64,000 nt of DNA, taken from Streptomyces sp. NBC_00236 (GTDB lineage: Bacteria; Actinomycetota; Actinomycetes; Streptomycetales; Streptomycetaceae). The notes beneath the pieces are model-generated. The model searched no databases, was not told where the DNA came from, and saw only the letters and a list, made by a program, of their open reading frames with translations. Below, one piece after another: positions 1 to 64,000 of this stretch (positions are counted from its first letter, which is position 1; every line of letters starts with the position of its first letter). The DNA is taken from positions 6,510,001 to 6,574,000 of the forward strand of contig NZ_CP108100.1 in assembly GCF_036195045.1 (NCBI RefSeq). Direction: 5' to 3'. Position numbers and translations under genes: made by a program.

Positions 1-186
1 GGCCGGCGCGCCGTTGTGCGGTACGGGATGTGTACGCCCCGTGCAGATGCTTGCACCACCCGGCACGTGATGCGTCCCGGCCGCGCCGCGTTTTCCGCGA
101 TCTCGACCAAGGAGGTCCGGTTTCTGGTGATACATCCATTTCGGCGCTGTTACGGGCGGGCCGACCTCTGCGCGAGGATGGCACGC

Positions 187-1020
187 ATGAAGCCCATCAT
201 CACCGCATCCGAATGCGCGAGCGAGTCGGCGGGGCCACGTCCGCCGGTGCTCCTGGACGTACGTTGGCAGCTCGGCGGCCCCCATGGCCGGCCCGATTAC
301 GAGGCCGGGCACCTTCCCGGCGCGGTCTTCGTCGACCTGGAGGCGGAACTCTCGGGGCCGGCGGGTGACGGCGGACGCCATCCCCTGCCCGATCCGGTGG
401 AATTCGGCGCTGTCATGCGCCGTGCCGGGGTGAACCGGGACAGCTCGGTCGTCGTGTACGACGGCGGCCAGAGCTGGGCGGCGGCCCGTGCCTGGTGGCT
501 GCTGCGCTGGACGGGGCACCGGGATGTCCGGGTGCTGGACGGCGGTCTCGCCGCGTGGACCGGTGAGTTGTCGAAGGAGATTCCGAGCCCGGCGGAGGGG
601 GACTTCGTCCCGGTCCCCGGCGCGCTGCCGCTGCTGGACGCGGACGGCGCGGCCGCTCTGGCCCGCTCGGGCCTGCTGCTCGATGCGCGGGCGGCCGAAC
701 GGTACCGGGGCGAAGTGGAGCCGCTCGACCGGGTGGGCGGGCATATCCCGGGTGCGGTGTCGGCCCCCACGGTGGAGAACGTCGGAGCGGACGGACGTTT
801 CCTTCCCGCCGAGCAGCTGGCCTCCCGGTTCTTCGAACTGGGTGCCACCGAGGACGCCGGGGAGGTCGGCGTCTACTGCGGCTCGGGGGTCTCCGGCGCC
901 CACCAGGTGCTGGCGCTGGAGATCGCAGGCTTCGCGGACGCGGCCCTCTACGCGGGCTCCTGGTCGCACTGGACGCGCGACGAGTCCCGCCCGGTCGCCA
1001 CGGGCCCCGACCCCCGGTAG
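187..1020 (+). CDS. Tandem-rhodanese sulfurtransferase (SseA/mercaptopyruvate type)
   Basis: Moves sulfur from thiosulfate or 3-mercaptopyruvate to an acceptor in the cytosol. The 277-residue product has two rhodanese domains: an inactive N-terminal one containing LLDVRWQLGG and SVVVYDGGQS, and a catalytic C-terminal one with the persulfide loop CGSGVSGA. A CGSGV loop is more typical of mercaptopyruvate sulfurtransferases than the CRKGV of thiosulfate enzymes, so substrate is uncertain. ATG 187 has GAGGA eight bases upstream and gives the usual family N-terminus. An in-frame GTG at 127 lies 10 bases after a much stronger AAGGAGGT (109-116) and would add 20 residues including two cysteines. 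The gene converges with sepH over a shared terminator. Confidence 0.85.
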   Translation: MKPIITASECASESAGPRPPVLLDVRWQLGGPHGRPDYEAGHLPGAVFVDLEAELSGPAGDGGRHPLPDPVEFGAVMRRAGVNRDSSVVVYDGGQSWAAARAWWLLRWTGHRDVRVLDGGLAAWTGELSKEIPSPAEGDFVPVPGALPLLDADGAAALARSGLLLDARAAERYRGEVEPLDRVGGHIPGAVSAPTVENVGADGRFLPAEQLASRFFELGATEDAGEVGVYCGSGVSGAHQVLALEIAGFADAALYAGSWSHWTRDESRPVATGPDPR

Positions 1021-1068
1021 GGGATCCGCGGGGCGGTCCCGGAGGCTCCGGCTCCGCCGGGACAGCGC

Positions 1069-1104
1069 ACGAGGGCCCGTACGCGGCTGCGTACGGGCCC
1101 TCGT
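1069..1104. terminator. Bidirectional terminator between sulfurtransferase gene and sepH
   Basis: A perfect 16-bp GC-rich stem (1069-1084 with 1089-1104, loop GGCT) sits between two convergent stops at 1020 and 1129. There is no U-tract, as is common in Streptomyces. Confidence 0.8.
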
Positions 1105-1128
1105 CATGCTGCTGTCACCCGGACTCTC

Positions 1129-2199
1129 TCAGTCCTGCTTCTTGCGGCGGGTGCCGAAGACGATCTCGTCCCAGCTCGGCACGGCGGCGCGTCGGCCGGG
1201 CCGGACCCCGTCCGCCTCGGCCTGCCGGTCCGTCGTACCGGTGAGCCGGTCGCGATGCCCCGCGACCGCACGCGGCATCAGGACGTCCGCGTAAGCGGAA
1301 CCCGCGCCCGCCGAGGCCGCGGGGGCCGGCGGCTCCTCCGCCTCCGGCTCGTGGGGGGCGGGTTCGAGCGCCGGCGGCTCGGGCGGCGCGGGCCGTTCCG
1401 GAACGACCATGTCGCCGCGGAAACTCGGTACCGCCTCCAGCAGGCTGGTGAGCGAGTCCCGCTCGCTCGCGGTGACCCCGCCGATGCGCTCCTCCGGCTC
1501 CGGGGGCGGAGGCGGCGCGGGGCGTTCCATCTGCCGGTCCAGGGCGCGGTCCAGCGGCCGGTCGCGCGGCAGCCGGGCGATCCGGGGGACGAACGGGAAG
1601 CTGGGCTCGGGCGCGGCGACGTCATCGGTCTCGCCGATCAGCGAGCGTGCCTCGTCGTCGACGGCCTGGACCAGCCGGCGCGGCGGATCGTAGGTCCAGC
1701 TCGCCGAGTGCGGCTCGCCGGCGACCCGGTACACCAGGAGGACCTCCCAGGTGCCGTCGTCGCGGCGCCACGAGTCCCACTGGACGGTTTCCTTGTCGGC
1801 GCCGCGCAGCAGGAGGCGTTCCTGCACCGCCTCGCCTAGTTGCGGGCCGGTGCCGGTGTTCTCGCCGGGACGGCGCACGGGAGTCTTCCGGGCCCGCTCG
1901 GCCATGAAGGCGCGCTCCGCGAGCACGGGGCCCTCGAAGCGGCGGACACGGTCGACCGGAATCCCGGCGAACTGAGCGACCTCCTCCGCGGAGGCACCGG
2001 CTCGTATCCGGGCCTGGATGTCGCGGGGTCGGAGGTGACTCTCCACCTCGATCTCGATCTGGCCGAGCCGCGCGCGGTCGTTGCGCACGGCGGCTCGCAG
2101 CCGCTCGTCGATCGGAAGCGTGTACTCCGTGCTGTCCGCAGCCTTGAGCACCAGTCGTGTGCCGTCGTTGGAGACGGCCACGACACGCAGTTCGGGCAT
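1129..2199 (-). CDS. sepH: Cell division (septation) protein SepH
   Basis: SepH (DUF3071) promotes FtsZ assembly during sporulation septation in Streptomyces. The 356-residue protein opens with MPELRVVAVSNDGTRLVL. It has the conserved DUF3071 N-domain with a helix-turn-helix-like stretch (IQARIRAGASAEEVAQFAGI, about residues 62-81), followed by a long proline- and acid-rich linker. The variable C-terminus ends in a basic RRKKQD tail. The start at 2199 is chosen because GGGAGGT lies just upstream and the family begins with MPEL; the reading frame stays open further upstream without supporting signals. Confidence 0.93.
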   Translation of the reverse strand: MPELRVVAVSNDGTRLVLKAADSTEYTLPIDERLRAAVRNDRARLGQIEIEVESHLRPRDIQARIRAGASAEEVAQFAGIPVDRVRRFEGPVLAERAFMAERARKTPVRRPGENTGTGPQLGEAVQERLLLRGADKETVQWDSWRRDDGTWEVLLVYRVAGEPHSASWTYDPPRRLVQAVDDEARSLIGETDDVAAPEPSFPFVPRIARLPRDRPLDRALDRQMERPAPPPPPEPEERIGGVTASERDSLTSLLEAVPSFRGDMVVPERPAPPEPPALEPAPHEPEAEEPPAPAASAGAGSAYADVLMPRAVAGHRDRLTGTTDRQAEADGVRPGRRAAVPSWDEIVFGTRRKKQD

Positions 2200-2696
2200 G
2201 GGGACCTCCCGGGTGGTGCCTGCCGACGTCACGTGCGTCGCTGCTTCCGCTAGTCGAGTGTGGCCTGCCCGGGTGCAGCCTGCCACAACATTGCCGTGTT
2301 GCCCGGCGTGTCGGGCGTGAGCCCTTGATCGCCGGTATGACACGGTGACCTCTTGTGCAACGCAAAGTGACCGATGGTCACTCCGCGTAGCTGGCCCCCG
2401 TGCGATGCCGCGGCGCCGCCGGATCGAGTGCCTCCTTCGGCCCCCTCCCGAAGGTTCCGGACTTCCACGCGGGAGTCCGGCCCCAGGGCTCGCCACAGTA
2501 CTCCATTCGGGCCATCGGGGTGGACCGCCGCGCCGCCGAAGTTCTCGTGAGGCACGGGAGTTGAGGTACCCCGTTGAAGGCGGGATGCCCGCAATGCGTG
2601 TCCCCCTTCACAGAATCAACTTAAGCGGAACTATCCGCTTCGTTCAAATGTCCCTTGTTGTTGCATGGTGGGAGAGATGTCAACCAAGGGCTGGAA
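2200..2696. promoter_or_regulatory. Divergent sepH / membrane-protein promoter region with a palindrome
   Basis: No gene is seen in these 497 bases. Positions 2366-2382 (AGTGACCGATGGTCACT) form an inverted repeat with perfect 7-bp arms and a 3-base centre, and a further GTGACC half-site lies at 2345-2350. The palindrome is about 167 bp upstream of the sepH start and 315 bp upstream of the rightward gene. It is a candidate operator; the binding protein is unknown. Confidence 0.4.
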
Positions 2697-3800
2697 ATGG
2701 TGCAGAAGCCGGAAAGTGACACGGAACCCAGAGAAAGGCGGATAGATCTGAGCCTGCCCCAGGTGGCGGGCAGTGCGGTGGCGGCGGTCGCGGCGGCGGT
2801 GGCGGCCTCCCAACTGGGCGTGTACGGGACGATTCTCGGCGCCGGGGTGATGAGCATCGTGGCCACCTGCGGCGGCTCGGTCTTCCAGCACTTCTTCCGC
2901 CGTACGGGCGAGCAGATCCGCGAGGTCACCGTCCATGTGAAGCACCCGGGCCGCGAGGTGACGGTCCACACACGCCAGACGCGGGACGGCGGCGATCCGG
3001 ACGCGCGATGGGAGACCTCCGGTACCCGGGTCGCCCTGCGCGAGGCCGCCGGATCCGCCGACGCCACCGCGATGCTGCGCCCGCCGGATGCCACGACCGT
3101 GCTCCGGCGGGTGGACCCCGCGGACATGCCCGGGGGCGGCGCCCCGAAGGACGCCGACGCCACGACCGTCCTGCGGCAGGTGGACGCCACGACCGTGCTG
3201 CGCAGGGCGACCGCCGACCCCGACCGTACGCGGATCGTCGAGGCGCCGGCCGGAGCCCGGCAGCTCGCTGCGGCCCCGGCTTCCGACGACGCGTTCACAC
3301 AGGCGACGACGCACGGCACCCGGATCCGCGGCTGGAAGCGCTCGGCCCTCGGGGCGGCCGTCGTGTTCGTCGTGTCGATGATCGGGATCACCACGTTCGA
3401 GCTGGTCTCCGGCAACGACCTGAGCGGCGGCCACGGAACCACGGTCGGCTCCGTCGTGCGCGGTGAGCGGGGCTCGGGTTCGTCCGACCCGGCACCGTCC
3501 ACCGGCACCGACCCGGAGCCGGACGCCACGGCACCCGGCGAGGACCATGGAACGGCCCCCGGCGCCGACCCGCAGGACGGCCGGAGCGCGAACCCGGATC
3601 CGGACCGCGACGGCACCTCCACCGCCGACCCGACGCCCACGCCCACCCCGTCGGAATCCGCCGGCGGCAGCACGGCTCCGGCGCCCGCCCCCAGCCCGAG
3701 CACCGGCGACGGCAGCAGCTCCACGCCCGATCCGGCAGGTACGGGGAGCGCCCCGGCGCAGGAGGGTGACGCACCCGCCGGCACGGACACCGGGGAGTGA
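2697..3800 (+). CDS. Membrane protein with repeated DATTVLR motifs and low-complexity tail
   Basis: Function unknown. The 367-residue product has an Ala/Val-rich hydrophobic segment near residues 20-55, a cytoplasmic-looking middle, a second membrane helix near residue 225 (VVFVVSMIGITTFELVSG), and a Ser/Thr/Pro/Asp-rich C-terminus like many cell-wall-spanning tails. The middle carries four close copies of a DATxxLR motif followed by DPDRTRIV. Repeated threonines in an acidic or basic context could be Ser/Thr kinase targets (inference). ATG 2697 is preceded by AAGGG at 2686-2690. Confidence 0.7.
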   Translation: MVQKPESDTEPRERRIDLSLPQVAGSAVAAVAAAVAASQLGVYGTILGAGVMSIVATCGGSVFQHFFRRTGEQIREVTVHVKHPGREVTVHTRQTRDGGDPDARWETSGTRVALREAAGSADATAMLRPPDATTVLRRVDPADMPGGGAPKDADATTVLRQVDATTVLRRATADPDRTRIVEAPAGARQLAAAPASDDAFTQATTHGTRIRGWKRSALGAAVVFVVSMIGITTFELVSGNDLSGGHGTTVGSVVRGERGSGSSDPAPSTGTDPEPDATAPGEDHGTAPGADPQDGRSANPDPDRDGTSTADPTPTPTPSESAGGSTAPAPAPSPSTGDGSSSTPDPAGTGSAPAQEGDAPAGTDTGE

Positions 3801-3823
3801 GTGAGGAACCGGTCAGCGCATCC

Positions 3824-3880
3824 CCTCGGACGCCGTCGGCCTCCGCCCTGAATCAGGGCGGAGGCCGACGGCGTCCGAGG
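3824..3880. terminator. Bidirectional terminator, 28-bp perfect stem
   Basis: Positions 3824-3851 pair exactly with 3853-3880 around a single base. The structure lies between the convergent stops at 3800 and 3892. It is unusually long and perfect. Confidence 0.8.
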
Positions 3881-3891
3881 AAGGGGCCGGG

Positions 3892-5214
3892 TCAGTCGCC
3901 CAGGACCCGGCGCAGGTAGTCGTTGGCGAAGAGCCGGTCCGGGTCCAGCCGGTCCCGTACGGCGGTGAACTCGCCGAAGCGCGGGTACACCCCGGAGAGG
4001 TACTCGGCGTCACGGGTGTTGACCTTGCCCCAGTGCGGGCGGCCGCCGTGCGCGGTCATGATCCGCTCGACCGCCGTGAAGTACGCCTGGTAGGGCGTGC
4101 CCCGGTACAGATGGACCGCGATGTACGCGCTGTCCCGGCCCGAGGCCGTGGAGAGCGCGATGTCGTCCGCGGGGGCGGTGCGCACCTCCACCGGGAAGCT
4201 GATCCGCAGCGGGGAACGGTCCACCATCGCCTTGACCTCGCGCAGCGCGCCCACGGCGGCCTCGCGGGGCAGGGCGTACTCCATCTCCACGAACCGCACC
4301 CGGCGCGGGCTGGTGAAGACCTTGTAGGGGATGTCGGTGTACGTACGCGCGGACAGGGCCCGGCTGGAGAGCTTGGCGATCGAGGGGATCGTGGCGGGGA
4401 CCGCGCGGCCGAGCGAGCAGGCCACCTGGAAGACGCCGTTGGAGAGGAGCTCGTCCTCGATCCAGCCGCTGACCTTGCCGGGCGGGGCGGCCGGGCCCGC
4501 GCTCCGGTTGTTCCGCTTGGTGTTGCAGTTCCCCGTGTGCGGGAACCAGTAGAACTCGAAGTGCTCGTTCTCGGTCACCAGCTGATCGAAGTCCGCCGTG
4601 ACCTTGTCGAAGGCCATCGGTTCCTCACGTGCCGTCAGCAGGAAGACCGGCTCCACGGCGAACGTGAGGGCCGTAATGACCCCCAGCGCGCCGAGCCCGA
4701 TCCGGGCGACGGCGAAGATCTCCGGGTTCTCCGTCTCCGAGCAGGTCAGCACCGTGCCGTCCGCCGTGACCATTTCCAGGGCACGTATCTGCGCGGATAT
4801 GGACGCCGAGTCGCGGCCGGTGCCGTGGGTGCCGGTCGAGGTGGCCCCGGCGACGGTCTGCTCCATGATGTCGCCCATGTTGGTGAGCGAGAGCCCCTCG
4901 CGGGCCAGTGCGGTGTTGAGCCGCTTCAGCGGGGTGCCTGCCTCGACGGTCACCGTCATCGCCGCGCGGTCGATGTCGCGGATGCCGGTGAGCAGATCGG
5001 GACGGATCAGCAGCCCGTCGGTGGCGGCGGTCGCCGTGAACGAATGGCCGGTGCCGACCGGCTTCACCTTCAGACCGTCCTCGGACGCCCTGCGCAGCGC
5101 CTCGGCGAGTTCGTCCACGGAGGCGGGGGACACGGCCCTTGCCGGGCGGGCGGTGACGTTCCCCGCCCAGTTATGCCACGCGCTCGTCGTCGTCCGTGCG
5201 TAGGTGTCGGTCAT
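3892..5214 (-). CDS. FAD-dependent sugar-lactone oxidase (D-arabinono-1,4-lactone oxidase family)
   Basis: A 440-residue member of the FAD_binding_4 plus ALO family (L-gulonolactone, D-arabinonolactone and alditol oxidases), which oxidises a sugar lactone or polyol with O2 or another acceptor. Visible features are the PCMH-type FAD domain with VKPVGTGHSFT and the AGATSTGTHGTGR loop near residues 125-140, and a C-terminal ALO domain with WGK (PHWGKVN) and the FAND tail. The exact substrate cannot be read from sequence. Its start lies 44 bases inside the end of the upstream MFS gene, which implies translational coupling. Confidence 0.82.
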   Translation of the reverse strand: MTDTYARTTTSAWHNWAGNVTARPARAVSPASVDELAEALRRASEDGLKVKPVGTGHSFTATAATDGLLIRPDLLTGIRDIDRAAMTVTVEAGTPLKRLNTALAREGLSLTNMGDIMEQTVAGATSTGTHGTGRDSASISAQIRALEMVTADGTVLTCSETENPEIFAVARIGLGALGVITALTFAVEPVFLLTAREEPMAFDKVTADFDQLVTENEHFEFYWFPHTGNCNTKRNNRSAGPAAPPGKVSGWIEDELLSNGVFQVACSLGRAVPATIPSIAKLSSRALSARTYTDIPYKVFTSPRRVRFVEMEYALPREAAVGALREVKAMVDRSPLRISFPVEVRTAPADDIALSTASGRDSAYIAVHLYRGTPYQAYFTAVERIMTAHGGRPHWGKVNTRDAEYLSGVYPRFGEFTAVRDRLDPDRLFANDYLRRVLGD

Positions 5215-6418
5215 CTTCCCCGCGCCCTTCCGTAGGAACCGGCCCTGTGAGCCGGCGGTACCCCAGGAACGCCACCGCGGCCGCGAGCGCTCCCGCCACG
5301 GCGGGCACCGCGTACCCCGCCTTCGCCCCCGAAGCGTCGACCACCCAGCCGGCGGCCGAGGAGCCGAGCGCCACGCCTACGGCGAGCCCGGTGCTGGTCC
5401 AGGTCATGCCCTCGGTCAGTCTGGTGCGCGGTACGTGCTGTTCGACGAGGGCCATGGTCGTGACCATCGTCGGTGCGACGGAGAGACCCGCGACAAAGAG
5501 CGCCACGGCCAGGAACGGCAGGTTCCCGGCCAGTTGGAGGGGGATCATACTCACGGCCATCGCACACACTCCCACCAGCCACCGGGTGGATGACCTGCCC
5601 TTGAGATGCAGCAGGCCGAACACGGCCCCGGCCAGACAGGACCCCAGCGCGTACACCGCCAGCACCAGGCTGGCCGCCGCCTTGTGCCCCTGCTCCTCGG
5701 CGAAGGCCACCGTCACCACGTCGACCGCCCCGAAGATCGCCCCCGTCGCCACGAAGGTGACCACCAGGACCTGAAGCCCGCGCGAGCCGAGTGCGGAGCC
5801 TGTGGTGTGCCGGGCGTGCGGGTGCGGCACGGGTTCGGTGGCCCGCTGGGCGGTCAGCCAGAACACTCCGACGAGCAGGAACCCGGCGGCGACCAGCGGG
5901 CCCGCCTCCGGGAACCACGCGGTGGAGAGCCCGATGGAGATGATCGGGCCGAAGATGAAGCAGACCTCGTCGACGATCGACTCCCACGCGTACGCGGTGT
6001 GCAGCTGCCGTGCCGAGCTGCGGTAGATCTCCGCCCAGCGCGCCCGGACCATCGACCCGACACTGGGCACGCAGCCCGCCCCCGCGGCGAAGACGAACAG
6101 GGTCCAGTCGGGCAGCCGCTGCTGCGCGCAGACCAGCAGGCCGGCCACGGCCGCCAGCGCGACGAGCGTCACGGGACGCAGCACCCGGCGCTGCCCGTGC
6201 CTGTCCACCAGCCTGGACACCTGCGGTCCGACGACCGCGGCCGACATCGCCAGCGTCGCGGAGAGCGCGCCGGCCAGCCCGTACCGGCCGGTGAGCTGGG
6301 AGATCATGGTCACCACGCCGATGCCCATCATGGACAGCGGCATCCGGCCGAAGAAGCCGGCCGAGGAGAACCCCTTGGTGCCGGGGGCAGCGAAGATCGC
6401 GCGGTAGGGACTGGGCAA
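5171..6418 (-). CDS. MFS transporter, 12-TM
   Basis: A 415-residue major facilitator superfamily permease. It has about twelve hydrophobic helices and the cytoplasmic loop 2-3 signature VSRLVDRHGQRRVLRP. Substrate unknown; it could be a drug or sugar exporter. The annotated start is TTG at 6418, with GGAG eight bases upstream; the next internal ATG would cut into the first helix. It overlaps the lactone oxidase downstream by 44 bases, so the two are probably one transcript. Confidence 0.78.
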   Translation of the reverse strand: MPSPYRAIFAAPGTKGFSSAGFFGRMPLSMMGIGVVTMISQLTGRYGLAGALSATLAMSAAVVGPQVSRLVDRHGQRRVLRPVTLVALAAVAGLLVCAQQRLPDWTLFVFAAGAGCVPSVGSMVRARWAEIYRSSARQLHTAYAWESIVDEVCFIFGPIISIGLSTAWFPEAGPLVAAGFLLVGVFWLTAQRATEPVPHPHARHTTGSALGSRGLQVLVVTFVATGAIFGAVDVVTVAFAEEQGHKAAASLVLAVYALGSCLAGAVFGLLHLKGRSSTRWLVGVCAMAVSMIPLQLAGNLPFLAVALFVAGLSVAPTMVTTMALVEQHVPRTRLTEGMTWTSTGLAVGVALGSSAAGWVVDASGAKAGYAVPAVAGALAAAVAFLGYRRLTGPVPTEGRGEDDRHLRTDDDERVA

Positions 6419-6551
6419 GGGGGGCTCCGCTACGGCGTGATCACACGCGGTGTCAGGGGTGAACGTGGCCGATACAGCTTACGGGCGCGCCCGTGTGCCC
6501 GACAGCGGGATTCCCGGCGGGCGCGCCGGGGATGGTGCCCGACGGCCGACA

Positions 6552-6691
6552 GATGCGAGCCGTCGCTGCGGAACGTACCCCGGCCGGATGCGAGCCGTGG
6601 CCACGGAACGTACGCCGGCGGGATGCGAGCCGTGGCCGCGGTGCGGATGTCGGTGGGAAGCGGGCCGTGGCCGCGGTGCGGATGTCGGTGG
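6552..6691. repeat. Four 35-bp tandem repeats upstream of ferrochelatase
   Basis: Units start at 6552, 6587, 6622 and 6657, each exactly 35 bp. A decayed fifth unit (6692-6726) ends at the hemH start codon. Units begin GATGCGAGCCGTGGCC or GAAGCGGGCCGTGGCC. The last two full units share an identical stretch, so 6631-6665 equals 6666-6700. The array occupies about half of the divergent MFS/hemH promoter region. Confidence 0.85.
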
Positions 6692-6726
6692 GAAGCGGGC
6701 TGCGGACGGGTGGCAGGATCGACGTC

Positions 6727-7854
6727 ATGTCCGATCTGCGCGATCCCGCTCCCTACGACGCCCTGTTGCTGCTCTCCTTCGGAGGCCCCGAAGGCCCGGA
6801 CGACGTGGTTCCGTTCCTGGCGAACGTGACCCGTGGCCGGGGGATCCCCGAGGAGCGGCTGAAGGAAGTCGGCAAGCACTACTTCCTCTTCGGCGGCGTC
6901 AGCCCGATCAATGCCCAGAACCGGGCGCTGCTCGACGCGCTGCGCAAGGACTTCACGGAGCACGGACTGGATCTGCCGGTGTACTGGGGCAACCGCAACT
7001 GGGCGCCCTATCTGACCGACACCCTGCGCGAGATGGCCCGGGCCGGGCACCGCCGCATCGCCGTCCTGGCGACGAGCGCCTACGCCTCGTACTCCGGCTG
7101 CCGGCAGTACCGCGAGAACCTCGCCGAGTCGCTGGCCGTCCTGGAGGCCGAGGGCCTGCCGGTGCCGCGCGTCGACAAGCTGCGGCACTACTTCAACCAC
7201 CCCGGCTTCGTCGAGCCGATGGTGGAAGGCGTCCTGGCCTCGCTGGCCGAGCTGTCGCCGGAGCAGCGGGCGGGCGCGCATCTCGCCTTCACCACGCACT
7301 CCATCCCCACCTCGGCCGCCGACACCTCGGGCCCGGTGGAGGAACACGGCGACGGCGGCGCCTACGTCGCCGAGCACCTGGACGTGGCCAGGCTGATCGT
7401 GGCGGCCGTGGCCGAGCGGACCGGCGTCGCGCACCCCTGGCAGCTCGTCTACCAGTCGCGCAGCGGCGCCCCGCACATCCCGTGGCTGGAGCCTGACATC
7501 TGCGACCACCTGGAGTCGCTGCACGGTGACGGGGTCCCCGCCGTGGTCATGGCACCCATCGGCTTCGTCTCGGACCACATGGAGGTCCTCTACGACCTCG
7601 ACACCGAGGCCACCGCGAAGGCGGCCGAGCTCGGGCTCACGGTGCGCCGGTCCGCGACGGTCGGTGCCGATCCGCGGTTCGCGGCGGCCGTGCGCGACCT
7701 GGTGCTGGAGCGCGCCGCCACCGAGAAGGGCCTGGGCCGGGAGCGGTGCGCGCTCGGGAGCCTCGGGGCGAGCCACGACCTCTGCCCGGTCGGCTGCTGT
7801 CCGGCCAGGGCGCTCAAGCCGGCCGCCGCGGGTGCCGACAGCCCGTACGCGTAG
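6727..7854 (+). CDS. hemH: Ferrochelatase (coproporphyrin/protoporphyrin ferrochelatase)
   Basis: Inserts Fe2+ into the porphyrin at the end of heme biosynthesis; in actinobacteria the substrate is thought to be coproporphyrin III. The 375-residue enzyme has the family N-terminus ([20 protein letters not shown]), the metal-site histidine in TTHSIPTSA near residue 199, and the conserved SRSGAP and EPDICDH segments. The C-terminal CPVGCCPAR together with an upstream cysteine fits the [2Fe-2S] cluster of mycobacterial-type enzymes. ATG 6727 is chosen because the family starts here; the longer open frame runs through the repeat array. The ribosome site is weak (CAGGAT). Confidence 0.93.
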
Positions 7855-7893
7855 AGCGATCCGATCCGAACCCCTCACCCCTCTGGGAGCGCC

Positions 7894-8712
7894 GTGACCG
7901 ACCCCCTGCTGCCCGAACTGCTCGACCTCGCCCTGGACGTCGCCCGGCGCGCCGGAGCGCTGCTGCGCGACGGCCGCCCGGCCGATCTGGGGGTGGCCGC
8001 GACCAAGTCCAGTCCGGTGGACGTCGTCACCGAGATGGACATCGCCGCCGAGAAGCTGATCACCGGCTTCCTGTCCGAGCGCCGCCCGCACGACGGCTTC
8101 CTCGGCGAGGAAGGCGCCAGTTCCGAGGGCAGCAGCGGCATCCGCTGGGTGATCGACCCGCTCGACGGCACCGTGAACTACCTCTACGGCCTGCCCACGT
8201 GGGCCGTCTCCGTCGCCGCGGAACGCGACGGCGAACGGATCGTGGGCGTCGTGGAGGTCCCGATGCGCGGGGAGACCTACCACGCGGTCCTCGGAGGCGG
8301 TGCGTACGCAAAGGGCGGGGCGTACGGGGAAGGTGCCCGGCTCCGCTGCCGGCCGGCCCCGCCGCTCGACCAGGCGCTCGTGTCGACCGGCTTCAACTAC
8401 GTCGCCGACGTCCGCGCGCACCAGGCGGACGTGGCCCGTGTGCTGATCCCGCGACTGCGGGACATCCGGCGCGGCGGTTCCGCGGCGATCGACCTCTGTG
8501 ACGTCGCCGCCGGGCGCCTCGACGGCTACTACGAGCGCGGCCTCCATCCGTGGGACCTCGCGGCCGGTGACCTGATCGCCCGGGAGGCGGGCGCGCTGAC
8601 CGGCGGCCGCCCGGGACTCCCCGCCGACGGCGGCCTGACCGTGGCCGCGGCGCCCGGGGTCTTCGAGCCCCTTCAGGCGCTGCTGGAGGAGCTCGGCGCC
8701 TGGCACGACTGA
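7894..8712 (+). CDS. Inositol monophosphatase family protein
   Basis: A Mg2+-dependent sugar phosphatase of 272 residues (SuhB/IMPase fold). The metal-binding motifs are present: GEEG near residue 72, DPLDGTVNY near residue 90, and the C-terminal HPWDLAAGDLIAREAG. It could act on myo-inositol-1-phosphate, histidinol phosphate or another sugar phosphate. It starts with GTG 7894 behind GGGAG, 39 bases after hemH, and is probably cotranscribed with it. Confidence 0.88.
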   Translation: MTDPLLPELLDLALDVARRAGALLRDGRPADLGVAATKSSPVDVVTEMDIAAEKLITGFLSERRPHDGFLGEEGASSEGSSGIRWVIDPLDGTVNYLYGLPTWAVSVAAERDGERIVGVVEVPMRGETYHAVLGGGAYAKGGAYGEGARLRCRPAPPLDQALVSTGFNYVADVRAHQADVARVLIPRLRDIRRGGSAAIDLCDVAAGRLDGYYERGLHPWDLAAGDLIAREAGALTGGRPGLPADGGLTVAAAPGVFEPLQALLEELGAWHD

Positions 8713-8773
8713 GAACCGGCCGTCCACACCCCCGGGAGGGCCGCTGGGCGGGCCGTGGACGTCACCGGAACCG

Positions 8774-8815
8774 AAAAGGCCCCGCGGATGCGCATGCGGC
8801 ATCGCGGGGCCTTCT
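8774..8815. terminator. Terminator between phosphatase gene and small-protein gene
   Basis: Inverted repeat AAGGCCCCGCG/CGCGGGGCCTT, extended by GATGC/GCATC with one bulged base, between convergent genes. A-rich on one flank and TTCT on the other, so it can act both ways. Confidence 0.75.
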
Positions 8816-8824
8816 CGTGACGGC

Positions 8825-8998
8825 TCAGACGCTTGTGGCGCCGATGTGAACACCGTGCTCGGCGGCGAGGCGGTGCAGGTCGTCCAGCTCGCCCTGCTCG
8901 ACATCCGCGAGGAAGTCGTCGCCCGTCTCGCGGGCCTTCGTGAGGTCGGACTCGGTGGTCTGGATGCGTTGCAGCAGACCTGCGGTGAAAGCGTCCAT
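8825..8998 (-). CDS. Small conserved acidic protein, 57 residues
   Basis: Function unknown. The peptide is helical and acidic, beginning MDAFTAGLLQRIQTTESDL and ending with a short LAAEHGVHIGATSV tail. The start at 8998 is preceded by an AGGGGG ribosome site. The frame stays open a further 38 codons upstream, but that extension is proline-rich and unlike the rest. Confidence 0.65.
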   Translation of the reverse strand: MDAFTAGLLQRIQTTESDLTKARETGDDFLADVEQGELDDLHRLAAEHGVHIGATSV

Positions 8999-9420
8999 GA
9001 AGCGCCCCCTCATCGTGGGTCGGTGGCACGGGGGTGTGCCCGGGTTTCCCTCCGCCGAGGCGGTAGGGCGGGTGATCACGCACTCTCCGGGGGACGGAGG
9101 GGCCTGTGGCACGCCACATACAAGACGTGATCGCGGGTGTGAATTCGTCCTCCCCTGCCCAACCCTCAGAGAAACCTCAACTGGCCCGGGAATCCTTCGA
9201 ATTCCCGGAAGCCGCAGGTCGGGCCGCGCCGTCTTACCGCCGGTTTATACGCGTTACGGGCAGGATGGAGCCGCACAGACCGTGCCGGGACAGGTTCTGG
9301 ATCATGGACCACGGGTCCGTCCGGACGCTCCGCCGGTCTGTCGGGAACGTTGTGGAGTCACACAGCGGAGTCCCGCCGTGAAGTTCGGTTCTGCCGTGAA
9401 GTTCTAAGGAAGGAAGCGCC
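8999..9420. promoter_or_regulatory. Divergent region upstream of cutRS with a 12-bp direct repeat
   Basis: No gene is seen in the 420 bases. GCCGTGAAGTTC occurs at 9375-9386 and again at 9393-9404, 18 bp apart, directly before the cutR ribosome site (AAGGAAGG). OmpR-type regulators bind direct repeats, so autoregulation by CutR is possible (inference). The site would lie in the 5' leader, so repression is more likely than activation. Confidence 0.35.
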
Positions 9421-10074
9421 GTGCGCGTACTCGTCGTGGAGGACGAGCAGCTGCTCGCCGATGCGGTGGCCACCGGATTGCGCCGTGAGGCCATGGCCGT
9501 CGATGTCGTGTACGACGGCGCCGCGGCCCTGGAGCGCATCGAGGTCAACGACTACGACGTCGTGGTGCTCGACCGGGACCTCCCCCTGGTGCACGGCGAC
9601 GACGTCTGCCGCCGGATCGTGGAGCTGGGGATGCCGACCCGGGTGCTCATGCTCACCGCGTCCGGGGACGTCAGCGACCGGGTTGAGGGCCTGGAGCTCG
9701 GTGCGGACGACTACCTGCCCAAGCCCTTCGCCTTCAGTGAGCTGACCGCCCGGGTCCGGGCGCTGGGCCGCCGTACGACGGTCGCCCTGCCGCCCGTCCT
9801 GGAGCGCGCCGGGATCAAGCTCGACCCCAACCGACGTGAGGTCTTCCGCGGCGACCAGGAGGTGCAGCTCGCTCCCAAGGAGTTCGCGGTGCTGGAGGTC
9901 CTGATGCGCAGCGAGGGCGCCGTCGTCTCGGCGGAGCAGCTCCTGGAGAAGGCCTGGGACGAGAACACCGACCCGTTCACCAACGTCGTCCGGGTGACCG
10001 TCATGACCCTGCGGCGCAAGCTCGGCGAGCCGCCGGTGATCGTCACGGTGCCCGGCTCCGGTTACCGGATCTGA
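9421..10074 (+). CDS. cutR: CutR response regulator (OmpR/PhoB family)
   Basis: Transcription factor of the CutRS two-component system. The 217-residue protein has a receiver domain (acidic pocket E7-D8, phospho-acceptor D51 in VVVLDRDLP, K in PKPFAF) and a winged-helix DNA-binding domain ending in VTVPGSGYRI. It matches the Streptomyces CutR sequence I know nearly throughout. It begins with GTG behind AAGGAAGG. cutS follows after 5 bases. Confidence 0.94.
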   Translation: MRVLVVEDEQLLADAVATGLRREAMAVDVVYDGAAALERIEVNDYDVVVLDRDLPLVHGDDVCRRIVELGMPTRVLMLTASGDVSDRVEGLELGADDYLPKPFAFSELTARVRALGRRTTVALPPVLERAGIKLDPNRREVFRGDQEVQLAPKEFAVLEVLMRSEGAVVSAEQLLEKAWDENTDPFTNVVRVTVMTLRRKLGEPPVIVTVPGSGYRI

Positions 10075-10079
10075 GGCCG

Positions 10080-11312
<1,233 letters not shown>

Positions 11313-11717
11313 GAAGCGGGGCGGGGCGCGAGGTGAGCGGATTATTTTTGTTCGCTTTGAGCGGAATTTTCGGGACTCGATCCCGGGAGAACCGTGTGTG
11401 ATCGATCACAGGAGCGAATTTCCGCCCGCCCACGCTCCGTGATCGGGGATCCTACCGAAAATCCGGCAAAAGTCGGGTTTTCGGGGGCCGATATCACGGG
11501 AAGTACACGGGGTGGTGCTGGTAAACGGCACCGCCGGGACCGTGTACGGTCCCCATCGCCACCCAAGCTGATCACTCTCGAGCGGTCCTTTTGGGTGTCG
11601 ATTGAGTAACAGACCTTGATGTGAGGCAAAATCTCCGCCTCGGGTCGGGCACAAGTCCGGCCTCTCACGCGTTACGTGCGCTGAGACACCGCAGACACCC
11701 AGAGGGGGAGAGCGACA
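11313..11717. promoter_or_regulatory. Promoter region before the DUF4193 gene, with a CRP-like palindrome
   Basis: No gene is seen. A perfect 14-bp palindrome, TGTGATCGATCACA, lies at 11397-11410. Its half-sites equal the CRP half-site TGTGA/TCACA but with a 4-base rather than 6-base spacer. A second inverted repeat, GGGACCG/CGGTCCC with loop TGTA, lies at 11536-11553. Confidence 0.45.
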
Positions 11718-12014
11718 ATGGCAACGGATTACGACACCCCACGCAAGACCGACGACGACGTCGATCAGGACAGCCTTGAAGAGCTCAAGGCTCGCCGGAG
11801 CGACAAGACGGCGTCCGCCGTCGACGTCGACGAATTCGATGCGGCCGAAGGACTGGAGCTGCCCGGCGCAGACCTGTCCAACGAAGAACTGGCCGTAAGG
11901 GTCCTGCCCAAGCAGGCCGACGAGTTCACCTGCATGAGCTGCTTCCTCGTGCACCACCGCAGTCAGCTGGCCCGCGAGAAGAACGGTCAGCCGATCTGCC
12001 GCGACTGCGACTGA
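11718..12014 (+). CDS. DUF4193 small zinc-ribbon-like protein
   Basis: A 98-residue acidic actinobacterial protein with a C-terminal CMSC...CRDC pair of CxxC motifs, likely binding zinc. The family is nearly universal in actinobacteria and its role is unknown. It starts at ATG 11718 behind AGGGGGAGAG and lies 13 bases upstream of the next gene. Confidence 0.88.
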   Translation: MATDYDTPRKTDDDVDQDSLEELKARRSDKTASAVDVDEFDAAEGLELPGADLSNEELAVRVLPKQADEFTCMSCFLVHHRSQLAREKNGQPICRDCD

Positions 12015-12027
12015 GGTCCGGTCGGCC

Positions 12028-13023
12028 GTGGCAGGGGACTCACCGTTCCGGAAGCGGCGCCGCCGGCGCAACGAAGAGCCGGAGGCGCAACAGGGCGGTA
12101 CAGGTTCGGCAGAGGGCGTCACAGCGCCTGCCGAGCGGTCCGCCCTGCCACCCACGCCGGGCGAACACGACGACGAGCGAGGCCCGTCGGCCTCGCTCGA
12201 AGCAGTCGAAGCAGCTGTCGCAGCCATCGAGGCGGCTGCGGAAGTCGACGCGGCCGACAGGGCCGGACAGGTCGACAGGACGGAGCCCGTGACCGGGGCA
12301 GGCCGTCTGAAGTCTGTGAAACGGGGCGTACGCAAGGGCGGGGAGAGCGCCAAGGCGGCGATCGGTCATATCGCCGACCTGATCATCGACATCGCTCCCC
12401 GCGTCCCTGTGCGCGACCTCGCCACCCTGCGCAAGCAGTTCCCGGGCCTGGGGCCCGACGAGATCGCCGACCGGCTCATCGCCGGAGCGAGCAGGGCCAC
12501 CGCGACCGTCGGCGCCGGAATCGGCGCAGCGGCCATGATGCCCGTCCCGCCCGCCATGCTCGCCGAGCTGGCCGCGGAGATCACCGGTGTGGCCGCGATC
12601 GAGATGAAGCTCGTGGCGGAGCTGCACGAGGTCTACGGACTGCGCCCGCCCGGCAGCATCGCCCAGCGCTCCACCGCCTACCTCACGTCCTGGACGGAGG
12701 AGCGCGGTATCGACGTCGCCCACCCCACGACGGTGAACGCGGCGCTCGGCGGCCAGATGAAGCGTGAGCTGCGCCAGCAGATCATGAAGCGCACCGTGCG
12801 CGATCTGCCCAACCTCATCCCGTTCATGATCGGCGCCGCCGTCGGCGCGATGATGAACCGGCGCGACACCAAGAAGCTCGCCGAACGGGTCAGGAAGGAC
12901 CTGCGCGAGCGGCAGATCCCCTGGGACCGCCTGACCGACCTGCCGCCGCTGGAACGGCCCGAGCGCCCGTACAAGGCCCTGCCCGGGACCGCGGAGGGCC
13001 ACGAGGGCCCGAGAGACCCGTAG
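12028..13023 (+). CDS. Conserved actinobacterial protein, hydrophobic mid-region
   Basis: Function unknown; 331 residues. The first 90 residues are low-complexity (charged, then Ala/Glu-rich). A conserved helical core follows, with DLATLRKQFPGLGPDEIADR and hydrophobic stretches (TVGAGIGAAAMMPVPPAMLA and LIPFMIGAAVGAMMNR). The segment AIEMKLVAELHEVYG recalls EcsC-like proteins, a weak resemblance only. GTG start 13 bases after the DUF4193 gene, so probably an operon. Confidence 0.7.
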   Translation: MAGDSPFRKRRRRRNEEPEAQQGGTGSAEGVTAPAERSALPPTPGEHDDERGPSASLEAVEAAVAAIEAAAEVDAADRAGQVDRTEPVTGAGRLKSVKRGVRKGGESAKAAIGHIADLIIDIAPRVPVRDLATLRKQFPGLGPDEIADRLIAGASRATATVGAGIGAAAMMPVPPAMLAELAAEITGVAAIEMKLVAELHEVYGLRPPGSIAQRSTAYLTSWTEERGIDVAHPTTVNAALGGQMKRELRQQIMKRTVRDLPNLIPFMIGAAVGAMMNRRDTKKLAERVRKDLRERQIPWDRLTDLPPLERPERPYKALPGTAEGHEGPRDP

Positions 13024-13078
13024 GGCCTGACGCCGCGCGGCCGCCCTTCGGGCGACGACGGCAGCGTGACGGCAGGCG

Positions 13079-13537
13079 CTAGGCCGGGCCGGCCGCCTTC
13101 AGGGCCGCTGCCAGCGCCTGCGGCTCACGGGTCGACAGATACACGTACGGGGTCGGGTCATCGGGATCCGTGATCTCCACGCGCACCGCCGTGGGGATGT
13201 AGCTGCGCAGCAGCATGAAGGCCCGGGTGTCCGCCTTGTGCGAGCGCCAGGCGCGCGCCTCCTCGGCGTCCAGCACCTCGGCCTCGCCGAGCGCCGACAC
13301 CGGGATCCGCGCGTCGCCCGCGACGAGGGCGCCGGCCACCACCCGGATCCGCGCGGAGCCGTACGAGCTGACCGCCACCGCCGACAGCACGGTGCCGCCG
13401 GCCAGCCCGGCGAGCAGGGGCAGGGTGCCCAGCGGCAGCAGCATCAGCGCGCACGCGATGCCGACCATGAGGGCGATGAACCACCACGAACGGGGTGCGG
13501 TGAGACGTTCGTCGAACGGCGGGGTGGAAGGCTGCAT
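13079..13537 (-). CDS. DUF3093 membrane protein
   Basis: A 152-residue protein with two adjacent membrane helices at about 17-60 and a C-terminal cytoplasmic domain (YVYLSTREPQALAAALKAA) typical of DUF3093. Function unknown. It is divergent from the thioesterase gene, with 58 bases between the starts, and sits in the conserved DUF3093-thioesterase-dut-DUF3710 block. Confidence 0.85.
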   Translation of the reverse strand: MQPSTPPFDERLTAPRSWWFIALMVGIACALMLLPLGTLPLLAGLAGGTVLSAVAVSSYGSARIRVVAGALVAGDARIPVSALGEAEVLDAEEARAWRSHKADTRAFMLLRSYIPTAVRVEITDPDDPTPYVYLSTREPQALAAALKAAGPA

Positions 13538-13595
13538 GAACCCAAGCTTGGCACGGCGCGACCTGCGGGTACCCGCGCGGGTAAGGTCTGCGGCT

Positions 13596-14180
13596 GTGAG
13601 TGGAACATCTGCGGCTCTGAAGCCCCCCGCCGACGCGGTGAAACCGGTCCGGCATCCCGACGCCCCGGCACCGGGCGAGCTGCTCGGCGCGCACTACGAA
13701 CACTGTTTCGGCTGCGGCGACGGACAGCCGCACGGGCTGCACCTCCAGGCGCGGGCCGGTGAGGGTGTCGGCGTCACCGCCGAGTTCACCGTGCAGGCCG
13801 CCCACCAGGGCGCCCCGGGCCTCGCCCACGGCGGGGTGCTGGCCACCGCGCTGGACGAGACGCTCGGCTCGCTGAACTGGCTGCTGCGCGTGATCGCGGT
13901 GACCGGACGGCTGGAGACGGACTTCGTCCGCCCCGTGCCGGTGGACACCGTGCTGTTCCTGGACGCCGAGATCACCGCCGTGCACGGGCGGAAGATCTAC
14001 TCCCGGGCGACCGGCCGGATCGGCGGCCCGGACGGGCCCGTCGCGGTCCGCGCGGAGGCCCTGTTCATCGAGGTCAAGGTCGACCACTTCATCGACAACG
14101 GCCGCCCGGCCGAGATCCAGGCCGCGATGGCCGACCCCGACCAGGTCAAGCGGGCCCGTGCCTTCGAGGTGAACCCCTGA
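13596..14180 (+). CDS. Hotdog-fold thioesterase (PaaI family)
   Basis: A 194-residue acyl-CoA thioesterase-like protein. The hotdog motif HGGVLATALDETLGS and the following beta strands (LETDFVRPVPVDT) are clear. The N-terminus holds CFGCGDGQPHGLHL, a cysteine-containing motif common in actinobacterial members. GTG 13596 is chosen because the preceding reading frame is only antisense to DUF3093. Its TGA overlaps the dut ATG by one base (TGATG). Confidence 0.85.
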   Translation: MSGTSAALKPPADAVKPVRHPDAPAPGELLGAHYEHCFGCGDGQPHGLHLQARAGEGVGVTAEFTVQAAHQGAPGLAHGGVLATALDETLGSLNWLLRVIAVTGRLETDFVRPVPVDTVLFLDAEITAVHGRKIYSRATGRIGGPDGPVAVRAEALFIEVKVDHFIDNGRPAEIQAAMADPDQVKRARAFEVNP

Positions 14181-14713
14181 TGCGCCGTCCCGTGGACGTC
14201 CTGATCCGCCGGCTCGACCCGGAGGTGCCGATTCCGGCGTACGGGCACCCGGGCGACGCCGGAACCGACCTGGTCACCACCGAGGCCGCCGAGCTGGCGC
14301 CGGGTGAGCGGGCCGTACTCCCCACCGGGGTTTCGATCGCCCTGCCGGACGGGTACGCCGCGTTCGTGCACCCTCGGTCCGGCCTCGCCGCACGGTGTGG
14401 AGTCGCTCTGGTGAATGCTCCGGGGACGGTGGATGCCGGGTACCGTGGAGAGATCAAGGTGATCGTCATCAATCTCGACCCGCGCGAGTCCGTGCGGTTC
14501 GAGCGGTTCGACCGGATTGCCCAACTGGTCGTGCAGCAGGTCGAGAAGGTGCGCTTCCACGAAGTGTCGGAGCTTCCCGGTTCGGCGCGGGCCGAAGGGG
14601 GCTTCGGGTCCACCGGCGGTCATGCCGCCGTTGATGTTGATGGCGTCCGGGGCGGGGTTCCCCAGGGCGGGAACAGCTACGCTTCGGTCGAATCCGACCG
14701 GGAAGGAAAGTGA
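14180..14713 (+). CDS. dut: dUTP diphosphatase (dUTPase)
   Basis: Hydrolyses dUTP to dUMP and pyrophosphate, keeping uracil out of DNA. All five trimeric-dUTPase motifs are visible: DAGTDL, PRSGLA, GTVDAGYRGEIKV, RIAQLVVQ and the C-terminal P-loop-like GGFGSTGG. At 177 residues it has a slightly long C-terminal tail. Translation is probably coupled to the thioesterase through TGATG. Confidence 0.95.
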   Translation: MRRPVDVLIRRLDPEVPIPAYGHPGDAGTDLVTTEAAELAPGERAVLPTGVSIALPDGYAAFVHPRSGLAARCGVALVNAPGTVDAGYRGEIKVIVINLDPRESVRFERFDRIAQLVVQQVEKVRFHEVSELPGSARAEGGFGSTGGHAAVDVDGVRGGVPQGGNSYASVESDREGK

Positions 14714-14714
14714 C

Positions 14715-15479
14715 GTGTTCGGACGTCGCAAGAACAGTGGTTCCGCCGATGACACGGCGGACGAAGCGCGCGAGGCCGAGCAGGTCGTCGACGGGCTCGA
14801 TGACGCCGAGGGCGGATCGCGCCGGACGAACCTTCCGCCGGCACCGAGGCCGGACGGTCCGTGGGACATCGACGAGGTCTCCCAGCCCGGCGAGGGCCGG
14901 GTCGACCTGGGCGGCATCTTCGTGCCCGGTGTCGAGGGCATGGAGCTGCGCGTAGAGGTCGCCGGTGACGCGATCGTCGCCGCCACGGTGGTGCTGCGCG
15001 ACAGCGCGATCCAGCTGCAGGCCTTCGCCGCCCCCAAGAAGGAGGGCATCTGGGGCGAGGTCCGCGAGGAGATCGCCTCCGGTATCACCCAGCAGGGCGG
15101 CATCATCGACGAGGTCGAGGGCCCGCTGGGCTGGGAGCTGCGTGCGCAGGTCCCCGTACAGCTCCCCGACGGGGCCAACGGCGTGCAGATGGTGCGGTTC
15201 GTCGGCATCGACGGCCCGCGCTGGTTCCTGCGCGGCGTGATCTCCGGCCAGGGAGCCGTGCAGCCTGAGGCGGCCGGTCTCCTGGAGACGGTCTTCCGGG
15301 ACACCGTCGTGGTCCGCGGCGAGGGGCCGATGGCCCCGCGCGACCCGATCGTCCTCAAGCTCCCCAACGACGCCCAGATGGTTCCCGAGGGCGTGCAGCA
15401 GGAGGAGCAGGAGGGCTCGAAGTTCTCCGGCGGCATGGCGGGCCTCCAGCGCGGCCCCGAGATCACCGAGGTGCGCTGA
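14715..15479 (+). CDS. DUF3710 family protein
   Basis: Conserved actinobacterial protein of 254 residues, function unknown. It has an acidic N-terminal tail followed by the DUF3710 domain (VDLGGIFVPGVEGMELRVEV; GPRWFLRGVISG; FRDTVVVRGEGPMAPRDPI). GTG 14715 begins one base after the dut stop, with GGAAGGAAAG inside the dut end. The dut-DUF3710 pairing is a stable actinobacterial arrangement. Confidence 0.88.
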   Translation: MFGRRKNSGSADDTADEAREAEQVVDGLDDAEGGSRRTNLPPAPRPDGPWDIDEVSQPGEGRVDLGGIFVPGVEGMELRVEVAGDAIVAATVVLRDSAIQLQAFAAPKKEGIWGEVREEIASGITQQGGIIDEVEGPLGWELRAQVPVQLPDGANGVQMVRFVGIDGPRWFLRGVISGQGAVQPEAAGLLETVFRDTVVVRGEGPMAPRDPIVLKLPNDAQMVPEGVQQEEQEGSKFSGGMAGLQRGPEITEVR

Positions 15480-15500
15480 CCCGCACGTCACAGACACCGG

Positions 15501-15545
15501 CCGGTGGCCCGTATCCCTTCCCGGGGTACGGGCCACCGGCTTTTC
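15501..15545 (+). terminator. Rho-independent-like terminator after DUF3710
   Basis: CCGGTGGCCCGTA (15501-15513) pairs with TACGGGCCACCGG (15527-15539), followed by CTTTTC. Confidence 0.85.
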
Positions 15546-15712
15546 CGTCTCCGGATGCGAGGCGGCCGTATGGGGCGCGTATCGGGCACGTACGGGCGCC
15601 GTCAAGGCCGGGCCCGTCCCCGTAAGGAAGCCATCAACGCAGGTCATGCGGGTGCGAGCGGGGGGTTTGCTCAAGAGGTCCGAGAAATCCGCACCTCATC
15701 CAGGAGCACCCG

Positions 15713-15796
15713 ATGGCCGACCTGGCCTTCGTCGTCACCACGATCGCGGTCTTCGCGCTGGTGGCACTCATTGCCAAGGGGGTGGCGAAGCTGTGA
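15713..15796 (+). CDS. 27-residue single-helix membrane peptide upstream of kdpF
   Basis: The peptide reads MADLAFVVTTIAVFALVALI, then a basic tail ending in KL. It is one transmembrane helix, similar in size to KdpF but not the same sequence. CAGGAG lies seven bases before the ATG and the stop overlaps the kdpF GTG in GTGA. The coding signals and overlap make translation likely. It may be a second small Kdp-associated subunit (inference). Confidence 0.65.
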   Translation: MADLAFVVTTIAVFALVALIAKGVAKL

Positions 15797-15882
15797 CTGC
15801 CGAAAACGTGACCGGCCTCGTCGTGGCCGTAGCCCTGCTGGGCTACCTCGTCCTCGCCCTTCTGTACCCGGAGAGGTTCTGA
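15793..15882 (+). CDS. kdpF: KdpF, small subunit of the K+-transporting ATPase
   Basis: A 29-residue membrane peptide with the typical KdpF sequence [19 protein letters not shown]. KdpF stabilises the KdpABC complex. It starts with GTG 15793, overlapping the preceding small ORF by four bases, and ends 7 bases before kdpA. Confidence 0.9.
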
Positions 15883-15889
15883 GCCCGAT

Positions 15890-17554
15890 ATGAGCCCCGT
15901 CCTCGCCGGCGTGCTCCAGGTCCTCGCGCTCGTCGTCGCGCTCGGCCTGGCGTACCGCCCGCTCGGTGACTACATGGCCGGCGTCTACTCCTCCCCGAAG
16001 CATCTGCGGGTGGAGAAGTGGATGTACAAGGCCATCGGCGCCAACCCGAACACGCAGATGCGCTGGCCCGCCTATCTGCGCGGTGTTCTCGCCTTCTCCG
16101 CCGTGAGCGTCCTCTTCCTGTATCTGATGCAGCGGCTCCAGGGCTCCCTGCCCGGTTCGCTCGGCTTCGCGTCGATCGACCCCGACCAGGCGTTCAACAC
16201 GGCCGCCTCGTTCGTCGCCAACACCAACTGGCAGTCGTACTACGGCGAGCAGGCCATGGGCCACGTCGCGCAGACCGGCGGCCTCGCGGTGCAGAACTTC
16301 GTCTCGGCCGCCGTCGGCATCGCCGTCGCGGTGGCTCTCGTCCGGGGGTTCGCCGCCACCCGCAGCGGTGAACTCGGCAACTTCTGGGCCGACCTGGTGC
16401 GCGGCACCGTACGGATCCTGCTGCCGATCGCGGTGATCGGCGCGCTCGTACTGGTCGCCTGCGGGGCCATCCAGAACTTCTCCGGCATCCACGAGGTCGG
16501 GCAGTTCACGGGCGGTTCGCAGCAGTGGAACGGCGGCGCGGTCGCGTCCCAGGAGGTCATCAAGGAGCTGGGGACGAACGGCGGTGGCTACTTCAACGCC
16601 AACGCGGCCCACCCCTTCGAGAACCCCAATGGGCTCTCCAACCTCTTCGAGATCTTCCTGATCCTCGTCATTCCCTTCGCCCTGACGCGCACCTTCGGCC
16701 GCATGGTCGGTTCGCTCAAGCAGGGGTACGCGATCCTCGCCACCATGGGCGTCATCTGGCTCGGGTTCACCGCCCTGATGATGTGGACCGAATTCGCCCA
16801 CCACGGGCCCGCGTTCGAGATCGCGGGCGGCGCGATGGAGGGCAAGGAGAACCGGTTCGGCGTCGGCGGCTCGTCCATCTTCGCGGTGGCCACCACGCTC
16901 ACCTCGACCGGTGCGGTGAACTCGTTCCACTCCTCGTTCACCGGCCTCGGCGGCGGCATCACGATGCTCGGCATGCAGTTGGGCGAGATCGCCCCCGGTG
17001 GTACCGGGTCCGGTCTCTACGGGATGCTGATCATGGCGATCATCGCGGTGTTCATCGCCGGTCTGATGGTCGGCCGTACGCCGGAGTACCTGGGCAAGAA
17101 GATCGGCACCCGCGAGATCAAGCTCGCCGCCTGCTACATCCTCGTCACACCGGCCCTGGTGCTCTGCTTCACCGCCGTGGCAATGGCCCTGCCCACGCCG
17201 GGCAACTCGATGACCAACTCGGGCGCACACGGCTTCTCGGAGATCCTGTACGCCTACACCTCCGGCGCCAACAACAACGGTTCGGCGTTCGCCGGGCTCA
17301 ACGCGGACACCCAGTGGTTCAACACCACGATCGGGCTCGCGATGCTGCTGGGCCGGTTCCTGCCCATGGTGTTCGTCCTGGCCCTGGCCGGCTCGCTCGC
17401 CGAGCAGCGGCCCGTACCGGCGACCGTCGGCACCCTGGGCACCCACAAACCGCTGTTCAGTGGACTGCTGGTCGCCACCATCATGATCATCGCCGGTCTG
17501 ACCTACTTCCCGGCCCTTGCCCTGGGCCCGCTGGCCGAGGGGCTGGCGTCATGA
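15890..17554 (+). CDS. kdpA: KdpA, potassium-binding and translocating subunit
   Basis: The channel-like subunit of the high-affinity K+ ATPase, 554 residues with about ten membrane helices. Selectivity-filter loops are recognisable, including [18 protein letters not shown] near residue 230 and [15 protein letters not shown] near residue 340. The 3' end overlaps kdpB in ATGA. Confidence 0.96.
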
Positions 17555-19677
17555 CCCTCCGTACGAAGCAAGAGGACACGATGTCCACGGCCACTCCGGC
17601 CCGAGCACCCCATCAGGACACTCCGGCCGGGTCCGCTCCCGAAGGGCGCGTCGGCGCCGGGCTGTTCGATCCCCGGATGCTGATCGCCTCCTTCCCCGAC
17701 GCGATACGCAAGCTCGACCCACGGGTGATGGTCAAGTCGCCGGTGATGTTCGTGGTGCTGATCGGTTCGGTGCTGACCACGGTGCTCGCGGTGCTGGACC
17801 CGACCGACTGGTTCGGCTGGGCGATCGCCGTCTGGCTCTGGCTGACGACGGTCTTCGCCAACCTGGCGGAGGCGGTCGCCGAGGGCCGGGGCAAGGCCCA
17901 GGCCGACACCCTGCGCAAGGCCAAGACCGACACCGTCGCCCGCCGGGTCATCGGCACCGACGAGGAGCGGATCCCCGGCGCGGAACTGCGCATCGGTGAT
18001 CTCGTGGTGTGCGAGGCGGGCGACATCATCCCGGGCGACGGGGACGTCGTCGAGGGCGTCGCGAGCGTCGACGAGTCCGCGATCACCGGCGAGTCCGCCC
18101 CGGTCATCCGGGAGTCCGGAGGCGACCGCAGCGCCGTCACCGGTGGTACGAAGGTGCTCTCCGACCGCATCGTCGTCAAGATCACCACCAAGCCGGGCGA
18201 GACGTTCATCGACCGGATGATCGCCCTGGTCGAGGGCGCGGCCCGGCAGAAGACACCCAACGAGATCGCGCTCAACATCCTGCTGGCGTCCCTCACCGTC
18301 GTGTTCCTGCTGGCCGTGGTCACGCTGCAGCCGTTCGCGATCTACGCCGGCAGCGAGCAGTCCATGATCGTGCTGGCCGCGCTGCTGGTCTGTCTGATCC
18401 CGACCACCATCGGCGCGCTGCTCTCCGCGATCGGCATCGCCGGCATGGACCGCCTCGTCCAGCGCAACGTGCTCGCCATGTCCGGGCGGGCCGTCGAGGC
18501 GGCGGGTGACGTCTCGACGCTGCTGCTCGACAAGACCGGCACCATCACCCTCGGCAACCGCCAGGCAGCAGAGTTCCTCCCCGTCGCGGGGGTGACGGAG
18601 GCCGAACTGGCGGACGCCGCCCAGCTCTCCTCGCTGGCCGACGAGACGCCCGAGGGCCGGTCCGTGGTGATCCTCGCCAAGGAGAAGTACGGCCTGCGCG
18701 AGCGTCACCAGGGCGAGCTCGCCCACGCGGAATGGGTGGCGTTCACCGCCCAGACCCGCATGTCGGGCGTGGACGTCGACGGACGCAAGGTCCGCAAGGG
18801 CGCGAGCGGATCGGTCGTCGCCTGGGTGAGGGAGCGGGGCGGCAGTGTCTCCCCGGACGCGCAGGCACTCACCGACCGCATCTCCGCGGCCGGCGGCACC
18901 CCGCTGCTGGTGGCCCGCCAGGACGCGGACGGGGCCCGGGTGCTGGGCGTCATCCACCTCAAGGACGTCGTCAAGGAGGGCATGCGGGAACGGTTCGACG
19001 AACTGCGCCGGATGGGCATCCGTACGGTCATGATCACCGGCGACAACCCGCTCACCGCGAAGGCCATCGCCCAGGAGGCGGGCGTCGACGACTTCCTCGC
19101 CGAGGCCACGCCCGAGGACAAGATGGCCCTCATCAAGCGGGAGCAGGCGGGCGGCAAGCTCGTCGCGATGACCGGCGACGGCACGAACGACGCCCCGGCG
19201 CTCGCCCAGGCCGATGTCGGCGTGGCCATGAACACCGGAACCTCGGCCGCCAAGGAGGCCGGGAACATGGTGGACCTGGACTCCAACCCGACCAAACTCA
19301 TCGAGATCGTGGAGATCGGCAAACAGCTGCTGATCACCCGCGGCGCCCTCACCACGTTCTCCATCGCCAACGACGTCGCGAAGTACTTCGCGATCATTCC
19401 CGCGATGTTCGCCGTGGTCTATCCGGGCCTGGACAAGCTCAACATCATGGACCTGTCCTCACCGCGGTCCGCGATCCTGTCCGCCGTGATCTTCAACGCG
19501 CTGATCATCGTCGCGCTGGTCCCGCTCGCCCTGAAGGGCGTCCGCTACCGGCCCAGCGGCGCGGACTCGATGCTCCGGCGGAACCTCTGCGTGTACGGGC
19601 TCGGCGGGTTGATCGCCCCGTTCGCCGGCATCAAGATCATCGACCTGATCATCTCCCTCATCCCCGGAATCGGCTGA
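17551..19677 (+). CDS. kdpB: KdpB, P-type ATPase subunit
   Basis: The ATP-hydrolysing subunit, 708 residues. P-type hallmarks are present: the TGES loop (ITGESAP), the phosphorylation site DKTGT with D327, and the hinge [19 protein letters not shown] 17551 overlaps the kdpA stop by four bases. A second in-frame ATG at 17581 is possible, but the overlap favours the first. Cytoplasmic domains alternate with membrane helices as in other KdpB proteins. Confidence 0.96.
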
Positions 19678-19683
19678 CCTGCC

Positions 19684-20361
19684 ATGAACAACTCCGTAGG
19701 AAACTCCGCCCGCCTGCTCTGGGCAGGCCTGCGCGCCCTGCTCGTCCTCACCCTGGTCTGCGGCGTCCTCTACCCCCTCGCCGTCACCGGCGTCGCCCAG
19801 GGACTCATGCCCGGACACGCCAACGGCTCCGAGGTCACGGCGAACGGCAAGGTCGTCGGCTCCGAACTCATCGGCCAGCGCTACGACCTCCCCGTCGAGA
19901 AGGGCCAGGAGACCGCGGCCCCGGACCTCAAGTGGTTCCAGCCCCGCCCGTCCAACGGCCTCGGCACCAACAGCGTCAACACCCGGTACTCCCTGATCCT
20001 CTCCGGCGCGACCAACCGCTCCGGCGACAACAAGGAACTCATCGACTGGGTCACCACCGCCAAGGCCGCCGTCGTCAGGGACAACTCCGTCCCCGGCCAC
20101 CCGGTCAGCCCCTCCCAGGTCCCGGCCGACGCCGTCACCTCCTCCGCCTCCGGCCTCGACCCGGACATCTCCCCGGCCTACGCCGACCTCCAGGTCAACC
20201 GGGTCGCCGCACGCAACCACCTCGACACCGCACAGGTCCGCGAGCTCGTCGACCAGCACACCGAGGGCCGCATCCTCGGCTTCGTCGGCGAACCGCGCGT
20301 CAACGTCCTCCTGCTCAACATCGCACTGCGGGACCTCGTGAACGACACGGGAACGCGCTGA
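19684..20361 (+). CDS. kdpC: KdpC subunit
   Basis: Single-pass subunit of 225 residues that assists nucleotide handling by KdpB. There is one N-terminal helix (ALLVLTLVCGVLYPLAVTGV) and an extracellular domain with conserved GSxLIGQ and the SASGLDPDISPAYADLQ motif. It starts 6 bases after kdpB. Confidence 0.95.
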   Translation: MNNSVGNSARLLWAGLRALLVLTLVCGVLYPLAVTGVAQGLMPGHANGSEVTANGKVVGSELIGQRYDLPVEKGQETAAPDLKWFQPRPSNGLGTNSVNTRYSLILSGATNRSGDNKELIDWVTTAKAAVVRDNSVPGHPVSPSQVPADAVTSSASGLDPDISPAYADLQVNRVAARNHLDTAQVRELVDQHTEGRILGFVGEPRVNVLLLNIALRDLVNDTGTR

Positions 20362-20370
20362 CCGCACCGC

Positions 20371-20409
20371 GATGCCCGGGTCCGGCCCCGGCGGCCGGAC
20401 CCGGGCATC
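20371..20409 (+). terminator. Terminator after kdpC
   Basis: A perfect 17-bp inverted repeat (20371-20387 with 20393-20409, loop CCGGC) lies ten bases after the kdpC stop. It would attenuate readthrough into kdpDE. Confidence 0.75.
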
Positions 20410-20513
20410 AGAAGGCCGTTTGACGGACCCGGGCATCAGAATGCCGTCGACACGGCACGTCGACGGACCCGGGCATCGGCACGAACGAGGTCGACCGGGC
20501 CGGGGCATCAGAA
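20396..20513. repeat. Short direct repeats CGGACCCGGGCATC in the kdpC-kdpD gap
   Basis: The right arm of the terminator is repeated at 20396, 20424 and 20464, with a degenerate copy near 20499. Two copies extend to CGGACCCGGGCATCAGAA. Each extra copy could pair with the terminator's left arm, offering alternative hairpins. Confidence 0.7.
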
Positions 20514-20648
20514 TTACGTCAAAACGGACCGCACCCGCAGTCCTCGCCCGATACGCCGGAAATCAACGGAGTAGTTTCGACAGTGGCTGCCGCATGGGCC
20601 GCCGCCGGTCTCGGTGAACAGAACCGGTTTCAGGAAGACAATGGGGCC

Positions 20649-23192
20649 ATGGCGCGCGGCAAACTTCGGATCTACCTGGGTGCGGCACCCGGCGTCGGCA
20701 AGACGTACGCGATGCTCTCCGAGGCGCACCGCCGGGTGGAGCGCGGCACCGACTGTGTCGTCGGCTTCGTCGAGCACCACGACCGCCCGCGCACCGAGGT
20801 CATGCTGCACGGCCTGGAACAGGTCCGGCGCCGCGAGATCGAGTACCGCTCCGCCCTCTTCACGGAGATGGACGTCGAGGCAGTCCTGGAGCGCGCCCCG
20901 GCCGTCGCCCTGGTGGACGAACTCGCGCACACCAATGTGCCGGGCTCCCGCAACGCCAAGCGCTGGCAGGACGTCGAGGAACTCCTCCAGGCCGGCATCG
21001 ACGTGGTGTCCACGGTCAACATCCAGCACCTGGAGTCACTCGGGGACGTCGTCGAGTCCATAACCGGCGTACGCCAGCGCGAGACCGTGCCCGACGAAGT
21101 GGTCCGCCGCGCCGACCAGCTCGAACTGGTCGACATGTCGCCCCAGGCCCTGCGCCGGCGGATGGCGCACGGCAACATCTACAAGCCGGACCGGATCGAC
21201 GCCTCGCTCTCCAACTACTTCCGCCCCGGCAACCTCACCGCGCTGCGCGAGCTGGCCCTGCTCTGGGTCGCCGACCGGGTCGACGAGTACCTTCAGCAGT
21301 ACCGCGGCGAGCACAACATCCGCACCACCTGGCAGGCCCGCGAACGCATCGTCGTCGGGCTCACCGGCGGTCCCGAGGGCCGCACCCTCATCCGCCGCGC
21401 GTCCCGGATGGCGGCCAAGGGCTCCGGCAGCGAGATCCTCGCCGTCTACATCGCCCGCAGCGACGGACTGACGTCGGCCTCGCCCAAGGAGCTGACCGTC
21501 CAGCGCACGCTCGTCGAGGACCTCGGCGGCACCTTCCACCACGTCATCGGCGACGACATACCCTCCGCGCTCCTCGAGTTCGCCCGGGGCGTCAACGCCA
21601 CCCAGATCGTCCTCGGCTCCAGCCGCCGCAAGGCCTGGCAGTACATCTACGGTCCCGGGGTCGGCGCCACCGTCGCCCGTGAGTCCGGCACCGACCTCGA
21701 CGTCCACATCGTCACCCACGACGAGGTCGCCAAGGGCCGCGGCCTCCCCATCGCCCGCGGCGCACGGCTCGGCCGGGCCCGCATCATCTGGGGCTGGCTC
21801 GTCGGCGTCGGCGGACCGGTGCTCCTCTCCCTGCTGCTCAAGGGCCTGGAGAACGGCCCCGGGCTCGCCAACGACGTCCTGCTCTTCCTCTTCCTGACCG
21901 TCGGCGCGGCCCTGCTCGGCGGGCTGCGCCCGGCCCTGGCGTCGGCCGCCGCGGGCTCGCTGCTGCTGAACTACTGGTTCACCCCGCCGACCCACACCCT
22001 GACCGTGCAGGACCCCGAGAACTTCGTCGCCATCGTGATCTTCTTCGCGGTGGCCGTCGCGGTGGCCTCCGTGGTGGACCTCGCGGCCCGCCGCACCCAT
22101 CAGGCCGCCAGGCTGCGCGCCGAGTCCGAGATCCTCTCGTTCCTGGCCGGCAGCGTGCTGCGCGGCGAGACGACCCTGGCCGCGCTCCTGGACCGGGTCC
22201 GCGAGACCTTCGGGATGGAGTCCGTCGCCCTGCTGGAGCGGCAGAGCGACGTCGACCCGTGGACGTGCGCCGGCAGCGTCGGCCCGGCGCCGGTCGCCCG
22301 GCCCGAGGACGCCGATGTGGACATGCCCGTCGGCGACCACATGGCCCTGGCCCTCTCCGGCCGGGTGCTGCCCGCCGAGGACCGCCGGGTGCTCGGCGCC
22401 TTCGCCGCGCAGGCCGCCGTCGTCCTGGACCGTCAGCGACTGGTCGGTGAGGCGGAGGAGGCCCGCAGGCTCGCCGAGGGCAACCGGATCAGGACCGCAC
22501 TGCTGGCCGCCGTCAGCCACGACCTGCGGACGCCCCTCGCAGCCATCAAGGCCGCCGTCAGCTCCCTGCGCTCCGACGACGTCGCCTGGTCCGACGACGA
22601 CGAGGCCGAACTCCTCGAAGGCATCGAGAACGGCGCCGACCGCCTCGACCACCTCGTCGGCAACCTCCTCGACATGTCCCGTCTGCAGACCGGCACCGTC
22701 ACCCCGCTGATCCGCGAGATCGACCTCGACGAGGTCGTGCCGATGGCCCTCGGCGGCGTCCCCGAGGACAGCGTCGAGCTGGACATCCCCGAGACGCTGC
22801 CCATGGTCGCCGTCGACCCGGGACTGCTGGAGCGGGCCGTCGCCAACATCGTCGAGAACGCCGTCAAGTACAGCCCCGACGGAGAACGCGTCACCGTGGC
22901 CGCCAGCGCGCTGGGCGCGAGGGTCGAGCTACGGGTGGCCGACGGCGGCCGGGGAGTCCCCGACGAGGCCAAGGAACGCATCTTCGAGCCCTTCCAGCGC
23001 TACGGCGACGCCCCGCGTGGCGCGGGAGTGGGCCTGGGCCTGGCGGTGGCCCGCGGCTTCGTCGAGTCCATGGGCGGCACGCTGGACGCCGAGGACACCC
23101 CCGGCGGAGGCCTCACCATGGTGCTGACCCTCCAGGCGGCCTCGGGATACGTTCCGGTCAGCCCCGACCTGCCCGCACGGGTCACCTCATGA
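20649..23192 (+). CDS. kdpD: KdpD sensor histidine kinase
   Basis: Sensor of K+ limitation, 847 residues. Domains in order: N-terminal KdpD domain with Walker A GAAPGVGKT (residues 11-19), USP-like domain, DUF4118 with four helices near 385-480, GAF-like region, HisKA with H624 in VSHDLRTPLAAIK, and HATPase ending GVGLGLAVARGF. In other bacteria the USP region binds c-di-AMP; whether this one does is not visible. ATG 20649 fits the family start; an upstream GTG (20583) would add 22 unalignable residues. Confidence 0.93.
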   Translation: MARGKLRIYLGAAPGVGKTYAMLSEAHRRVERGTDCVVGFVEHHDRPRTEVMLHGLEQVRRREIEYRSALFTEMDVEAVLERAPAVALVDELAHTNVPGSRNAKRWQDVEELLQAGIDVVSTVNIQHLESLGDVVESITGVRQRETVPDEVVRRADQLELVDMSPQALRRRMAHGNIYKPDRIDASLSNYFRPGNLTALRELALLWVADRVDEYLQQYRGEHNIRTTWQARERIVVGLTGGPEGRTLIRRASRMAAKGSGSEILAVYIARSDGLTSASPKELTVQRTLVEDLGGTFHHVIGDDIPSALLEFARGVNATQIVLGSSRRKAWQYIYGPGVGATVARESGTDLDVHIVTHDEVAKGRGLPIARGARLGRARIIWGWLVGVGGPVLLSLLLKGLENGPGLANDVLLFLFLTVGAALLGGLRPALASAAAGSLLLNYWFTPPTHTLTVQDPENFVAIVIFFAVAVAVASVVDLAARRTHQAARLRAESEILSFLAGSVLRGETTLAALLDRVRETFGMESVALLERQSDVDPWTCAGSVGPAPVARPEDADVDMPVGDHMALALSGRVLPAEDRRVLGAFAAQAAVVLDRQRLVGEAEEARRLAEGNRIRTALLAAVSHDLRTPLAAIKAAVSSLRSDDVAWSDDDEAELLEGIENGADRLDHLVGNLLDMSRLQTGTVTPLIREIDLDEVVPMALGGVPEDSVELDIPETLPMVAVDPGLLERAVANIVENAVKYSPDGERVTVAASALGARVELRVADGGRGVPDEAKERIFEPFQRYGDAPRGAGVGLGLAVARGFVESMGGTLDAEDTPGGGLTMVLTLQAASGYVPVSPDLPARVTS

Positions 23193-23269
23193 TCCGGGAA
23201 GACCTTCCCGGCCCGCCCACCGCTCAGACGTACAGCAGATCAGACGTACAGCAGAAAGGCAGGACCGCG

Positions 23270-23962
23270 ATGACCCGGGTGCTTGTGGTCGACGACGAGC
23301 CGCAGATCGTACGCGCCCTCGTGATCAACCTGAAGGCGCGCAAGTACGAGGTGGACGCCGCGCCCGACGGGGCCACCGCGCTCCAGCTGGCCGCCGCGCG
23401 CCACCCCGACGTCGTCGTCCTCGACCTCGGACTGCCCGACATGGACGGTGTCGAGGTGATCAGGGGCCTGCGGGGCTGGACCCGGGTGCCGATCCTGGTG
23501 CTCTCGGCCCGGCACACCTCTGACGAGAAGGTCGAGGCACTGGACGCGGGGGCCGACGACTACGTCACCAAGCCGTTCGGCATGGACGAGCTGCTGGCCC
23601 GGCTGCGCGCCTCGGTGCGCCGTGCCGAGCCCGTCGGCCAGGACGGCGGCGACGAGGTCGTGCTCGTGGAGACCGAGGGCTTCACCGTGGACCTCGCCGC
23701 CAAGAAGGTCCACCGCGAGGGGCGAGACGTGCGGCTCACTCCCACCGAGTGGCACCTGCTGGAGGTCCTGGTCCGCAACAGCGGCCGGCTGGTCAGTCAG
23801 AAGCAGCTGCTCCAGGAGGTCTGGGGGCCCTCGTACGGCACCGAGACCAACTATCTGCGGGTCTACATGGCCCAGCTGAGGCGCAAGCTGGAGACCGACC
23901 CCTCGCACCCCCGCCACTTCGTCACCGAACCCGGGATGGGCTACCGCTTCGAGCGTGCCTGA
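23270..23962 (+). CDS. kdpE: KdpE response regulator
   Basis: OmpR/PhoB-family activator of kdpFABC. The 230-residue protein has a receiver domain (D52 in VVVLDLGLPDMDG, KPFG) and a winged-helix output domain ending in EPGMGYRFERA. ATG 23270 follows AAAGGCAGGA. The 77-base gap from kdpD contains a 16-bp tandem duplication (23224-23239 and 23240-23255). Confidence 0.94.
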   Translation: MTRVLVVDDEPQIVRALVINLKARKYEVDAAPDGATALQLAAARHPDVVVLDLGLPDMDGVEVIRGLRGWTRVPILVLSARHTSDEKVEALDAGADDYVTKPFGMDELLARLRASVRRAEPVGQDGGDEVVLVETEGFTVDLAAKKVHREGRDVRLTPTEWHLLEVLVRNSGRLVSQKQLLQEVWGPSYGTETNYLRVYMAQLRRKLETDPSHPRHFVTEPGMGYRFERA

Positions 23963-24048
23963 GGACCCGCGACCGGGGTGCCGCGTCACCTGTTCGAGTG
24001 AGACGGCGGCCACCCTCCAGGACCTCCGGAGACCGGTACCCTTCGGGT

Positions 24049-24465
24049 ATGAGTGCCGTACCTCGATTCGAGAAGTCCCAGAAGGCCGAGCGGCCGTCCG
24101 GGCGCTTCCGGCGCATGCTCGACCGGCTCTCCAGCTCCCAGGAGGACCTGGAGTGCGAGGAGCTGGAGGAGGACTCGCAGGCATCGGGGTGCACCCGGAT
24201 CTCCGAGTGCACCGACCGCCAGATCGTGAAGGTCACTGGTACCTTGCGGACGGTCACCCTGCGACCGCGTGCCGGAGTGCCCGCCCTGGAGGCGGAGCTC
24301 TTCGACGGCACCGCGCCGCTCGACGTGGTCTGGCTCGGCCGCCGCTCCATCGTGGGCATAGAGCCGGGCCGCAAGCTCATCGCCTCCGGCCGCATCGCCA
24401 TGAGCCACGGGCGCCGGGTGCTGTTCAACCCCAAATACGAACTCCGACCGCTCGGCAAGGAGTAG
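24049..24465 (+). CDS. OB-fold nucleic-acid-binding domain protein
   Basis: A 138-residue protein with an OB-fold (tRNA-anti-codon type) domain: IVKVTGTLRTVTLRPRAGVP, EAELFDGTAPLDVVWLGR, then GRKLIASGRIAMSHGRR. Such proteins are conserved next to DUF3159 genes in actinobacteria; function unknown. The N-terminal 50 residues are charged and contain cysteines. The ATG follows GGTACCCTTCGGGT with no clear ribosome site, so a leaderless start is possible. Confidence 0.75.
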   Translation: MSAVPRFEKSQKAERPSGRFRRMLDRLSSSQEDLECEELEEDSQASGCTRISECTDRQIVKVTGTLRTVTLRPRAGVPALEAELFDGTAPLDVVWLGRRSIVGIEPGRKLIASGRIAMSHGRRVLFNPKYELRPLGKE

Positions 24466-24468
24466 CCG

Positions 24469-25224
24469 GTGACGTCTCTCGACAAGCCGACGTCCGACAC
24501 GGACCGCACCACAGACCAGCAGGAGGCCGACGCGAAGGCGGTCACCGAGGCCGCCCTCTTCGAGGCCTTCGGCGGCATCCGGGGCATGGTGGAGACGGTC
24601 CTGCCCGGACTGCTCTTCGTCACGATCTTCACCATCGACAAGAACCTCACGAACTCGGCCATCGCGGCCGTCGCGGTGTCGCTGGTGCTCGTGGCCGTCC
24701 GGCTGATCCGCAGGGACACCGTCAAGCACGCCTTCAGCGGTGTCTTCGGTGTGGCCTTCGGCGTCGTCTTCGCGAAGATGACCGGCAACGCCAAGGACTT
24801 CTACCTCCCGGGCATGATCTACACGCTTGGACTGGCCGTCGCCTACCTGGTCAGCACGCTCGCGGGTCTCCCGCTGATCGGACTGATCCTGGGCCCGGTG
24901 TTCAAGGAGAACCTCTCCTGGCGCACCCGGAACCCCGGCCGGAAGAAGGCCTACGCCAAGGCCAGCTACGCCTGGGGACTGATCCTGCTCGCCAAGTGCG
25001 CGATCCTCTTCCCGCTGTACTGGTGGGCCGACACCACCCAGTTCGGCTGGGTCCTGATCGCCCTGAAGATCCCGCCGTTCCTGCTGGCGGTCTACCTCAC
25101 CTGGGTCTTCCTCGCCAAGGCGCCGCCGCCCATCGACGTCTTCGCCGAGATGGAGGCCGAGGAGCAGGCCGAGAAGGCCCGCAAGGCGGCCGCCGCGGAA
25201 GCGGCACGCGGCCAGGAATTCTGA
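24469..25224 (+). CDS. DUF3159 membrane protein
   Basis: A 251-residue integral membrane protein with about six helices (GLLFVTIFTIDKNLTNSAIA; VSLVLVAVRLI; GMIYTLGLAVAYLVSTLAGL). It matches DUF3159; role unknown. The GTG start is three bases after the OB-fold gene stop, so the pair is coupled. The C-terminal tail is Glu/Lys/Ala-rich and probably cytoplasmic. Confidence 0.85.
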   Translation: MTSLDKPTSDTDRTTDQQEADAKAVTEAALFEAFGGIRGMVETVLPGLLFVTIFTIDKNLTNSAIAAVAVSLVLVAVRLIRRDTVKHAFSGVFGVAFGVVFAKMTGNAKDFYLPGMIYTLGLAVAYLVSTLAGLPLIGLILGPVFKENLSWRTRNPGRKKAYAKASYAWGLILLAKCAILFPLYWWADTTQFGWVLIALKIPPFLLAVYLTWVFLAKAPPPIDVFAEMEAEEQAEKARKAAAAEAARGQEF

Positions 25225-25235
25225 CGCTGAGCAAA

Positions 25236-25280
25236 GAAGAGGGGCCCGTTACCGCCACCGGCGGTAACGGGCCCCTCTTC
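25236..25280. terminator. Bidirectional terminator, perfect 21-bp stem
   Basis: Arms 25236-25256 and 25260-25280 pair fully around ACC. GAAGAGGGGCCCG at one end gives CTCTTC on the other. It separates convergent DUF3159 and trkA genes. Confidence 0.85.
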
Positions 25281-25287
25281 TCGTGTC

Positions 25288-25965
25288 TCAGCTCTCCGGG
25301 TCGCCCTGGCGCACCGACAGCAGGTCCTCCAGCTGCTCCTCGCGTGCCTGGGCGGCGACGAACAGCAGCTCGTCCCCGGCCTCCAGGGTCTCCTCCGTGC
25401 TCGGCGTCAGCACGCGCTGCCCGCGGATGATCGTGACCAGCGAGGTGTCCTCCGGCCAGGCGACCGCCCCGACCTGCGTGCCCGCCAGCGCCGACTCCGG
25501 CGGCAGCGTCAGCTCGACCAGGTTCGCGTCACCGTGGCTGAAGCGCAGTAGCCGGACGAGATCGCCGACACTCACCGCCTCCTCGACCAGGGCCGACATC
25601 AGACGCGGCGTGGAGACCGCCACGTCGACGCCCCAGGACTCGTTGAACAGCCACTCGTTCTTCGGGTTGTTCACCCGGGCGACGACGCGCGGCACGCCGT
25701 ACTCCGTCTTGGCGAGCAGCGAGACGACCAGGTTCACCTTGTCGTCACCCGTCGCCGCGATCACGACGTTGCACCGCTGCAGCGCCGCCTCGTCCAGCGA
25801 GGTGATCTCGCAGGCGTCCGCCAGCAGCCACTCGGCCATCGGCACCCGCTCCACCGAGATGGCGGTCGGCGCCTTGTCGACGAGCAGCACCTCGTGCCCG
25901 TTCTCCAGCAGCTCGGCCGCGATGGAACGTCCCACCGCGCCGGCCCCGGCAATCGCGACACGCAT
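25288..25965 (-). CDS. TrkA-type K+ channel/transporter regulatory protein (second of pair)
   Basis: A 225-residue cytosolic RCK protein. It has an N-terminal Rossmann domain with GAGAVGRSIAAELL (NAD(H)/nucleotide site) and a C-terminal RCK_C domain (ELTLPPESALAGTQVGAV). It would gate a K+ transporter according to nucleotide, or possibly c-di-AMP through RCK_C. Its ATG overlaps the upstream trkA stop by one base (TGATG), so two different TrkA subunits are made from one message. Confidence 0.88.
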   Translation of the reverse strand: MRVAIAGAGAVGRSIAAELLENGHEVLLVDKAPTAISVERVPMAEWLLADACEITSLDEAALQRCNVVIAATGDDKVNLVVSLLAKTEYGVPRVVARVNNPKNEWLFNESWGVDVAVSTPRLMSALVEEAVSVGDLVRLLRFSHGDANLVELTLPPESALAGTQVGAVAWPEDTSLVTIIRGQRVLTPSTEETLEAGDELLFVAAQAREEQLEDLLSVRQGDPES

Positions 25966-26633
25966 CAGTGACCGCCCTCCTCGGGGCCCTCGGCGAAGGC
26001 CGCCTCGACCTTCGCGATCTCGTCCGTACGCATCATCACGTGGACGAGGTCGCCCTCCTGCAGCACCGTCTGCGACGACGGCAGTATGGCTTCGCCCAAC
26101 CGGGTGAGGAAGGCCACGCGCACGCCCGTCTCCTCCTGGAGGGTGCTGATCTTGTGGCCGATCCAGGACGGAGTGGTGTGCACCTCGGCGAGCTGCACAC
26201 CGCCGCTCGGATCCCGCCACAGCGGCTCCGCGCCCGAAGGCAGCAGCCGGCGCAGCATCTGGTCCGCGGTCCAGCGCACGGTGGCGACCGTGGGAATGCC
26301 GAGGCGCTGGTACACCTCGGCACGCCGGGGGTCGTAGATCCGGGCCGCGACGTTCTCGATGCCGAACATCTCGCGCGCCACGCGGGCCGCGATGATGTTG
26401 GAGTTGTCGCCGCTGCTCACCGCGGCGAACGCGCCGGCTTCCTCGATCCCCGCCTCGCGGAGGGTGTCCTGGTCGAACCCGACCCCCGTGACGCGACGGC
26501 CGCCGAAGCCGGAGCCGAGGCGCCGGAACGCCGTGGGGTCCTGGTCGATGACGGCGACCGTGTGCCCCTGCTGCTCCAGGGTCTGCGCGAGAGCGGCTCC
26601 CACTCGCCCGCAGCCCATGATGACGATGTGCAC
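25965..26633 (-). CDS. TrkA-type K+ regulatory protein (first of pair)
   Basis: A 222-residue RCK protein with HIVIMGCGRVGAALAQTLE as nucleotide-binding loop and an RCK_C domain (GHKISTLQEETGVRVAFLTR). It resembles the CeoB/TrkA pair of mycobacteria, where two TrkA-like proteins act together. It is divergent from the KimA-like permease, which is a plausible partner (inference). Confidence 0.88.
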   Translation of the reverse strand: MHIVIMGCGRVGAALAQTLEQQGHTVAVIDQDPTAFRRLGSGFGGRRVTGVGFDQDTLREAGIEEAGAFAAVSSGDNSNIIAARVAREMFGIENVAARIYDPRRAEVYQRLGIPTVATVRWTADQMLRRLLPSGAEPLWRDPSGGVQLAEVHTTPSWIGHKISTLQEETGVRVAFLTRLGEAILPSSQTVLQEGDLVHVMMRTDEIAKVEAAFAEGPEEGGH

Positions 26634-27045
26634 CTTGCGCCTACCTCGCAGTCCTGGTCGTCCGGCTGACCTGCGAAAACACCCTGCTCACACTCATTCC
26701 TCGGCTGGCCGGGCAAACAATGGGGCAACGGTTCGTCCCGTTGCCCAGGATTGAGCTTAAGCGGCGGCGGGTGCGTTGCCTCATTCGAGTGTGCTCATCC
26801 CGGGGGCACTGTGGCAAAGCCGACGTTCCCCGAAGTGTTCGGACGGACTTCCGACGCGCGTTCGGGAGATGTTCGAGGGGGGCGGTCGAAAGTGCTTCGA
26901 ATGCGCTCCGAGAGGGCTTTCGAGTGGGCGCGGTGCAAGGATTCCGTTAAGGATTCCGCGGCCATTCCGTCCGAGTGCAGGAGATTGCGGGGCCACGGGG
27001 GTGGTGCGTGGGTCGCTCCCATACGGAACCCTTACGATCCTCAGC
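26634..27045. promoter_or_regulatory. Divergent trkA / permease regulatory region with a hairpin
   Basis: No gene is seen in 412 bases. GGGCAACGG (26723-26731) and CCGTTGCCC (26738-26746) form a 9-bp stem with a 6-base loop, about 100 bp upstream of trkA. The part nearer the permease is rich in TTCGGA/TTCCG words and contains AAGGATTCCG twice. I looked for the ydaO/c-di-AMP riboswitch pattern and did not find it. Confidence 0.4.
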
Positions 27046-29094
27046 GTGTCCAAACTGACCGACGTGCCCAAACGGATCCTGATCGGACGGGCCCTGCGCA
27101 GCGACAAGCTGGGGGAGACGCTCCTCCCCAAGCGCATCGCCCTTCCCGTCTTCGCATCCGACCCGCTGTCCTCGGTGGCGTACGCACCCGGAGAAGTCCT
27201 CCTGGTGCTCTCCATCGCGGGCGTGTCGGCGTACCACTTCAGCCCGTGGATCGCGGTCGCCGTCGTGGTCCTGATGTTCACCGTCGTCGCCTCCTACCGG
27301 CAGAACGTGCACGCGTACCCGAGTGGTGGCGGCGACTACGAGGTCGCCAACACCAACCTCGGCCCGAAGGCCGGACTGACCGTGGCCAGCGCCCTGCTGG
27401 TCGACTACGTCCTGACCGTCGCCGTGTCCATCTCCTCCGGGGTGGAGAACCTCGGCTCCGCGATCCCGTTCGTCGTCGAGCACAAGACGACGTGCGCCAT
27501 CGCCGCCATCGTGCTGCTGACCGTGATGAACCTGCGCGGCGTCAAGGAGTCCGGCAAACTCTTCGCCATCCCCACCTACCTCTTCGTGGCCGGCGTCTTC
27601 ATCATGATCGCGTGGGGTGCCTTCCGCGGACTGGTCCTCGGCGACACCATGCACGCCCCGACCTCCGACTACACGATCAAGGCCGAGCACGGGGGCCTGG
27701 CGGGCTTCGCCCTGGTCTTCCTGCTCCTGCGGGCGTTCTCCTCCGGCTGTGCGGCCCTCACCGGTGTCGAGGCCATCAGTAACGGCGTCCCCGCCTTCCG
27801 GAAGCCCAAGAGCAAGAACGCCGCCACCACCCTCGCGATGATGGGCCTGCTGGCCGTCACCATGTTCTGCGGCATCATCGGGCTGGCCATGGCCACCGAC
27901 GTGAAGATGGCCGAGAACCCGGCGAAGGACCTGATCAACAACGGCACCCCGGTCGGCTCGTCCTTCGTCCAGGACCCGGTGATCTCCCAGGTCGCGGCCG
28001 CGGTCTTCGGCGACGGCACGTTCTTCTTCGTCATCCTCGCCGCGGCCACCGCCCTCGTCCTCTTCCTGGCCGCCAACACCGCGTACAACGGCTTCCCGCT
28101 GCTCGGCTCGATCCTGGCCCAGGACCGCTACCTGCCCCGCCAGCTGCACACCCGCGGTGACCGGCTCGCCTTCTCCAACGGCATCGTGCTGCTGGCCGGC
28201 GCGGCGATCCTGCTGGTCTGGATCTACGGGGCCGACTCGACCCGGCTGATCCAGCTCTACATCGTCGGCGTGTTCGTCTCCTTCACCCTCAGCCAGACCG
28301 GCATGGTCCGGCACTGGAACCGGCACCTGCGCACCGAGAAGGACCCGCTCAAGCGGCGTCACATGATCCGCTCCCGCGCGATCAACACCTTCGGGGCCTT
28401 CTTCACCGGCCTGGTGCTCGTGGTCGTCCTCGCCACCAAGTTCACCCACGGCGCCTGGGTCGCGCTGCTCGGCATGGTGATCTTCTACGGCACGATGACC
28501 GCGATCCGTAAGCACTACGACCGGGTCGCCGCGGAGATCGCCGCCGACGAGACGCCGTCCGACGAGACCGTCCGCCCCTCCCGGGTCCACTCGATCGTCC
28601 TGGTCTCCAAGCTGCACCGCCCGACCCTGCGCGCCCTCGCGTACGCGAAGCTGATCCGCACGGACCACCTGGAGGCGCTCTCCATCAGCGTCGACCCGGC
28701 CGAGACGAAGGCGCTCAAGGAGGACTGGGAGCGGCGCGGCATCAACGTCCCGCTGAAGATCCTCGACTCGCCGTACCGCGAGGTGACCCGCCCGGTCATC
28801 GAGTACGTCAAGGGCCTGCGCCGGGAGAGCCCGCGCGACGTCGTGAGCGTCTACATCCCGGAGTACGTCGTCGGCCACTGGTACGAGCACCTGCTCCACA
28901 ACCAGAGCGCCCTCAGGCTCAAGGGCCGGCTGCTCTTCACCCCGGGTGTGATGGTCACCTCCGTCCCGTACCAGCTGGAGTCCTCCGAAGCGGCCAAGAA
29001 GCGGGCCCGCAAGCGCGCGGACTGGAACGCCCCCGGCTCGGTGCGGCGCGGCCCCGTGGAGCGCAGGCACAAGGATCCGACGAACAAGAGCTGA
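27046..29094 (+). CDS. APC-superfamily permease, KimA-like potassium importer
   Basis: A 682-residue permease. It opens with a short cytoplasmic segment, then FASDPLSSVAYAPGEVLL, the signature region shared with KimA (YdaO) and related APC proteins. About twelve helices follow, and there is a C-terminal cytosolic domain of about 180 residues (SIVLVSKLHRPTLRALAYA) like the dimerising domain of KimA. KimA imports K+ with protons and is inhibited by c-di-AMP; here K+ is inferred from family and the adjacent TrkA and Kdp genes. It could still be an amino-acid permease. GTG start at 27046. Confidence 0.78.
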   Translation: MSKLTDVPKRILIGRALRSDKLGETLLPKRIALPVFASDPLSSVAYAPGEVLLVLSIAGVSAYHFSPWIAVAVVVLMFTVVASYRQNVHAYPSGGGDYEVANTNLGPKAGLTVASALLVDYVLTVAVSISSGVENLGSAIPFVVEHKTTCAIAAIVLLTVMNLRGVKESGKLFAIPTYLFVAGVFIMIAWGAFRGLVLGDTMHAPTSDYTIKAEHGGLAGFALVFLLLRAFSSGCAALTGVEAISNGVPAFRKPKSKNAATTLAMMGLLAVTMFCGIIGLAMATDVKMAENPAKDLINNGTPVGSSFVQDPVISQVAAAVFGDGTFFFVILAAATALVLFLAANTAYNGFPLLGSILAQDRYLPRQLHTRGDRLAFSNGIVLLAGAAILLVWIYGADSTRLIQLYIVGVFVSFTLSQTGMVRHWNRHLRTEKDPLKRRHMIRSRAINTFGAFFTGLVLVVVLATKFTHGAWVALLGMVIFYGTMTAIRKHYDRVAAEIAADETPSDETVRPSRVHSIVLVSKLHRPTLRALAYAKLIRTDHLEALSISVDPAETKALKEDWERRGINVPLKILDSPYREVTRPVIEYVKGLRRESPRDVVSVYIPEYVVGHWYEHLLHNQSALRLKGRLLFTPGVMVTSVPYQLESSEAAKKRARKRADWNAPGSVRRGPVERRHKDPTNKS

Positions 29095-29200
29095 CGCTCC
29101 GTAGCGGCACCTGGTAAGCGGCCGGACGGCACCCACGTAGACTCGTAGGTTGTTGTCCGGCCGTTCGCCGTCCTCCCTTGATCTCTGGAGCCCTCCCCTC

Positions 29201-30550
29201 ATGCAGAACGAATCCACTCCGCCGCAGACCGGGGAACCGCAGTCCGGGGAATCGCTCGTGGGGCAGGAGTACGAGGTCGAGGTCGGCCCGGTCGCCCACG
29301 GCGGCCACTGCATCGCCCGTACGGCCGAGGGCCAGGTCCTGTTCGTACGCCACGCCCTGCCCGGCGAGAAGGTCGTCGCCAAGGTCACCGACGGCGCCAC
29401 CGACTCCCGCTTCCTGCGCGCCGACGCGGTACGGATCATCGAGGAGTCCAAGGACCGGGTGAAGGCCCCGTGCCCGTTCGCCGGCCCCGGCAAGTGCGGC
29501 GGCTGCGACTGGCAGCACGCCAAGCCGGGTGCCCAGCGCCGGCTCAAGGGCGAAGTGATCGCCGAACAGCTCCAGCGCCTCGCGGGCCTCACCCCCGAGG
29601 AAGCGGGCTGGGACGGCACCGTCATGCCGGCCGAGGGCGACAAGCTCCCGCCGGGCGAGGTGCCCGCCTGGCGCACCCGCGTCCAGTACGCCATCGACGC
29701 GGACGGCCGCGTCGGCCTGCGCAAGCACCGCTCGCACGACATCGAGATCATCGACCAGTGCCTGATCGCCGCGCCCGGCGTCAGCGAGCTCGGCATCGAG
29801 AAGCAGGACTGGCCCCAGATGGCCACGGTGGAGGCCATCGCCGCCACCGGCTCCCACGACCGCCAGGTCATCCTCACCCCGCGCGAGGGCGGCCGCCTCC
29901 CGCTGGTCGAGCTCGACAAGCCCGTCTCGGTCCTGCGCGTCGACGAGCGCGACGGCGGAGTGCACCGCGTCCACGGCCGCGGCTTCGTCCGCGAGCGCGC
30001 CGACGACCGCACGTACCGCGTCGGCTCCGGCGGCTTCTGGCAGGTCCACCCGCAGGCCGCGGACACCCTGGTCCGCGCGGTCATGCAGGGCCTGCTGCCG
30101 CGCAAGAACGACACGGCGCTCGACCTCTACTGCGGCGTCGGCCTCTTCGCCGGCGCCATCGGCCAGCGCATCGGCGAGAAGGGCGCGGTGCTCGGCATCG
30201 AGTCCGGCAAGCGCGCGGTCGAGGACGCCCGCCACAACCTCAAGGACCTGGAGCGGGTCCGCATCGAGCACGGCAAGGTCGACCAGGTCCTGCCCCGCAC
30301 GGGCATCACCGAGTGCGACCTGATCGTCCTGGACCCGCCGCGCGCGGGCGCGGGCAAGGCCACGGTGAAGCAGCTGGTCGGCCTGGGGGCGCGCAAGATC
30401 GCGTACGTGGCGTGCGACCCGGCGGCGCTGGCGCGGGACCTGGCGTACTTCGCGGAGGGCGGGTACAAGGTGCGGACGCTGCGGGCGTTCGACCTGTTCC
30501 CGATGACGCACCATGTGGAGTGCGTGGCGATTCTGGAGCCCGTGAAGTAG
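29201..30550 (+). CDS. TRAM-domain class I SAM RNA methyltransferase (TrmA/RlmD family)
   Basis: Likely methylates U in tRNA or rRNA. The 449-residue enzyme has an N-terminal TRAM domain (VEVGPVAHGGHCIAR) and an iron-sulfur type cysteine cluster with CPFAGPGKCGGCDWQH. The Rossmann SAM site is ALDLYCGVGLFAG, and the catalytic-cysteine region reads YVACDPAALARDL. The conserved motif IVLDPPRAG and terminal HHVECVAILEP are present. The start at ATG 29201 follows CTGGAG. Confidence 0.9.
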   Translation: MQNESTPPQTGEPQSGESLVGQEYEVEVGPVAHGGHCIARTAEGQVLFVRHALPGEKVVAKVTDGATDSRFLRADAVRIIEESKDRVKAPCPFAGPGKCGGCDWQHAKPGAQRRLKGEVIAEQLQRLAGLTPEEAGWDGTVMPAEGDKLPPGEVPAWRTRVQYAIDADGRVGLRKHRSHDIEIIDQCLIAAPGVSELGIEKQDWPQMATVEAIAATGSHDRQVILTPREGGRLPLVELDKPVSVLRVDERDGGVHRVHGRGFVRERADDRTYRVGSGGFWQVHPQAADTLVRAVMQGLLPRKNDTALDLYCGVGLFAGAIGQRIGEKGAVLGIESGKRAVEDARHNLKDLERVRIEHGKVDQVLPRTGITECDLIVLDPPRAGAGKATVKQLVGLGARKIAYVACDPAALARDLAYFAEGGYKVRTLRAFDLFPMTHHVECVAILEPVK

Positions 30551-30656
30551 CGCTGCGGCTGGGTGGATCAAGGTCTGGGCCTGCACACAGGCGTTCACGA
30601 TGCGCGCATGTGCCACCAGGCGCACGGACGGGTGCATGGCCCTCTCGTGTCCCGTG

Positions 30657-31250
30657 TCAGCAGCCGGTTTCCGACGCTACGACCGGTCTGCGCGTCGAGG
30701 AAGACGTGCAGCATGCTGGGTAGGCCCATTTTCGTCCGGCCCGTCGGCGCGGTTCCCGGACGAGGACGGGGTGGTCGTTCTCGACCCGGACCAGGAGCAC
30801 GGGGGCGTCGGCCTTCTTGACCTTCGCCGGCCGGGGCCCGCTGGTCGCGGCGGCCTGCCTTGTGGCGACCGTGCCCGTGGCCGGTACCGAGATCCAGGCT
30901 GTGGCTGTGGGCGCGGACTGCGGCGAGCGCACCGTGCCGTCGCCGTCGGCCGGCACCACGGCGTCCCCGCCCACGGTCGGCAGGCCGTTGTAGGCGCGTT
31001 CGTGGGCGACCGCGTACAGGTTCTCGGTCCTGGGGACGGCCTGGCGCCGGTCGTGGCGTTCGGCCGGTTCCCTCGCCGGCGCGTCCACGTCGCTGCCCGT
31101 GGCGCGGTCCGCGGCGGTCACCGCCGCTGCGACGGGTTCGGGTCTGGGCTTGCTCACCGCGGGCGAGGAGACCGAGGCGAGGGACATCGGCGACACCACG
31201 CCCAGGATCATGGTCAGGGACGCTGCGGACACCGCCAACTCCTGCGACAT
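30657..31250 (-). CDS. Putative secreted protein of unknown function
   Basis: Not recognised. The 197-residue product has a Sec-like signal (SLTMILGVVSPMSLASVSSPAVS, with a weak basic N-region). A Pro/Ala-rich middle follows, then a basic, Arg-rich C-terminus with a CC pair. AAGGAGC is well placed before ATG 31250, the main support for a real gene. The Arg-rich tail may be an out-of-frame extension, so the true length is uncertain. It is divergent from the chitinase gene. Confidence 0.45.
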   Translation of the reverse strand: MSQELAVSAASLTMILGVVSPMSLASVSSPAVSKPRPEPVAAAVTAADRATGSDVDAPAREPAERHDRRQAVPRTENLYAVAHERAYNGLPTVGGDAVVPADGDGTVRSPQSAPTATAWISVPATGTVATRQAAATSGPRPAKVKKADAPVLLVRVENDHPVLVREPRRRAGRKWAYPACCTSSSTRRPVVASETGC

Positions 31251-31487
31251 CGGGGCTCCTTGCGGGAGTTGATGCAATTCAGCACATGAGGTGTCAGAGG
31301 TGCGGCAAGCCCAACTTCCATGAGGCAAGGCGGAGTTGTCAGGCCCTCGCCCGCACGAACGACATGTCGTGCTGTCGGACAGGCCGCACTTTCGCACCTG
31401 GTCGGGCTCGTGTTCAAGCGATTCGCCGGGCGGGGCCCGGTCTGTCGAGTTCTGGCAAGTGGGGCAAACTCGGCGGTCGTTCGTCTT

Positions 31488-31529
31488 TGGTCCAGACCTA
31501 TTGACGGGCCCGGTCCCCCCTTCTACGAT
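31488..31529 (+). promoter_or_regulatory. Chitinase promoter with DasR-like operator
   Basis: TTGACG (31501-31506), a 17-bp spacer and TACGAT (31524-31529) form a good vegetative promoter. Immediately upstream, TGGTCCAGACCTA (31488-31500) closely matches the DasR element centred on TGGTCTAGACCA. DasR is the GlcNAc-responsive repressor of chitinase genes in Streptomyces; such boxes are typical of chi promoters. Confidence 0.82.
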
Positions 31530-31628
31530 CCCGTCGATCGCCGAACTGCGTCTCTCCAGTTCATCCGGGGCTGTGCGTCCACGCCCCCTCACGCACGCCC
31601 ACGGCACGTGGCGAGAATGGAGCACAGC

Positions 31629-33260
31629 ATGTTCCGTCGGAGGATTCGTACTCTGCCCGAGGTGGATGACGGGCATTCGACCGCCGCCCGGACTCGGCGC
31701 AGCTCGACCGTCCTGACCCGTACGATCGCCGGGGTGAGCGCTGTCACCGTCATCGGCGCCTGCGTCGCCCTGGCCGGTTCCGGCTCGGCCGGGGCTGCCA
31801 CTACCAATCTGGTGACCAACTCCGGGTTCGAGAGCGGCCTTTCCGGCTGGTCCTGCGCCAACGGTTCCGGCGCAGTGATCAGTAGCCCGGCCCACTCCGG
31901 ATCGTCCGCGCTGAAGGCCACACCGTCCGGCTCGGGCCACGCCGAGTGCACCCAGACGGTCAGCGTGCAGCCCAATTCGAAGTACACGCTGAGCGCATTC
32001 GTCCAGGGCAGTTACGTCTACCTCGGCGCCAGGGGCACCGGTGCCACCAGCGAGCCGCAGACCTGGACGCCCAACTCCTCGTCGTACAGCGAGCTCAGCG
32101 TCGGCTTCACCACCGGTGCGAACACCACATCGGTGACGGTCTACCTGCACGGCTGGTACGGGATGCCCGCGTACCTGGCGGACGACGTGTCGCTCACCGG
32201 CCCCGGTGGCACCACGCCCCCGCCGACCACGCCGCCACCTACCACGCCGCCACCTACCACGCCCCCGCCGACCACGCCGCCGCCCACCGACCCTCCGGGC
32301 GACGACACCTGTGCCACGAAGCCCAAGCCGGCCGGCAAGGTGCTGCAGGGGTACTGGGAGAACTGGGACGGCGCCTCGAACGGCGTCCACCCGGGCATGG
32401 GCTGGGTCCCCATCACCGACAGCCGGATCGCCCAGCACGGCTACAACGTCATCAACGCCGCCTTCCCGGTGATTCTCTCGGACGGCACCGTCCTCTGGGA
32501 GGACGGCATGGACGCGAGTGTGAAGGTGTCGACGCCGGCGGAGATGTGTGAGGCCAAGGCGAACGGCGCCACGATCCTGATGTCCATCGGCGGCGCGGCC
32601 GCGGGCATCGACCTGTCGTCGAGCAAGGTCGCCGACCGCTTCGTGGAAACGGTCGTCCCGATCCTCAAGAAGTACAACTTCGACGGGATCGACATCGACA
32701 TCGAGACCGGTCTGGCCGGCAGCGGGGACATCAACACGCTGTCCGCTTCCCAGTCCAACCTGATCCGCATCATCGACGGCGTGCTTGCCAGGATGCCGGC
32801 GGGCTTCGGCCTGACGATGGCGCCCGAGACCGCGTACGTCACCGGCGGCAGCGTCACCTACGGGTCCATCTGGGGCGCCTACCTGCCGATCGTGAAGAAG
32901 TACGTCGACAACGGCCGGTTGTGGTGGCTCAACATGCAGTACTACAACGGCAGCATGTACGGCTGCTCGGGCGACTCGTACCAGGCCGGCACCGTGGAGG
33001 GCTTCGCCGCTCAGACCACCTGCCTCAACAACGGCCTGACCATCCAGGGCACCACGATCAAGGTGCCGTACGACAAGCAGGTGCCCGGCCTGCCGGCTCA
33101 ACCGGGCGCGGGCGGCGGCTATATGGCACCCAGCCAGGTCAGCCAGGCGTGGAACACGTTCAACGGTTCGCTCAAGGGCCTCATGACGTGGTCCCTCAAC
33201 TGGGACGGCTCGAAGGGCTGGTCCTTCGGCAACAACGTCAAGTCCCTGCAGAACCGATAG
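31629..33260 (+). CDS. Secreted GH18 chitinase with N-terminal CBM
   Basis: A 543-residue exported enzyme. A long signal peptide (to about residue 57, AGAA) is followed by a jelly-roll carbohydrate-binding module (CBM_4_9/CBM16-like, NLVTNSGFESGLSGWSC). Next come a PPTTPPPTT linker and a GH18 barrel with the catalytic signature DGIDIDIE. GH18 uses the last Glu and the substrate acetamido group to cut chitin. The barrel resembles the ChiD-type subfamily. ATG 31629 has GGAG seven bases upstream; ATG 31617 is an alternative. DasR control is expected. Confidence 0.92.
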   Translation: MFRRRIRTLPEVDDGHSTAARTRRSSTVLTRTIAGVSAVTVIGACVALAGSGSAGAATTNLVTNSGFESGLSGWSCANGSGAVISSPAHSGSSALKATPSGSGHAECTQTVSVQPNSKYTLSAFVQGSYVYLGARGTGATSEPQTWTPNSSSYSELSVGFTTGANTTSVTVYLHGWYGMPAYLADDVSLTGPGGTTPPPTTPPPTTPPPTTPPPTTPPPTDPPGDDTCATKPKPAGKVLQGYWENWDGASNGVHPGMGWVPITDSRIAQHGYNVINAAFPVILSDGTVLWEDGMDASVKVSTPAEMCEAKANGATILMSIGGAAAGIDLSSSKVADRFVETVVPILKKYNFDGIDIDIETGLAGSGDINTLSASQSNLIRIIDGVLARMPAGFGLTMAPETAYVTGGSVTYGSIWGAYLPIVKKYVDNGRLWWLNMQYYNGSMYGCSGDSYQAGTVEGFAAQTTCLNNGLTIQGTTIKVPYDKQVPGLPAQPGAGGGYMAPSQVSQAWNTFNGSLKGLMTWSLNWDGSKGWSFGNNVKSLQNR

Positions 33261-33292
33261 GGTCCTTCGTTCGGACCGGGCTGGTTCAGGGA

Positions 33293-33333
33293 GCGGGGTG
33301 GGGCACGCCGCAGTTGCGCGTGCGCCACCCCGC
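33293..33333 (+). terminator. Terminator after chitinase
   Basis: A 16-bp stem with one mismatch (33293-33308 with 33318-33333) lies 33 bases after the stop. A smaller GGTCC/GGACC hairpin precedes it at 33261-33278. Confidence 0.65.
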
Positions 33334-33938
33334 AAGCCCAGGATGAACGAAACGCGGGCCATCGCAGGGCCCCGGCAGGGGGGCCCGGCTCCGCGCCGCT
33401 CGGCATCGAGTCGGCCTTTTCGAGGAGCGTACTTCCGGCTCAGCCAGGTTGGCACACGTACGCCCCGCAGAACGGGCCGGCCGAGCCGACCGTTGCCGCG
33501 CGGAGAAGGACCAACGCGGCTGACAAGACCATCGCCGTCTGGTGGCGTGGGGGAAGCGACTCCCACAGATCGTGCGTGATGGTGTTCCGAACGTTCGGAA
33601 CACGGTCGGGACTGGCGCCAGGCAGCGTCGTAAGAAGGGGGTATGCCCTTCGTTGCACGAGCAAGGTTCGGAGGCTGGTCAGGGGGGGGCGATGGCGCCC
33701 GCCATGCCCGCCACGGGACCAGCTTCATCGGATGTGTCCTTCGAAGTGCCTTGTCCGGCGAGGCGGGTCAGTCGTACCGCCCGTGGTGAACCGGCGGGGG
33801 AGTGATGGTCAGGCGTGGAGGGATGTCGAGGGGGCTCTGTTCAAGTTCCGTATCTCCTGGTTACGTTACCTCTGGTAACAGACGATGCGGGCCGGTCCGA
33901 CGGCGCGCCGCCCCTCCCTGCCTCCGGAGTTCACCGTG
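33334..33938. promoter_or_regulatory. Long intergenic region with two palindromic operator candidates
   Basis: No convincing gene is seen. A perfect 22-bp palindrome occupies 33582-33603 (left arm GTGTTCCGAAC and its exact complement). A second inverted repeat, GTTACC-TCT-GGTAAC (33865-33879), lies 60 bp before the next start and is preceded by a further GTTAC. Both look like dimeric repressor sites; the second is at promoter distance for the downstream exported protein. Confidence 0.55.
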
Positions 33939-35240
33939 ATGCGTTCCTCCACCCCCCGTCCTCACCGTCGGCGCACCTTCGCCGCGGCCACTCTTGTCGT
34001 CGCGGGACTGACCGCAGGAACACTGCCGGCCATCTCCGGCCCGGCCGGCGCGAGCGAGGTCCCGAGGCAGGCGCGGGAAGCCGCCCCGGAGGAGCTCAAG
34101 GAGGTGTTCTTCGTCGGGAACAACTGGGAAGGCACCGCCGACGTCATCAACTCCCGTGGCGATTACGCCAAGATCGGTCGGATCGACATGATCCCCGACA
34201 AGGAGGAGCGCCTGCTGGAGATCTACCTCAACCCCGTCAAGCTCGCCTTCTTCCTCGGTATCCGGCTCGGCCCGGGCGAGGGGCACGACCAGTACGTCGA
34301 CGACATGTACACCACGAAGGACGGCAAGTCCGTCGTCGCCTCCCGGCCGAGTTTCGCCGATGTGGTCTCCATCGACGTAGAGAGCGGAAAGATCAACTGG
34401 CGCTTCCCGGTGTCCGGTTTCCGCTCCGACCACATGGCGGTCACCCCCGACGGCACCCAGGTCGCCGTCTCTTCCTCCATCTCCAACACCGTGCACGTCC
34501 TGGACATGGCGACGGGCAAGGAGGCGGGCAACTTCAAGACGGGCGACAAGCCGCACGAGAACGTGTACACCGACGGCGGCAAGTACCTCTGGAACATGGC
34601 CATCGGTGAGGTCAACACCGACATGGACGCGCCCTGGCAGGACTTCACCAAGGGCGACCGCCGCATCACCGTCGCCGACGCGAAGACCTTCCAGGTCAAG
34701 AAGATCATCGACATGCGCGAGCGGCTCGACGCCTTCGGCCGCAAGGACCTGTCCGACGCGCTGCGCCCCGTGGCCTTCACGCCCGACGAGTCGAAGATGT
34801 ACTTCCAGGTCTCCTTCTTCAACGGTTTCGTCGAGTACGACGTGCACAACGACAAGATCACCCGAGTGAAGACGCTGCCGAAGAACCCGGAAACCAGCGA
34901 CGACCGCACCACCTACGTCAACGACTCCCGCCATCACGGCATGTCCATGAGCCCCCGGGGCGACAAGCTCTGCATCGCCGGAACCATGGACGACTATGTC
35001 ACCGTCGTGGACCGCGAGACGTTTCAGGAGGGTCCGCTCGTCACCGCCGCCAAGCCGTACTGGGCCACCGTCAGCGGAGACGGCAAGCACTGCGTGGTGT
35101 CCGAGAGCGGCACCGACCGGGTGACGGCTATCGACTTCTCCACTGGCAAGAAGGTCACCTCGATCCCCGTCGGCGACCACCCGCAGCGGGTCCGCCTGGG
35201 CCACGTCCCCGCGTACTGGACCGGCCCGGCCACCGGCTGA
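33939..35240 (+). CDS. Exported beta-propeller (YncE-like) protein
   Basis: A 433-residue exported protein. An N-terminal RRRTFAAATLVVAG stretch resembles a Tat signal, though Sec export is possible; cleavage is likely near GASE (about residue 38). The mature part has repeated blades such as SVVASRPSFADVVSIDVESG, MAVTPDGTQVAVSSSISNTV and VTVVDRETFQ, as in YncE/PQQ-like propellers. No catalytic motif is seen, so a binding or scaffold role is likely. ATG 33939 and the adjacent GTG 33936 are both served by GGAG at 33925-33928. Confidence 0.75.
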   Translation: MRSSTPRPHRRRTFAAATLVVAGLTAGTLPAISGPAGASEVPRQAREAAPEELKEVFFVGNNWEGTADVINSRGDYAKIGRIDMIPDKEERLLEIYLNPVKLAFFLGIRLGPGEGHDQYVDDMYTTKDGKSVVASRPSFADVVSIDVESGKINWRFPVSGFRSDHMAVTPDGTQVAVSSSISNTVHVLDMATGKEAGNFKTGDKPHENVYTDGGKYLWNMAIGEVNTDMDAPWQDFTKGDRRITVADAKTFQVKKIIDMRERLDAFGRKDLSDALRPVAFTPDESKMYFQVSFFNGFVEYDVHNDKITRVKTLPKNPETSDDRTTYVNDSRHHGMSMSPRGDKLCIAGTMDDYVTVVDRETFQEGPLVTAAKPYWATVSGDGKHCVVSESGTDRVTAIDFSTGKKVTSIPVGDHPQRVRLGHVPAYWTGPATG

Positions 35241-35663
35241 GACGCACCGGGCGACGTCGCATCGCGGACCCCGAGTCTCCCGCCGCTCCAACGCGAACCC
35301 GCCGTACCGGATCCGACGGTACGGGCGGGTGCGGTTTCTCCGCCGGCTCCCAGCCCGGATCGCGAAGCACGCCGGACGGCGATCGTGCCGGGACCGCGCA
35401 GTGGATCTCCCGAGCCGGCTGCCGTCGCTGTGCGCCGTGGCTGCGGATGAGTGCTCGGCGGCAGTGGCGGCCGTGCATGGTCAGCTCGGGCATCGGCGTA
35501 CGGCGACACCCGGTGAAGGAAGGGGGCTCGGGGGTGCGCCTCCCGTGACGGCGCTCAGGACTCGGGCGCCGTACGGGTCGTAGGCGAAGGTGTTGGCCTC
35601 TGCCGGCGCCGAGCGGCCGGGTGCCGTTGACCGCACGTTGGCCTGCCACCCGGTTGGCCCCCG
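35241..35663. other. Non-coding or decayed region
   Basis: No intact gene is seen. Open frames lack start signals and recognisable domains. The stretch precedes truncated genes and probably contains decayed sequence. Confidence 0.5.
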
Positions 35664-36017
35664 ATGAATACCGTCACTTCTGGACTCGGGGCGGCCGGGG
35701 TCTTCGCGGCGAAGCCGGTTACCGCCGAGGCCGGCACCGGAACGCCGTTCACACTGACCGAACTCGCCGCAACGTTCAGCGATGTCCTGGGCACGCACAT
35801 CGCCTACCGGGACATGCCGGTCGCCGACTACACCGCGACGTTGGCGGGTGCCGGGCTGCCTTCGGAGATGGCTGCCGCGGTGGCTGATGCCGATGCCGGG
35901 CTGGCCCGCGGAAAGCTGTTCACCGACAGCGACGACCTGGTCAAGCTCATCGGCCGGCCGGCGATCAGCGCGCATGAAGTCGTCCGGAACGCCACGGCCG
36001 TCGAGGGGGCACGGTGA
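35664..36017 (+). pseudogene. C-terminal remnant of a QorB/NmrA-type SDR oxidoreductase
   Basis: Only about 117 codons remain. From residue 25 on they match the C-terminal third of NAD(P)H-dependent quinone reductase-like SDRs (TLTELAATFSDVLG, IAYRDMPVADYTATLAGAGL, DLVKLIGRPAISAHEVVRNA). The N-terminal Rossmann domain with the GxxGxxG loop is missing, so it cannot bind cofactor as is. The end overlaps the next ORF in GTGA, a relic of an operon. Confidence 0.7.
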
Positions 36018-36440
36018 GTACTCCAGGGCCCGGCGTCGACACGCATGAGATGGTGCTGATCCATCGTGTTCTCCGGCGCGAGTTCGGTCAGCTACCGCGG
36101 TTGTTCCGCGCCGCGGCGGGTGACCGTGCGCGATCCAAGGTCGTCGGTGCGCACGCCCGGGAGATGCTGTCCTTCCTCCACACGCACCACACCGGCGAGG
36201 ACGAGCTGCTCTTTCCGCTGCTGCGTGAGCGAGCATCCCTCGACCAGGAGCTGATGCACCGCATGGACGCGCAGCACGCGCAGGTCGACGACGCCGTCAC
36301 GGCCGTCGACGCGGAGTTGCCGGCGTGGACGGCGAGCGCCGACGGCGCCGCGGGCGAGCGGATGGCCGCCTGCGTCGACGCCATGATGCCGACACTGATC
36401 GAGCGTGCCGAGTGCCGGGCGCCGACGGCCCCGCTTCGTC
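36014..36440 (+). pseudogene. Truncated hemerythrin-domain protein
   Basis: The first 130 residues are a hemerythrin HHE-like domain (HEMVLIHRVLRREF; FLHTHHTGEDELLFPLL; MHRMDAQHAQVDDAV), which normally binds a di-iron site. After LIERAE the family sequence stops and the frame runs on to 36919 through arginine- and cysteine-rich sequence with no domain. The last helices of the domain are therefore lost. It is coupled to the SDR remnant by GTGA. Confidence 0.65.
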
Positions 36441-36649
36441 GGAGCACGTTGGCAGGTCAGGGCCAAGCCCACTGCACGGACTGCCGGGCGGTCTTCCCTC
36501 TCAGGAATCGGGTGGAGGTTGAGCACCGCGACGTTCCCGCTCCGCTCCGGTGGCGGTGCTGCGCCTCGGCGCGGCGAAAGCCAGGTGCATGGGGCCTCGC
36601 AGGACTCGGGCGAGCCAGTCGGTGCGGGTTCGCCGGGCCGCGGCCGAGA

Positions 36650-36824
36650 CGTGTGCCTGCGGATACAGGGCATCGAATCCGTGGAGGCCACTCGGTCCCG
36701 GGGTGTTCGAGGAACCGCTCCAGCGCCCGCTGGGTGTCCTCGTCGGTGAGCGCGTACGTCGTCGTGAGGTACTGCCCCGTAGTTGCGCGGCGGCCAGCGT
36801 GGGCCTCACGGCGATCTCCTTCAC
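36650..36824 (-). pseudogene. Frameshifted N-terminal fragment of a DEAD/DEAH-box helicase
   Basis: From GTG 36824 the leftward frame reads VKEIAVRPTLAAAQLRG and then turns to low-complexity arginine codons. In the next frame the sequence continues as QYLTTTYALTDEDTQRALER, then FLEHPGTE. The combination resembles the N-terminus of large DUF1998/YprA-like helicases (PTLxAxQLRxxxxxYLTTTFALxD). One frameshift near 36776 joins the two parts; nothing of the helicase core remains. Confidence 0.45.
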
Positions 36825-37036
36825 TTCGTGCCGGTTCGGTGAGCTGCGTCAATGTATGTGTCGTCTCGGACAGGCGGTCCCGTAGTCCGGTTGACGAGGA
36901 CCGGGACATGGCCGAATAGGAACCGATCCGAGTCTCGAAGCTTTCCATTCCCGCGGTAGAAGCCACGGCTTTCACATAACAAGAGGTGCCGGGACCTCCG
37001 TACGATCTACCATTCGCGAGCTGACAAGGGGGAACT
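36825..37036 (+). promoter_or_regulatory. Upstream region of the helicase-nuclease gene
   Basis: A TACGAT hexamer at 37001-37006 is a possible -10, 30 bases before the start codon. No convincing -35 lies 16-18 bases upstream. AAGGGGGA at 37026-37033 is the ribosome site. Confidence 0.4.
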
Positions 37037-40000
37037 TTGGGCTGGCGCGAGGAGATCACCACGGCGGTCGACGAATGGATCGCCGTGGAAGGGGGAGCAG
37101 GTCAGCGCCCGCGATGGCGAAGGATCGGCCGCGCGGCCCGGGCCGGCGAGCCGGGTCGCTATGCAGTGGATCTTCGCGGCACCGAACTCAACCCCGACCA
37201 GCTCGAAAGCCTGCGCCTCGCCGGGCCCGAGGAATCGGGTGTGGATGCCGGCTTCGCTGTCACCGAAGCCATGCAGAGCGGTTCGGCGCTGACCGTCAGA
37301 GTCGCCGAGTTCGCGGACCCGGTCGACCCTTTCCTTTGGGTTCTGCAACAGCCCCCCACCTTTCTGCTGGAAGCCTTGAGGGACGGCATCGCCGGGTTGG
37401 GGGACACTCCGCTCGGCAGCCTGCTTGCTTCCGGCAGCCCCGCCGGAGCGCCGGCCCGGACCGAGGCACCGGCCGGCCTCTTCCCCGAGCAGAAGGAGGC
37501 GTACCGCGCCTGTCTGGGAACCGGCGTACGCCTCGTGTGGGGGCCACCCGGCACAGGGAAGACGATGGTGCTCACACTGGCCATCGGCGATCTGATGGCC
37601 GCAGGCAAGAGGGTCCTGCTCGTCTCCGCGACCAACATCGCCGTGGACAACGCCCTGAAGGGGGTCCTGAGGGGACACCGCCACAACAGCGGAGACGTCG
37701 TCCGCGTGGGACCGCCCCAGCTGAAGGAGATCGCTGACGACCCGCAGGTGTCCCTTCCTCTCATGGTCCGGGCCCGGCTGGCCGACGTCGAGGGCCGGCG
37801 TGCCCGGGTGTCAGTGGAACTGCTGGACATCCGAAGCCGCGCGGAGGATCTGGCGGAGCTGGAGGCTGGCCTCGTACGGTTCGACGCGGAAGCCTATGCG
37901 CAGGCCAGGGGCTTGGTGGCCGAGCCATTCGGTGATGCGGCGTCGCGTGATGTACGGGTGACGGAGCTGAAGAAGGCCGCCCGGGAGGCCGGCCAGACCC
38001 TGGCAGCGGCCGAACAGGACCTGAGCAGGGCGCTGAAGGACCGGGACGACGCCGAGGATTCGCGCCACCTCTGGAAGCAGGTCGACGCTCTTCTCGACGA
38101 GGCCGACGGGGTGGAACATGCCGCCACGGCAGCCGAGTCCGCCGCTCTTCAGAGCCAGGAGGGGCTGCGCGAGGCGCAGCGCGCCCTGCGCGAGGTCGAG
38201 AATCGGACAGGGCTCGCCAAGCTGCGTTCACGAGCTGAGCGAACCGAGGCCCAGGCCGCGTGCAGTGAGGCGGGAGTCCAGTTCCGAGAGGCACACGACC
38301 ATGCCCTCAAGGCCCGCGACATCGCGGATCGCCGCCGGGCCCAGATCGCGGTCCAGGCCGAGGAGATGACTCGGGCGATCCCCGTCTCCGGCACCGAGAT
38401 CGACCGGCGTGACAAGGCGGCGCGCGGCGCCGCCACCCGCCACCGGACGCTCACCCGGTCCCTGGGCGAATTTCGCTCGGCTCTCGCCACGGCCGAGGAC
38501 GAAGCCGGGCGCGCGCACCTCGCCGAGACGCTCATCGCCACTGCCGAGGAACAGGGCTGGCCGGCCCGGCACGGGAAGGCCGTGGCCCTGCGTCCCGTGG
38601 TCGCCTCCGAAGCGGCTCGAAAGGGTCATCTGGAGGAGCGTTACAGGCAGATTCAGGAGGAGTACGAGCGCCTCGCCCGTGACGCGCAGGGCGAGATCAT
38701 CAAGAATGCCCGTCTCGTTGCCACGACCCTGGCCCGCTTCCGTACCAACCGGCACGTCTTCTCCGGCCACTACGACGTGGTCCTCATCGACGAGGCCGGC
38801 GCCGCCTCCTTGCCCGAGGTCCTGCTCGCCGTCGCCCACGCCCAACAGGCTGCCGTGCTTCTCGGCGACTTCATGCAGCTGGGCCCGGTCGTTCCCCGGG
38901 CGTTGAAGGACAAAAGACGCCCTGACATCCAGCGCTGGCTGGTTCCGGACGTGTTTCGGCACTGCGGAATCACCGACCCGGCGGCAGCGCGGACACATCC
39001 CGCCTGTACGACCCTGGTGACCCAGAACCGGTTCGGTCGTGCCGTGATGGGCCTCGTGAACGGCCTGGCCTACGGCGGTGTGCTCCAGGCCGGACCCGTC
39101 GTACGGAGCCCCAGGAGCCCCGAGGACCCGGAGATCGTCCTCATCGACACCGACGGACTCCACGAACTCGCCCATGTCCATCTCACGGGCCCGAGCAAGG
39201 GCTGGTGGCCCGCGGGCCCCCTCATCTCCCGGGCCCTGATCGATCTGCACGGCGGGGACGGCGAGACCACAGGCGTCGTGACCCCGTACGGAGACCAGGC
39301 CGAGGCCACACTGGAGGCGCTTCGCGACATCGAACGTGATGGTGGTCCGAGCGCCGAGGTCGGCACCGCGCACCGGTTTCAGGGCCGGGAGTTCCCCATC
39401 GTCGTCTTCGACACAGTCGAGGGCGAACACAGCCGGCCGCTGTGGATGGCGAAGGCATCGCGCGCGCCGGAGGCGAGCGATTGGATGCGCAGCGGGATCA
39501 GGCTGTTCAACGTGGCCATGACCCGCGTACAGACTCGCGTGTACGTCATCGCGAGCGGCACACGCATCCGGGAGGTGGCACGGAAGGCGCCGCACTCCCC
39601 GTTCGGACAGCTGGACGCCCTCATCGGCACGTCCGGAGTGCGGGTTCTCCCCGCCAAGTCTCTGATCACGCCGCCCGAGCTGAACGTGCCACGCGGGGAG
39701 TTCGGCGACCGTCTGGCAGAGGTCCTCTCACGGCACGTGGAGGTCAGTGATGTCGACGACGAGACGACGTTCTACACGTCCTTCGTCGCCGCCATCAGAA
39801 GCGCGCGGACATCACTGTGGCTGTGGACCCCCTGGGTGGCCAGGCGCGTCCGGATGATCCTTCCGGAGCTGCGCGCGGCGGTCGACCGGGGTGTACGGGT
39901 GACCGTTTTCGTCCGCGACCCCAGCGACCAGCTTCAGAAGAAGCCGGCGAACCTGTCTCTCGTTGAGGACCTGCGTGCGGTCGTCCATACGGTCGTCCCG

Positions 40001-40336
40001 ATGCACGTCATGCACCAGAAGATCGTGGTCGTGGATGAAAGGACCGTGATGCTCGGCAGCCTCAACGCCCTGTCACAGAGCTGGACCCGCGAGGTGATGG
40101 TGACCATGCGCGGCGCCTATTTCGCCCGCAAGATCCTCACTCACGAGCATGCCGAGATCTTCGCCCGCCCGCCGAAGTGCCCCCGGTGCGGACAGGAGGA
40201 CATCGAGATCAGGCGCGGTGCGAAGGAGAACTGGTACTGGCGCTGCTACAACAGCCAGTGCCCGACGGGTGGCGGCAACAAGGCATGGAAGAAGGACATC
40301 GACCTCTGGCGCCGGCCGGGCAGCGCACAACGGTAG
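37037..40336 (+). CDS. SF1 helicase-PLD nuclease-zinc ribbon fusion, Mokosh type II (MkoC)-like defence protein
   Basis: A 1099-residue, apparently intact protein. The N-terminal 150 residues are unassigned. Then comes an SF1 (Upf1/COG1112-like) helicase core: Walker A GPPGTGKT (169-176), a coiled-coil insertion of roughly 240-520, Walker B LIDEAGAAS, GDFMQLGPV, the motif VGTAHRFQGREFPIVVFD, and NVAMTR. A C-terminal phospholipase-D-type domain carries a full HxKx4Dx6GSxN motif (H993, K995, D1000, N1010). A four-cysteine ribbon follows (C1048, C1051, C1070, C1075). Helicase plus PLD in one chain is the architecture of type II Mokosh, an anti-phage system. TTG 37037 is supported by AAGGGGGA. 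It stands alone among gene fragments. Confidence 0.82.
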   Translation: MGWREEITTAVDEWIAVEGGAGQRPRWRRIGRAARAGEPGRYAVDLRGTELNPDQLESLRLAGPEESGVDAGFAVTEAMQSGSALTVRVAEFADPVDPFLWVLQQPPTFLLEALRDGIAGLGDTPLGSLLASGSPAGAPARTEAPAGLFPEQKEAYRACLGTGVRLVWGPPGTGKTMVLTLAIGDLMAAGKRVLLVSATNIAVDNALKGVLRGHRHNSGDVVRVGPPQLKEIADDPQVSLPLMVRARLADVEGRRARVSVELLDIRSRAEDLAELEAGLVRFDAEAYAQARGLVAEPFGDAASRDVRVTELKKAAREAGQTLAAAEQDLSRALKDRDDAEDSRHLWKQVDALLDEADGVEHAATAAESAALQSQEGLREAQRALREVENRTGLAKLRSRAERTEAQAACSEAGVQFREAHDHALKARDIADRRRAQIAVQAEEMTRAIPVSGTEIDRRDKAARGAATRHRTLTRSLGEFRSALATAEDEAGRAHLAETLIATAEEQGWPARHGKAVALRPVVASEAARKGHLEERYRQIQEEYERLARDAQGEIIKNARLVATTLARFRTNRHVFSGHYDVVLIDEAGAASLPEVLLAVAHAQQAAVLLGDFMQLGPVVPRALKDKRRPDIQRWLVPDVFRHCGITDPAAARTHPACTTLVTQNRFGRAVMGLVNGLAYGGVLQAGPVVRSPRSPEDPEIVLIDTDGLHELAHVHLTGPSKGWWPAGPLISRALIDLHGGDGETTGVVTPYGDQAEATLEALRDIERDGGPSAEVGTAHRFQGREFPIVVFDTVEGEHSRPLWMAKASRAPEASDWMRSGIRLFNVAMTRVQTRVYVIASGTRIREVARKAPHSPFGQLDALIGTSGVRVLPAKSLITPPELNVPRGEFGDRLAEVLSRHVEVSDVDDETTFYTSFVAAIRSARTSLWLWTPWVARRVRMILPELRAAVDRGVRVTVFVRDPSDQLQKKPANLSLVEDLRAVVHTVVPMHVMHQKIVVVDERTVMLGSLNALSQSWTREVMVTMRGAYFARKILTHEHAEIFARPPKCPRCGQEDIEIRRGAKENWYWRCYNSQCPTGGGNKAWKKDIDLWRRPGSAQR

Positions 40337-40479
40337 CTCACCGGGAGCTGCGCGGGACGCCCTCCGCCGGGCGTGGCCGCGATACGTACGCGGCCCTTCT
40401 CGGTGACCACCCTTCGTGAACGCGGGTGAACCGCGTGAGCTCCTGGGGTCGGGCATCCGTGCCAGACGTCACGTTCGGT

Positions 40480-40755
40480 CTGCTTGTCGGCGTGTGTACC
40501 CTCCTGAGTGAACTCCCCGACGTCCCGGTCGTCTCGCATCCTGCCTTCGCCGCCAGGGGCCTCGGCTGGGCACACGCCCATGATGACGGCACACCGTTGG
40601 CCACCCTCGCCCTGTCCGGGGCCCGTGCGCTGACCGGTTTCCACGACGGCCAGGGCGCTGAATGGAGACGGGAGGCCTGGGCATCGGTGGGACTGTTGCG
40701 GGACGAGCTGCCCCCACGGTCGGCGTCCGCAGCGTGGCCCGGCAGCTTGAGGGAC
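40480..40755 (+). pseudogene. Fragment resembling JetD/TIGR02679 of Wadjet systems
   Basis: The rightward frame contains VVSHPAFAARGLGWAHAHDD, then GTPLATLAL, and later EWRREAWASVGLLRDELP. This order recalls the mid-region of TIGR02679 proteins (JetD, the Wadjet nuclease), which have an AARxxGDAHxxDxGTPLA segment followed by RRxxWxxxGVxxDxL. Neither the N-terminal nor the C-terminal Toprim-like part is present. The frame then runs antisense into the MFS gene. The identification rests on memory of the family pattern. Confidence 0.4.
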
Positions 40756-40800
40756 AGCGGTCGGGCAGCGCCCAAGGGCTGTCCCGATCCGGTGCAGCGG

Positions 40801-41985
40801 TCAGGGTTTCCCGCTCGAGTATCCGCCGAACGCCCGCATCGCGACGGCGCCCGCCAGCGGCCCCGGTGCCAGGAGCAGGAAGGCATGGCGCCAGCCGATG
40901 GCCTCGGCCAGCAGGGGGGTGAGCTGGATGGTGATGACCGTCAGGGCGAAGCCGATGGCGGTCTGGGCGGTGAGGGCCGTTCCGATGTAGCGGTGGTCGG
41001 CGACCTCGCTCAGTGAGGTCGAGAACACCCCCGAGTCCGCGATCACCGCCGCGCCCCACAGCATGCAGAAGGCGAACAGGAACAGCGAGGAGGAGGGGAA
41101 GAAGAAGGGGGAGACCAGGCAGCACAGGCCGCTGAGGAGGAGAGCCGCCATGGCGGCGGGTGGGCGGCCGTAGCGGTCCGCGCCCCAGCCGCCGAGCAGG
41201 CAGCCGGCGACCCCGCCGAGGCCCATGGTGAGGAACACGGTGATCTCCACCGAGCCCGGAAGGCTCTTTGCGGCAGGCGTCGCCAGCAGGAAGGACGGGA
41301 TCCACGTCCACAGGGCGTAGAGCTCCCACATGTGCCCGAAGTAGCCGAGGTTGGCCAGCCGGGGCCCGCGCTCGGTGAACATGGTCAGCGCGTACCTGGG
41401 ATTGCGGGCCGGAGCGGACTTCGCCGCATAGGGGCCGGGCCGGACGAAGAGCAGGGCGATGACGGCACCCGCGAAGCCGGCCGCTGCGGCAGCGAGCAGA
41501 ACGTCACGCCAGCGCAGTGATCCCACCCCGGCGATCAGATGAGGGAGCGCGGAGCCGAGGGTGAGGGCGGCGATCAGGACGCCCATCGTCCTGCCCCGTC
41601 CGGCACTGCCGGACCAGGAGACCATCAGCTTCATGCCGGTGGGGTAGACCCCGGCGAGGAACATGCCCGTCAGGAAGCGCAGCGGGATGGCGACGGCCAA
41701 CTGGTCGGCGACGAGCGCCAGCACCACGGTGCAGACCGCGGCTGCCGCGGCACTGGCGGCCAGCAGACGCTGCGGCGGGATGCGGTCGGCCAGGTTCAGA
41801 GCGGCCGAGACCACGGCCCCGACGACGAAACCGATCTGTACCGAGGCCGTCAGCCATACCGCGCCCCCGGCAGTGAGTCCCCAGTCGGTCCGGAGGCTGG
41901 GAACCACCGCCGACATGGAGAACCACACGGCGAGGCCGAGCACCTGCACCGCGGCGATCGCACCGCGTTGCGCGACGTTGTTCAC
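40801..41985 (-). CDS. MFS transporter (CynX/NimT-like)
   Basis: About 394 residues, with twelve helices. MFS signatures include GGWGADRYGRPPAA in the central loop and RFLTGMFLAGVYPTGMKLM in the N-half. Substrate unknown. GTG 41985 is placed eight bases after AGGAG; another GTG two codons upstream is too close to that site. No neighbour hints at the substrate. It bounds the defence-like region on the right. Confidence 0.78.
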   Translation of the reverse strand: MNNVAQRGAIAAVQVLGLAVWFSMSAVVPSLRTDWGLTAGGAVWLTASVQIGFVVGAVVSAALNLADRIPPQRLLAASAAAAAVCTVVLALVADQLAVAIPLRFLTGMFLAGVYPTGMKLMVSWSGSAGRGRTMGVLIAALTLGSALPHLIAGVGSLRWRDVLLAAAAAGFAGAVIALLFVRPGPYAAKSAPARNPRYALTMFTERGPRLANLGYFGHMWELYALWTWIPSFLLATPAAKSLPGSVEITVFLTMGLGGVAGCLLGGWGADRYGRPPAAMAALLLSGLCCLVSPFFFPSSSLFLFAFCMLWGAAVIADSGVFSTSLSEVADHRYIGTALTAQTAIGFALTVITIQLTPLLAEAIGWRHAFLLLAPGPLAGAVAMRAFGGYSSGKP

Positions 41986-42172
41986 GAACACCTCTCCTGG
42001 GCCGAGCTTTCGTCTCCCCGGCCGGCCCGCGCACGCGGCGGCCCAAGGCCGACCCTAATGGCCCCGGCCGCGGGCGGACGCGAGGTGCCACCTCCAGGCG
42101 CTTGGGGCGTCGCGTACGGGACGAAGCCTGTGGCGGGCCGCGAGGGTGCCCTCCATGAGGGGGCGTTCAGCT

Positions 42173-44800
42173 TCAGGCAGCTGCCTCCTTCTCATTTCGT
42201 CGGAGGGCGTCGCGTAGCCGCGCCGCCTGGGTCACCAGGCGGGACTTGCCGCCGCGGCTCGCTGTCGCAGCGAGCCCGGCCGGTTCCGGTGAACCGGCTC
42301 CGCACTGCTCCACGCACTCGGCAGCCGTCGCCAGGAGATCTCCGGTGCCGCGCGGATCAGCCGTGCTCGTGAGGAGGGCCGGCAGTACGGCTGCCAGCAC
42401 GGCCCAGGTCGTCGCGCAGGCTCCCGTCGCCGCAGCGGTGCGCAGCGAGTCGGCGAGCCGGCTGGGCTTGACCGTGCCCAGGCCGATCAGCTCGGCCAGG
42501 TCGCCGCCGAGGCGCAGGGCGTTCAGGTCGCCCCGGGCGGCCAGGGTGAGGAGCGCGTCCACGGCCCGCAGCCGGTCCTCCGGGTACCGGGCACAGAGTC
42601 CGGCAGCGAGGGCGAGGTGCAGGGCCGGGCCGGCAGGTCCACCGGCCGCCGCCAACAGCGGGAGTGCGGTGGCCCCCGCGCGCGCTTCCTGGGCGGCGGC
42701 GGCCGTGACGAGCGGCAGCCACCAGGCGGCCAGGGTTTCGCGGTCCTCGGGCAGGACGGCGATCAGTGGAGCGTCCTCGCCGCCGTCCCAGCAGAGGTCC
42801 ACCGCCTGGCGGGCACCCGCCAGTTCGCGGAACGCGTCCGGGAATCCGCGCAGCACAGCCGTGCGTTCGCCGGTGTCCATCACGAGCCGGGCGGGGGTCC
42901 CACCACCGTAGGCGTACCGCTCCGCTCCGGCAGTACGCCGGGTGAGGGGCACCGGCTGCCCGGCGGCGCCGAGCCAGGAGGCCAGCCGGTCGCCCGCGGG
43001 CGTACCGAGGGCGGCAGCCAGGGGCAGGGCGGTCGTGTCACGCTGGACCCGGAGCAGAGCCTGGCCGAAGTCCGCCGGGGCCGGGTCCTCGCCCAGGCGG
43101 TCGTACTCGGCCAGCCGCGCGATCAGCACGCGGGGGGCCAGGGTGCCGGATTCCGTGGTGGGCGTGGCGAGCAGGAAGGGCAGCGGCCGGGACGTGATGC
43201 GCAGCGCGGCCTCTTTGACGCGCGCGTGGGTGACGGCACGCAGTGCGGTGTGGGAGCAGTCGGAGCGCCACGACACGAGGGCCGGAGGCGGTTCGGCGGT
43301 CGGCGGCATGTCCAGCACGGCAGCGGCGACGTGCTCCAGGCCGGGCAGTTCATGCGTGTAGTAGTGAGCCTGCGCAGGATCGAGCCAGAAGCGGCCTGCC
43401 AGAGCGGGCCGCAGCGCCTCGGCGAGGGCTGCACGGTCCCGGTGGGCGTGGCGGACCAGTCCGTCCAGTGCGCGTTCGAACTCCTCGACGGTGGCGGTGC
43501 GGCCGTGGACGATGGCCGCGACGAGCTCGACGGCCTCGGCGACCGTCTCCGGAGCGGGGGCGAGCCGGACCGGGACCGGAGCCGGCGGCAGGATCTCCTC
43601 GTAGGTGCCGGTCTCCTCGTCGGGGGCGGCGTCCGGGCCGAAGAGCTCCACCGCACGGGCACGGTGGGTCGGGCTCAGCAGCCGGGCGCGGTCGCCGAGT
43701 TCGGCGCGCAGGGCGGGATCGTCGGTGAGGTGCGCGGCAACCAGCTTCAGCGCCCGCTCCTGGATCTCGGTGTCCGCGTGGCCGAAGGCCTCGGCGAGCT
43801 CAGGCAGCAGTTCGGGGGCAGCGGCAGGACAGCGGGCGAGTTCCTTGCCGATCAGGACGAGCTGGGCGCGGACCAGCTTCTTCTCGGGGCGGAAGAGGAC
43901 GGCGCTCGACATCTCGGCAAGCATGCGCGGGGTCAGGAGGCCCGATGCCGCGAGCCGGGCGAGGGTGCGCTGGGCGCTCCCGGACACGGCGGAGGGGGCG
44001 TCGGCGGCCAGCGCGATCCAGTCGGCGGCCCGTTCCTGCTCTTCCTCAGTGGTCGGGCGAAGAGCCTCCAGGATCGCCTGGTACGGCCGTAGTTGAGCAG
44101 CCTTGCCACCCCGCAACAGCCTGGCGACGCACCCGTCCAACAGCGCGGTGCGCTCCACGTGCCCCTCGTCGGCCAGGGTGGCCAGCGCGGTCGGCCAGTG
44201 GTGGGTGTGCCCCGGCTCCAGGTTCCAGGCGAAGGAACGGACCGGTTCGGCGGTCGTGAAGAGGCACGGGACGAGTGTGGCGACGTACGGGTCCTTGCGC
44301 AGGGCGAACACGAGCGGGGCGCTGGTCGACGCCATGGCCGCCGACCAGCCCTCGACGCAGCCGTCGGTGGTGGGCGTCGGACAGCCTGCGAGCCGCACCA
44401 GTTCGCGGATCAGCGGGTAGTCCGCCTCGGCGGTGGCGGACCGGGCGGCCAGTCGGTGAGCGAGGTCGCCCAGCCACTTCGGGTCCCGGCCGGCCAGTAC
44501 GTCGAGCAGTGCCGCGGTCGGCGGCAGCGGCATCCAACGGCGCAGATCGGCGGCTCCGATCCAGGCGGCCGCCGCTGCGGCGCCGGAGTTGCAGCCTGCT
44601 CCCGCAACCACCAGGGCCGGGTTCATCAGGTTCCGGTCCTGCCAGTGCTCCGAGCGGGAGGAACGCAGCGTGCGGCGCAGTTCCTTCAGGCCGGTGAGCA
44701 GGACCCGGCGGTGCGCGGGTTCCAGTGGCTCGAGCAGTCCCGGCAGTTGGGCGGTGCGGCCTGCCCGTACGGCTTCGAGGACGTCGTCGATAGCGTTCAA
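42173..44800 (-). CDS. DUF6493 family protein (HEAT-like helical repeats)
   Basis: A large 875-residue cytosolic protein rich in Ala/Leu helices, resembling HEAT-type solenoids (ERALKLVAAHLTDDPALRAEL). It matches the DUF6493 type that accompanies SWIM zinc-finger proteins in Streptomyces. Molecular role unknown. The start is taken as TTG 44800, which overlaps the SWIM gene stop (TTGA) and has CCGGAG seven bases upstream. The frame remains open further upstream inside the SWIM gene, but that part is not homologous. Confidence 0.75.
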   Translation of the reverse strand: MNAIDDVLEAVRAGRTAQLPGLLEPLEPAHRRVLLTGLKELRRTLRSSRSEHWQDRNLMNPALVVAGAGCNSGAAAAAAWIGAADLRRWMPLPPTAALLDVLAGRDPKWLGDLAHRLAARSATAEADYPLIRELVRLAGCPTPTTDGCVEGWSAAMASTSAPLVFALRKDPYVATLVPCLFTTAEPVRSFAWNLEPGHTHHWPTALATLADEGHVERTALLDGCVARLLRGGKAAQLRPYQAILEALRPTTEEEQERAADWIALAADAPSAVSGSAQRTLARLAASGLLTPRMLAEMSSAVLFRPEKKLVRAQLVLIGKELARCPAAAPELLPELAEAFGHADTEIQERALKLVAAHLTDDPALRAELGDRARLLSPTHRARAVELFGPDAAPDEETGTYEEILPPAPVPVRLAPAPETVAEAVELVAAIVHGRTATVEEFERALDGLVRHAHRDRAALAEALRPALAGRFWLDPAQAHYYTHELPGLEHVAAAVLDMPPTAEPPPALVSWRSDCSHTALRAVTHARVKEAALRITSRPLPFLLATPTTESGTLAPRVLIARLAEYDRLGEDPAPADFGQALLRVQRDTTALPLAAALGTPAGDRLASWLGAAGQPVPLTRRTAGAERYAYGGGTPARLVMDTGERTAVLRGFPDAFRELAGARQAVDLCWDGGEDAPLIAVLPEDRETLAAWWLPLVTAAAAQEARAGATALPLLAAAGGPAGPALHLALAAGLCARYPEDRLRAVDALLTLAARGDLNALRLGGDLAELIGLGTVKPSRLADSLRTAAATGACATTWAVLAAVLPALLTSTADPRGTGDLLATAAECVEQCGAGSPEPAGLAATASRGGKSRLVTQAARLRDALRRNEKEAAA

Positions 44801-46206
44801 CGTGTGGCTCCGGAGGTGGTGGTGGTCGCGCTGGTGGAGGTGTTTGCTGCTCTCCAGGCCATCCGGGTGGCGAGCGCGTGCTTGCAGGGGCCGCGGCGGC
44901 CCCGGTAGTCCGCCCACCACTGGCAGGTGCAGCTCAACGCGCCGCCTGACCCGCGCACCTGGTAGCGGCGTTCACCGGAGACCACGACGGCGGTCCCGGG
45001 CCGCTCCACGGTGACCGCGCCCGCCTCCAGCAGGGTGCGGGCGGCGACCAGCCGGGGATTGTGCCGCTCTGCCTGCCGGGCGTCGTAGGGGAGTTCGCGG
45101 TGGAAGTAGGCGGCCTCGGCGATGTCGTAGCCGACGCGGCCGGCCGTACCGAGGCGGACGAGAGCGGCCCGGACGCGGTCCACGGTGAGCCCGGACTGCT
45201 GGGCGAGGTCTGCAGGATCGATGCGTGGCTCCCACGCGAGCAGGACGGAGACCAGATCGGCGTCCTGGGCCGCCGCGTCGCCGGCAAGGGCTTCCAGGAC
45301 ACCGCCTTCACCGGAGAACCCGCGGTCGGGCTCCGGGGAGAGGGTGAGTGTGAGCCGCATTCCCGGCAGCCCGACCTCCCAGGCGGAGGCGGTGGGGTGG
45401 GCGCCGTCCGGCGCCGGGCCGTATACGCGCAGGCCGGTCGCGTGCCGCAGCACCCGCTGGAGTGCGGCGAGACGTTCGGGGCCGGGCAGACAGACCGCGC
45501 CGGGGACCGGTCGGGTGGTGGGGCGCAGCGTGCGACCTGCGGCAACCACCCACAGGGGGCCGGTCGTGGCGCCGGCACCCGTCGCGGTGCGCGGGAGGGA
45601 ACGGAGGAAGCGCGTCGTCTCTGCGGCGGTCAGCTCTCCCCGCAGATCGAAGCCGGCGGTCACGGCCTGGGACTCGGCGAATCCGCGCAGCCAGCGCTCC
45701 GGGAGCGGGACCTTCTTCTCGACGACCGGCCCGTCGAGGGTGGTCACCGCCATCTCGTCGGGGCCCACCCTCAGGTGCAGCGGATCGTCTCCGCTCAGCC
45801 GGGACAGCGCCTCACGCAGCGGGTTGTTGACATCGACGTTGGTGGTTCCGTGGCCGGTGTCGGCGCCGCACAGCCCGTCGGGGAGCACATCGAGCCGGGC
45901 GTACACGCCGCAGCACCCGGAGAAGGACTCGAAACGGAGCCGGTCGCCGTTGCCCGTCACCACCGGATCGAGCGAGGCGCGCAGGGTGCGCCGGTGGTAA
46001 CGGGCCGCGGCCACGTCCGCGACGGCGAGAAGTGCTCGCGCGGCCGCCTGAGGCGCGCTCAGGAACCCGGCGAAGAACTGCGGGTGGGCATCGGCACCGG
46101 CAGGGGTGAGCCCTCCCGCAGTCTCCAGACCGAGCAGCTGACCCGTCTCGGCGACGGTCAGCGAGGAGGCGCGTGCGTAGGCGAAGGTGTGTGCACTTCT
46201 TGTCAT
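44797..46206 (-). CDS. SWIM zinc-finger protein
   Basis: A 469-residue protein whose C-terminus carries the SWIM motif CxC...CxH (SCTCQWWADYRGRRGPCKHA, near residue 440). SWIM domains bind zinc and nucleic acid or protein partners. The bulk of the protein is unassigned but includes a winged-helix-like stretch (LAQQSGLTVDRVRAALVRLG). ATG 46206 lacks a strong ribosome site. It is translationally coupled to DUF6493. In other genomes SWIM proteins of this kind travel with MoxR ATPases and VWA proteins; neither is present here. Confidence 0.83.
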   Translation of the reverse strand: MTRSAHTFAYARASSLTVAETGQLLGLETAGGLTPAGADAHPQFFAGFLSAPQAAARALLAVADVAAARYHRRTLRASLDPVVTGNGDRLRFESFSGCCGVYARLDVLPDGLCGADTGHGTTNVDVNNPLREALSRLSGDDPLHLRVGPDEMAVTTLDGPVVEKKVPLPERWLRGFAESQAVTAGFDLRGELTAAETTRFLRSLPRTATGAGATTGPLWVVAAGRTLRPTTRPVPGAVCLPGPERLAALQRVLRHATGLRVYGPAPDGAHPTASAWEVGLPGMRLTLTLSPEPDRGFSGEGGVLEALAGDAAAQDADLVSVLLAWEPRIDPADLAQQSGLTVDRVRAALVRLGTAGRVGYDIAEAAYFHRELPYDARQAERHNPRLVAARTLLEAGAVTVERPGTAVVVSGERRYQVRGSGGALSCTCQWWADYRGRRGPCKHALATRMAWRAANTSTSATTTTSGATR

Positions 46207-46221
46207 GTCGGAGACGCTAGA

Positions 46222-46364
46222 CGGAGCCACTGACAACACTGAGCGACGGGAGCCGCTGGCAACGTTGAGCGAGGGAGCCGCTGGCAACGTTGAGCGAGGG
46301 AGCCGCTGGCAACGTTGAGCGAGGGAGCCGCTGGCAACGTTGAGCGACGGGAGCCGCTGCCCCC
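46222..46364. repeat. 25-bp tandem repeats upstream of the SWIM gene
   Basis: Three identical 25-bp units (46273-46297, 46298-46322, 46323-46347) follow a 26-bp unit at 46247-46272. Divergent partial units flank them at 46222 and 46348. Each complete unit contains GCTGGCAACGTTGAGCGA with a central AACGTT palindrome. The array ends 16 bp from the SWIM start codon. Confidence 0.9.
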
Positions 46365-46438
46365 GGACTCCGCGAGCGGGACGCCTGAACCGGTGACCCT
46401 CAGCCGCGGAAGCCACTCGGCCGTGATGCGGCAGCTTG

Positions 46439-47425
46439 TCAGCCCGTGGTGCACGAGACCGTCGGCCAGGTCCAGGATCCGTTGGTCTGAATCGTCACCC
46501 CCCAGTTGTTTCCGCTGCCGTTGGGCTTCGCGGTCAGGACCTGGGCGCTGGGAAAGGCGGTGCTGACGTTCCACGTGGAGAGGATCTTTTCGGGGGCAGG
46601 GACGTTCATCGTGACCGTCCAGTTGCTGGAGCCCGTGACGGAGACGTTGAGGTTGTAGCGGTCGCCCCACTGCTGCCCGGCGGAGAGCGTCGCGGTGCAG
46701 CCGCCTCCACCGGTTCCGCCTCCGCCGGAGCTGCCGTCGGGCGCGACGGCCCGCCCGGTCTGCGGGGAGATCATGCCTGAGCAGAGGCCGCGGGATGCGA
46801 GCGACTGGGCGATGCGCGGGATCGCGGCGAGGGTGTTGGCGGGCCACTCGTGCATCAGGATGACCTGACCGCTGGTGAGTCGTCCCACGGCCTGCACGAT
46901 CGCGTCGCTACTGGCACCGTTCCAGTCCTGTGAGTCGACGTCCCAGATCACCTCCGTCAGTCCGTACTTGGCCTCGACGGCCTTGAGCGTGGAGTTGGTC
47001 TCGCCGTACGGCGGCCGGAACAGCTTCGGCGTGCCTCCACCCGCGTTGGCGATGGCCTGCTGGGTCCGGGAGATCTCCGAGTCGATCTCGGCCTGGCTCT
47101 TCTGGATGAGATGCGGGTGGGTGTAGCTGTGGTTGCCGACCCACATGCCGGCATTGATCTCGGCCTGCACCTGGCTCGGGGCGGAGGCGGCGTACTGACC
47201 CTCGTTGAACATGGTGGCCCGCAGGCCGTTCTGCTTGAGAGCGTTGAGCAGGGCGGGGGTGTGGTCGTTGGACGGGCCGTCGTCGAAGGTCAGGCCCACG
47301 TAGCCGTTGCAGGCGGCGGCCTGGGCGGGAGCGGCGGCCGTGGCGGTCAGGCCCAGGGTGGCTGTTGCGGCGAGGGTGAGTGCGGCGGCCAGGGCGGCCG
47401 GGCGGCGGCGGGGAAGGAGATGCAT
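46439..47425 (-). CDS. axeA: Secreted acetylxylan esterase (CE4) with CBM2
   Basis: Removes acetyl groups from xylan outside the cell. The 328-residue protein has a signal peptide ending in AQAAA (about residue 37) and a NodB/CE4 domain with [28 protein letters not shown] and LMHEWP. A Gly-rich linker and a short C-terminal CBM2 ([11 protein letters not shown] to WPTVSCTTG) follow. It is very close to Streptomyces lividans AxeA. As there, it lies directly downstream of an xlnB-type xylanase, so the two are probably cotranscribed. Confidence 0.9.
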
Positions 47426-47492
47426 GGGGGTCCTCCTGGTGGCGGAGGTCCGGCCACGCCGAGGGCGCGGCCGGACGCGTGGTGAAGGGGAG

Positions 47493-48593
<1,101 letters not shown>

Positions 48594-48752
48594 TTATGTA
48601 GGAGTGATGCCGGACGGGCCCTTGCCGACACCCTCAACACGAGGGCTCCGGCGCATGGTTGGGCTCACGCGGCAGCCGGCGGTGGTTGTCCCGGCCCGAT
48701 CACGGAGTCTTGATCTGCCCCCGAGGGCTGTCAATAGTTTCGGCAGGTGTTG

Positions 48753-48763
48753 CGAAACCTTCG
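48753..48763. promoter_or_regulatory. Xylanase-type operator candidate, box 1
   Basis: CGAAACCTTCG is one mismatch from CGAAACTTTCG, the inverted repeat noted in Streptomyces xylanase promoters. GTTTCG at 48737-48742 pairs with CGAAAC here as a wider inverted repeat. It lies about 180 bp upstream of the xlnB start. Confidence 0.55.
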
Positions 48764-48885
48764 GTCTCACTGAAAGGGCGGCATCGGCACTATCCATGCA
48801 GTTCAAGGCGCACACTGACCGCATGGAAATTCGTGCTGGTCGCTTGCGGCGAGAGGAATGATCCAATCTGAATCATGCAGGACTT

Positions 48886-48896
48886 CGAAACTTTCG
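48886..48896. promoter_or_regulatory. Xylanase-type operator candidate, box 2
   Basis: CGAAACTTTCG is a perfect inverted repeat about 103 bp upstream of the TetR gene and 314 bp upstream of xlnB. The same sequence is described in xylanase gene promoters of Streptomyces. It could act on either divergent gene. Confidence 0.55.
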
Positions 48897-48998
48897 GGAT
48901 TCTCGATTCTCGCGCCGCCTACAACGGGCAGGTCCGCGAACGGGCCCCGGAGCAGGGTTAATTGACCGATCGTTCCAGATGGGGCTAGGGTCTTCGGT

Positions 48999-49583
48999 GT
49001 GGCCAGGACCAAGGAATTCGATCCGGATGCCGCGCTCCAGTCGGCCCTTGAGCTGTTCTGGCGGCGCGGCTACGAAGCGACGTCGGTGGCGGACCTCGTC
49101 GAGCACCTCGGCATCGGGCGCGCCAGTATCTACGCGACCTTCGGCGGCAAGAACGAGCTGTATCTGAAGGCCATGGACCGGTACGCCGAGATGCGCGACC
49201 CGCTGCTCCTGGCCGAACTGTCGCAGCCGGGCCCCGCGCTTCCCGCGGTGCGGGCGGTGGTGCGCCGCTTCGCCGCGGAGGCGGCCTCCCCGAACGGCCG
49301 GCTGAACGGCTGCTTCGTCACCAATACCGCGGCGGAACTGGCCCCGCACGACCCCGCGGCGGCTCGCCGGGTCGAGATCAGCTGGGAGCGTCTGGAGACC
49401 CCGCTGCACTCCGCACTCGTACGGGCCCAGGCTCAGGGTGAGCTTGCCGGGGACCGTGATCCGCGTGCGCTGGCCCGCATGCTGCTCGTCCTGCTGCAGG
49501 GCATCCGGGTCGTCGGCAAGGCGTCGAACGATCCGGCCCGGGTGCGGGACGCCGCCGAGCAGGCGCTGACGTTGCTGGACTGA
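48999..49583 (+). CDS. TetR-family transcriptional regulator
   Basis: A 194-residue repressor with an N-terminal helix-turn-helix (TSVADLVEHLGIGRASIYAT, about 28-47) and a C-terminal ligand domain containing the NGCFVTNTAAELAP motif found in AcrR/ComR-like members. GTG start at 48999. It lies 127 bp upstream of an MFS exporter and probably controls it. Confidence 0.88.
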   Translation: MARTKEFDPDAALQSALELFWRRGYEATSVADLVEHLGIGRASIYATFGGKNELYLKAMDRYAEMRDPLLLAELSQPGPALPAVRAVVRRFAAEAASPNGRLNGCFVTNTAAELAPHDPAAARRVEISWERLETPLHSALVRAQAQGELAGDRDPRALARMLLVLLQGIRVVGKASNDPARVRDAAEQALTLLD

Positions 49584-49681
49584 ATCACGCGCGACGGAAC
49601 GCGACGGAAAGCCGCGGAACGCGAGGGAAGGTCACGGGATCGGTGGGTGCCGCTGTGGCGCCTTCGTGTGGCCGAATAATG

Positions 49682-49689
49682 GAACGTTC
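49682..49689. promoter_or_regulatory. Palindrome GAACGTTC upstream of the MFS gene
   Basis: A perfect 8-bp core lies 22 bp before the MFS start, within GGAACGTTCGGTC, a style common in TetR operators. It is a probable site for the adjacent TetR protein; this is inferred from position. Confidence 0.4.
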
Positions 49690-49710
49690 GGTCAAATATC
49701 AGGGGGAGAT

Positions 49711-51057
49711 ATGGCCGCCACAGGCGCCGCCCACGTCGTCGGCACGCGGTACCGATACGCCTTCGTGCTTCTCGGCGTCGTGCAGGCCACACTGATCTTC
49801 ACGCTCGCCGCCATCGCCGTCCCGCTGCCCCGCATCGGGCGCGAACTGGACCTGGAACGCGCCGACCTGATCCTCCTCAGCGCCGCCTACGGGCTGACCT
49901 TCGCCGGGCTGGTGCTCTTCGGCGGACGCCTGGCCGACCGCTACGGCGGGCGGCGCACCCTCACCGCGGGCCTGTTGCTCTTCGCGGTCGCCTCGGCCGC
50001 CGCCCTGCTCGCCCCCGGCATCGGGGCCCTGCTCGCGGCGCGCTTCGCCCAGGGCGCGGGCGCGGCCCTCGTCGCACCGGCCGCCATGGCCGTGCTCCGC
50101 ACCGTCTTCCCCTCCCCGCCCGCGTACGGCAGGGCGATGGCCACCTGGGGCGGGCTCTCCGTCCTCGGCGCGACCGCCGGCAATCTGCTCTCCGGTGTCA
50201 TCTCGGCGCTGCTTTCCTGGCGTTGGGCCTTCGCTCCGCCCATCGTGGTCGCGATCGTCGCCCTCGCCCTCACGCGCCGGCTGCTGCCGGACTCCGCGCC
50301 GGACCGGGGCAGGAGTCTCGACCTGCCGGGAGCCCTGCTCGCCACCGCCGGGATCACCCTGACCAGTTACGGGCTCGTCGTCACCGACGCACGGCCCTGG
50401 TCGTCGGCCGCCGTGCTCGTACCTCTGCTCGGGGGAGTCGGGCTTCTGGCCGCGTTCCGGTACGCCGAGCTCCGGGCCCGCGATCCGCTGCTGCCTCCCC
50501 GGTTCCTGCTCGACCGGCGGCGGTCCCTCGCCCTCCTGGCCATCGCGCTGAGCGCCTGCGGGACGGCGATGACCTTCGTGGTCCTGTCGCTCCACCTCCA
50601 GCAGGTGCGCGACTGGTCACAGGTGCAGACCTCGGCCGCCTTCGTACCGTTCGCCGTCGCCCTGATTGTTTCGGGGCGGGCGGCGGGGCCGCTGATCAGG
50701 CGGTACGGGCCGCGCGCTGTCACGGTCACCGGGATGGGCACGGGTGCGGCCGGGCTCATCCTCCTCGCGGTCACCGGGGTCGGCGCGCACACCGGCTACG
50801 TGTACGGCCTGCTGCCGGGCCTCGTGCTGCTGCCGGTCGGCACCGCGGCGTCCTTCGCCGGTGCCTCCGTCCTTGCCACCGAAGGCGTACCGCCGGGGCA
50901 GACCGGGCTTGCGGGCGGTGTGCTGAACACCGCGATGGAATGCGGCCCGACCTTCCTCCTCGCCGTCCTGCTCACGCTCGGCAGCGACGCCGCCGCCCTG
51001 GCCGCGACAGGGGCCGCCCTCCTCGTCGTGGCCTTCCTGAACCACCGCACCCCGTAA
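49711..51057 (+). CDS. MFS drug-efflux-type transporter (DHA2-like)
   Basis: A 448-residue permease with about 12-14 helices. It has motif A in FGGRLADRYGGRRTL and motif C-like GLSVLGATAGNLLSGVI, typical of drug:H+ antiporters. Start ATG 49711 has AGGGGGAG upstream. It is followed after 24 bases by an SDR gene, so regulator, exporter and oxidoreductase form a compact cassette. Substrate unknown. Confidence 0.83.
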   Translation: MAATGAAHVVGTRYRYAFVLLGVVQATLIFTLAAIAVPLPRIGRELDLERADLILLSAAYGLTFAGLVLFGGRLADRYGGRRTLTAGLLLFAVASAAALLAPGIGALLAARFAQGAGAALVAPAAMAVLRTVFPSPPAYGRAMATWGGLSVLGATAGNLLSGVISALLSWRWAFAPPIVVAIVALALTRRLLPDSAPDRGRSLDLPGALLATAGITLTSYGLVVTDARPWSSAAVLVPLLGGVGLLAAFRYAELRARDPLLPPRFLLDRRRSLALLAIALSACGTAMTFVVLSLHLQQVRDWSQVQTSAAFVPFAVALIVSGRAAGPLIRRYGPRAVTVTGMGTGAAGLILLAVTGVGAHTGYVYGLLPGLVLLPVGTAASFAGASVLATEGVPPGQTGLAGGVLNTAMECGPTFLLAVLLTLGSDAAALAATGAALLVVAFLNHRTP

Positions 51058-51081
51058 CCCATCACTCAGGGAGTCACCGAA

Positions 51082-51840
51082 ATGAACCGCTTCACCGGCA
51101 GGACCGTCCTCGTCACCGGTGCGGGCTCCGGCCTCGGCCGCGCCATCGCGCTCGCCTTCGCCGCCGAAGGCGCGTCCGTGGTCGTCGCGGGACGCACCGC
51201 GGCCTCTCTGGACGAGACGGTCGGCCTCATCGGGGCGGCCGGCGGCACGGCTGCCGCCGTGACCGTCGACGTCACCGACTCGGGCCGGCTCCAGAACCTC
51301 GTACGCGAGACCGTCACCCGTTTCGGCGGACTGGACATCGCGGTCAACAACGCCGGGATACTGCGCGGCGCCGCACCCGTCGGTGAGGTCAGCGAGGAGG
51401 ACTGGAACGCGGTGCTGCGGACCAATGTCACCGGCGTCTGGCTGGCCATGAAGCACGAGATCGCCCACATGAAGGAGAACGGCGGCGGCACCATCGTCAA
51501 CATCTCCTCCAATCTGGGCGCCCACCTGAGGATCCCCAACGCCGCCGCGTACATCACCTCGAAGGCGGCGGTCTCCGCGCTGACCCGCGCCGCCGCACTC
51601 GACCACATCCACCAGGGCATCCGCATCAACGCGGTCAGTCCCGGCGCCTCCGCCGCCCCGATGTCGCTGCGTCCGGGCGAGACCGAGGCGGACCGGGCCG
51701 AGCGGGTGAAGACGGAGAACCCGCTCGGCCGGCTCGCGGAGGCCGGGGAAGTGGCGGCTGCGGTGCTCTACCTCGCCTCGCCCGCGGCCGGCTCGGTGGT
51801 CGGCGCCGATCTGGTGGTCGACAGCGGGTCCTCGGCCTGA
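51082..51840 (+). CDS. SDR-family oxidoreductase
   Basis: A 252-residue classical short-chain dehydrogenase. NAD(P) loop TGAGSGLG (residues 13-20), NNAG, catalytic Ser in NISSNLGA, and YITSK as the Tyr-Lys pair. The C-terminal GADLVVDSGSSA is typical. Substrate unknown. It is probably cotranscribed with the MFS gene (start 24 bases after its stop, behind CAGGGAG). Confidence 0.88.
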   Translation: MNRFTGRTVLVTGAGSGLGRAIALAFAAEGASVVVAGRTAASLDETVGLIGAAGGTAAAVTVDVTDSGRLQNLVRETVTRFGGLDIAVNNAGILRGAAPVGEVSEEDWNAVLRTNVTGVWLAMKHEIAHMKENGGGTIVNISSNLGAHLRIPNAAAYITSKAAVSALTRAAALDHIHQGIRINAVSPGASAAPMSLRPGETEADRAERVKTENPLGRLAEAGEVAAAVLYLASPAAGSVVGADLVVDSGSSA

Positions 51841-51890
51841 CGGGCCCGCCAGCGGCGAACGGACCACCACGCATCCGCGATCCGCGCGAT

Positions 51891-51917
51891 CCGAGACCGC
51901 GATCCGCGCGGTCTCGG
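51891..51917 (+). terminator. Terminator-like hairpin after the SDR gene
   Basis: CCGAGACCGCG and CGCGGTCTCGG pair around ATCCG, 50 bases after the stop. The hairpin lies in a patch of GATCCGCG and CGAGACC repeats (51871-51950). Confidence 0.6.
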
Positions 51918-52815
51918 ACCGCGATCCGAGACCGAGACCCGAAGTCCGAAGTCCGATCGTCCTCGTGCGCGGCGCACCCCGCGCCCGCGCCCTCGCCGGG
52001 GGCCTTGCGCGTGTGCCGAGGGTCGCCGCCTTCTGTGGTGCTGCCCCCCTGATCCGGGCGCCGTGGGGGGCCGCTGTCCGATCCGTGTGTGCTCGCTCGC
52101 CGCGTACGGAGTCGTCGCGCCGGCCGGCGCCTTTCGCGCGCGACGGACAGGTGCGCCGGAAGAGGCCGGAGGCAGGCGCACCTGGGGTCGGCGACGCCTG
52201 CCCCGAGTGCGGGAGTGACTGACTGCGCATGGCGTCTCTTTCGTCCTGAGGGAGCGATCCGCGGCCTCGCAGGGCGCGGCGGGTGGAGGGGGTCGGCTTC
52301 GGCGGCTCGACGGAGTGGACTCGGGCCCTGTACCGGTTTATCGATGAGGAACGTAGGGGTGTGTCGTGTGACTGTCAATCAATCGCGTCGATCATGTTTT
52401 TGCTGGTAGATGACCACATCTTGGGCTTCCCCCTGCCTGGCCAGGGGGTTTAGCGGTTTAGTTCAACGAGGCATTCCGCGCGCTGCGGACGGATCGTGAA
52501 CTCGCTCTTGACACGGGTGTAACGCCCGGTGCCTCATGGTGTGGCGACGGCCCGTTCGAGCCACATCCGGCCGAAGTCGCAGTTGGTCGACGTCAGTTGC
52601 CCGAGCTGCCCCCACCATCACGACGCCCGCGAAGCCTGCCTTCGGCGACACTCCCGCCGATGTGTGTGCGGCGCTCACCCAGCGTGCCCTTCGGGGTCGG
52701 CGCGATCGTCGGACATCGTTGTCATGAGGGTGCTGTGCGTTCGGTGACGTCGTCCAGCTCCGTGTTCCTTCCCGCACCCCACCCCCACCCACCCGCATGG
52801 GTACCGAGGAGAGAA
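51918..52815. other. Long intergenic region before the mannanase gene
   Basis: No credible gene is seen. The stretch 52330-52480 is visibly richer in A/T than its surroundings. A 7-bp hairpin, CCCCCTG/CAGGGGG at 52429-52448 followed by TTTAG, could be a terminator. TTGACA at 52508-52513 is a possible -35, without a clear -10. I saw no CebR-type TGGGAGCGCTCCCA box. Confidence 0.45.
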
Positions 52816-54123
52816 ATGCGAAAGCCGAGAAGCACCCTGATCACCACGGCAGGCATGGCGTTCGCCGCCGCCCTGGGTCTGCTGGGTTCGATCGCCGGCC
52901 CTTCCGTCGGCGAGGCCGAGGCCGCGCCCACCGGCATCCGTGTCAGTAACGGACACGTGGTCGAGGCGAACGGGAACGAGTTCGTCATGCGTGGCGTCAA
53001 CCACGCCTACGCCTGGTACCCCGAGCGGACGACCGCCATCGCCGACATAGCGGCCAAGGGCGCCAACACCGTCCGCGTCGTCCTCGGCAGCGGCGACCGG
53101 TGGACGAAGACGAGCGCCTCGCAGGTCTCCGCCCTCATCGGCCAGTGCAAGGCCAGCAAGGTCATCTGTGTGCTGGAGGTGCACGACACCACCGGCTACG
53201 GCGAGGACGGCGCCGCCACCACCCTGGACAAGGCCGCCGACTACTGGATCGGGGTGAAGAGCGCACTGGAGGGGCAGGAGGACTACGTCGTCGTCAACAT
53301 CGGCAACGAGCCGTACGGCAACACGAACGCCGCGGCCTGGACCGGGGCCACCAAGAGCGCGATCGGCAAACTGCGGAACGCCGGTATCGACCACGCCCTG
53401 ATGGTGGACGCCCCCAACTGGGGCCAGGACTGGTCCGGGACCATGAGGGACAACGCGGCCTCGGTCTTCGCGTCCGACCCCGACCGCAACACCATCTTCT
53501 CGATCCACATGTACGGCGTGTACGACACCGCCGCCGAGGTGCAGGACTACCTGCACCACTTCACCGACAACAAACTTCCCATCGTCGTGGGCGAGTTCGG
53601 GGACCAGCACAGCGACGGCAACCCGAACGAGGACGCCATCATGGCGACCGCGCAGTCCCTGGGCGTCGGTTACATCGGCTGGTCCTGGAGCGGCAACGGC
53701 AGCGGCGTCGAGTACCTCGACATGGTCAACGGCTTCGACGCGAACTCCCTGACGAGCTGGGGCAACCGCTTCATCAACGGCGCCAACGGCATCGCCGCCA
53801 CCTCCGAGCCCGCGACCGTCTACGGCGGCGGGGGCGAGCCCGGTGGCGGGGGCGGCACGGGCGGCGGCACGGCGCCCAACGGGTACCCGTACTGCGTCAA
53901 CGGGAGCTCGTCGGACCCGGACGGTGACGGGTGGGGCTGGGAGAACAGCCGTTCCTGCGTCGTCCCGGGCAGCGGCGCCGACAGCGGCGGCACGGGCGGT
54001 GGCACGGCGCCCAACGGGTACCCGTACTGCGTCAACGGGAGCTCGTCGGACCCGGACGGTGACGGGTGGGGCTGGGAGAACAGCCGTTCCTGCGTCGTCC
54101 CGGGCAGCGGCGCGGACGGCTGA
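52816..54123 (+). CDS. manA: Secreted GH5 beta-mannanase with two CBM10 modules
   Basis: A 435-residue enzyme that cuts beta-1,4-mannan outside the cell. The signal peptide ends near EAEAA (about residue 36). The GH5 barrel has the acid/base in NIGNEPYG and the nucleophile in VVGEFGD, and resembles Streptomyces ManA (GH5 subfamily 8). Two C-terminal modules, each with NGYPYCVNGSSSDPDGDGW and a WENSRSCVV end, fit CBM10. ATG 52816 has GAGGAGAG upstream. Confidence 0.9.
   Translation: MRKPRSTLITTAGMAFAAALGLLGSIAGPSVGEAEAAPTGIRVSNGHVVEANGNEFVMRGVNHAYAWYPERTTAIADIAAKGANTVRVVLGSGDRWTKTSASQVSALIGQCKASKVICVLEVHDTTGYGEDGAATTLDKAADYWIGVKSALEGQEDYVVVNIGNEPYGNTNAAAWTGATKSAIGKLRNAGIDHALMVDAPNWGQDWSGTMRDNAASVFASDPDRNTIFSIHMYGVYDTAAEVQDYLHHFTDNKLPIVVGEFGDQHSDGNPNEDAIMATAQSLGVGYIGWSWSGNGSGVEYLDMVNGFDANSLTSWGNRFINGANGIAATSEPATVYGGGGEPGGGGGTGGGTAPNGYPYCVNGSSSDPDGDGWGWENSRSCVVPGSGADSGGTGGGTAPNGYPYCVNGSSSDPDGDGWGWENSRSCVVPGSGADG
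53866..54113 (+). repeat. Tandem duplication encoding two CBM10 modules
   Basis: Positions 53866-53978 and 54001-54113 are identical over 113 bp, offset by 135 bp. This indicates recent duplication or gene conversion inside manA. Confidence 0.92.
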
Positions 54124-54186
54124 CGGCCGACAGCGGTGACCGGGCCGGTCCGTCTGCGCAGGCAGGCGGCCCGGCCCGGCGTCGGG

Positions 54187-54792
54187 TCAGGCCGACCGGA
54201 GAACCTCACAGGAACAGTGGCGGAACTCCAGACCGAGCTCCTGGTCCACGGCCGCGCTCGAACGGGTGGCGGCGTCGGCGACCTTCTCCCACGAGCCGTA
54301 CTTCATGTAGAGCTGGTCCGCTGTCGGGCCGAGCGGGTTGCCGTACTTCTTCTCGTTGCGTGCCTCCAGCTCCGCGACCTGTTCCGGGGTCATGCCGGCG
54401 CGGATGACGTCCTTGGCGTCGTTGCGCATCTGGACCAGAGCGCGCGCGATGTCCTCCTCCGAGCGCCCTTCGGCGCGCATGGCGCACTCCGTGCGCTCCA
54501 TGTCCACGAGGAGCTGGTGATAGCGCATCCGCTGGTCGCGGGCGATCTCGCGCTCCTCCGGCGTCTCGCTCCGGATCAGGCACACGACCGGCTCCGGGCT
54601 GGTGCAGTCGCCGTGGTCCGGGGCGGCCTGGGAGACAGGGGCGACGATCACCGAACCGCAGGCGGCGGCCGACCGGCACGGCTGGGTTGCCGGCGCGGCG
54701 GAGGCGGGCTGAAGGGGGAGGAGGACGACTTGGGCGACCAGCAGGGTGGGGACCACGCGGCGGGCCAGCGAACGCAGACTGTTCAGTGACAT
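54187..54792 (-). CDS. Secreted alpha-helical protein of unknown function
   Basis: A 201-residue protein with a signal peptide (VVPTLLVAQVVLLPLQPASA) and several cysteines in the mature N-terminus (QPCRSAAACGS, DCTSPEPVVCL). A charged helical region follows (ETPEEREIARDQRMRYHQLL, then MTPEQVAELEARNEKKYG) and it ends in FRHCSCEVLRSA. No family recognised. ATG 54792 is used; an in-frame GTG seven codons upstream (54813) is possible. Confidence 0.65.
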   Translation of the reverse strand: MSLNSLRSLARRVVPTLLVAQVVLLPLQPASAAPATQPCRSAAACGSVIVAPVSQAAPDHGDCTSPEPVVCLIRSETPEEREIARDQRMRYHQLLVDMERTECAMRAEGRSEEDIARALVQMRNDAKDVIRAGMTPEQVAELEARNEKKYGNPLGPTADQLYMKYGSWEKVADAATRSSAAVDQELGLEFRHCSCEVLRSA

Positions 54793-54950
54793 GCGCTCAT
54801 CGTTCGGCACACCACCACGGGAACCTGAGCGCGGCGAGGCCGAAACAACCCCCGTGGGCTGCGGACTCCACTCCGCCGAGTGAAGCGAGGACGCCGGCGG
54901 CGTGCCCGTGACCCGGTCCTGGACGCAGCCGGTCTCGTACGCTCCACCGG

Positions 54951-56345
54951 CTACCAGCCCGTCCAGAGCAGGTGGTTGACGGCCAGTGCCACGACCGCCT
55001 GCGCGGCCTGCCAGAAGCGCCGGCCCCGGGCGGGCAGGAGAGCGGCCGCCGGGAGCAGCCAGAGCATGAACGGCTGCCAGATCCGTTCCGTCTCCGCCTT
55101 GCTCATCCCGGACAGGTCGGCCGCGAGCAGTGCCAGGAGCGCCGCGGAGACCAGCAGGACCAGCCGCTGCGACGGGGCCGCCGTCCCGGAGCGCAGCGCG
55201 CGTACCGCCCCGGGAGCACCCGCCGCACTGCGGCGCAGGCCCGCAAGAGTCGCCGGTCCGACGGCGATCGCCGTGCAGGCGAGGTTGGCCCAGACCCAGT
55301 ACCAGTAGGGACGGACGCCACCGGCTCCCTGGTAGTAGCGCTCGACGAGCAGGTGGTACGCCTCCCACCAGTTGAAGCCCGCGAGGGTGAAGGCCACCGG
55401 CACCACGAGAGCCCCCAGGACGAAGTGGGGGAGCGGCCGGGCGGTGCGGGTGAGGACGAGGACGGCGAGGAGCGGGAGCGCGATGAGCGTCAGACCGTAA
55501 CTCAGGTAGCAGGTCAGCCCGTAGAGAAGACCGGCGCCCAGTGCGGCGGCCGCGGGGCTGCGGGCCGTGCGGGTCGCGGCCAGGGCCAGCAGAGCGACGG
55601 TCCAGGCCGCCACCGCGGTGAAGTAGCCGTCCGCTGAGGTGCCCGCCCAGATCGCGACCGGTGCGAGGACGACGAACGGGGCGGCGCGGCGGGCGGTGTG
55701 CTCGTCGGCCAGGGTGCGGACGGTGACGAGGACGGCCACGACGGCGGAGGCACCGGTCACGATGCACCAGACCCCGGCCCAGGCACCGCCGCCCAGCCCG
55801 ACGCGGTCCAGCAGGACGAAGGTGAGCGTGGCGCCCGGCGGGTGTCCGGCGACATGGGCGGGCCAGTTGTCCGGCTGCCCGGCCAGGATGTGCCCGTTGA
55901 AACCGCGCAGCGCGGCACCGATGTCGTCGAAGCGGCCGATGACCCGCAGGTACTCGTGCTTCGTGGTGAGCCGTTCCGCGATGCCGCGGCCCCAGCCGTC
56001 GACGAGTGCGAGCGAGAAGACCCAGGCGAGGGAGGCGGCGTAGCAGCTGAGAAGCAGCGCACGCCAGCGCAGCCGGTCGGCGAGGACCGGGCCGTAGGCG
56101 ATGACGGCGACGGCGACGACGGGTGCTGCCCAGGTGCCGGGACCGACGTGCGGATACCAGTGTGCGAGCAGCGGCGGCCAGTGGACCACGAGAGTGCGCA
56201 GGGGATCGTCGAACGCCCGGCCGACGAGCACGGCGGCGGCCACCAGCACGAGGCCCGCACCGACGGCGGCCAGGTCTCGCCGGTGCCCGGAGCGCCGTAC
56301 GGGGAGCGGTTCGGTGGTCTGTTCGGTGCGGTCCACGGTCTTCAC
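54951..56345 (-). CDS. Polytopic membrane protein, GT-C-like
   Basis: A 464-residue protein with about eleven helices. After the first helix a long loop carries acidic residues and GHPPGATLTF, and FNGHILAGQPDNWPAHVAGH precedes it, a layout reminiscent of lipid-linked sugar transferases of the GT-C fold. Assignment is tentative. GTG 56345 is the likely start but lacks a clear ribosome site. It is divergent from the Moco oxidoreductase gene in an envelope-type cluster. Confidence 0.6.
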   Translation of the reverse strand: MKTVDRTEQTTEPLPVRRSGHRRDLAAVGAGLVLVAAAVLVGRAFDDPLRTLVVHWPPLLAHWYPHVGPGTWAAPVVAVAVIAYGPVLADRLRWRALLLSCYAASLAWVFSLALVDGWGRGIAERLTTKHEYLRVIGRFDDIGAALRGFNGHILAGQPDNWPAHVAGHPPGATLTFVLLDRVGLGGGAWAGVWCIVTGASAVVAVLVTVRTLADEHTARRAAPFVVLAPVAIWAGTSADGYFTAVAAWTVALLALAATRTARSPAAAALGAGLLYGLTCYLSYGLTLIALPLLAVLVLTRTARPLPHFVLGALVVPVAFTLAGFNWWEAYHLLVERYYQGAGGVRPYWYWVWANLACTAIAVGPATLAGLRRSAAGAPGAVRALRSGTAAPSQRLVLLVSAALLALLAADLSGMSKAETERIWQPFMLWLLPAAALLPARGRRFWQAAQAVVALAVNHLLWTGW

Positions 56346-56522
56346 GCAGGCACCGTACGCACGACCGGGCGCCGCGCACGTCCCCTGCCGGGGCGCGTCA
56401 CCGAACCGTCAGATTCGCGGCCGTCCGAGGCATGGCGGCCCAGGTCCTCGCAGGGGTGACGTCATCGTTTCGTCAGGAGTCGTCACCCCCTCACGCCCGC
56501 ACCTTCGGCATAGCGTCGGGGC

Positions 56523-57833
56523 ATGGGCGACAGCCGTCGGCAGAGTCCGACCCCACCCGCGTTCCGCTCCCGTCTTCTCGGCGGACGTGCGACCACCATC
56601 CTCGAACGCTCACCCTCCGCGCCGGGGTTCTGGCGCAGCCCGGTGCGAGGCGTGCCGTTCACCGCGGTGCTCGGCCTCGTGCTGCTCGTCGGCATCACGG
56701 TGCTGTTCGTGACCGGGCTGCTGTCCTACGCGGCGTACAACCCGGACCTGAATCCGGTCAACGACAAGACCCCGGACAAGGGCCTGCTGGGCTTATACCT
56801 CTTCGCCTGGCCGACCGGGCCGCACTGGCTGTACCGGCTGACGCAGGGGCTGCACGTCACCCTCGGAATCGTGCTCGTCCCGGTTCTGCTGGCCAAGCTC
56901 TGGTCGGTCGTGCCGAGACTCTTCGCGCTGCCGCCGGCCCGTTCCCTGGGCCATGCGCTGGAGCGGATCTCGTTGCTCCTCCTGGTGGGCGGGGCGCTGT
57001 TCGAGTTCGTCACCGGGCTGCTGAACATCCAGCTGGAATACCTGTTCCCGGGTTCGTTCTACCCGCTCCACTTCTACGGGGCGTGGGTGTTCTTCGCCGC
57101 GTTCCTCGCCCATGCAGTGCTCCGGGCGCCGCAGGCCGTACGCGTCCTCAGGTCGGGCGGTCTCAGCCGGAAGGTGCCGGACGATCCGTTGGAGGCGCCC
57201 GCACCCGCGCCGCCGACCCTGTCGCGCCGCGGGGCCCTGGCGATGGTGGGGGCAGGTTCGCTGGTCCTGCTGATCACCTCGGCAGGACGCAGCTTCGACG
57301 GACCGCTGCGGCGGCTCGCCGCGCTCACTCCGCACGGCGCGGCCGAGCCGGGGTCCGGACCGGGCGGCTTCCAGATCAACAAAACGGCCGCCGCGGTCGG
57401 CGTGACCCCTACCGATACGGGGGTGGGCTGGTGGCTCACCGTCAGCGGTCCGGCCGGGAACCAACGGTTCACCCGGGAACAGCTCCTTGCCATGGACCAG
57501 TACAGCGCGGCGCTGCCGATCGCGTGCGTGGAGGGCTGGTCCACCTCGGACCAGTGGTGGCGCGGCGTCAGGCTGAGGGATCTGGCGGCGCTCGCCGGAT
57601 ACCCGGACGATGCCCCGGGGGTGCTCGTGGAGTCCGTACAGCGACGCGGGCCGTTCCGCCGGGCCGCCCTCCGTGACAACCAGGTGCGCGACCCGCGCTC
57701 GCTGCTGGCCCTCCAGGTCAACGGCGAGGACCTGACACCCGACCACGGTTATCCGGCACGGATCATCGTCCCGGCCGCCCCCGGCGTACTCAACACCAAA
57801 TGGGTGTCCCGGCTGACGTTCGGAGAGCTGTGA
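56523..57833 (+). CDS. Membrane-anchored molybdopterin oxidoreductase (sulfite-oxidase fold)
   Basis: A 436-residue protein. The N-terminal half has four hydrophobic helices with histidines (cytochrome b561-like layout). The C-terminal half is an oxidoreductase Moco-binding domain with the molybdenum ligand Cys335 in ACVEGWSTSDQWWRGVRL. Electron acceptor and substrate unknown; YedYZ-like repair functions are one possibility. The TTA codon at 56793-56795 (Leu91) is rare in Streptomyces and needs the bldA tRNA. The stop overlaps the next gene in GTGA. Confidence 0.82.
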   Translation: MGDSRRQSPTPPAFRSRLLGGRATTILERSPSAPGFWRSPVRGVPFTAVLGLVLLVGITVLFVTGLLSYAAYNPDLNPVNDKTPDKGLLGLYLFAWPTGPHWLYRLTQGLHVTLGIVLVPVLLAKLWSVVPRLFALPPARSLGHALERISLLLLVGGALFEFVTGLLNIQLEYLFPGSFYPLHFYGAWVFFAAFLAHAVLRAPQAVRVLRSGGLSRKVPDDPLEAPAPAPPTLSRRGALAMVGAGSLVLLITSAGRSFDGPLRRLAALTPHGAAEPGSGPGGFQINKTAAAVGVTPTDTGVGWWLTVSGPAGNQRFTREQLLAMDQYSAALPIACVEGWSTSDQWWRGVRLRDLAALAGYPDDAPGVLVESVQRRGPFRRAALRDNQVRDPRSLLALQVNGEDLTPDHGYPARIIVPAAPGVLNTKWVSRLTFGEL

Positions 57834-58315
57834 ACAGGGCGGACCCGCGAGCGGTCGTGCGACGGTGGTACGGGGAGGGGCCGCTGCACCTGGTACTGAC
57901 GGCCGCCTCCTTCGCCCTGGCCGGCTACGCTGGCGTACGGCTGCTCGCGGGCGACACCTGGGGCGTGGTCGTGTGGTTCGCCGGCGCCGCGCTCGTGCAC
58001 GACCTGGTGCTGGTCCCGCTGTACGCGGGTGCGGACCGGCTGCTGTGCCGAGCGGCCGGCCGGCGCCCGGAGCTGGTCAACTTCGTCCGGGTGCCGGTCT
58101 TCCTCTCCGGTCTGCTGCTGCTCGTGTGGTTCCCGCTGATCACCCGGCAGTCGGAACGTTACGAAGGGGCGAGCGGGCTGTCCCCCGACGTGTTCCTCGG
58201 GAACTGGCTGCTGATCACGGCCGCGCTGTTCCTGCTGTCGGGTGTCTGGCTCGTCGCGCGGATGCTCCGGCCGCGCCGCAGGGAGACGAACGAGCGGCCG
58301 TCCGCGTCCCACTGA
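57830..58315 (+). CDS. Small membrane protein coupled to the Moco oxidoreductase
   Basis: A 161-residue protein with about four helices (FALAGYAGVRLLAG; VVWFAGAALVHDLVLVPLYA; VFLSGLLLLVWFPLI; LLITAALFLLSGVWLVA). Function unknown. GTG 57830 overlaps the previous stop by four bases. The last 157 bases are antisense to the end of the leftward methyltransferase frame. Confidence 0.75.
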   Translation: MNRADPRAVVRRWYGEGPLHLVLTAASFALAGYAGVRLLAGDTWGVVVWFAGAALVHDLVLVPLYAGADRLLCRAAGRRPELVNFVRVPVFLSGLLLLVWFPLITRQSERYEGASGLSPDVFLGNWLLITAALFLLSGVWLVARMLRPRRRETNERPSASH

Positions 58316-58983
58316 TCGACGGAGCGCAGGCCGTGCGGGCGGGCGTACCGCAGCAGCGCGGAGGTGCCGAGCCGGGCCCACGGGAAGGGGGCGGCCGGTG
58401 CCGGACCGGCGGCGGGGGCCCGGCCGTCGTCCAACTGCACACGGACCCGCTCGTCGATGTCCTGCGGCGCGGTCTCGGCGATGAGGAGTCCGCCCGGGGC
58501 CAGCAGGTCCGCCGTGCGCCGCAGCAGGCCGGACGGGTCGCCGCCGATTCCGACGTTGCCGTCGAGGAGCAGCACGGTGCCCCAGCGGCCCTCACCCGGG
58601 AGCGGTTCGAAGACGGAGCGGCGCAGCGCGGAACCGCCGAGCCGCAGGGTGCGGTCGACCGCGGCCGCGCTGACGTCGATGCCGAGCGCGCGGTGGCCGC
58701 GGGCCGCCAGCGCGGCCACCAGCCTCCCCGGCCCGCAGCCGATGTCCAGGACGGGGCCCTCGCAACGGCGCAGTGCCGACAGGTCGGCGGCGTCCGCTCC
58801 GGCACACCAGCGCTCCACGTCCAGCGGCAGCAGCCAGCCGTCCGTACGGCGAAGGAACAGCGGACCGTGTCCGTTGCGCAGGGCGTTGGCGTAGGGGTCG
58901 GTGCCCCACGAGCCGGTGTCCCACGCGGTGGCGTCCTCGTGCGGAGGGCTCAGCACACCTTGATCGCGGCCTGTGCGGTTCAT
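58159..58983 (-). CDS. Class I SAM-dependent methyltransferase
   Basis: A 274-residue enzyme with SAM motif VLDIGCGPGRLVAAL near residue 77 and post-motifs LLLDGNVGIGG and LAPGGLLIAETAP. It is the last gene of an overlapping GT2-DUF2064-methyltransferase operon (ATGA with the gene upstream). The last 50 codons, after SFVSLRRG, run antisense to the rightward membrane-protein gene and are unlike the domain. Acceptor unknown. Confidence 0.8.
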   Translation of the reverse strand: MNRTGRDQGVLSPPHEDATAWDTGSWGTDPYANALRNGHGPLFLRRTDGWLLPLDVERWCAGADAADLSALRRCEGPVLDIGCGPGRLVAALAARGHRALGIDVSAAAVDRTLRLGGSALRRSVFEPLPGEGRWGTVLLLDGNVGIGGDPSGLLRRTADLLAPGGLLIAETAPQDIDERVRVQLDDGRAPAAGPAPAAPFPWARLGTSALLRYARPHGLRSVDQWDADGRSFVSLRRGRSIRATSQTPDSRNSAAVISSQFPRNTSGDSPLAPS

Positions 58984-59657
58984 CGGACCGCCGCCCGGGT
59001 CAGCCGGGCGAATTCGGCGGCGAACCGTCCGTCCGGTGCGAGTGCGGCGACGACCGCGCCGTCGGCCGCGGTGTCCACGTCCCGCAGGAGGGGGAGGTCG
59101 CGGACGGTCAGTCCGGCGTCGACGAGCCGACGCCGCTGCACCGCACCGGTCTCGGGTACGGACATCGGCACGCCACGCAGGAGTCCGGGGTCGGGTTCGG
59201 CCAGGCCCAGCGCCCAGAACCCGCCGTCCTCGGCGGGGCCGAACCAGGCGTCGCAGCCGTCCCAGGCGGTGGGGGTGAGGGCGGGGGCCAGATCGGCTGC
59301 CGTGATCTGCGGGGTGTCCATCCCGATCAGGAGGGTCGGCCCGGTGCAGGCGGCGAACGCGGCGGCCAGCCGTTCGTCGAGACGTCCCGGGCCCTGCTCC
59401 ACGACCTCGATGCCGGGCGGCAGCCACGGCCCGGGCCTCCCGTCGAGGACGACCACCCGCCGCGCGGCGGGCAGAGCCAGGACGGTGCGCAGCGTGTCGG
59501 CCAGCGCCGCTTCGGCGAGGCGCGCGGCCTCGGTGGGGGAGAAGGGCGGGGTGAGCCGGGTCTTCACCCGGCCGGGCAGCGGCTCCTTCGCGATGACGAG
59601 GAGGGCCGTCGCCCCGGCCGGGGCCGGGCGGGGCGTGCCGGACTCGGGTGCGTTCAT
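58980..59657 (-). CDS. DUF2064/TIGR04282 glycosyltransferase-like protein
   Basis: A 225-residue GT-A-fold protein related to CofC-like nucleotidyltransferases: LLVIAKEPLPGRVKTRLTPP (nucleotide loop) and LIGMDTPQITAADL, then GPAEDGGFWALGL. Members are usually found with a GT2 enzyme, as here. It may make or transfer an activated sugar; the reaction is not established. It overlaps both neighbours by four bases (ATGA). Confidence 0.83.
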   Translation of the reverse strand: MNAPESGTPRPAPAGATALLVIAKEPLPGRVKTRLTPPFSPTEAARLAEAALADTLRTVLALPAARRVVVLDGRPGPWLPPGIEVVEQGPGRLDERLAAAFAACTGPTLLIGMDTPQITAADLAPALTPTAWDGCDAWFGPAEDGGFWALGLAEPDPGLLRGVPMSVPETGAVQRRRLVDAGLTVRDLPLLRDVDTAADGAVVAALAPDGRFAAEFARLTRAAVR

Positions 59658-60367
59658 CGCAGGGCCCCCATCCGGACGGGTGGCTCCGCCAGTACGGCGC
59701 GCATGTCACGCACCGCGTGCCAGGTGCCCCGCCAGGTGCCGGTGACCTTCGACTTCCCCGTCCGGGCGAGGTAGGGGACGTCCGTCTCGGTGACGCGCAG
59801 TCCCGCGTCGGCCGCGCGCACCACCATCTGCAACGGGTAGCCGCTGCGACGGTCGGTGAGACCGAGTGCCAGCAGATCGGCCCGGCGCGCCGCCCGCATC
59901 GGCCCCAGGTCGTGCAGCCGCAGCCCGGTGCGACGGCGCAACATCCGGGCCAGTGCCGCGTTGCCCGCCCGTGCGTGCAGCGGCCACGCGCCACGCTCCT
60001 GGGGGCGCCGGCGGCCGAGCAGCAGGTCGCTCTCGCCGTCGGCCACCCGGCGGACGAAGCCCGCCAGCAGCCCGGGATCCAGCGAGCCGTCGCAGTCGCA
60101 GAAGCAGACGAACTCCGCCTCGGAGGCGAGCAGACCGGCGTGACAGGCCGCGCCGAAGCCCCGCCGCGGTTCGGACACCACCGTCGCGCCGAGGGACCGG
60201 GCCAGCTCCGCCGAGCCGTCGGTCGAACCGTTGTCCACGACGATCGCCCGCCAGCCGGGAGGGACCGAGGCCAGCACCGCGGGCAGGGCGGCGGCCTCGT
60301 CCAGACAGGGGAGGACGAGGTCGGCGCGGGGGCCGGAAGTATCGGAGGGAGGAATCACGCGGCTCAC
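59654..60367 (-). CDS. Family 2 glycosyltransferase
   Basis: A 237-residue cytosolic GT2 enzyme (dolichyl-phosphate-mannose synthase-like) with LVLPCLDEAAALPAVLASVP, IVVDNGSTDGS and CDCDGSLDPGLL, the last in the position of the DxD metal site. It lacks membrane helices. GTG 60367 is taken as the start; a GTG three codons later is also possible. First gene of the three-gene operon. Confidence 0.85.
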   Translation of the reverse strand: MSRVIPPSDTSGPRADLVLPCLDEAAALPAVLASVPPGWRAIVVDNGSTDGSAELARSLGATVVSEPRRGFGAACHAGLLASEAEFVCFCDCDGSLDPGLLAGFVRRVADGESDLLLGRRRPQERGAWPLHARAGNAALARMLRRRTGLRLHDLGPMRAARRADLLALGLTDRRSGYPLQMVVRAADAGLRVTETDVPYLARTGKSKVTGTWRGTWHAVRDMRAVLAEPPVRMGALR

Positions 60368-60481
60368 CCTACGGAGGGAAAACCGACAAATCGGGTTCCA
60401 GATTCTTACGAAATATGGACGTCGGCGGGTGGCGGACCAGGAGGGTCCGCGCTCCCTCTCCGCAGGTGCCAAGGTGGTGGC

Positions 60482-61294
60482 ATGCAGCCGACCCCGGACC
60501 CCTCACCGCCCCGCCCCGCCGCCCGCGGCCACGTACTCGTCGTGGACGACGACCCCACGGTCGCGGAAGTGGTCACCGGCTACCTGACCGGGGCCGGATA
60601 CGAGGTGGCCCGGGCGTCGGACGGCCCGGCCGCGCTCGAACAGTACGCCGCCCGGCGCCCGGACCTGGCCGTCCTGGATCTGATGCTGCCGGGCATGGAC
60701 GGATTCGAGGTCTGCCGCCGCATGCGGGCGCAGGGCCCCGTGCCGGTCATCATGCTCACCGCGCGCGGCGACGAGGACGACCGCATCCTCGGTCTGGAGA
60801 CAGGGGCGGACGACTACGTCACCAAGCCGTTCAGCCCTCGTGAACTCGTCCTGCGCGTCGACTCCGTGCTGCGCCGCGCCCGGGCGGCCGCGACGCCTCC
60901 CGGCCGCCCGGCACTGCTGGAGGGCGCGGGCCTCGTCCTGGACCCGGCGGCCCGGAGCGCGACGTTCGCGGGCCGGGCGCTGGCCCTCACCCTGCGGGAG
61001 TTCGACCTGCTCGCCTTCCTCCTGCGCCATCCGGGCCGGGTCTTCACCCGGGAGGAGCTGATGCGCGGGGTCTGGGGCTGGGACTTCGGGGACCTGTCGA
61101 CCGTGACCGTCCACGTCCGCCGGCTGCGCGGGAAGGTCGAGGCCGACCCGGCCCGCCCGGAGCTGATCCGTACCGTCTGGGGCGTCGGCTACCGGCTCGA
61201 CCTGCCTCCGGACCGGCCGGCTGATCCGGACGTGCCTGTGGCACCCACCCCTCCCGCCGCTCCCACGGATGCGGGTTTCGGAGCGCCGGCATGA
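60482..61294 (+). CDS. OmpR-family response regulator
   Basis: A 270-residue regulator: receiver domain with D66 in LAVLDLMLPGMDG and KPFS, winged-helix output domain with TVTVHVRRLRGKVE and VWGVGYRLDLPP, then a Pro-rich tail. It is divergent from the GT2 operon and coupled to the kinase gene in ATGA, so it may control the surrounding cluster. Confidence 0.9.
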   Translation: MQPTPDPSPPRPAARGHVLVVDDDPTVAEVVTGYLTGAGYEVARASDGPAALEQYAARRPDLAVLDLMLPGMDGFEVCRRMRAQGPVPVIMLTARGDEDDRILGLETGADDYVTKPFSPRELVLRVDSVLRRARAAATPPGRPALLEGAGLVLDPAARSATFAGRALALTLREFDLLAFLLRHPGRVFTREELMRGVWGWDFGDLSTVTVHVRRLRGKVEADPARPELIRTVWGVGYRLDLPPDRPADPDVPVAPTPPAAPTDAGFGAPA

Positions 61295-62397
61295 CCGACA
61301 TCCTTCTCATCGCGCTCTTCGCCTTCCTGGGCGCCGCCGCGGCCGGCCTGCTCGGCGCCGTCGTGCTGCGGATCTCCCGGCACCGTTCGCTCGTCGTCTC
61401 GCTGACCGTCGTCGCCGCCGTTGCCGTCACCGCGATGCTCGCCGGCACCCTGACCGTCGCCTGGGCGATGTTCCTGTCGCCGCACGACCTCACCGTGGTC
61501 ACCACCGTCGTCGCCATGGCCGCCGTCGTCTCGCTCGTCACCGCGATGCTGCTGGGCCGCTGGGTCGCGGCGAGGAGCCGCGATCTGACGCTCGCCGCCC
61601 GTTCCTTCGGTGACGGCGGGACCTTCGCGGCCCCCGAGGCACCGGCCACCGCCGAACTTGCCGCACTCACCCGCGAACTGGCCGCCACCAGTGCCAAGCT
61701 CGACAGTTCGCGCGAGCGGGAGCGCGCTCTGGAGACCTCGCGGCGGGAGCTCGTCGCCTGGATCTCGCACGACCTGCGCACCCCGCTCGCCGGTCTGCGT
61801 GCGATGTCCGAGGCGCTGGAGGACGGCATGGCCGTCGACTCACGGCGCTATCTGCGGCAGATACGCACCGAGGTGGAGCGGATGAACGACATGGTCGGCG
61901 ACCTCTTCGAACTCTCCCGCATCCACGCCGGCTCGCTCACCCTGAGCCCCACCCGGATCTCCGTCTACGACCTGGTGGGCGATGCGCTCGCCGGAGCCGA
62001 TCCGCTGGCGCGCGAGCACGGGGTCCGGCTGGTCGGCGACCGGATCGAGGCCGTGCCCGTCGAGGTCGACGGCAAGGAGATGAGCCGGGTCCTGGGCAAC
62101 CTCCTGATCAACGCCATCCGCCGCACCCCCGCCGACGGCACCGTCGCGGTGGCCGCCCACCGCACGGGCGGCGGAGTGGTGCTCTCGGTGACCGACGGCT
62201 GCGGCGGCATTCCGGAGGAGGATCTGCCCAGGGTCTTCGACACCGGCTGGCGCGGCACCCATGCCCGTACACCTCCGGCCGGGGCGGGACTCGGACTCGC
62301 CATCGTGCGTGGGATCGTCGAGGCGCACGCCGGCCGAGCGGACGTCCGCAACGTCACCGGAGGCTGCTGCTTCGAGGTGACGCTGCCGGTGGCGTGA
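61291..62397 (+). CDS. Sensor histidine kinase
   Basis: A 368-residue kinase with an N-terminal helix (3-26), two closely spaced helices (34-62 and 67-90) and almost no extracellular loop, suggesting it senses within the membrane or through a partner. HAMP-like linker, H-box with H160 in WISHDLRTPLAG, HATPase with NLLINAIRRTP and AGLGLAIVRGIVEAH. It starts in ATGA at the regulator's stop and converges with the epimerase three bases later. Confidence 0.9.
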   Translation: MTDILLIALFAFLGAAAAGLLGAVVLRISRHRSLVVSLTVVAAVAVTAMLAGTLTVAWAMFLSPHDLTVVTTVVAMAAVVSLVTAMLLGRWVAARSRDLTLAARSFGDGGTFAAPEAPATAELAALTRELAATSAKLDSSRERERALETSRRELVAWISHDLRTPLAGLRAMSEALEDGMAVDSRRYLRQIRTEVERMNDMVGDLFELSRIHAGSLTLSPTRISVYDLVGDALAGADPLAREHGVRLVGDRIEAVPVEVDGKEMSRVLGNLLINAIRRTPADGTVAVAAHRTGGGVVLSVTDGCGGIPEEDLPRVFDTGWRGTHARTPPAGAGLGLAIVRGIVEAHAGRADVRNVTGGCCFEVTLPVA

Positions 62398-62400
62398 GCC

Positions 62401-63477
62401 TCACCCCGCTGCCACCCCGGCCCCCTCCCGCAGCGGTGCCGCCGCGAACCCCGCCATCCCCTCGGCGAATCCCACCGCCGGCTTCCAGCCCAGCTCGTCG
62501 CGCAGCCGCCGCGAGTCCGCCGTGACATGGCGTACGTCCCCGAGCCGGTACTCACCGGTGACCACCGGTGCCGGGCCCCCGTGGGCCGAGGCCAGGGCGG
62601 CGGCCATCTCGCCGATGGTGTGCGGCTGCCCGCTCCCGGTGTTGTACGCGGTGAAGGTGCCGGGCCCGCGTCCCGCGACCGCCTCCAGCGCGACCGCGTT
62701 CGCGGCGGCCACGTCCCGCACATGGACGAAGTCCCGGCGCTGACCGCCGTCCTCGAAGACGCGCGGCGCCTCGCCCCGGGCCAGGGCCGAACGGAAGAAG
62801 GAGGCGACACCGGCGTACGGGGTGTCGCGCGGCATGCCCGGCCCGTACACGTTGTGGTAGCGCAGCGACACGGCGCGGCCGCCCGTCGCCCGGGCCCAGG
62901 AGGAGGCGAGGTGTTCCTGGGCGAGCTTGGTCGTCGCGTACACGTTGCGCGGGTCCACGGGCGCGTCCTCCCCGACCAGCCCGGGGGCCAGTTCCGTGCC
63001 GCAGGAAGGGCAGCGGGGCTCGAAGCGGCCCTCGGCCAGATCGGCCTCCGCGCGGGGGCCCGGCCGGACCGGGCCGTGGAGCCGGCAGTCGTACCGGCCC
63101 TCTCCGTAGACCACCATCGATCCGGCGAGGACCAGGTTCCGCACCCCCGCGCCCGCCATCGCGGCGAGCAGCACGGCCGTTCCGAGGTCGTTGCACCCGA
63201 CGTAGTCCGGCGCGTCCGCGAAGTCCTTGCCGAGGCCGACCATCGCCGCCTGGTGGCAGACCGCGTCGATGCCGTACAGCGCACGGTCCACGGCCTCGCG
63301 GTCGCGCACGTCCGCCACGACGAACCCGCTGCCGGCGCCGGGCGGCACGGTGGCGCCCGCGCCGTGCGCCGAGGGGAGCAGGGCGTCGAGCACCACCGCC
63401 TCGTGCCCGGCCGACACGAGGGTCCGCACGATGTCCGAACCGATGAACCCGGCGCCGCCGGTGACCAGTACACGCAT
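62401..63477 (-). CDS. NAD-dependent sugar-nucleotide epimerase/dehydratase
   Basis: A 358-residue extended SDR with VTGGAGFIGSDIVRTL at the N-terminus and YATTK as the catalytic Tyr-Lys. The mid-region contains an extra cysteine-bearing insert (RYDCRLHG and RCPSCGTELAP) that could hold zinc. Likely product is an activated sugar for the neighbouring glycosyltransferases. ATG 63477 matches the family start. Confidence 0.85.
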   Translation of the reverse strand: MRVLVTGGAGFIGSDIVRTLVSAGHEAVVLDALLPSAHGAGATVPPGAGSGFVVADVRDREAVDRALYGIDAVCHQAAMVGLGKDFADAPDYVGCNDLGTAVLLAAMAGAGVRNLVLAGSMVVYGEGRYDCRLHGPVRPGPRAEADLAEGRFEPRCPSCGTELAPGLVGEDAPVDPRNVYATTKLAQEHLASSWARATGGRAVSLRYHNVYGPGMPRDTPYAGVASFFRSALARGEAPRVFEDGGQRRDFVHVRDVAAANAVALEAVAGRGPGTFTAYNTGSGQPHTIGEMAAALASAHGGPAPVVTGEYRLGDVRHVTADSRRLRDELGWKPAVGFAEGMAGFAAAPLREGAGVAAG

Positions 63478-63531
63478 GCCGCCCACGGTAGGCCGCGGGG
63501 GACCGGCCGGGCGTCGATGACGCGGCACGTC

Positions 63532-63561
63532 ACGGGAACGTAAGAGACGGGAACGTAAGAG
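63532..63561. repeat. 15-bp tandem repeat upstream of the epimerase
   Basis: ACGGGAACGTAAGAG occurs twice head to tail (63532-63546 and 63547-63561), 55-84 bp from the epimerase start. GGAAC/GTTCC words resemble part of SigE-type promoters but no full promoter is clear. Confidence 0.6.
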
Positions 63562-63579
63562 AAGCGGGTGCGTGGCGAG

Positions 63580-63613
63580 CCGCGGCCGGCTCGTGACGTG
63601 GAGCCGGCCGCGG
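63580..63613 (-). terminator. Terminator of the leftward acyl-CoA dehydrogenase gene
   Basis: CCGCGGCCGGCTC and GAGCCGGCCGCGG form a 13-bp stem with an 8-base loop, nine bases past the stop at 63622. Confidence 0.75.
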
Positions 63614-63621
63614 AAGACCGG

Positions 63622-64000
63622 TCAGACGGGCAGCCGGGCGAGCAGCCCCGTGAAGTCCGTCCCGGGCGGCAGCGTCCCGAAGGCCAGTCCGCGGTCACCG
63701 GCCAGCCGCGACGCGCAGAATGCGTCGGCGACGGCGGCCGGTGCGTGGCGGACGAGCAAGGAGCCCTGGAGGACGAGCGCCGCCCGCTCGATGACCCGGC
63801 GGGCGCGGAGCGGGGCGTCCTCGGTGAGGGCGAGCTCGCCCCGGAGCTCCTGCCAGGCGGAGTCCAGACGGCGGTCGCCCCCGGCGGCGGCCTCGATCTC
63901 CGTGCGCAGGGCCTGGAGCGACTCCGGCTCACGGGAAAGGGCGCGCAGCATGTCCAGGGCGTTGACGTTGCCGGAGCCTTCCCAGATGCCGTTGAGCGGG
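63622..64000 (-). CDS. Acyl-CoA dehydrogenase/AidB-like protein, C-terminal part
   Basis: Only the last 125 or so residues lie in the window. They begin LNGIWEGSGNVNALDMLRAL, the hallmark C-terminal motif of acyl-CoA dehydrogenases; the N-A-L-D-M-L-R continuation resembles AidB. The protein continues beyond the right edge. It ends in LLARLPV. Confidence 0.82.
   Translation of the reverse strand, partial: PLNGIWEGSGNVNALDMLRALSREPESLQALRTEIEAAAGGDRRLDSAWQELRGELALTEDAPLRARRVIERAALVLQGSLLVRHAPAAVADAFCASRLAGDRGLAFGTLPPGTDFTGLLARLPV

Follow-up and report, generated by a model that had tools for sequence, protein, structure and literature searches.

The window analysed here (that is, the whole stretch of 64,000 nucleotides from Streptomyces sp. 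NBC_00236) carries a gene whose single product joins an SF1 helicase to a PLD nuclease domain and a C-terminal zinc ribbon (Table 1). We consider it likely (a probability of roughly 0.7) that this product acts on its own as an ATP-driven actinobacterial defence nuclease, works like MkoC, the protein of Mokosh type II, and belongs to a separate lineage; the Mokosh systems were reportedly described by Millman in 2022. The gene is real and intact, and its product is a probably active defence helicase–nuclease of an unnamed actinobacterial family.

An intact helicase–PLD gene

Given that the window DNA is roughly 69% GC, so that the length of an open reading frame alone is weak evidence for a gene (the opposite strand also holds a long one, of 1055 aa at 26947–30114), the frame at 37037–40336 was judged by homology and selection. 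Its protein matches 397 proteins at E <= 1e-3 (7992 candidates scored); among the 120 of these 397 homologues listed, lengths are 1000–1197 aa and organism names, where given, are actinobacterial (for example, Streptomyces, Nonomuraea, Kribbella and Kitasatospora). Relative to the two closest copies, in S. atratus (L043) and S. globisporus (L044), dN/dS over the first 1090 codons is 0.168 and 0.136, with the lowest values in the PLD part (0.03–0.06); over the 50 codons of the ribbon it is 0.34 and 0.99, which leaves constraint on this part unclear. Purifying selection acts on this frame, which represents an intact gene.

The original prediction had described SF1 helicase motifs, a PLD motif and a C-x2-C-x18-C-x4-C ribbon, all of which are present where it had placed them, and Pfam (AAA_11 and AAA_12 followed by PLDc_2) agrees with the aligned motifs that helicase and PLD share one chain. 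The core motifs and the fold of an AlphaFold2 model (pLDDT 86.6) assign the helicase to the Upf1-like SF1 group, with an N-terminal barrel that we take to be of the 1B type. The PLD part belongs to the single-HKD class, having HxKx4Dx6GSxN once per chain and a Nuc-like fold; its six motif residues (H993, K995, D1000, G1007, S1008 and N1010) are invariant in 36 of 36 alignment rows, the two MkoC references included. The four ribbon cysteines are among the columns that are at least 90% conserved in a 63-row alignment, and all four occur in 29 of the 30 family rows of the 36-row alignment (that of G061 keeps three of them in register); the ribbon weakly resembles that of Top1. From its residues only, the protein is predicted to have both helicase and nuclease activity.

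Table 1 Features of the gene and its surroundings; positions are those of the window unless a locus is named.
Feature	Position	Strand	Details
TRAM-domain RNA methyltransferase gene	29150..30550	+	In 61/61 same-genus genomes; 3' side is a variable site
Hemerythrin gene, apparently cut at about 36404	36014..36404	+	Identity with G023 (91%) and G032 (85%) stops there
Druantia-type (DruE-like) helicase gene	36693..36950	-	Frameshifted, truncated 5' end; open in L043, L044; right edge approximate
Shine-Dalgarno-like aagggggaac	37026..37035	+	Upstream of TTG start; sequence
Helicase–PLD–ribbon gene	37037..40336	+	1099 aa, TTG start, no internal stop
N-terminal helix and beta-barrel	37037..37477	+	Residues 1-147, AlphaFold2; aligns with start of Upf1/IGHMBP2 helicase cores
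AAA_11			Residues 151-619, Pfam
Walker A GPPGTGKT	37541..37564	+	Residues 169-176
Long helices inserted in RecA1	37781..38707	+	Residues 249-557; MkoC in same size class
DEAG box	38789..38800	+	Residues 585-588
AAA_12			Residues 656-840, Pfam
AHRFQGRE, RecA2	39368..39391	+	Residues 778-785
NVAMTR, RecA2	39509..39526	+	Residues 825-830
PLDc_2 domain	39785..40114	+	Residues 917-1026, Pfam
Single HKD motif	40013..40066	+	H993-x-K995-x4-D1000-x6-G1007-S1008-x-N1010
Zinc ribbon C-x2-C-x18-C-x4-C	40178..40261	+	C1048/C1051/C1070/C1075, sequence motif
DUF3323 (PF11796) fragment	40480..40710	+	54.8 bits
Second hotspot beside acnA/HTH	L051, L052, L093, L113		
137-aa protein	L048 12419-12829; L089 12042-12452; L092 8802-9212; L106 12308-12718		

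Distribution and genomic setting

Related strains differ in whether they carry the gene, as the original prediction had required: at E <= 1e-60, 14 of the 150 genomes of the genus (counting that of the window) have a match. In nine of these the gene is a single uninterrupted frame of full length; the aligned frame has one stop in G169, the copy is split across two contigs in G141, and G129, G136 and G175 hold fragments. Across the class, 11 of the 197 genomes sampled match at 1e-20, and full-length members besides that of G000 were found only in G288 and G269. Among named phage records there is one weak match to the window protein, and viral contigs hold five short matches to helicase motifs, which, being weak or short, give no evidence of carriage by phages; 56 plasmid records have matches, none covering 80%. 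This patchy distribution, together with a setting among defence remnants, upholds the view that a single-chain helicase–PLD protein of this kind is very probably encoded by a defence gene.

The gene had been thought to stand between gene fragments, and those on both sides proved real. The segment at 36693–40413 is 92% identical in DNA to L043 and L044 and holds the helicase–PLD gene and the first part of a divergent DruE-like gene, whose remnant ends at 36693. On the other side lies the DUF3323 fragment, presumably part of a TIGR02679/JetD-type protein, so that, of the three fragments, two are remains of defence genes that flank one still intact; the copy in the window has lost its former neighbours. 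No clean empty site was obtained, the flanks differing in G029, G057 and G054. Positions 36600–36690, on the left of the segment that is shared with L043, have 82–90% matches in several same-genus genomes.

Two chromosomal sites recur among the family and its relatives. One, noticed after the fact, lies behind the TRAM methyltransferase gene, the 3' end of which forms the island border in L044 and which in G173 is near an island with Pgl and helicase–PLD genes. Behind this gene, 256 of 304 called genes lack a counterpart in the other 22 of 23 loci; the hotspot scan covered 20 genomes and 97 genes (of 112 first listed) that begin within 9 kb and encode 240 aa or more. Elsewhere the same site holds type I R-M genes (G030), a Mokosh type I pair (G033; L135, 6820–11971, with MkoA at 777 bits and MkoB at 263 bits) and a PprDinG-type gene of the pPIWI-RE kind (G029; L119, 8750–12415, 1071 bits). 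At the second site, next to acnA and an HTH gene, members of the family or related genes are found in G016, G175 (a fragment), G013 and G049.

Neighbours were tallied at 17 loci, leaving out L044 (a near copy of L043), G169 (contig end) and G024 (a fragment), with genes called by a simple GC-frame method and those below 130 aa omitted. Individual scans show full-length known systems at only four of these 17 loci: L043 has Menshen NsnA/B/C downstream and DruE-like and UvrD-like genes upstream; in L046 (G016) the helicase–PLD gene lies between PglY/BrxC–PglZ and PglX; in L087 (G173) PglW and PglX follow it immediately; and in L049 (G061) DrmD and DrmMI are beside it. At a fifth locus (L050, G047) a TerY/kinase cluster (TerY and STK_OB) is nearby. 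The loci without an individual scan were covered by a pooled tally, for which the families listed are the first 25 and not per locus. In this tally, the 97 nearest genes of the 17 loci match 87 PADLOC families at E <= 1e-20, and 84 genes of 14 control places match 28 at the same threshold, numbers that are not gene counts because one protein can match many models. The families listed for the loci include PglX, PglW, PglZ, BrxC, DrmA, DrmD, DrmMI and NsnA/B/C; those listed for the controls are PD-T4-6, mad3, mad6, C3a189, MkoA, HEAT-ARM, IetA and subtilase. The controls were placed roughly 90–500 kb from the loci along the chromosome or contig concerned (among them L100, which holds the acnA/HTH genes). 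For several copies (for example, L047, L088, L089 and L091), the surrounding genes appear metabolic, as judged by the first residues of their products. A YprA/DruE neighbour was considered as an obligatory partner and is not supported as such, being seen only at L043 (and its near copy L044) among the individually scanned loci. Beside one subclade of helicase–PLD genes, a 137-aa protein that is PIN-like by eye recurs in four genomes.

Relationship to Mokosh and other defence systems

The original prediction had placed the gene in Mokosh type II, an assignment that profile and tree comparisons contradict. Among PADLOC models, the window protein scores best with MkoA, at 126 bits and over the helicase part alone; the MkoC model gives 103 bits in three stretches, the best of which (residues 744–1019 on model positions 859–1111 of 1136) spans 22% of the model, whereas the MkoC references (L063 and L064, encoded on plasmids of Agrobacterium and P. 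syringae) align with it over its full length at 1235 and 1373 bits. No model in PADLOC-DB 2.0.0 or NCBIfam 20.0 matches the window protein end to end, and no MkoC structure is among the structure matches listed for it. Identity to the two references is 20 and 22%. Before Walker A the window protein has 168 residues, in contrast to 274 and 286 in the references and about 275–300 in the MkoC-type N-terminal region, which makes the MkoC N terminus about 110 residues longer.

Two features had been put forward as marks of a distinct subtype. The ribbon is a real difference, being absent from both MkoC references. The helical insertion, predicted at about 280 residues, is present and slightly longer in the AlphaFold2 model, but is ruled out as such a mark because the MkoC spacing is nearly equal: the distance between the lysine of Walker A and the aspartate of the DE box is 410–411 residues for the window protein and for 27 close relatives, 417 and 419 for two members of the group at 36–38% identity, 397 and 399 for the two MkoC references, and 276–279 for four relatives at 24–25% identity.

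In a helicase-core tree of modest sampling (32 taxa, four of them MkoC, and 298 columns, after L026 and L030, which have long branches and lack Walker A, had been taken out), MkoC sits with COG1112 helicases that have no PLD motif. Constraining the family and MkoC to one clade is rejected (AU p = 0.0003), as is a single clade of all helicase–PLD fusions (AU p = 2e-5); clades of the family with MkoA (AU p = 0.40) or with the 24–25% relatives (AU p = 0.107) are compatible with the data. Repeated loss of PLD is an alternative to repeated fusion in reading this tree. As judged from sequence, the window family is of the same design as MkoC (that is, an Upf1-like SF1 helicase and a PLD motif in one chain, with a long insertion between Walker A and the DE box) and of a separate lineage.

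Other known systems share parts of this design. Mokosh type I likewise combines helicase and PLD and occupies the TRAM methyltransferase hotspot in G033, but uses two genes (MkoA and MkoB) instead of one fused chain; its MkoA has kinase-model matches, whereas no Pfam or PADLOC match to a kinase domain was found in the window protein. The PLD of type I is, we assume, that of MkoB, the profile of which matches the family PLD profile weakly (67.5%). Actinobacterial proteins with a DUF5710 tail (L051 and L053) also have helicase and PLD in one chain, but are only 24–25% identical and have the shorter insertion; DUF5710 stands at their C termini where the family has the ribbon, which makes this an exchangeable tail. 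DISARM DrmC, a PLD defence protein, matches the PLD part of the window protein at 33 bits, and is not known to have a helicase in its chain.

Proposed role

If the window protein is a stand-alone defence nuclease, we suggest that its helicase would load on exposed single-stranded nucleic acid made in phage growth and move along it, driven by ATP. As a single chain carries just one HKD motif, two of them would pair and thereby build one PLD active site (single-HKD chains of the Nuc/NucT/Zucchini type work as dimers), the long helices and the ribbon may hold the substrate or the partner, and the PLD site would cut phage nucleic acid. Both Upf1-like helicases and Nuc/NucT/Zucchini-type nucleases include DNA- and RNA-acting members.

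Three other readings have to be set against this. That the gene is a genuine, though divergent, Mokosh type II system would account for the same order of helicase and PLD in one chain, the three matching stretches on the MkoC model, the similar spacing and the alignment of the family and MkoC PLD profiles (97.8% probability), yet we regard it as unlikely in view of the small part of the model that is matched, the rejected clades, the shorter N terminus and the ribbon. Similarly improbable, in our view, is that the protein serves as an accessory or effector nuclease of Pgl/BREX-2, DISARM or Menshen, which would make the window copy an orphan. Its positions within or beside Pgl and DISARM genes in G016, G173 and G061 fit such a role; however, neighbours vary by locus, with known systems at only four of 17 loci in individual scans, and the window copy is under purifying selection though its neighbours are gone. 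Because the neighbours vary and the window copy is constrained alone, we prefer stand-alone defence to a nuclease arm of these systems. Least probable of the three is an enzyme of nucleic-acid repair or RNA surveillance that hitch-hikes in variable regions: the relatives include Upf1, Senataxin and Dna2, which are housekeeping enzymes, but 136 of 150 same-genus genomes have no match at E <= 1e-60 and three more have fragments only, and the family is found in defence islands.

A broader version of the preferred stand-alone reading, which we hold tentatively and think rather doubtful as a whole, is that of an independently evolved, single-gene actinobacterial antiphage helicase–nuclease family with an exchangeable tail (ribbon or DUF5710), which in some strains would also be a nuclease arm of Pgl/BREX-2, the core genes of which are interleaved with the helicase–PLD gene in some strains. 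Papers on ARMADA/BRIGADE/TALON and on BREX variants were considered as a prior description and set aside: the accessible parts of PMC12458937 and PMC12839542 treat PLD nucleases either in the neighbourhood of YprA helicases or more generally, and do not describe this helicase–PLD fusion. The family was likewise not found in the accessible parts of PMC10925250, PMC11291487, PMC10952713, PMC12988326, PMC10482375 and PMC13092281, and no published account of it was found in a search that left subscription literature mostly outside its scope.

If the family is active, it would show that the helicase–PLD fusion evolved repeatedly for defence, would account for proteins known only as 'AAA domain-containing proteins' in islands with Pgl, DISARM and Menshen genes, and would make the two Streptomyces chromosomal sites worth mining for new systems. 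We see the window family as a good experimental candidate and not as a new principle.

Outside the Actinobacteria, the E. coli locus L061 encodes, at 4890–5906 and overlapping yjhR-annotated genes, a 338-aa helicase C terminus with a PLD motif that looks like an MkoC remnant; a 1.9-kb query from this locus has matches in 2909 of 5426 genomes, 1469 of them over 80% of the query.
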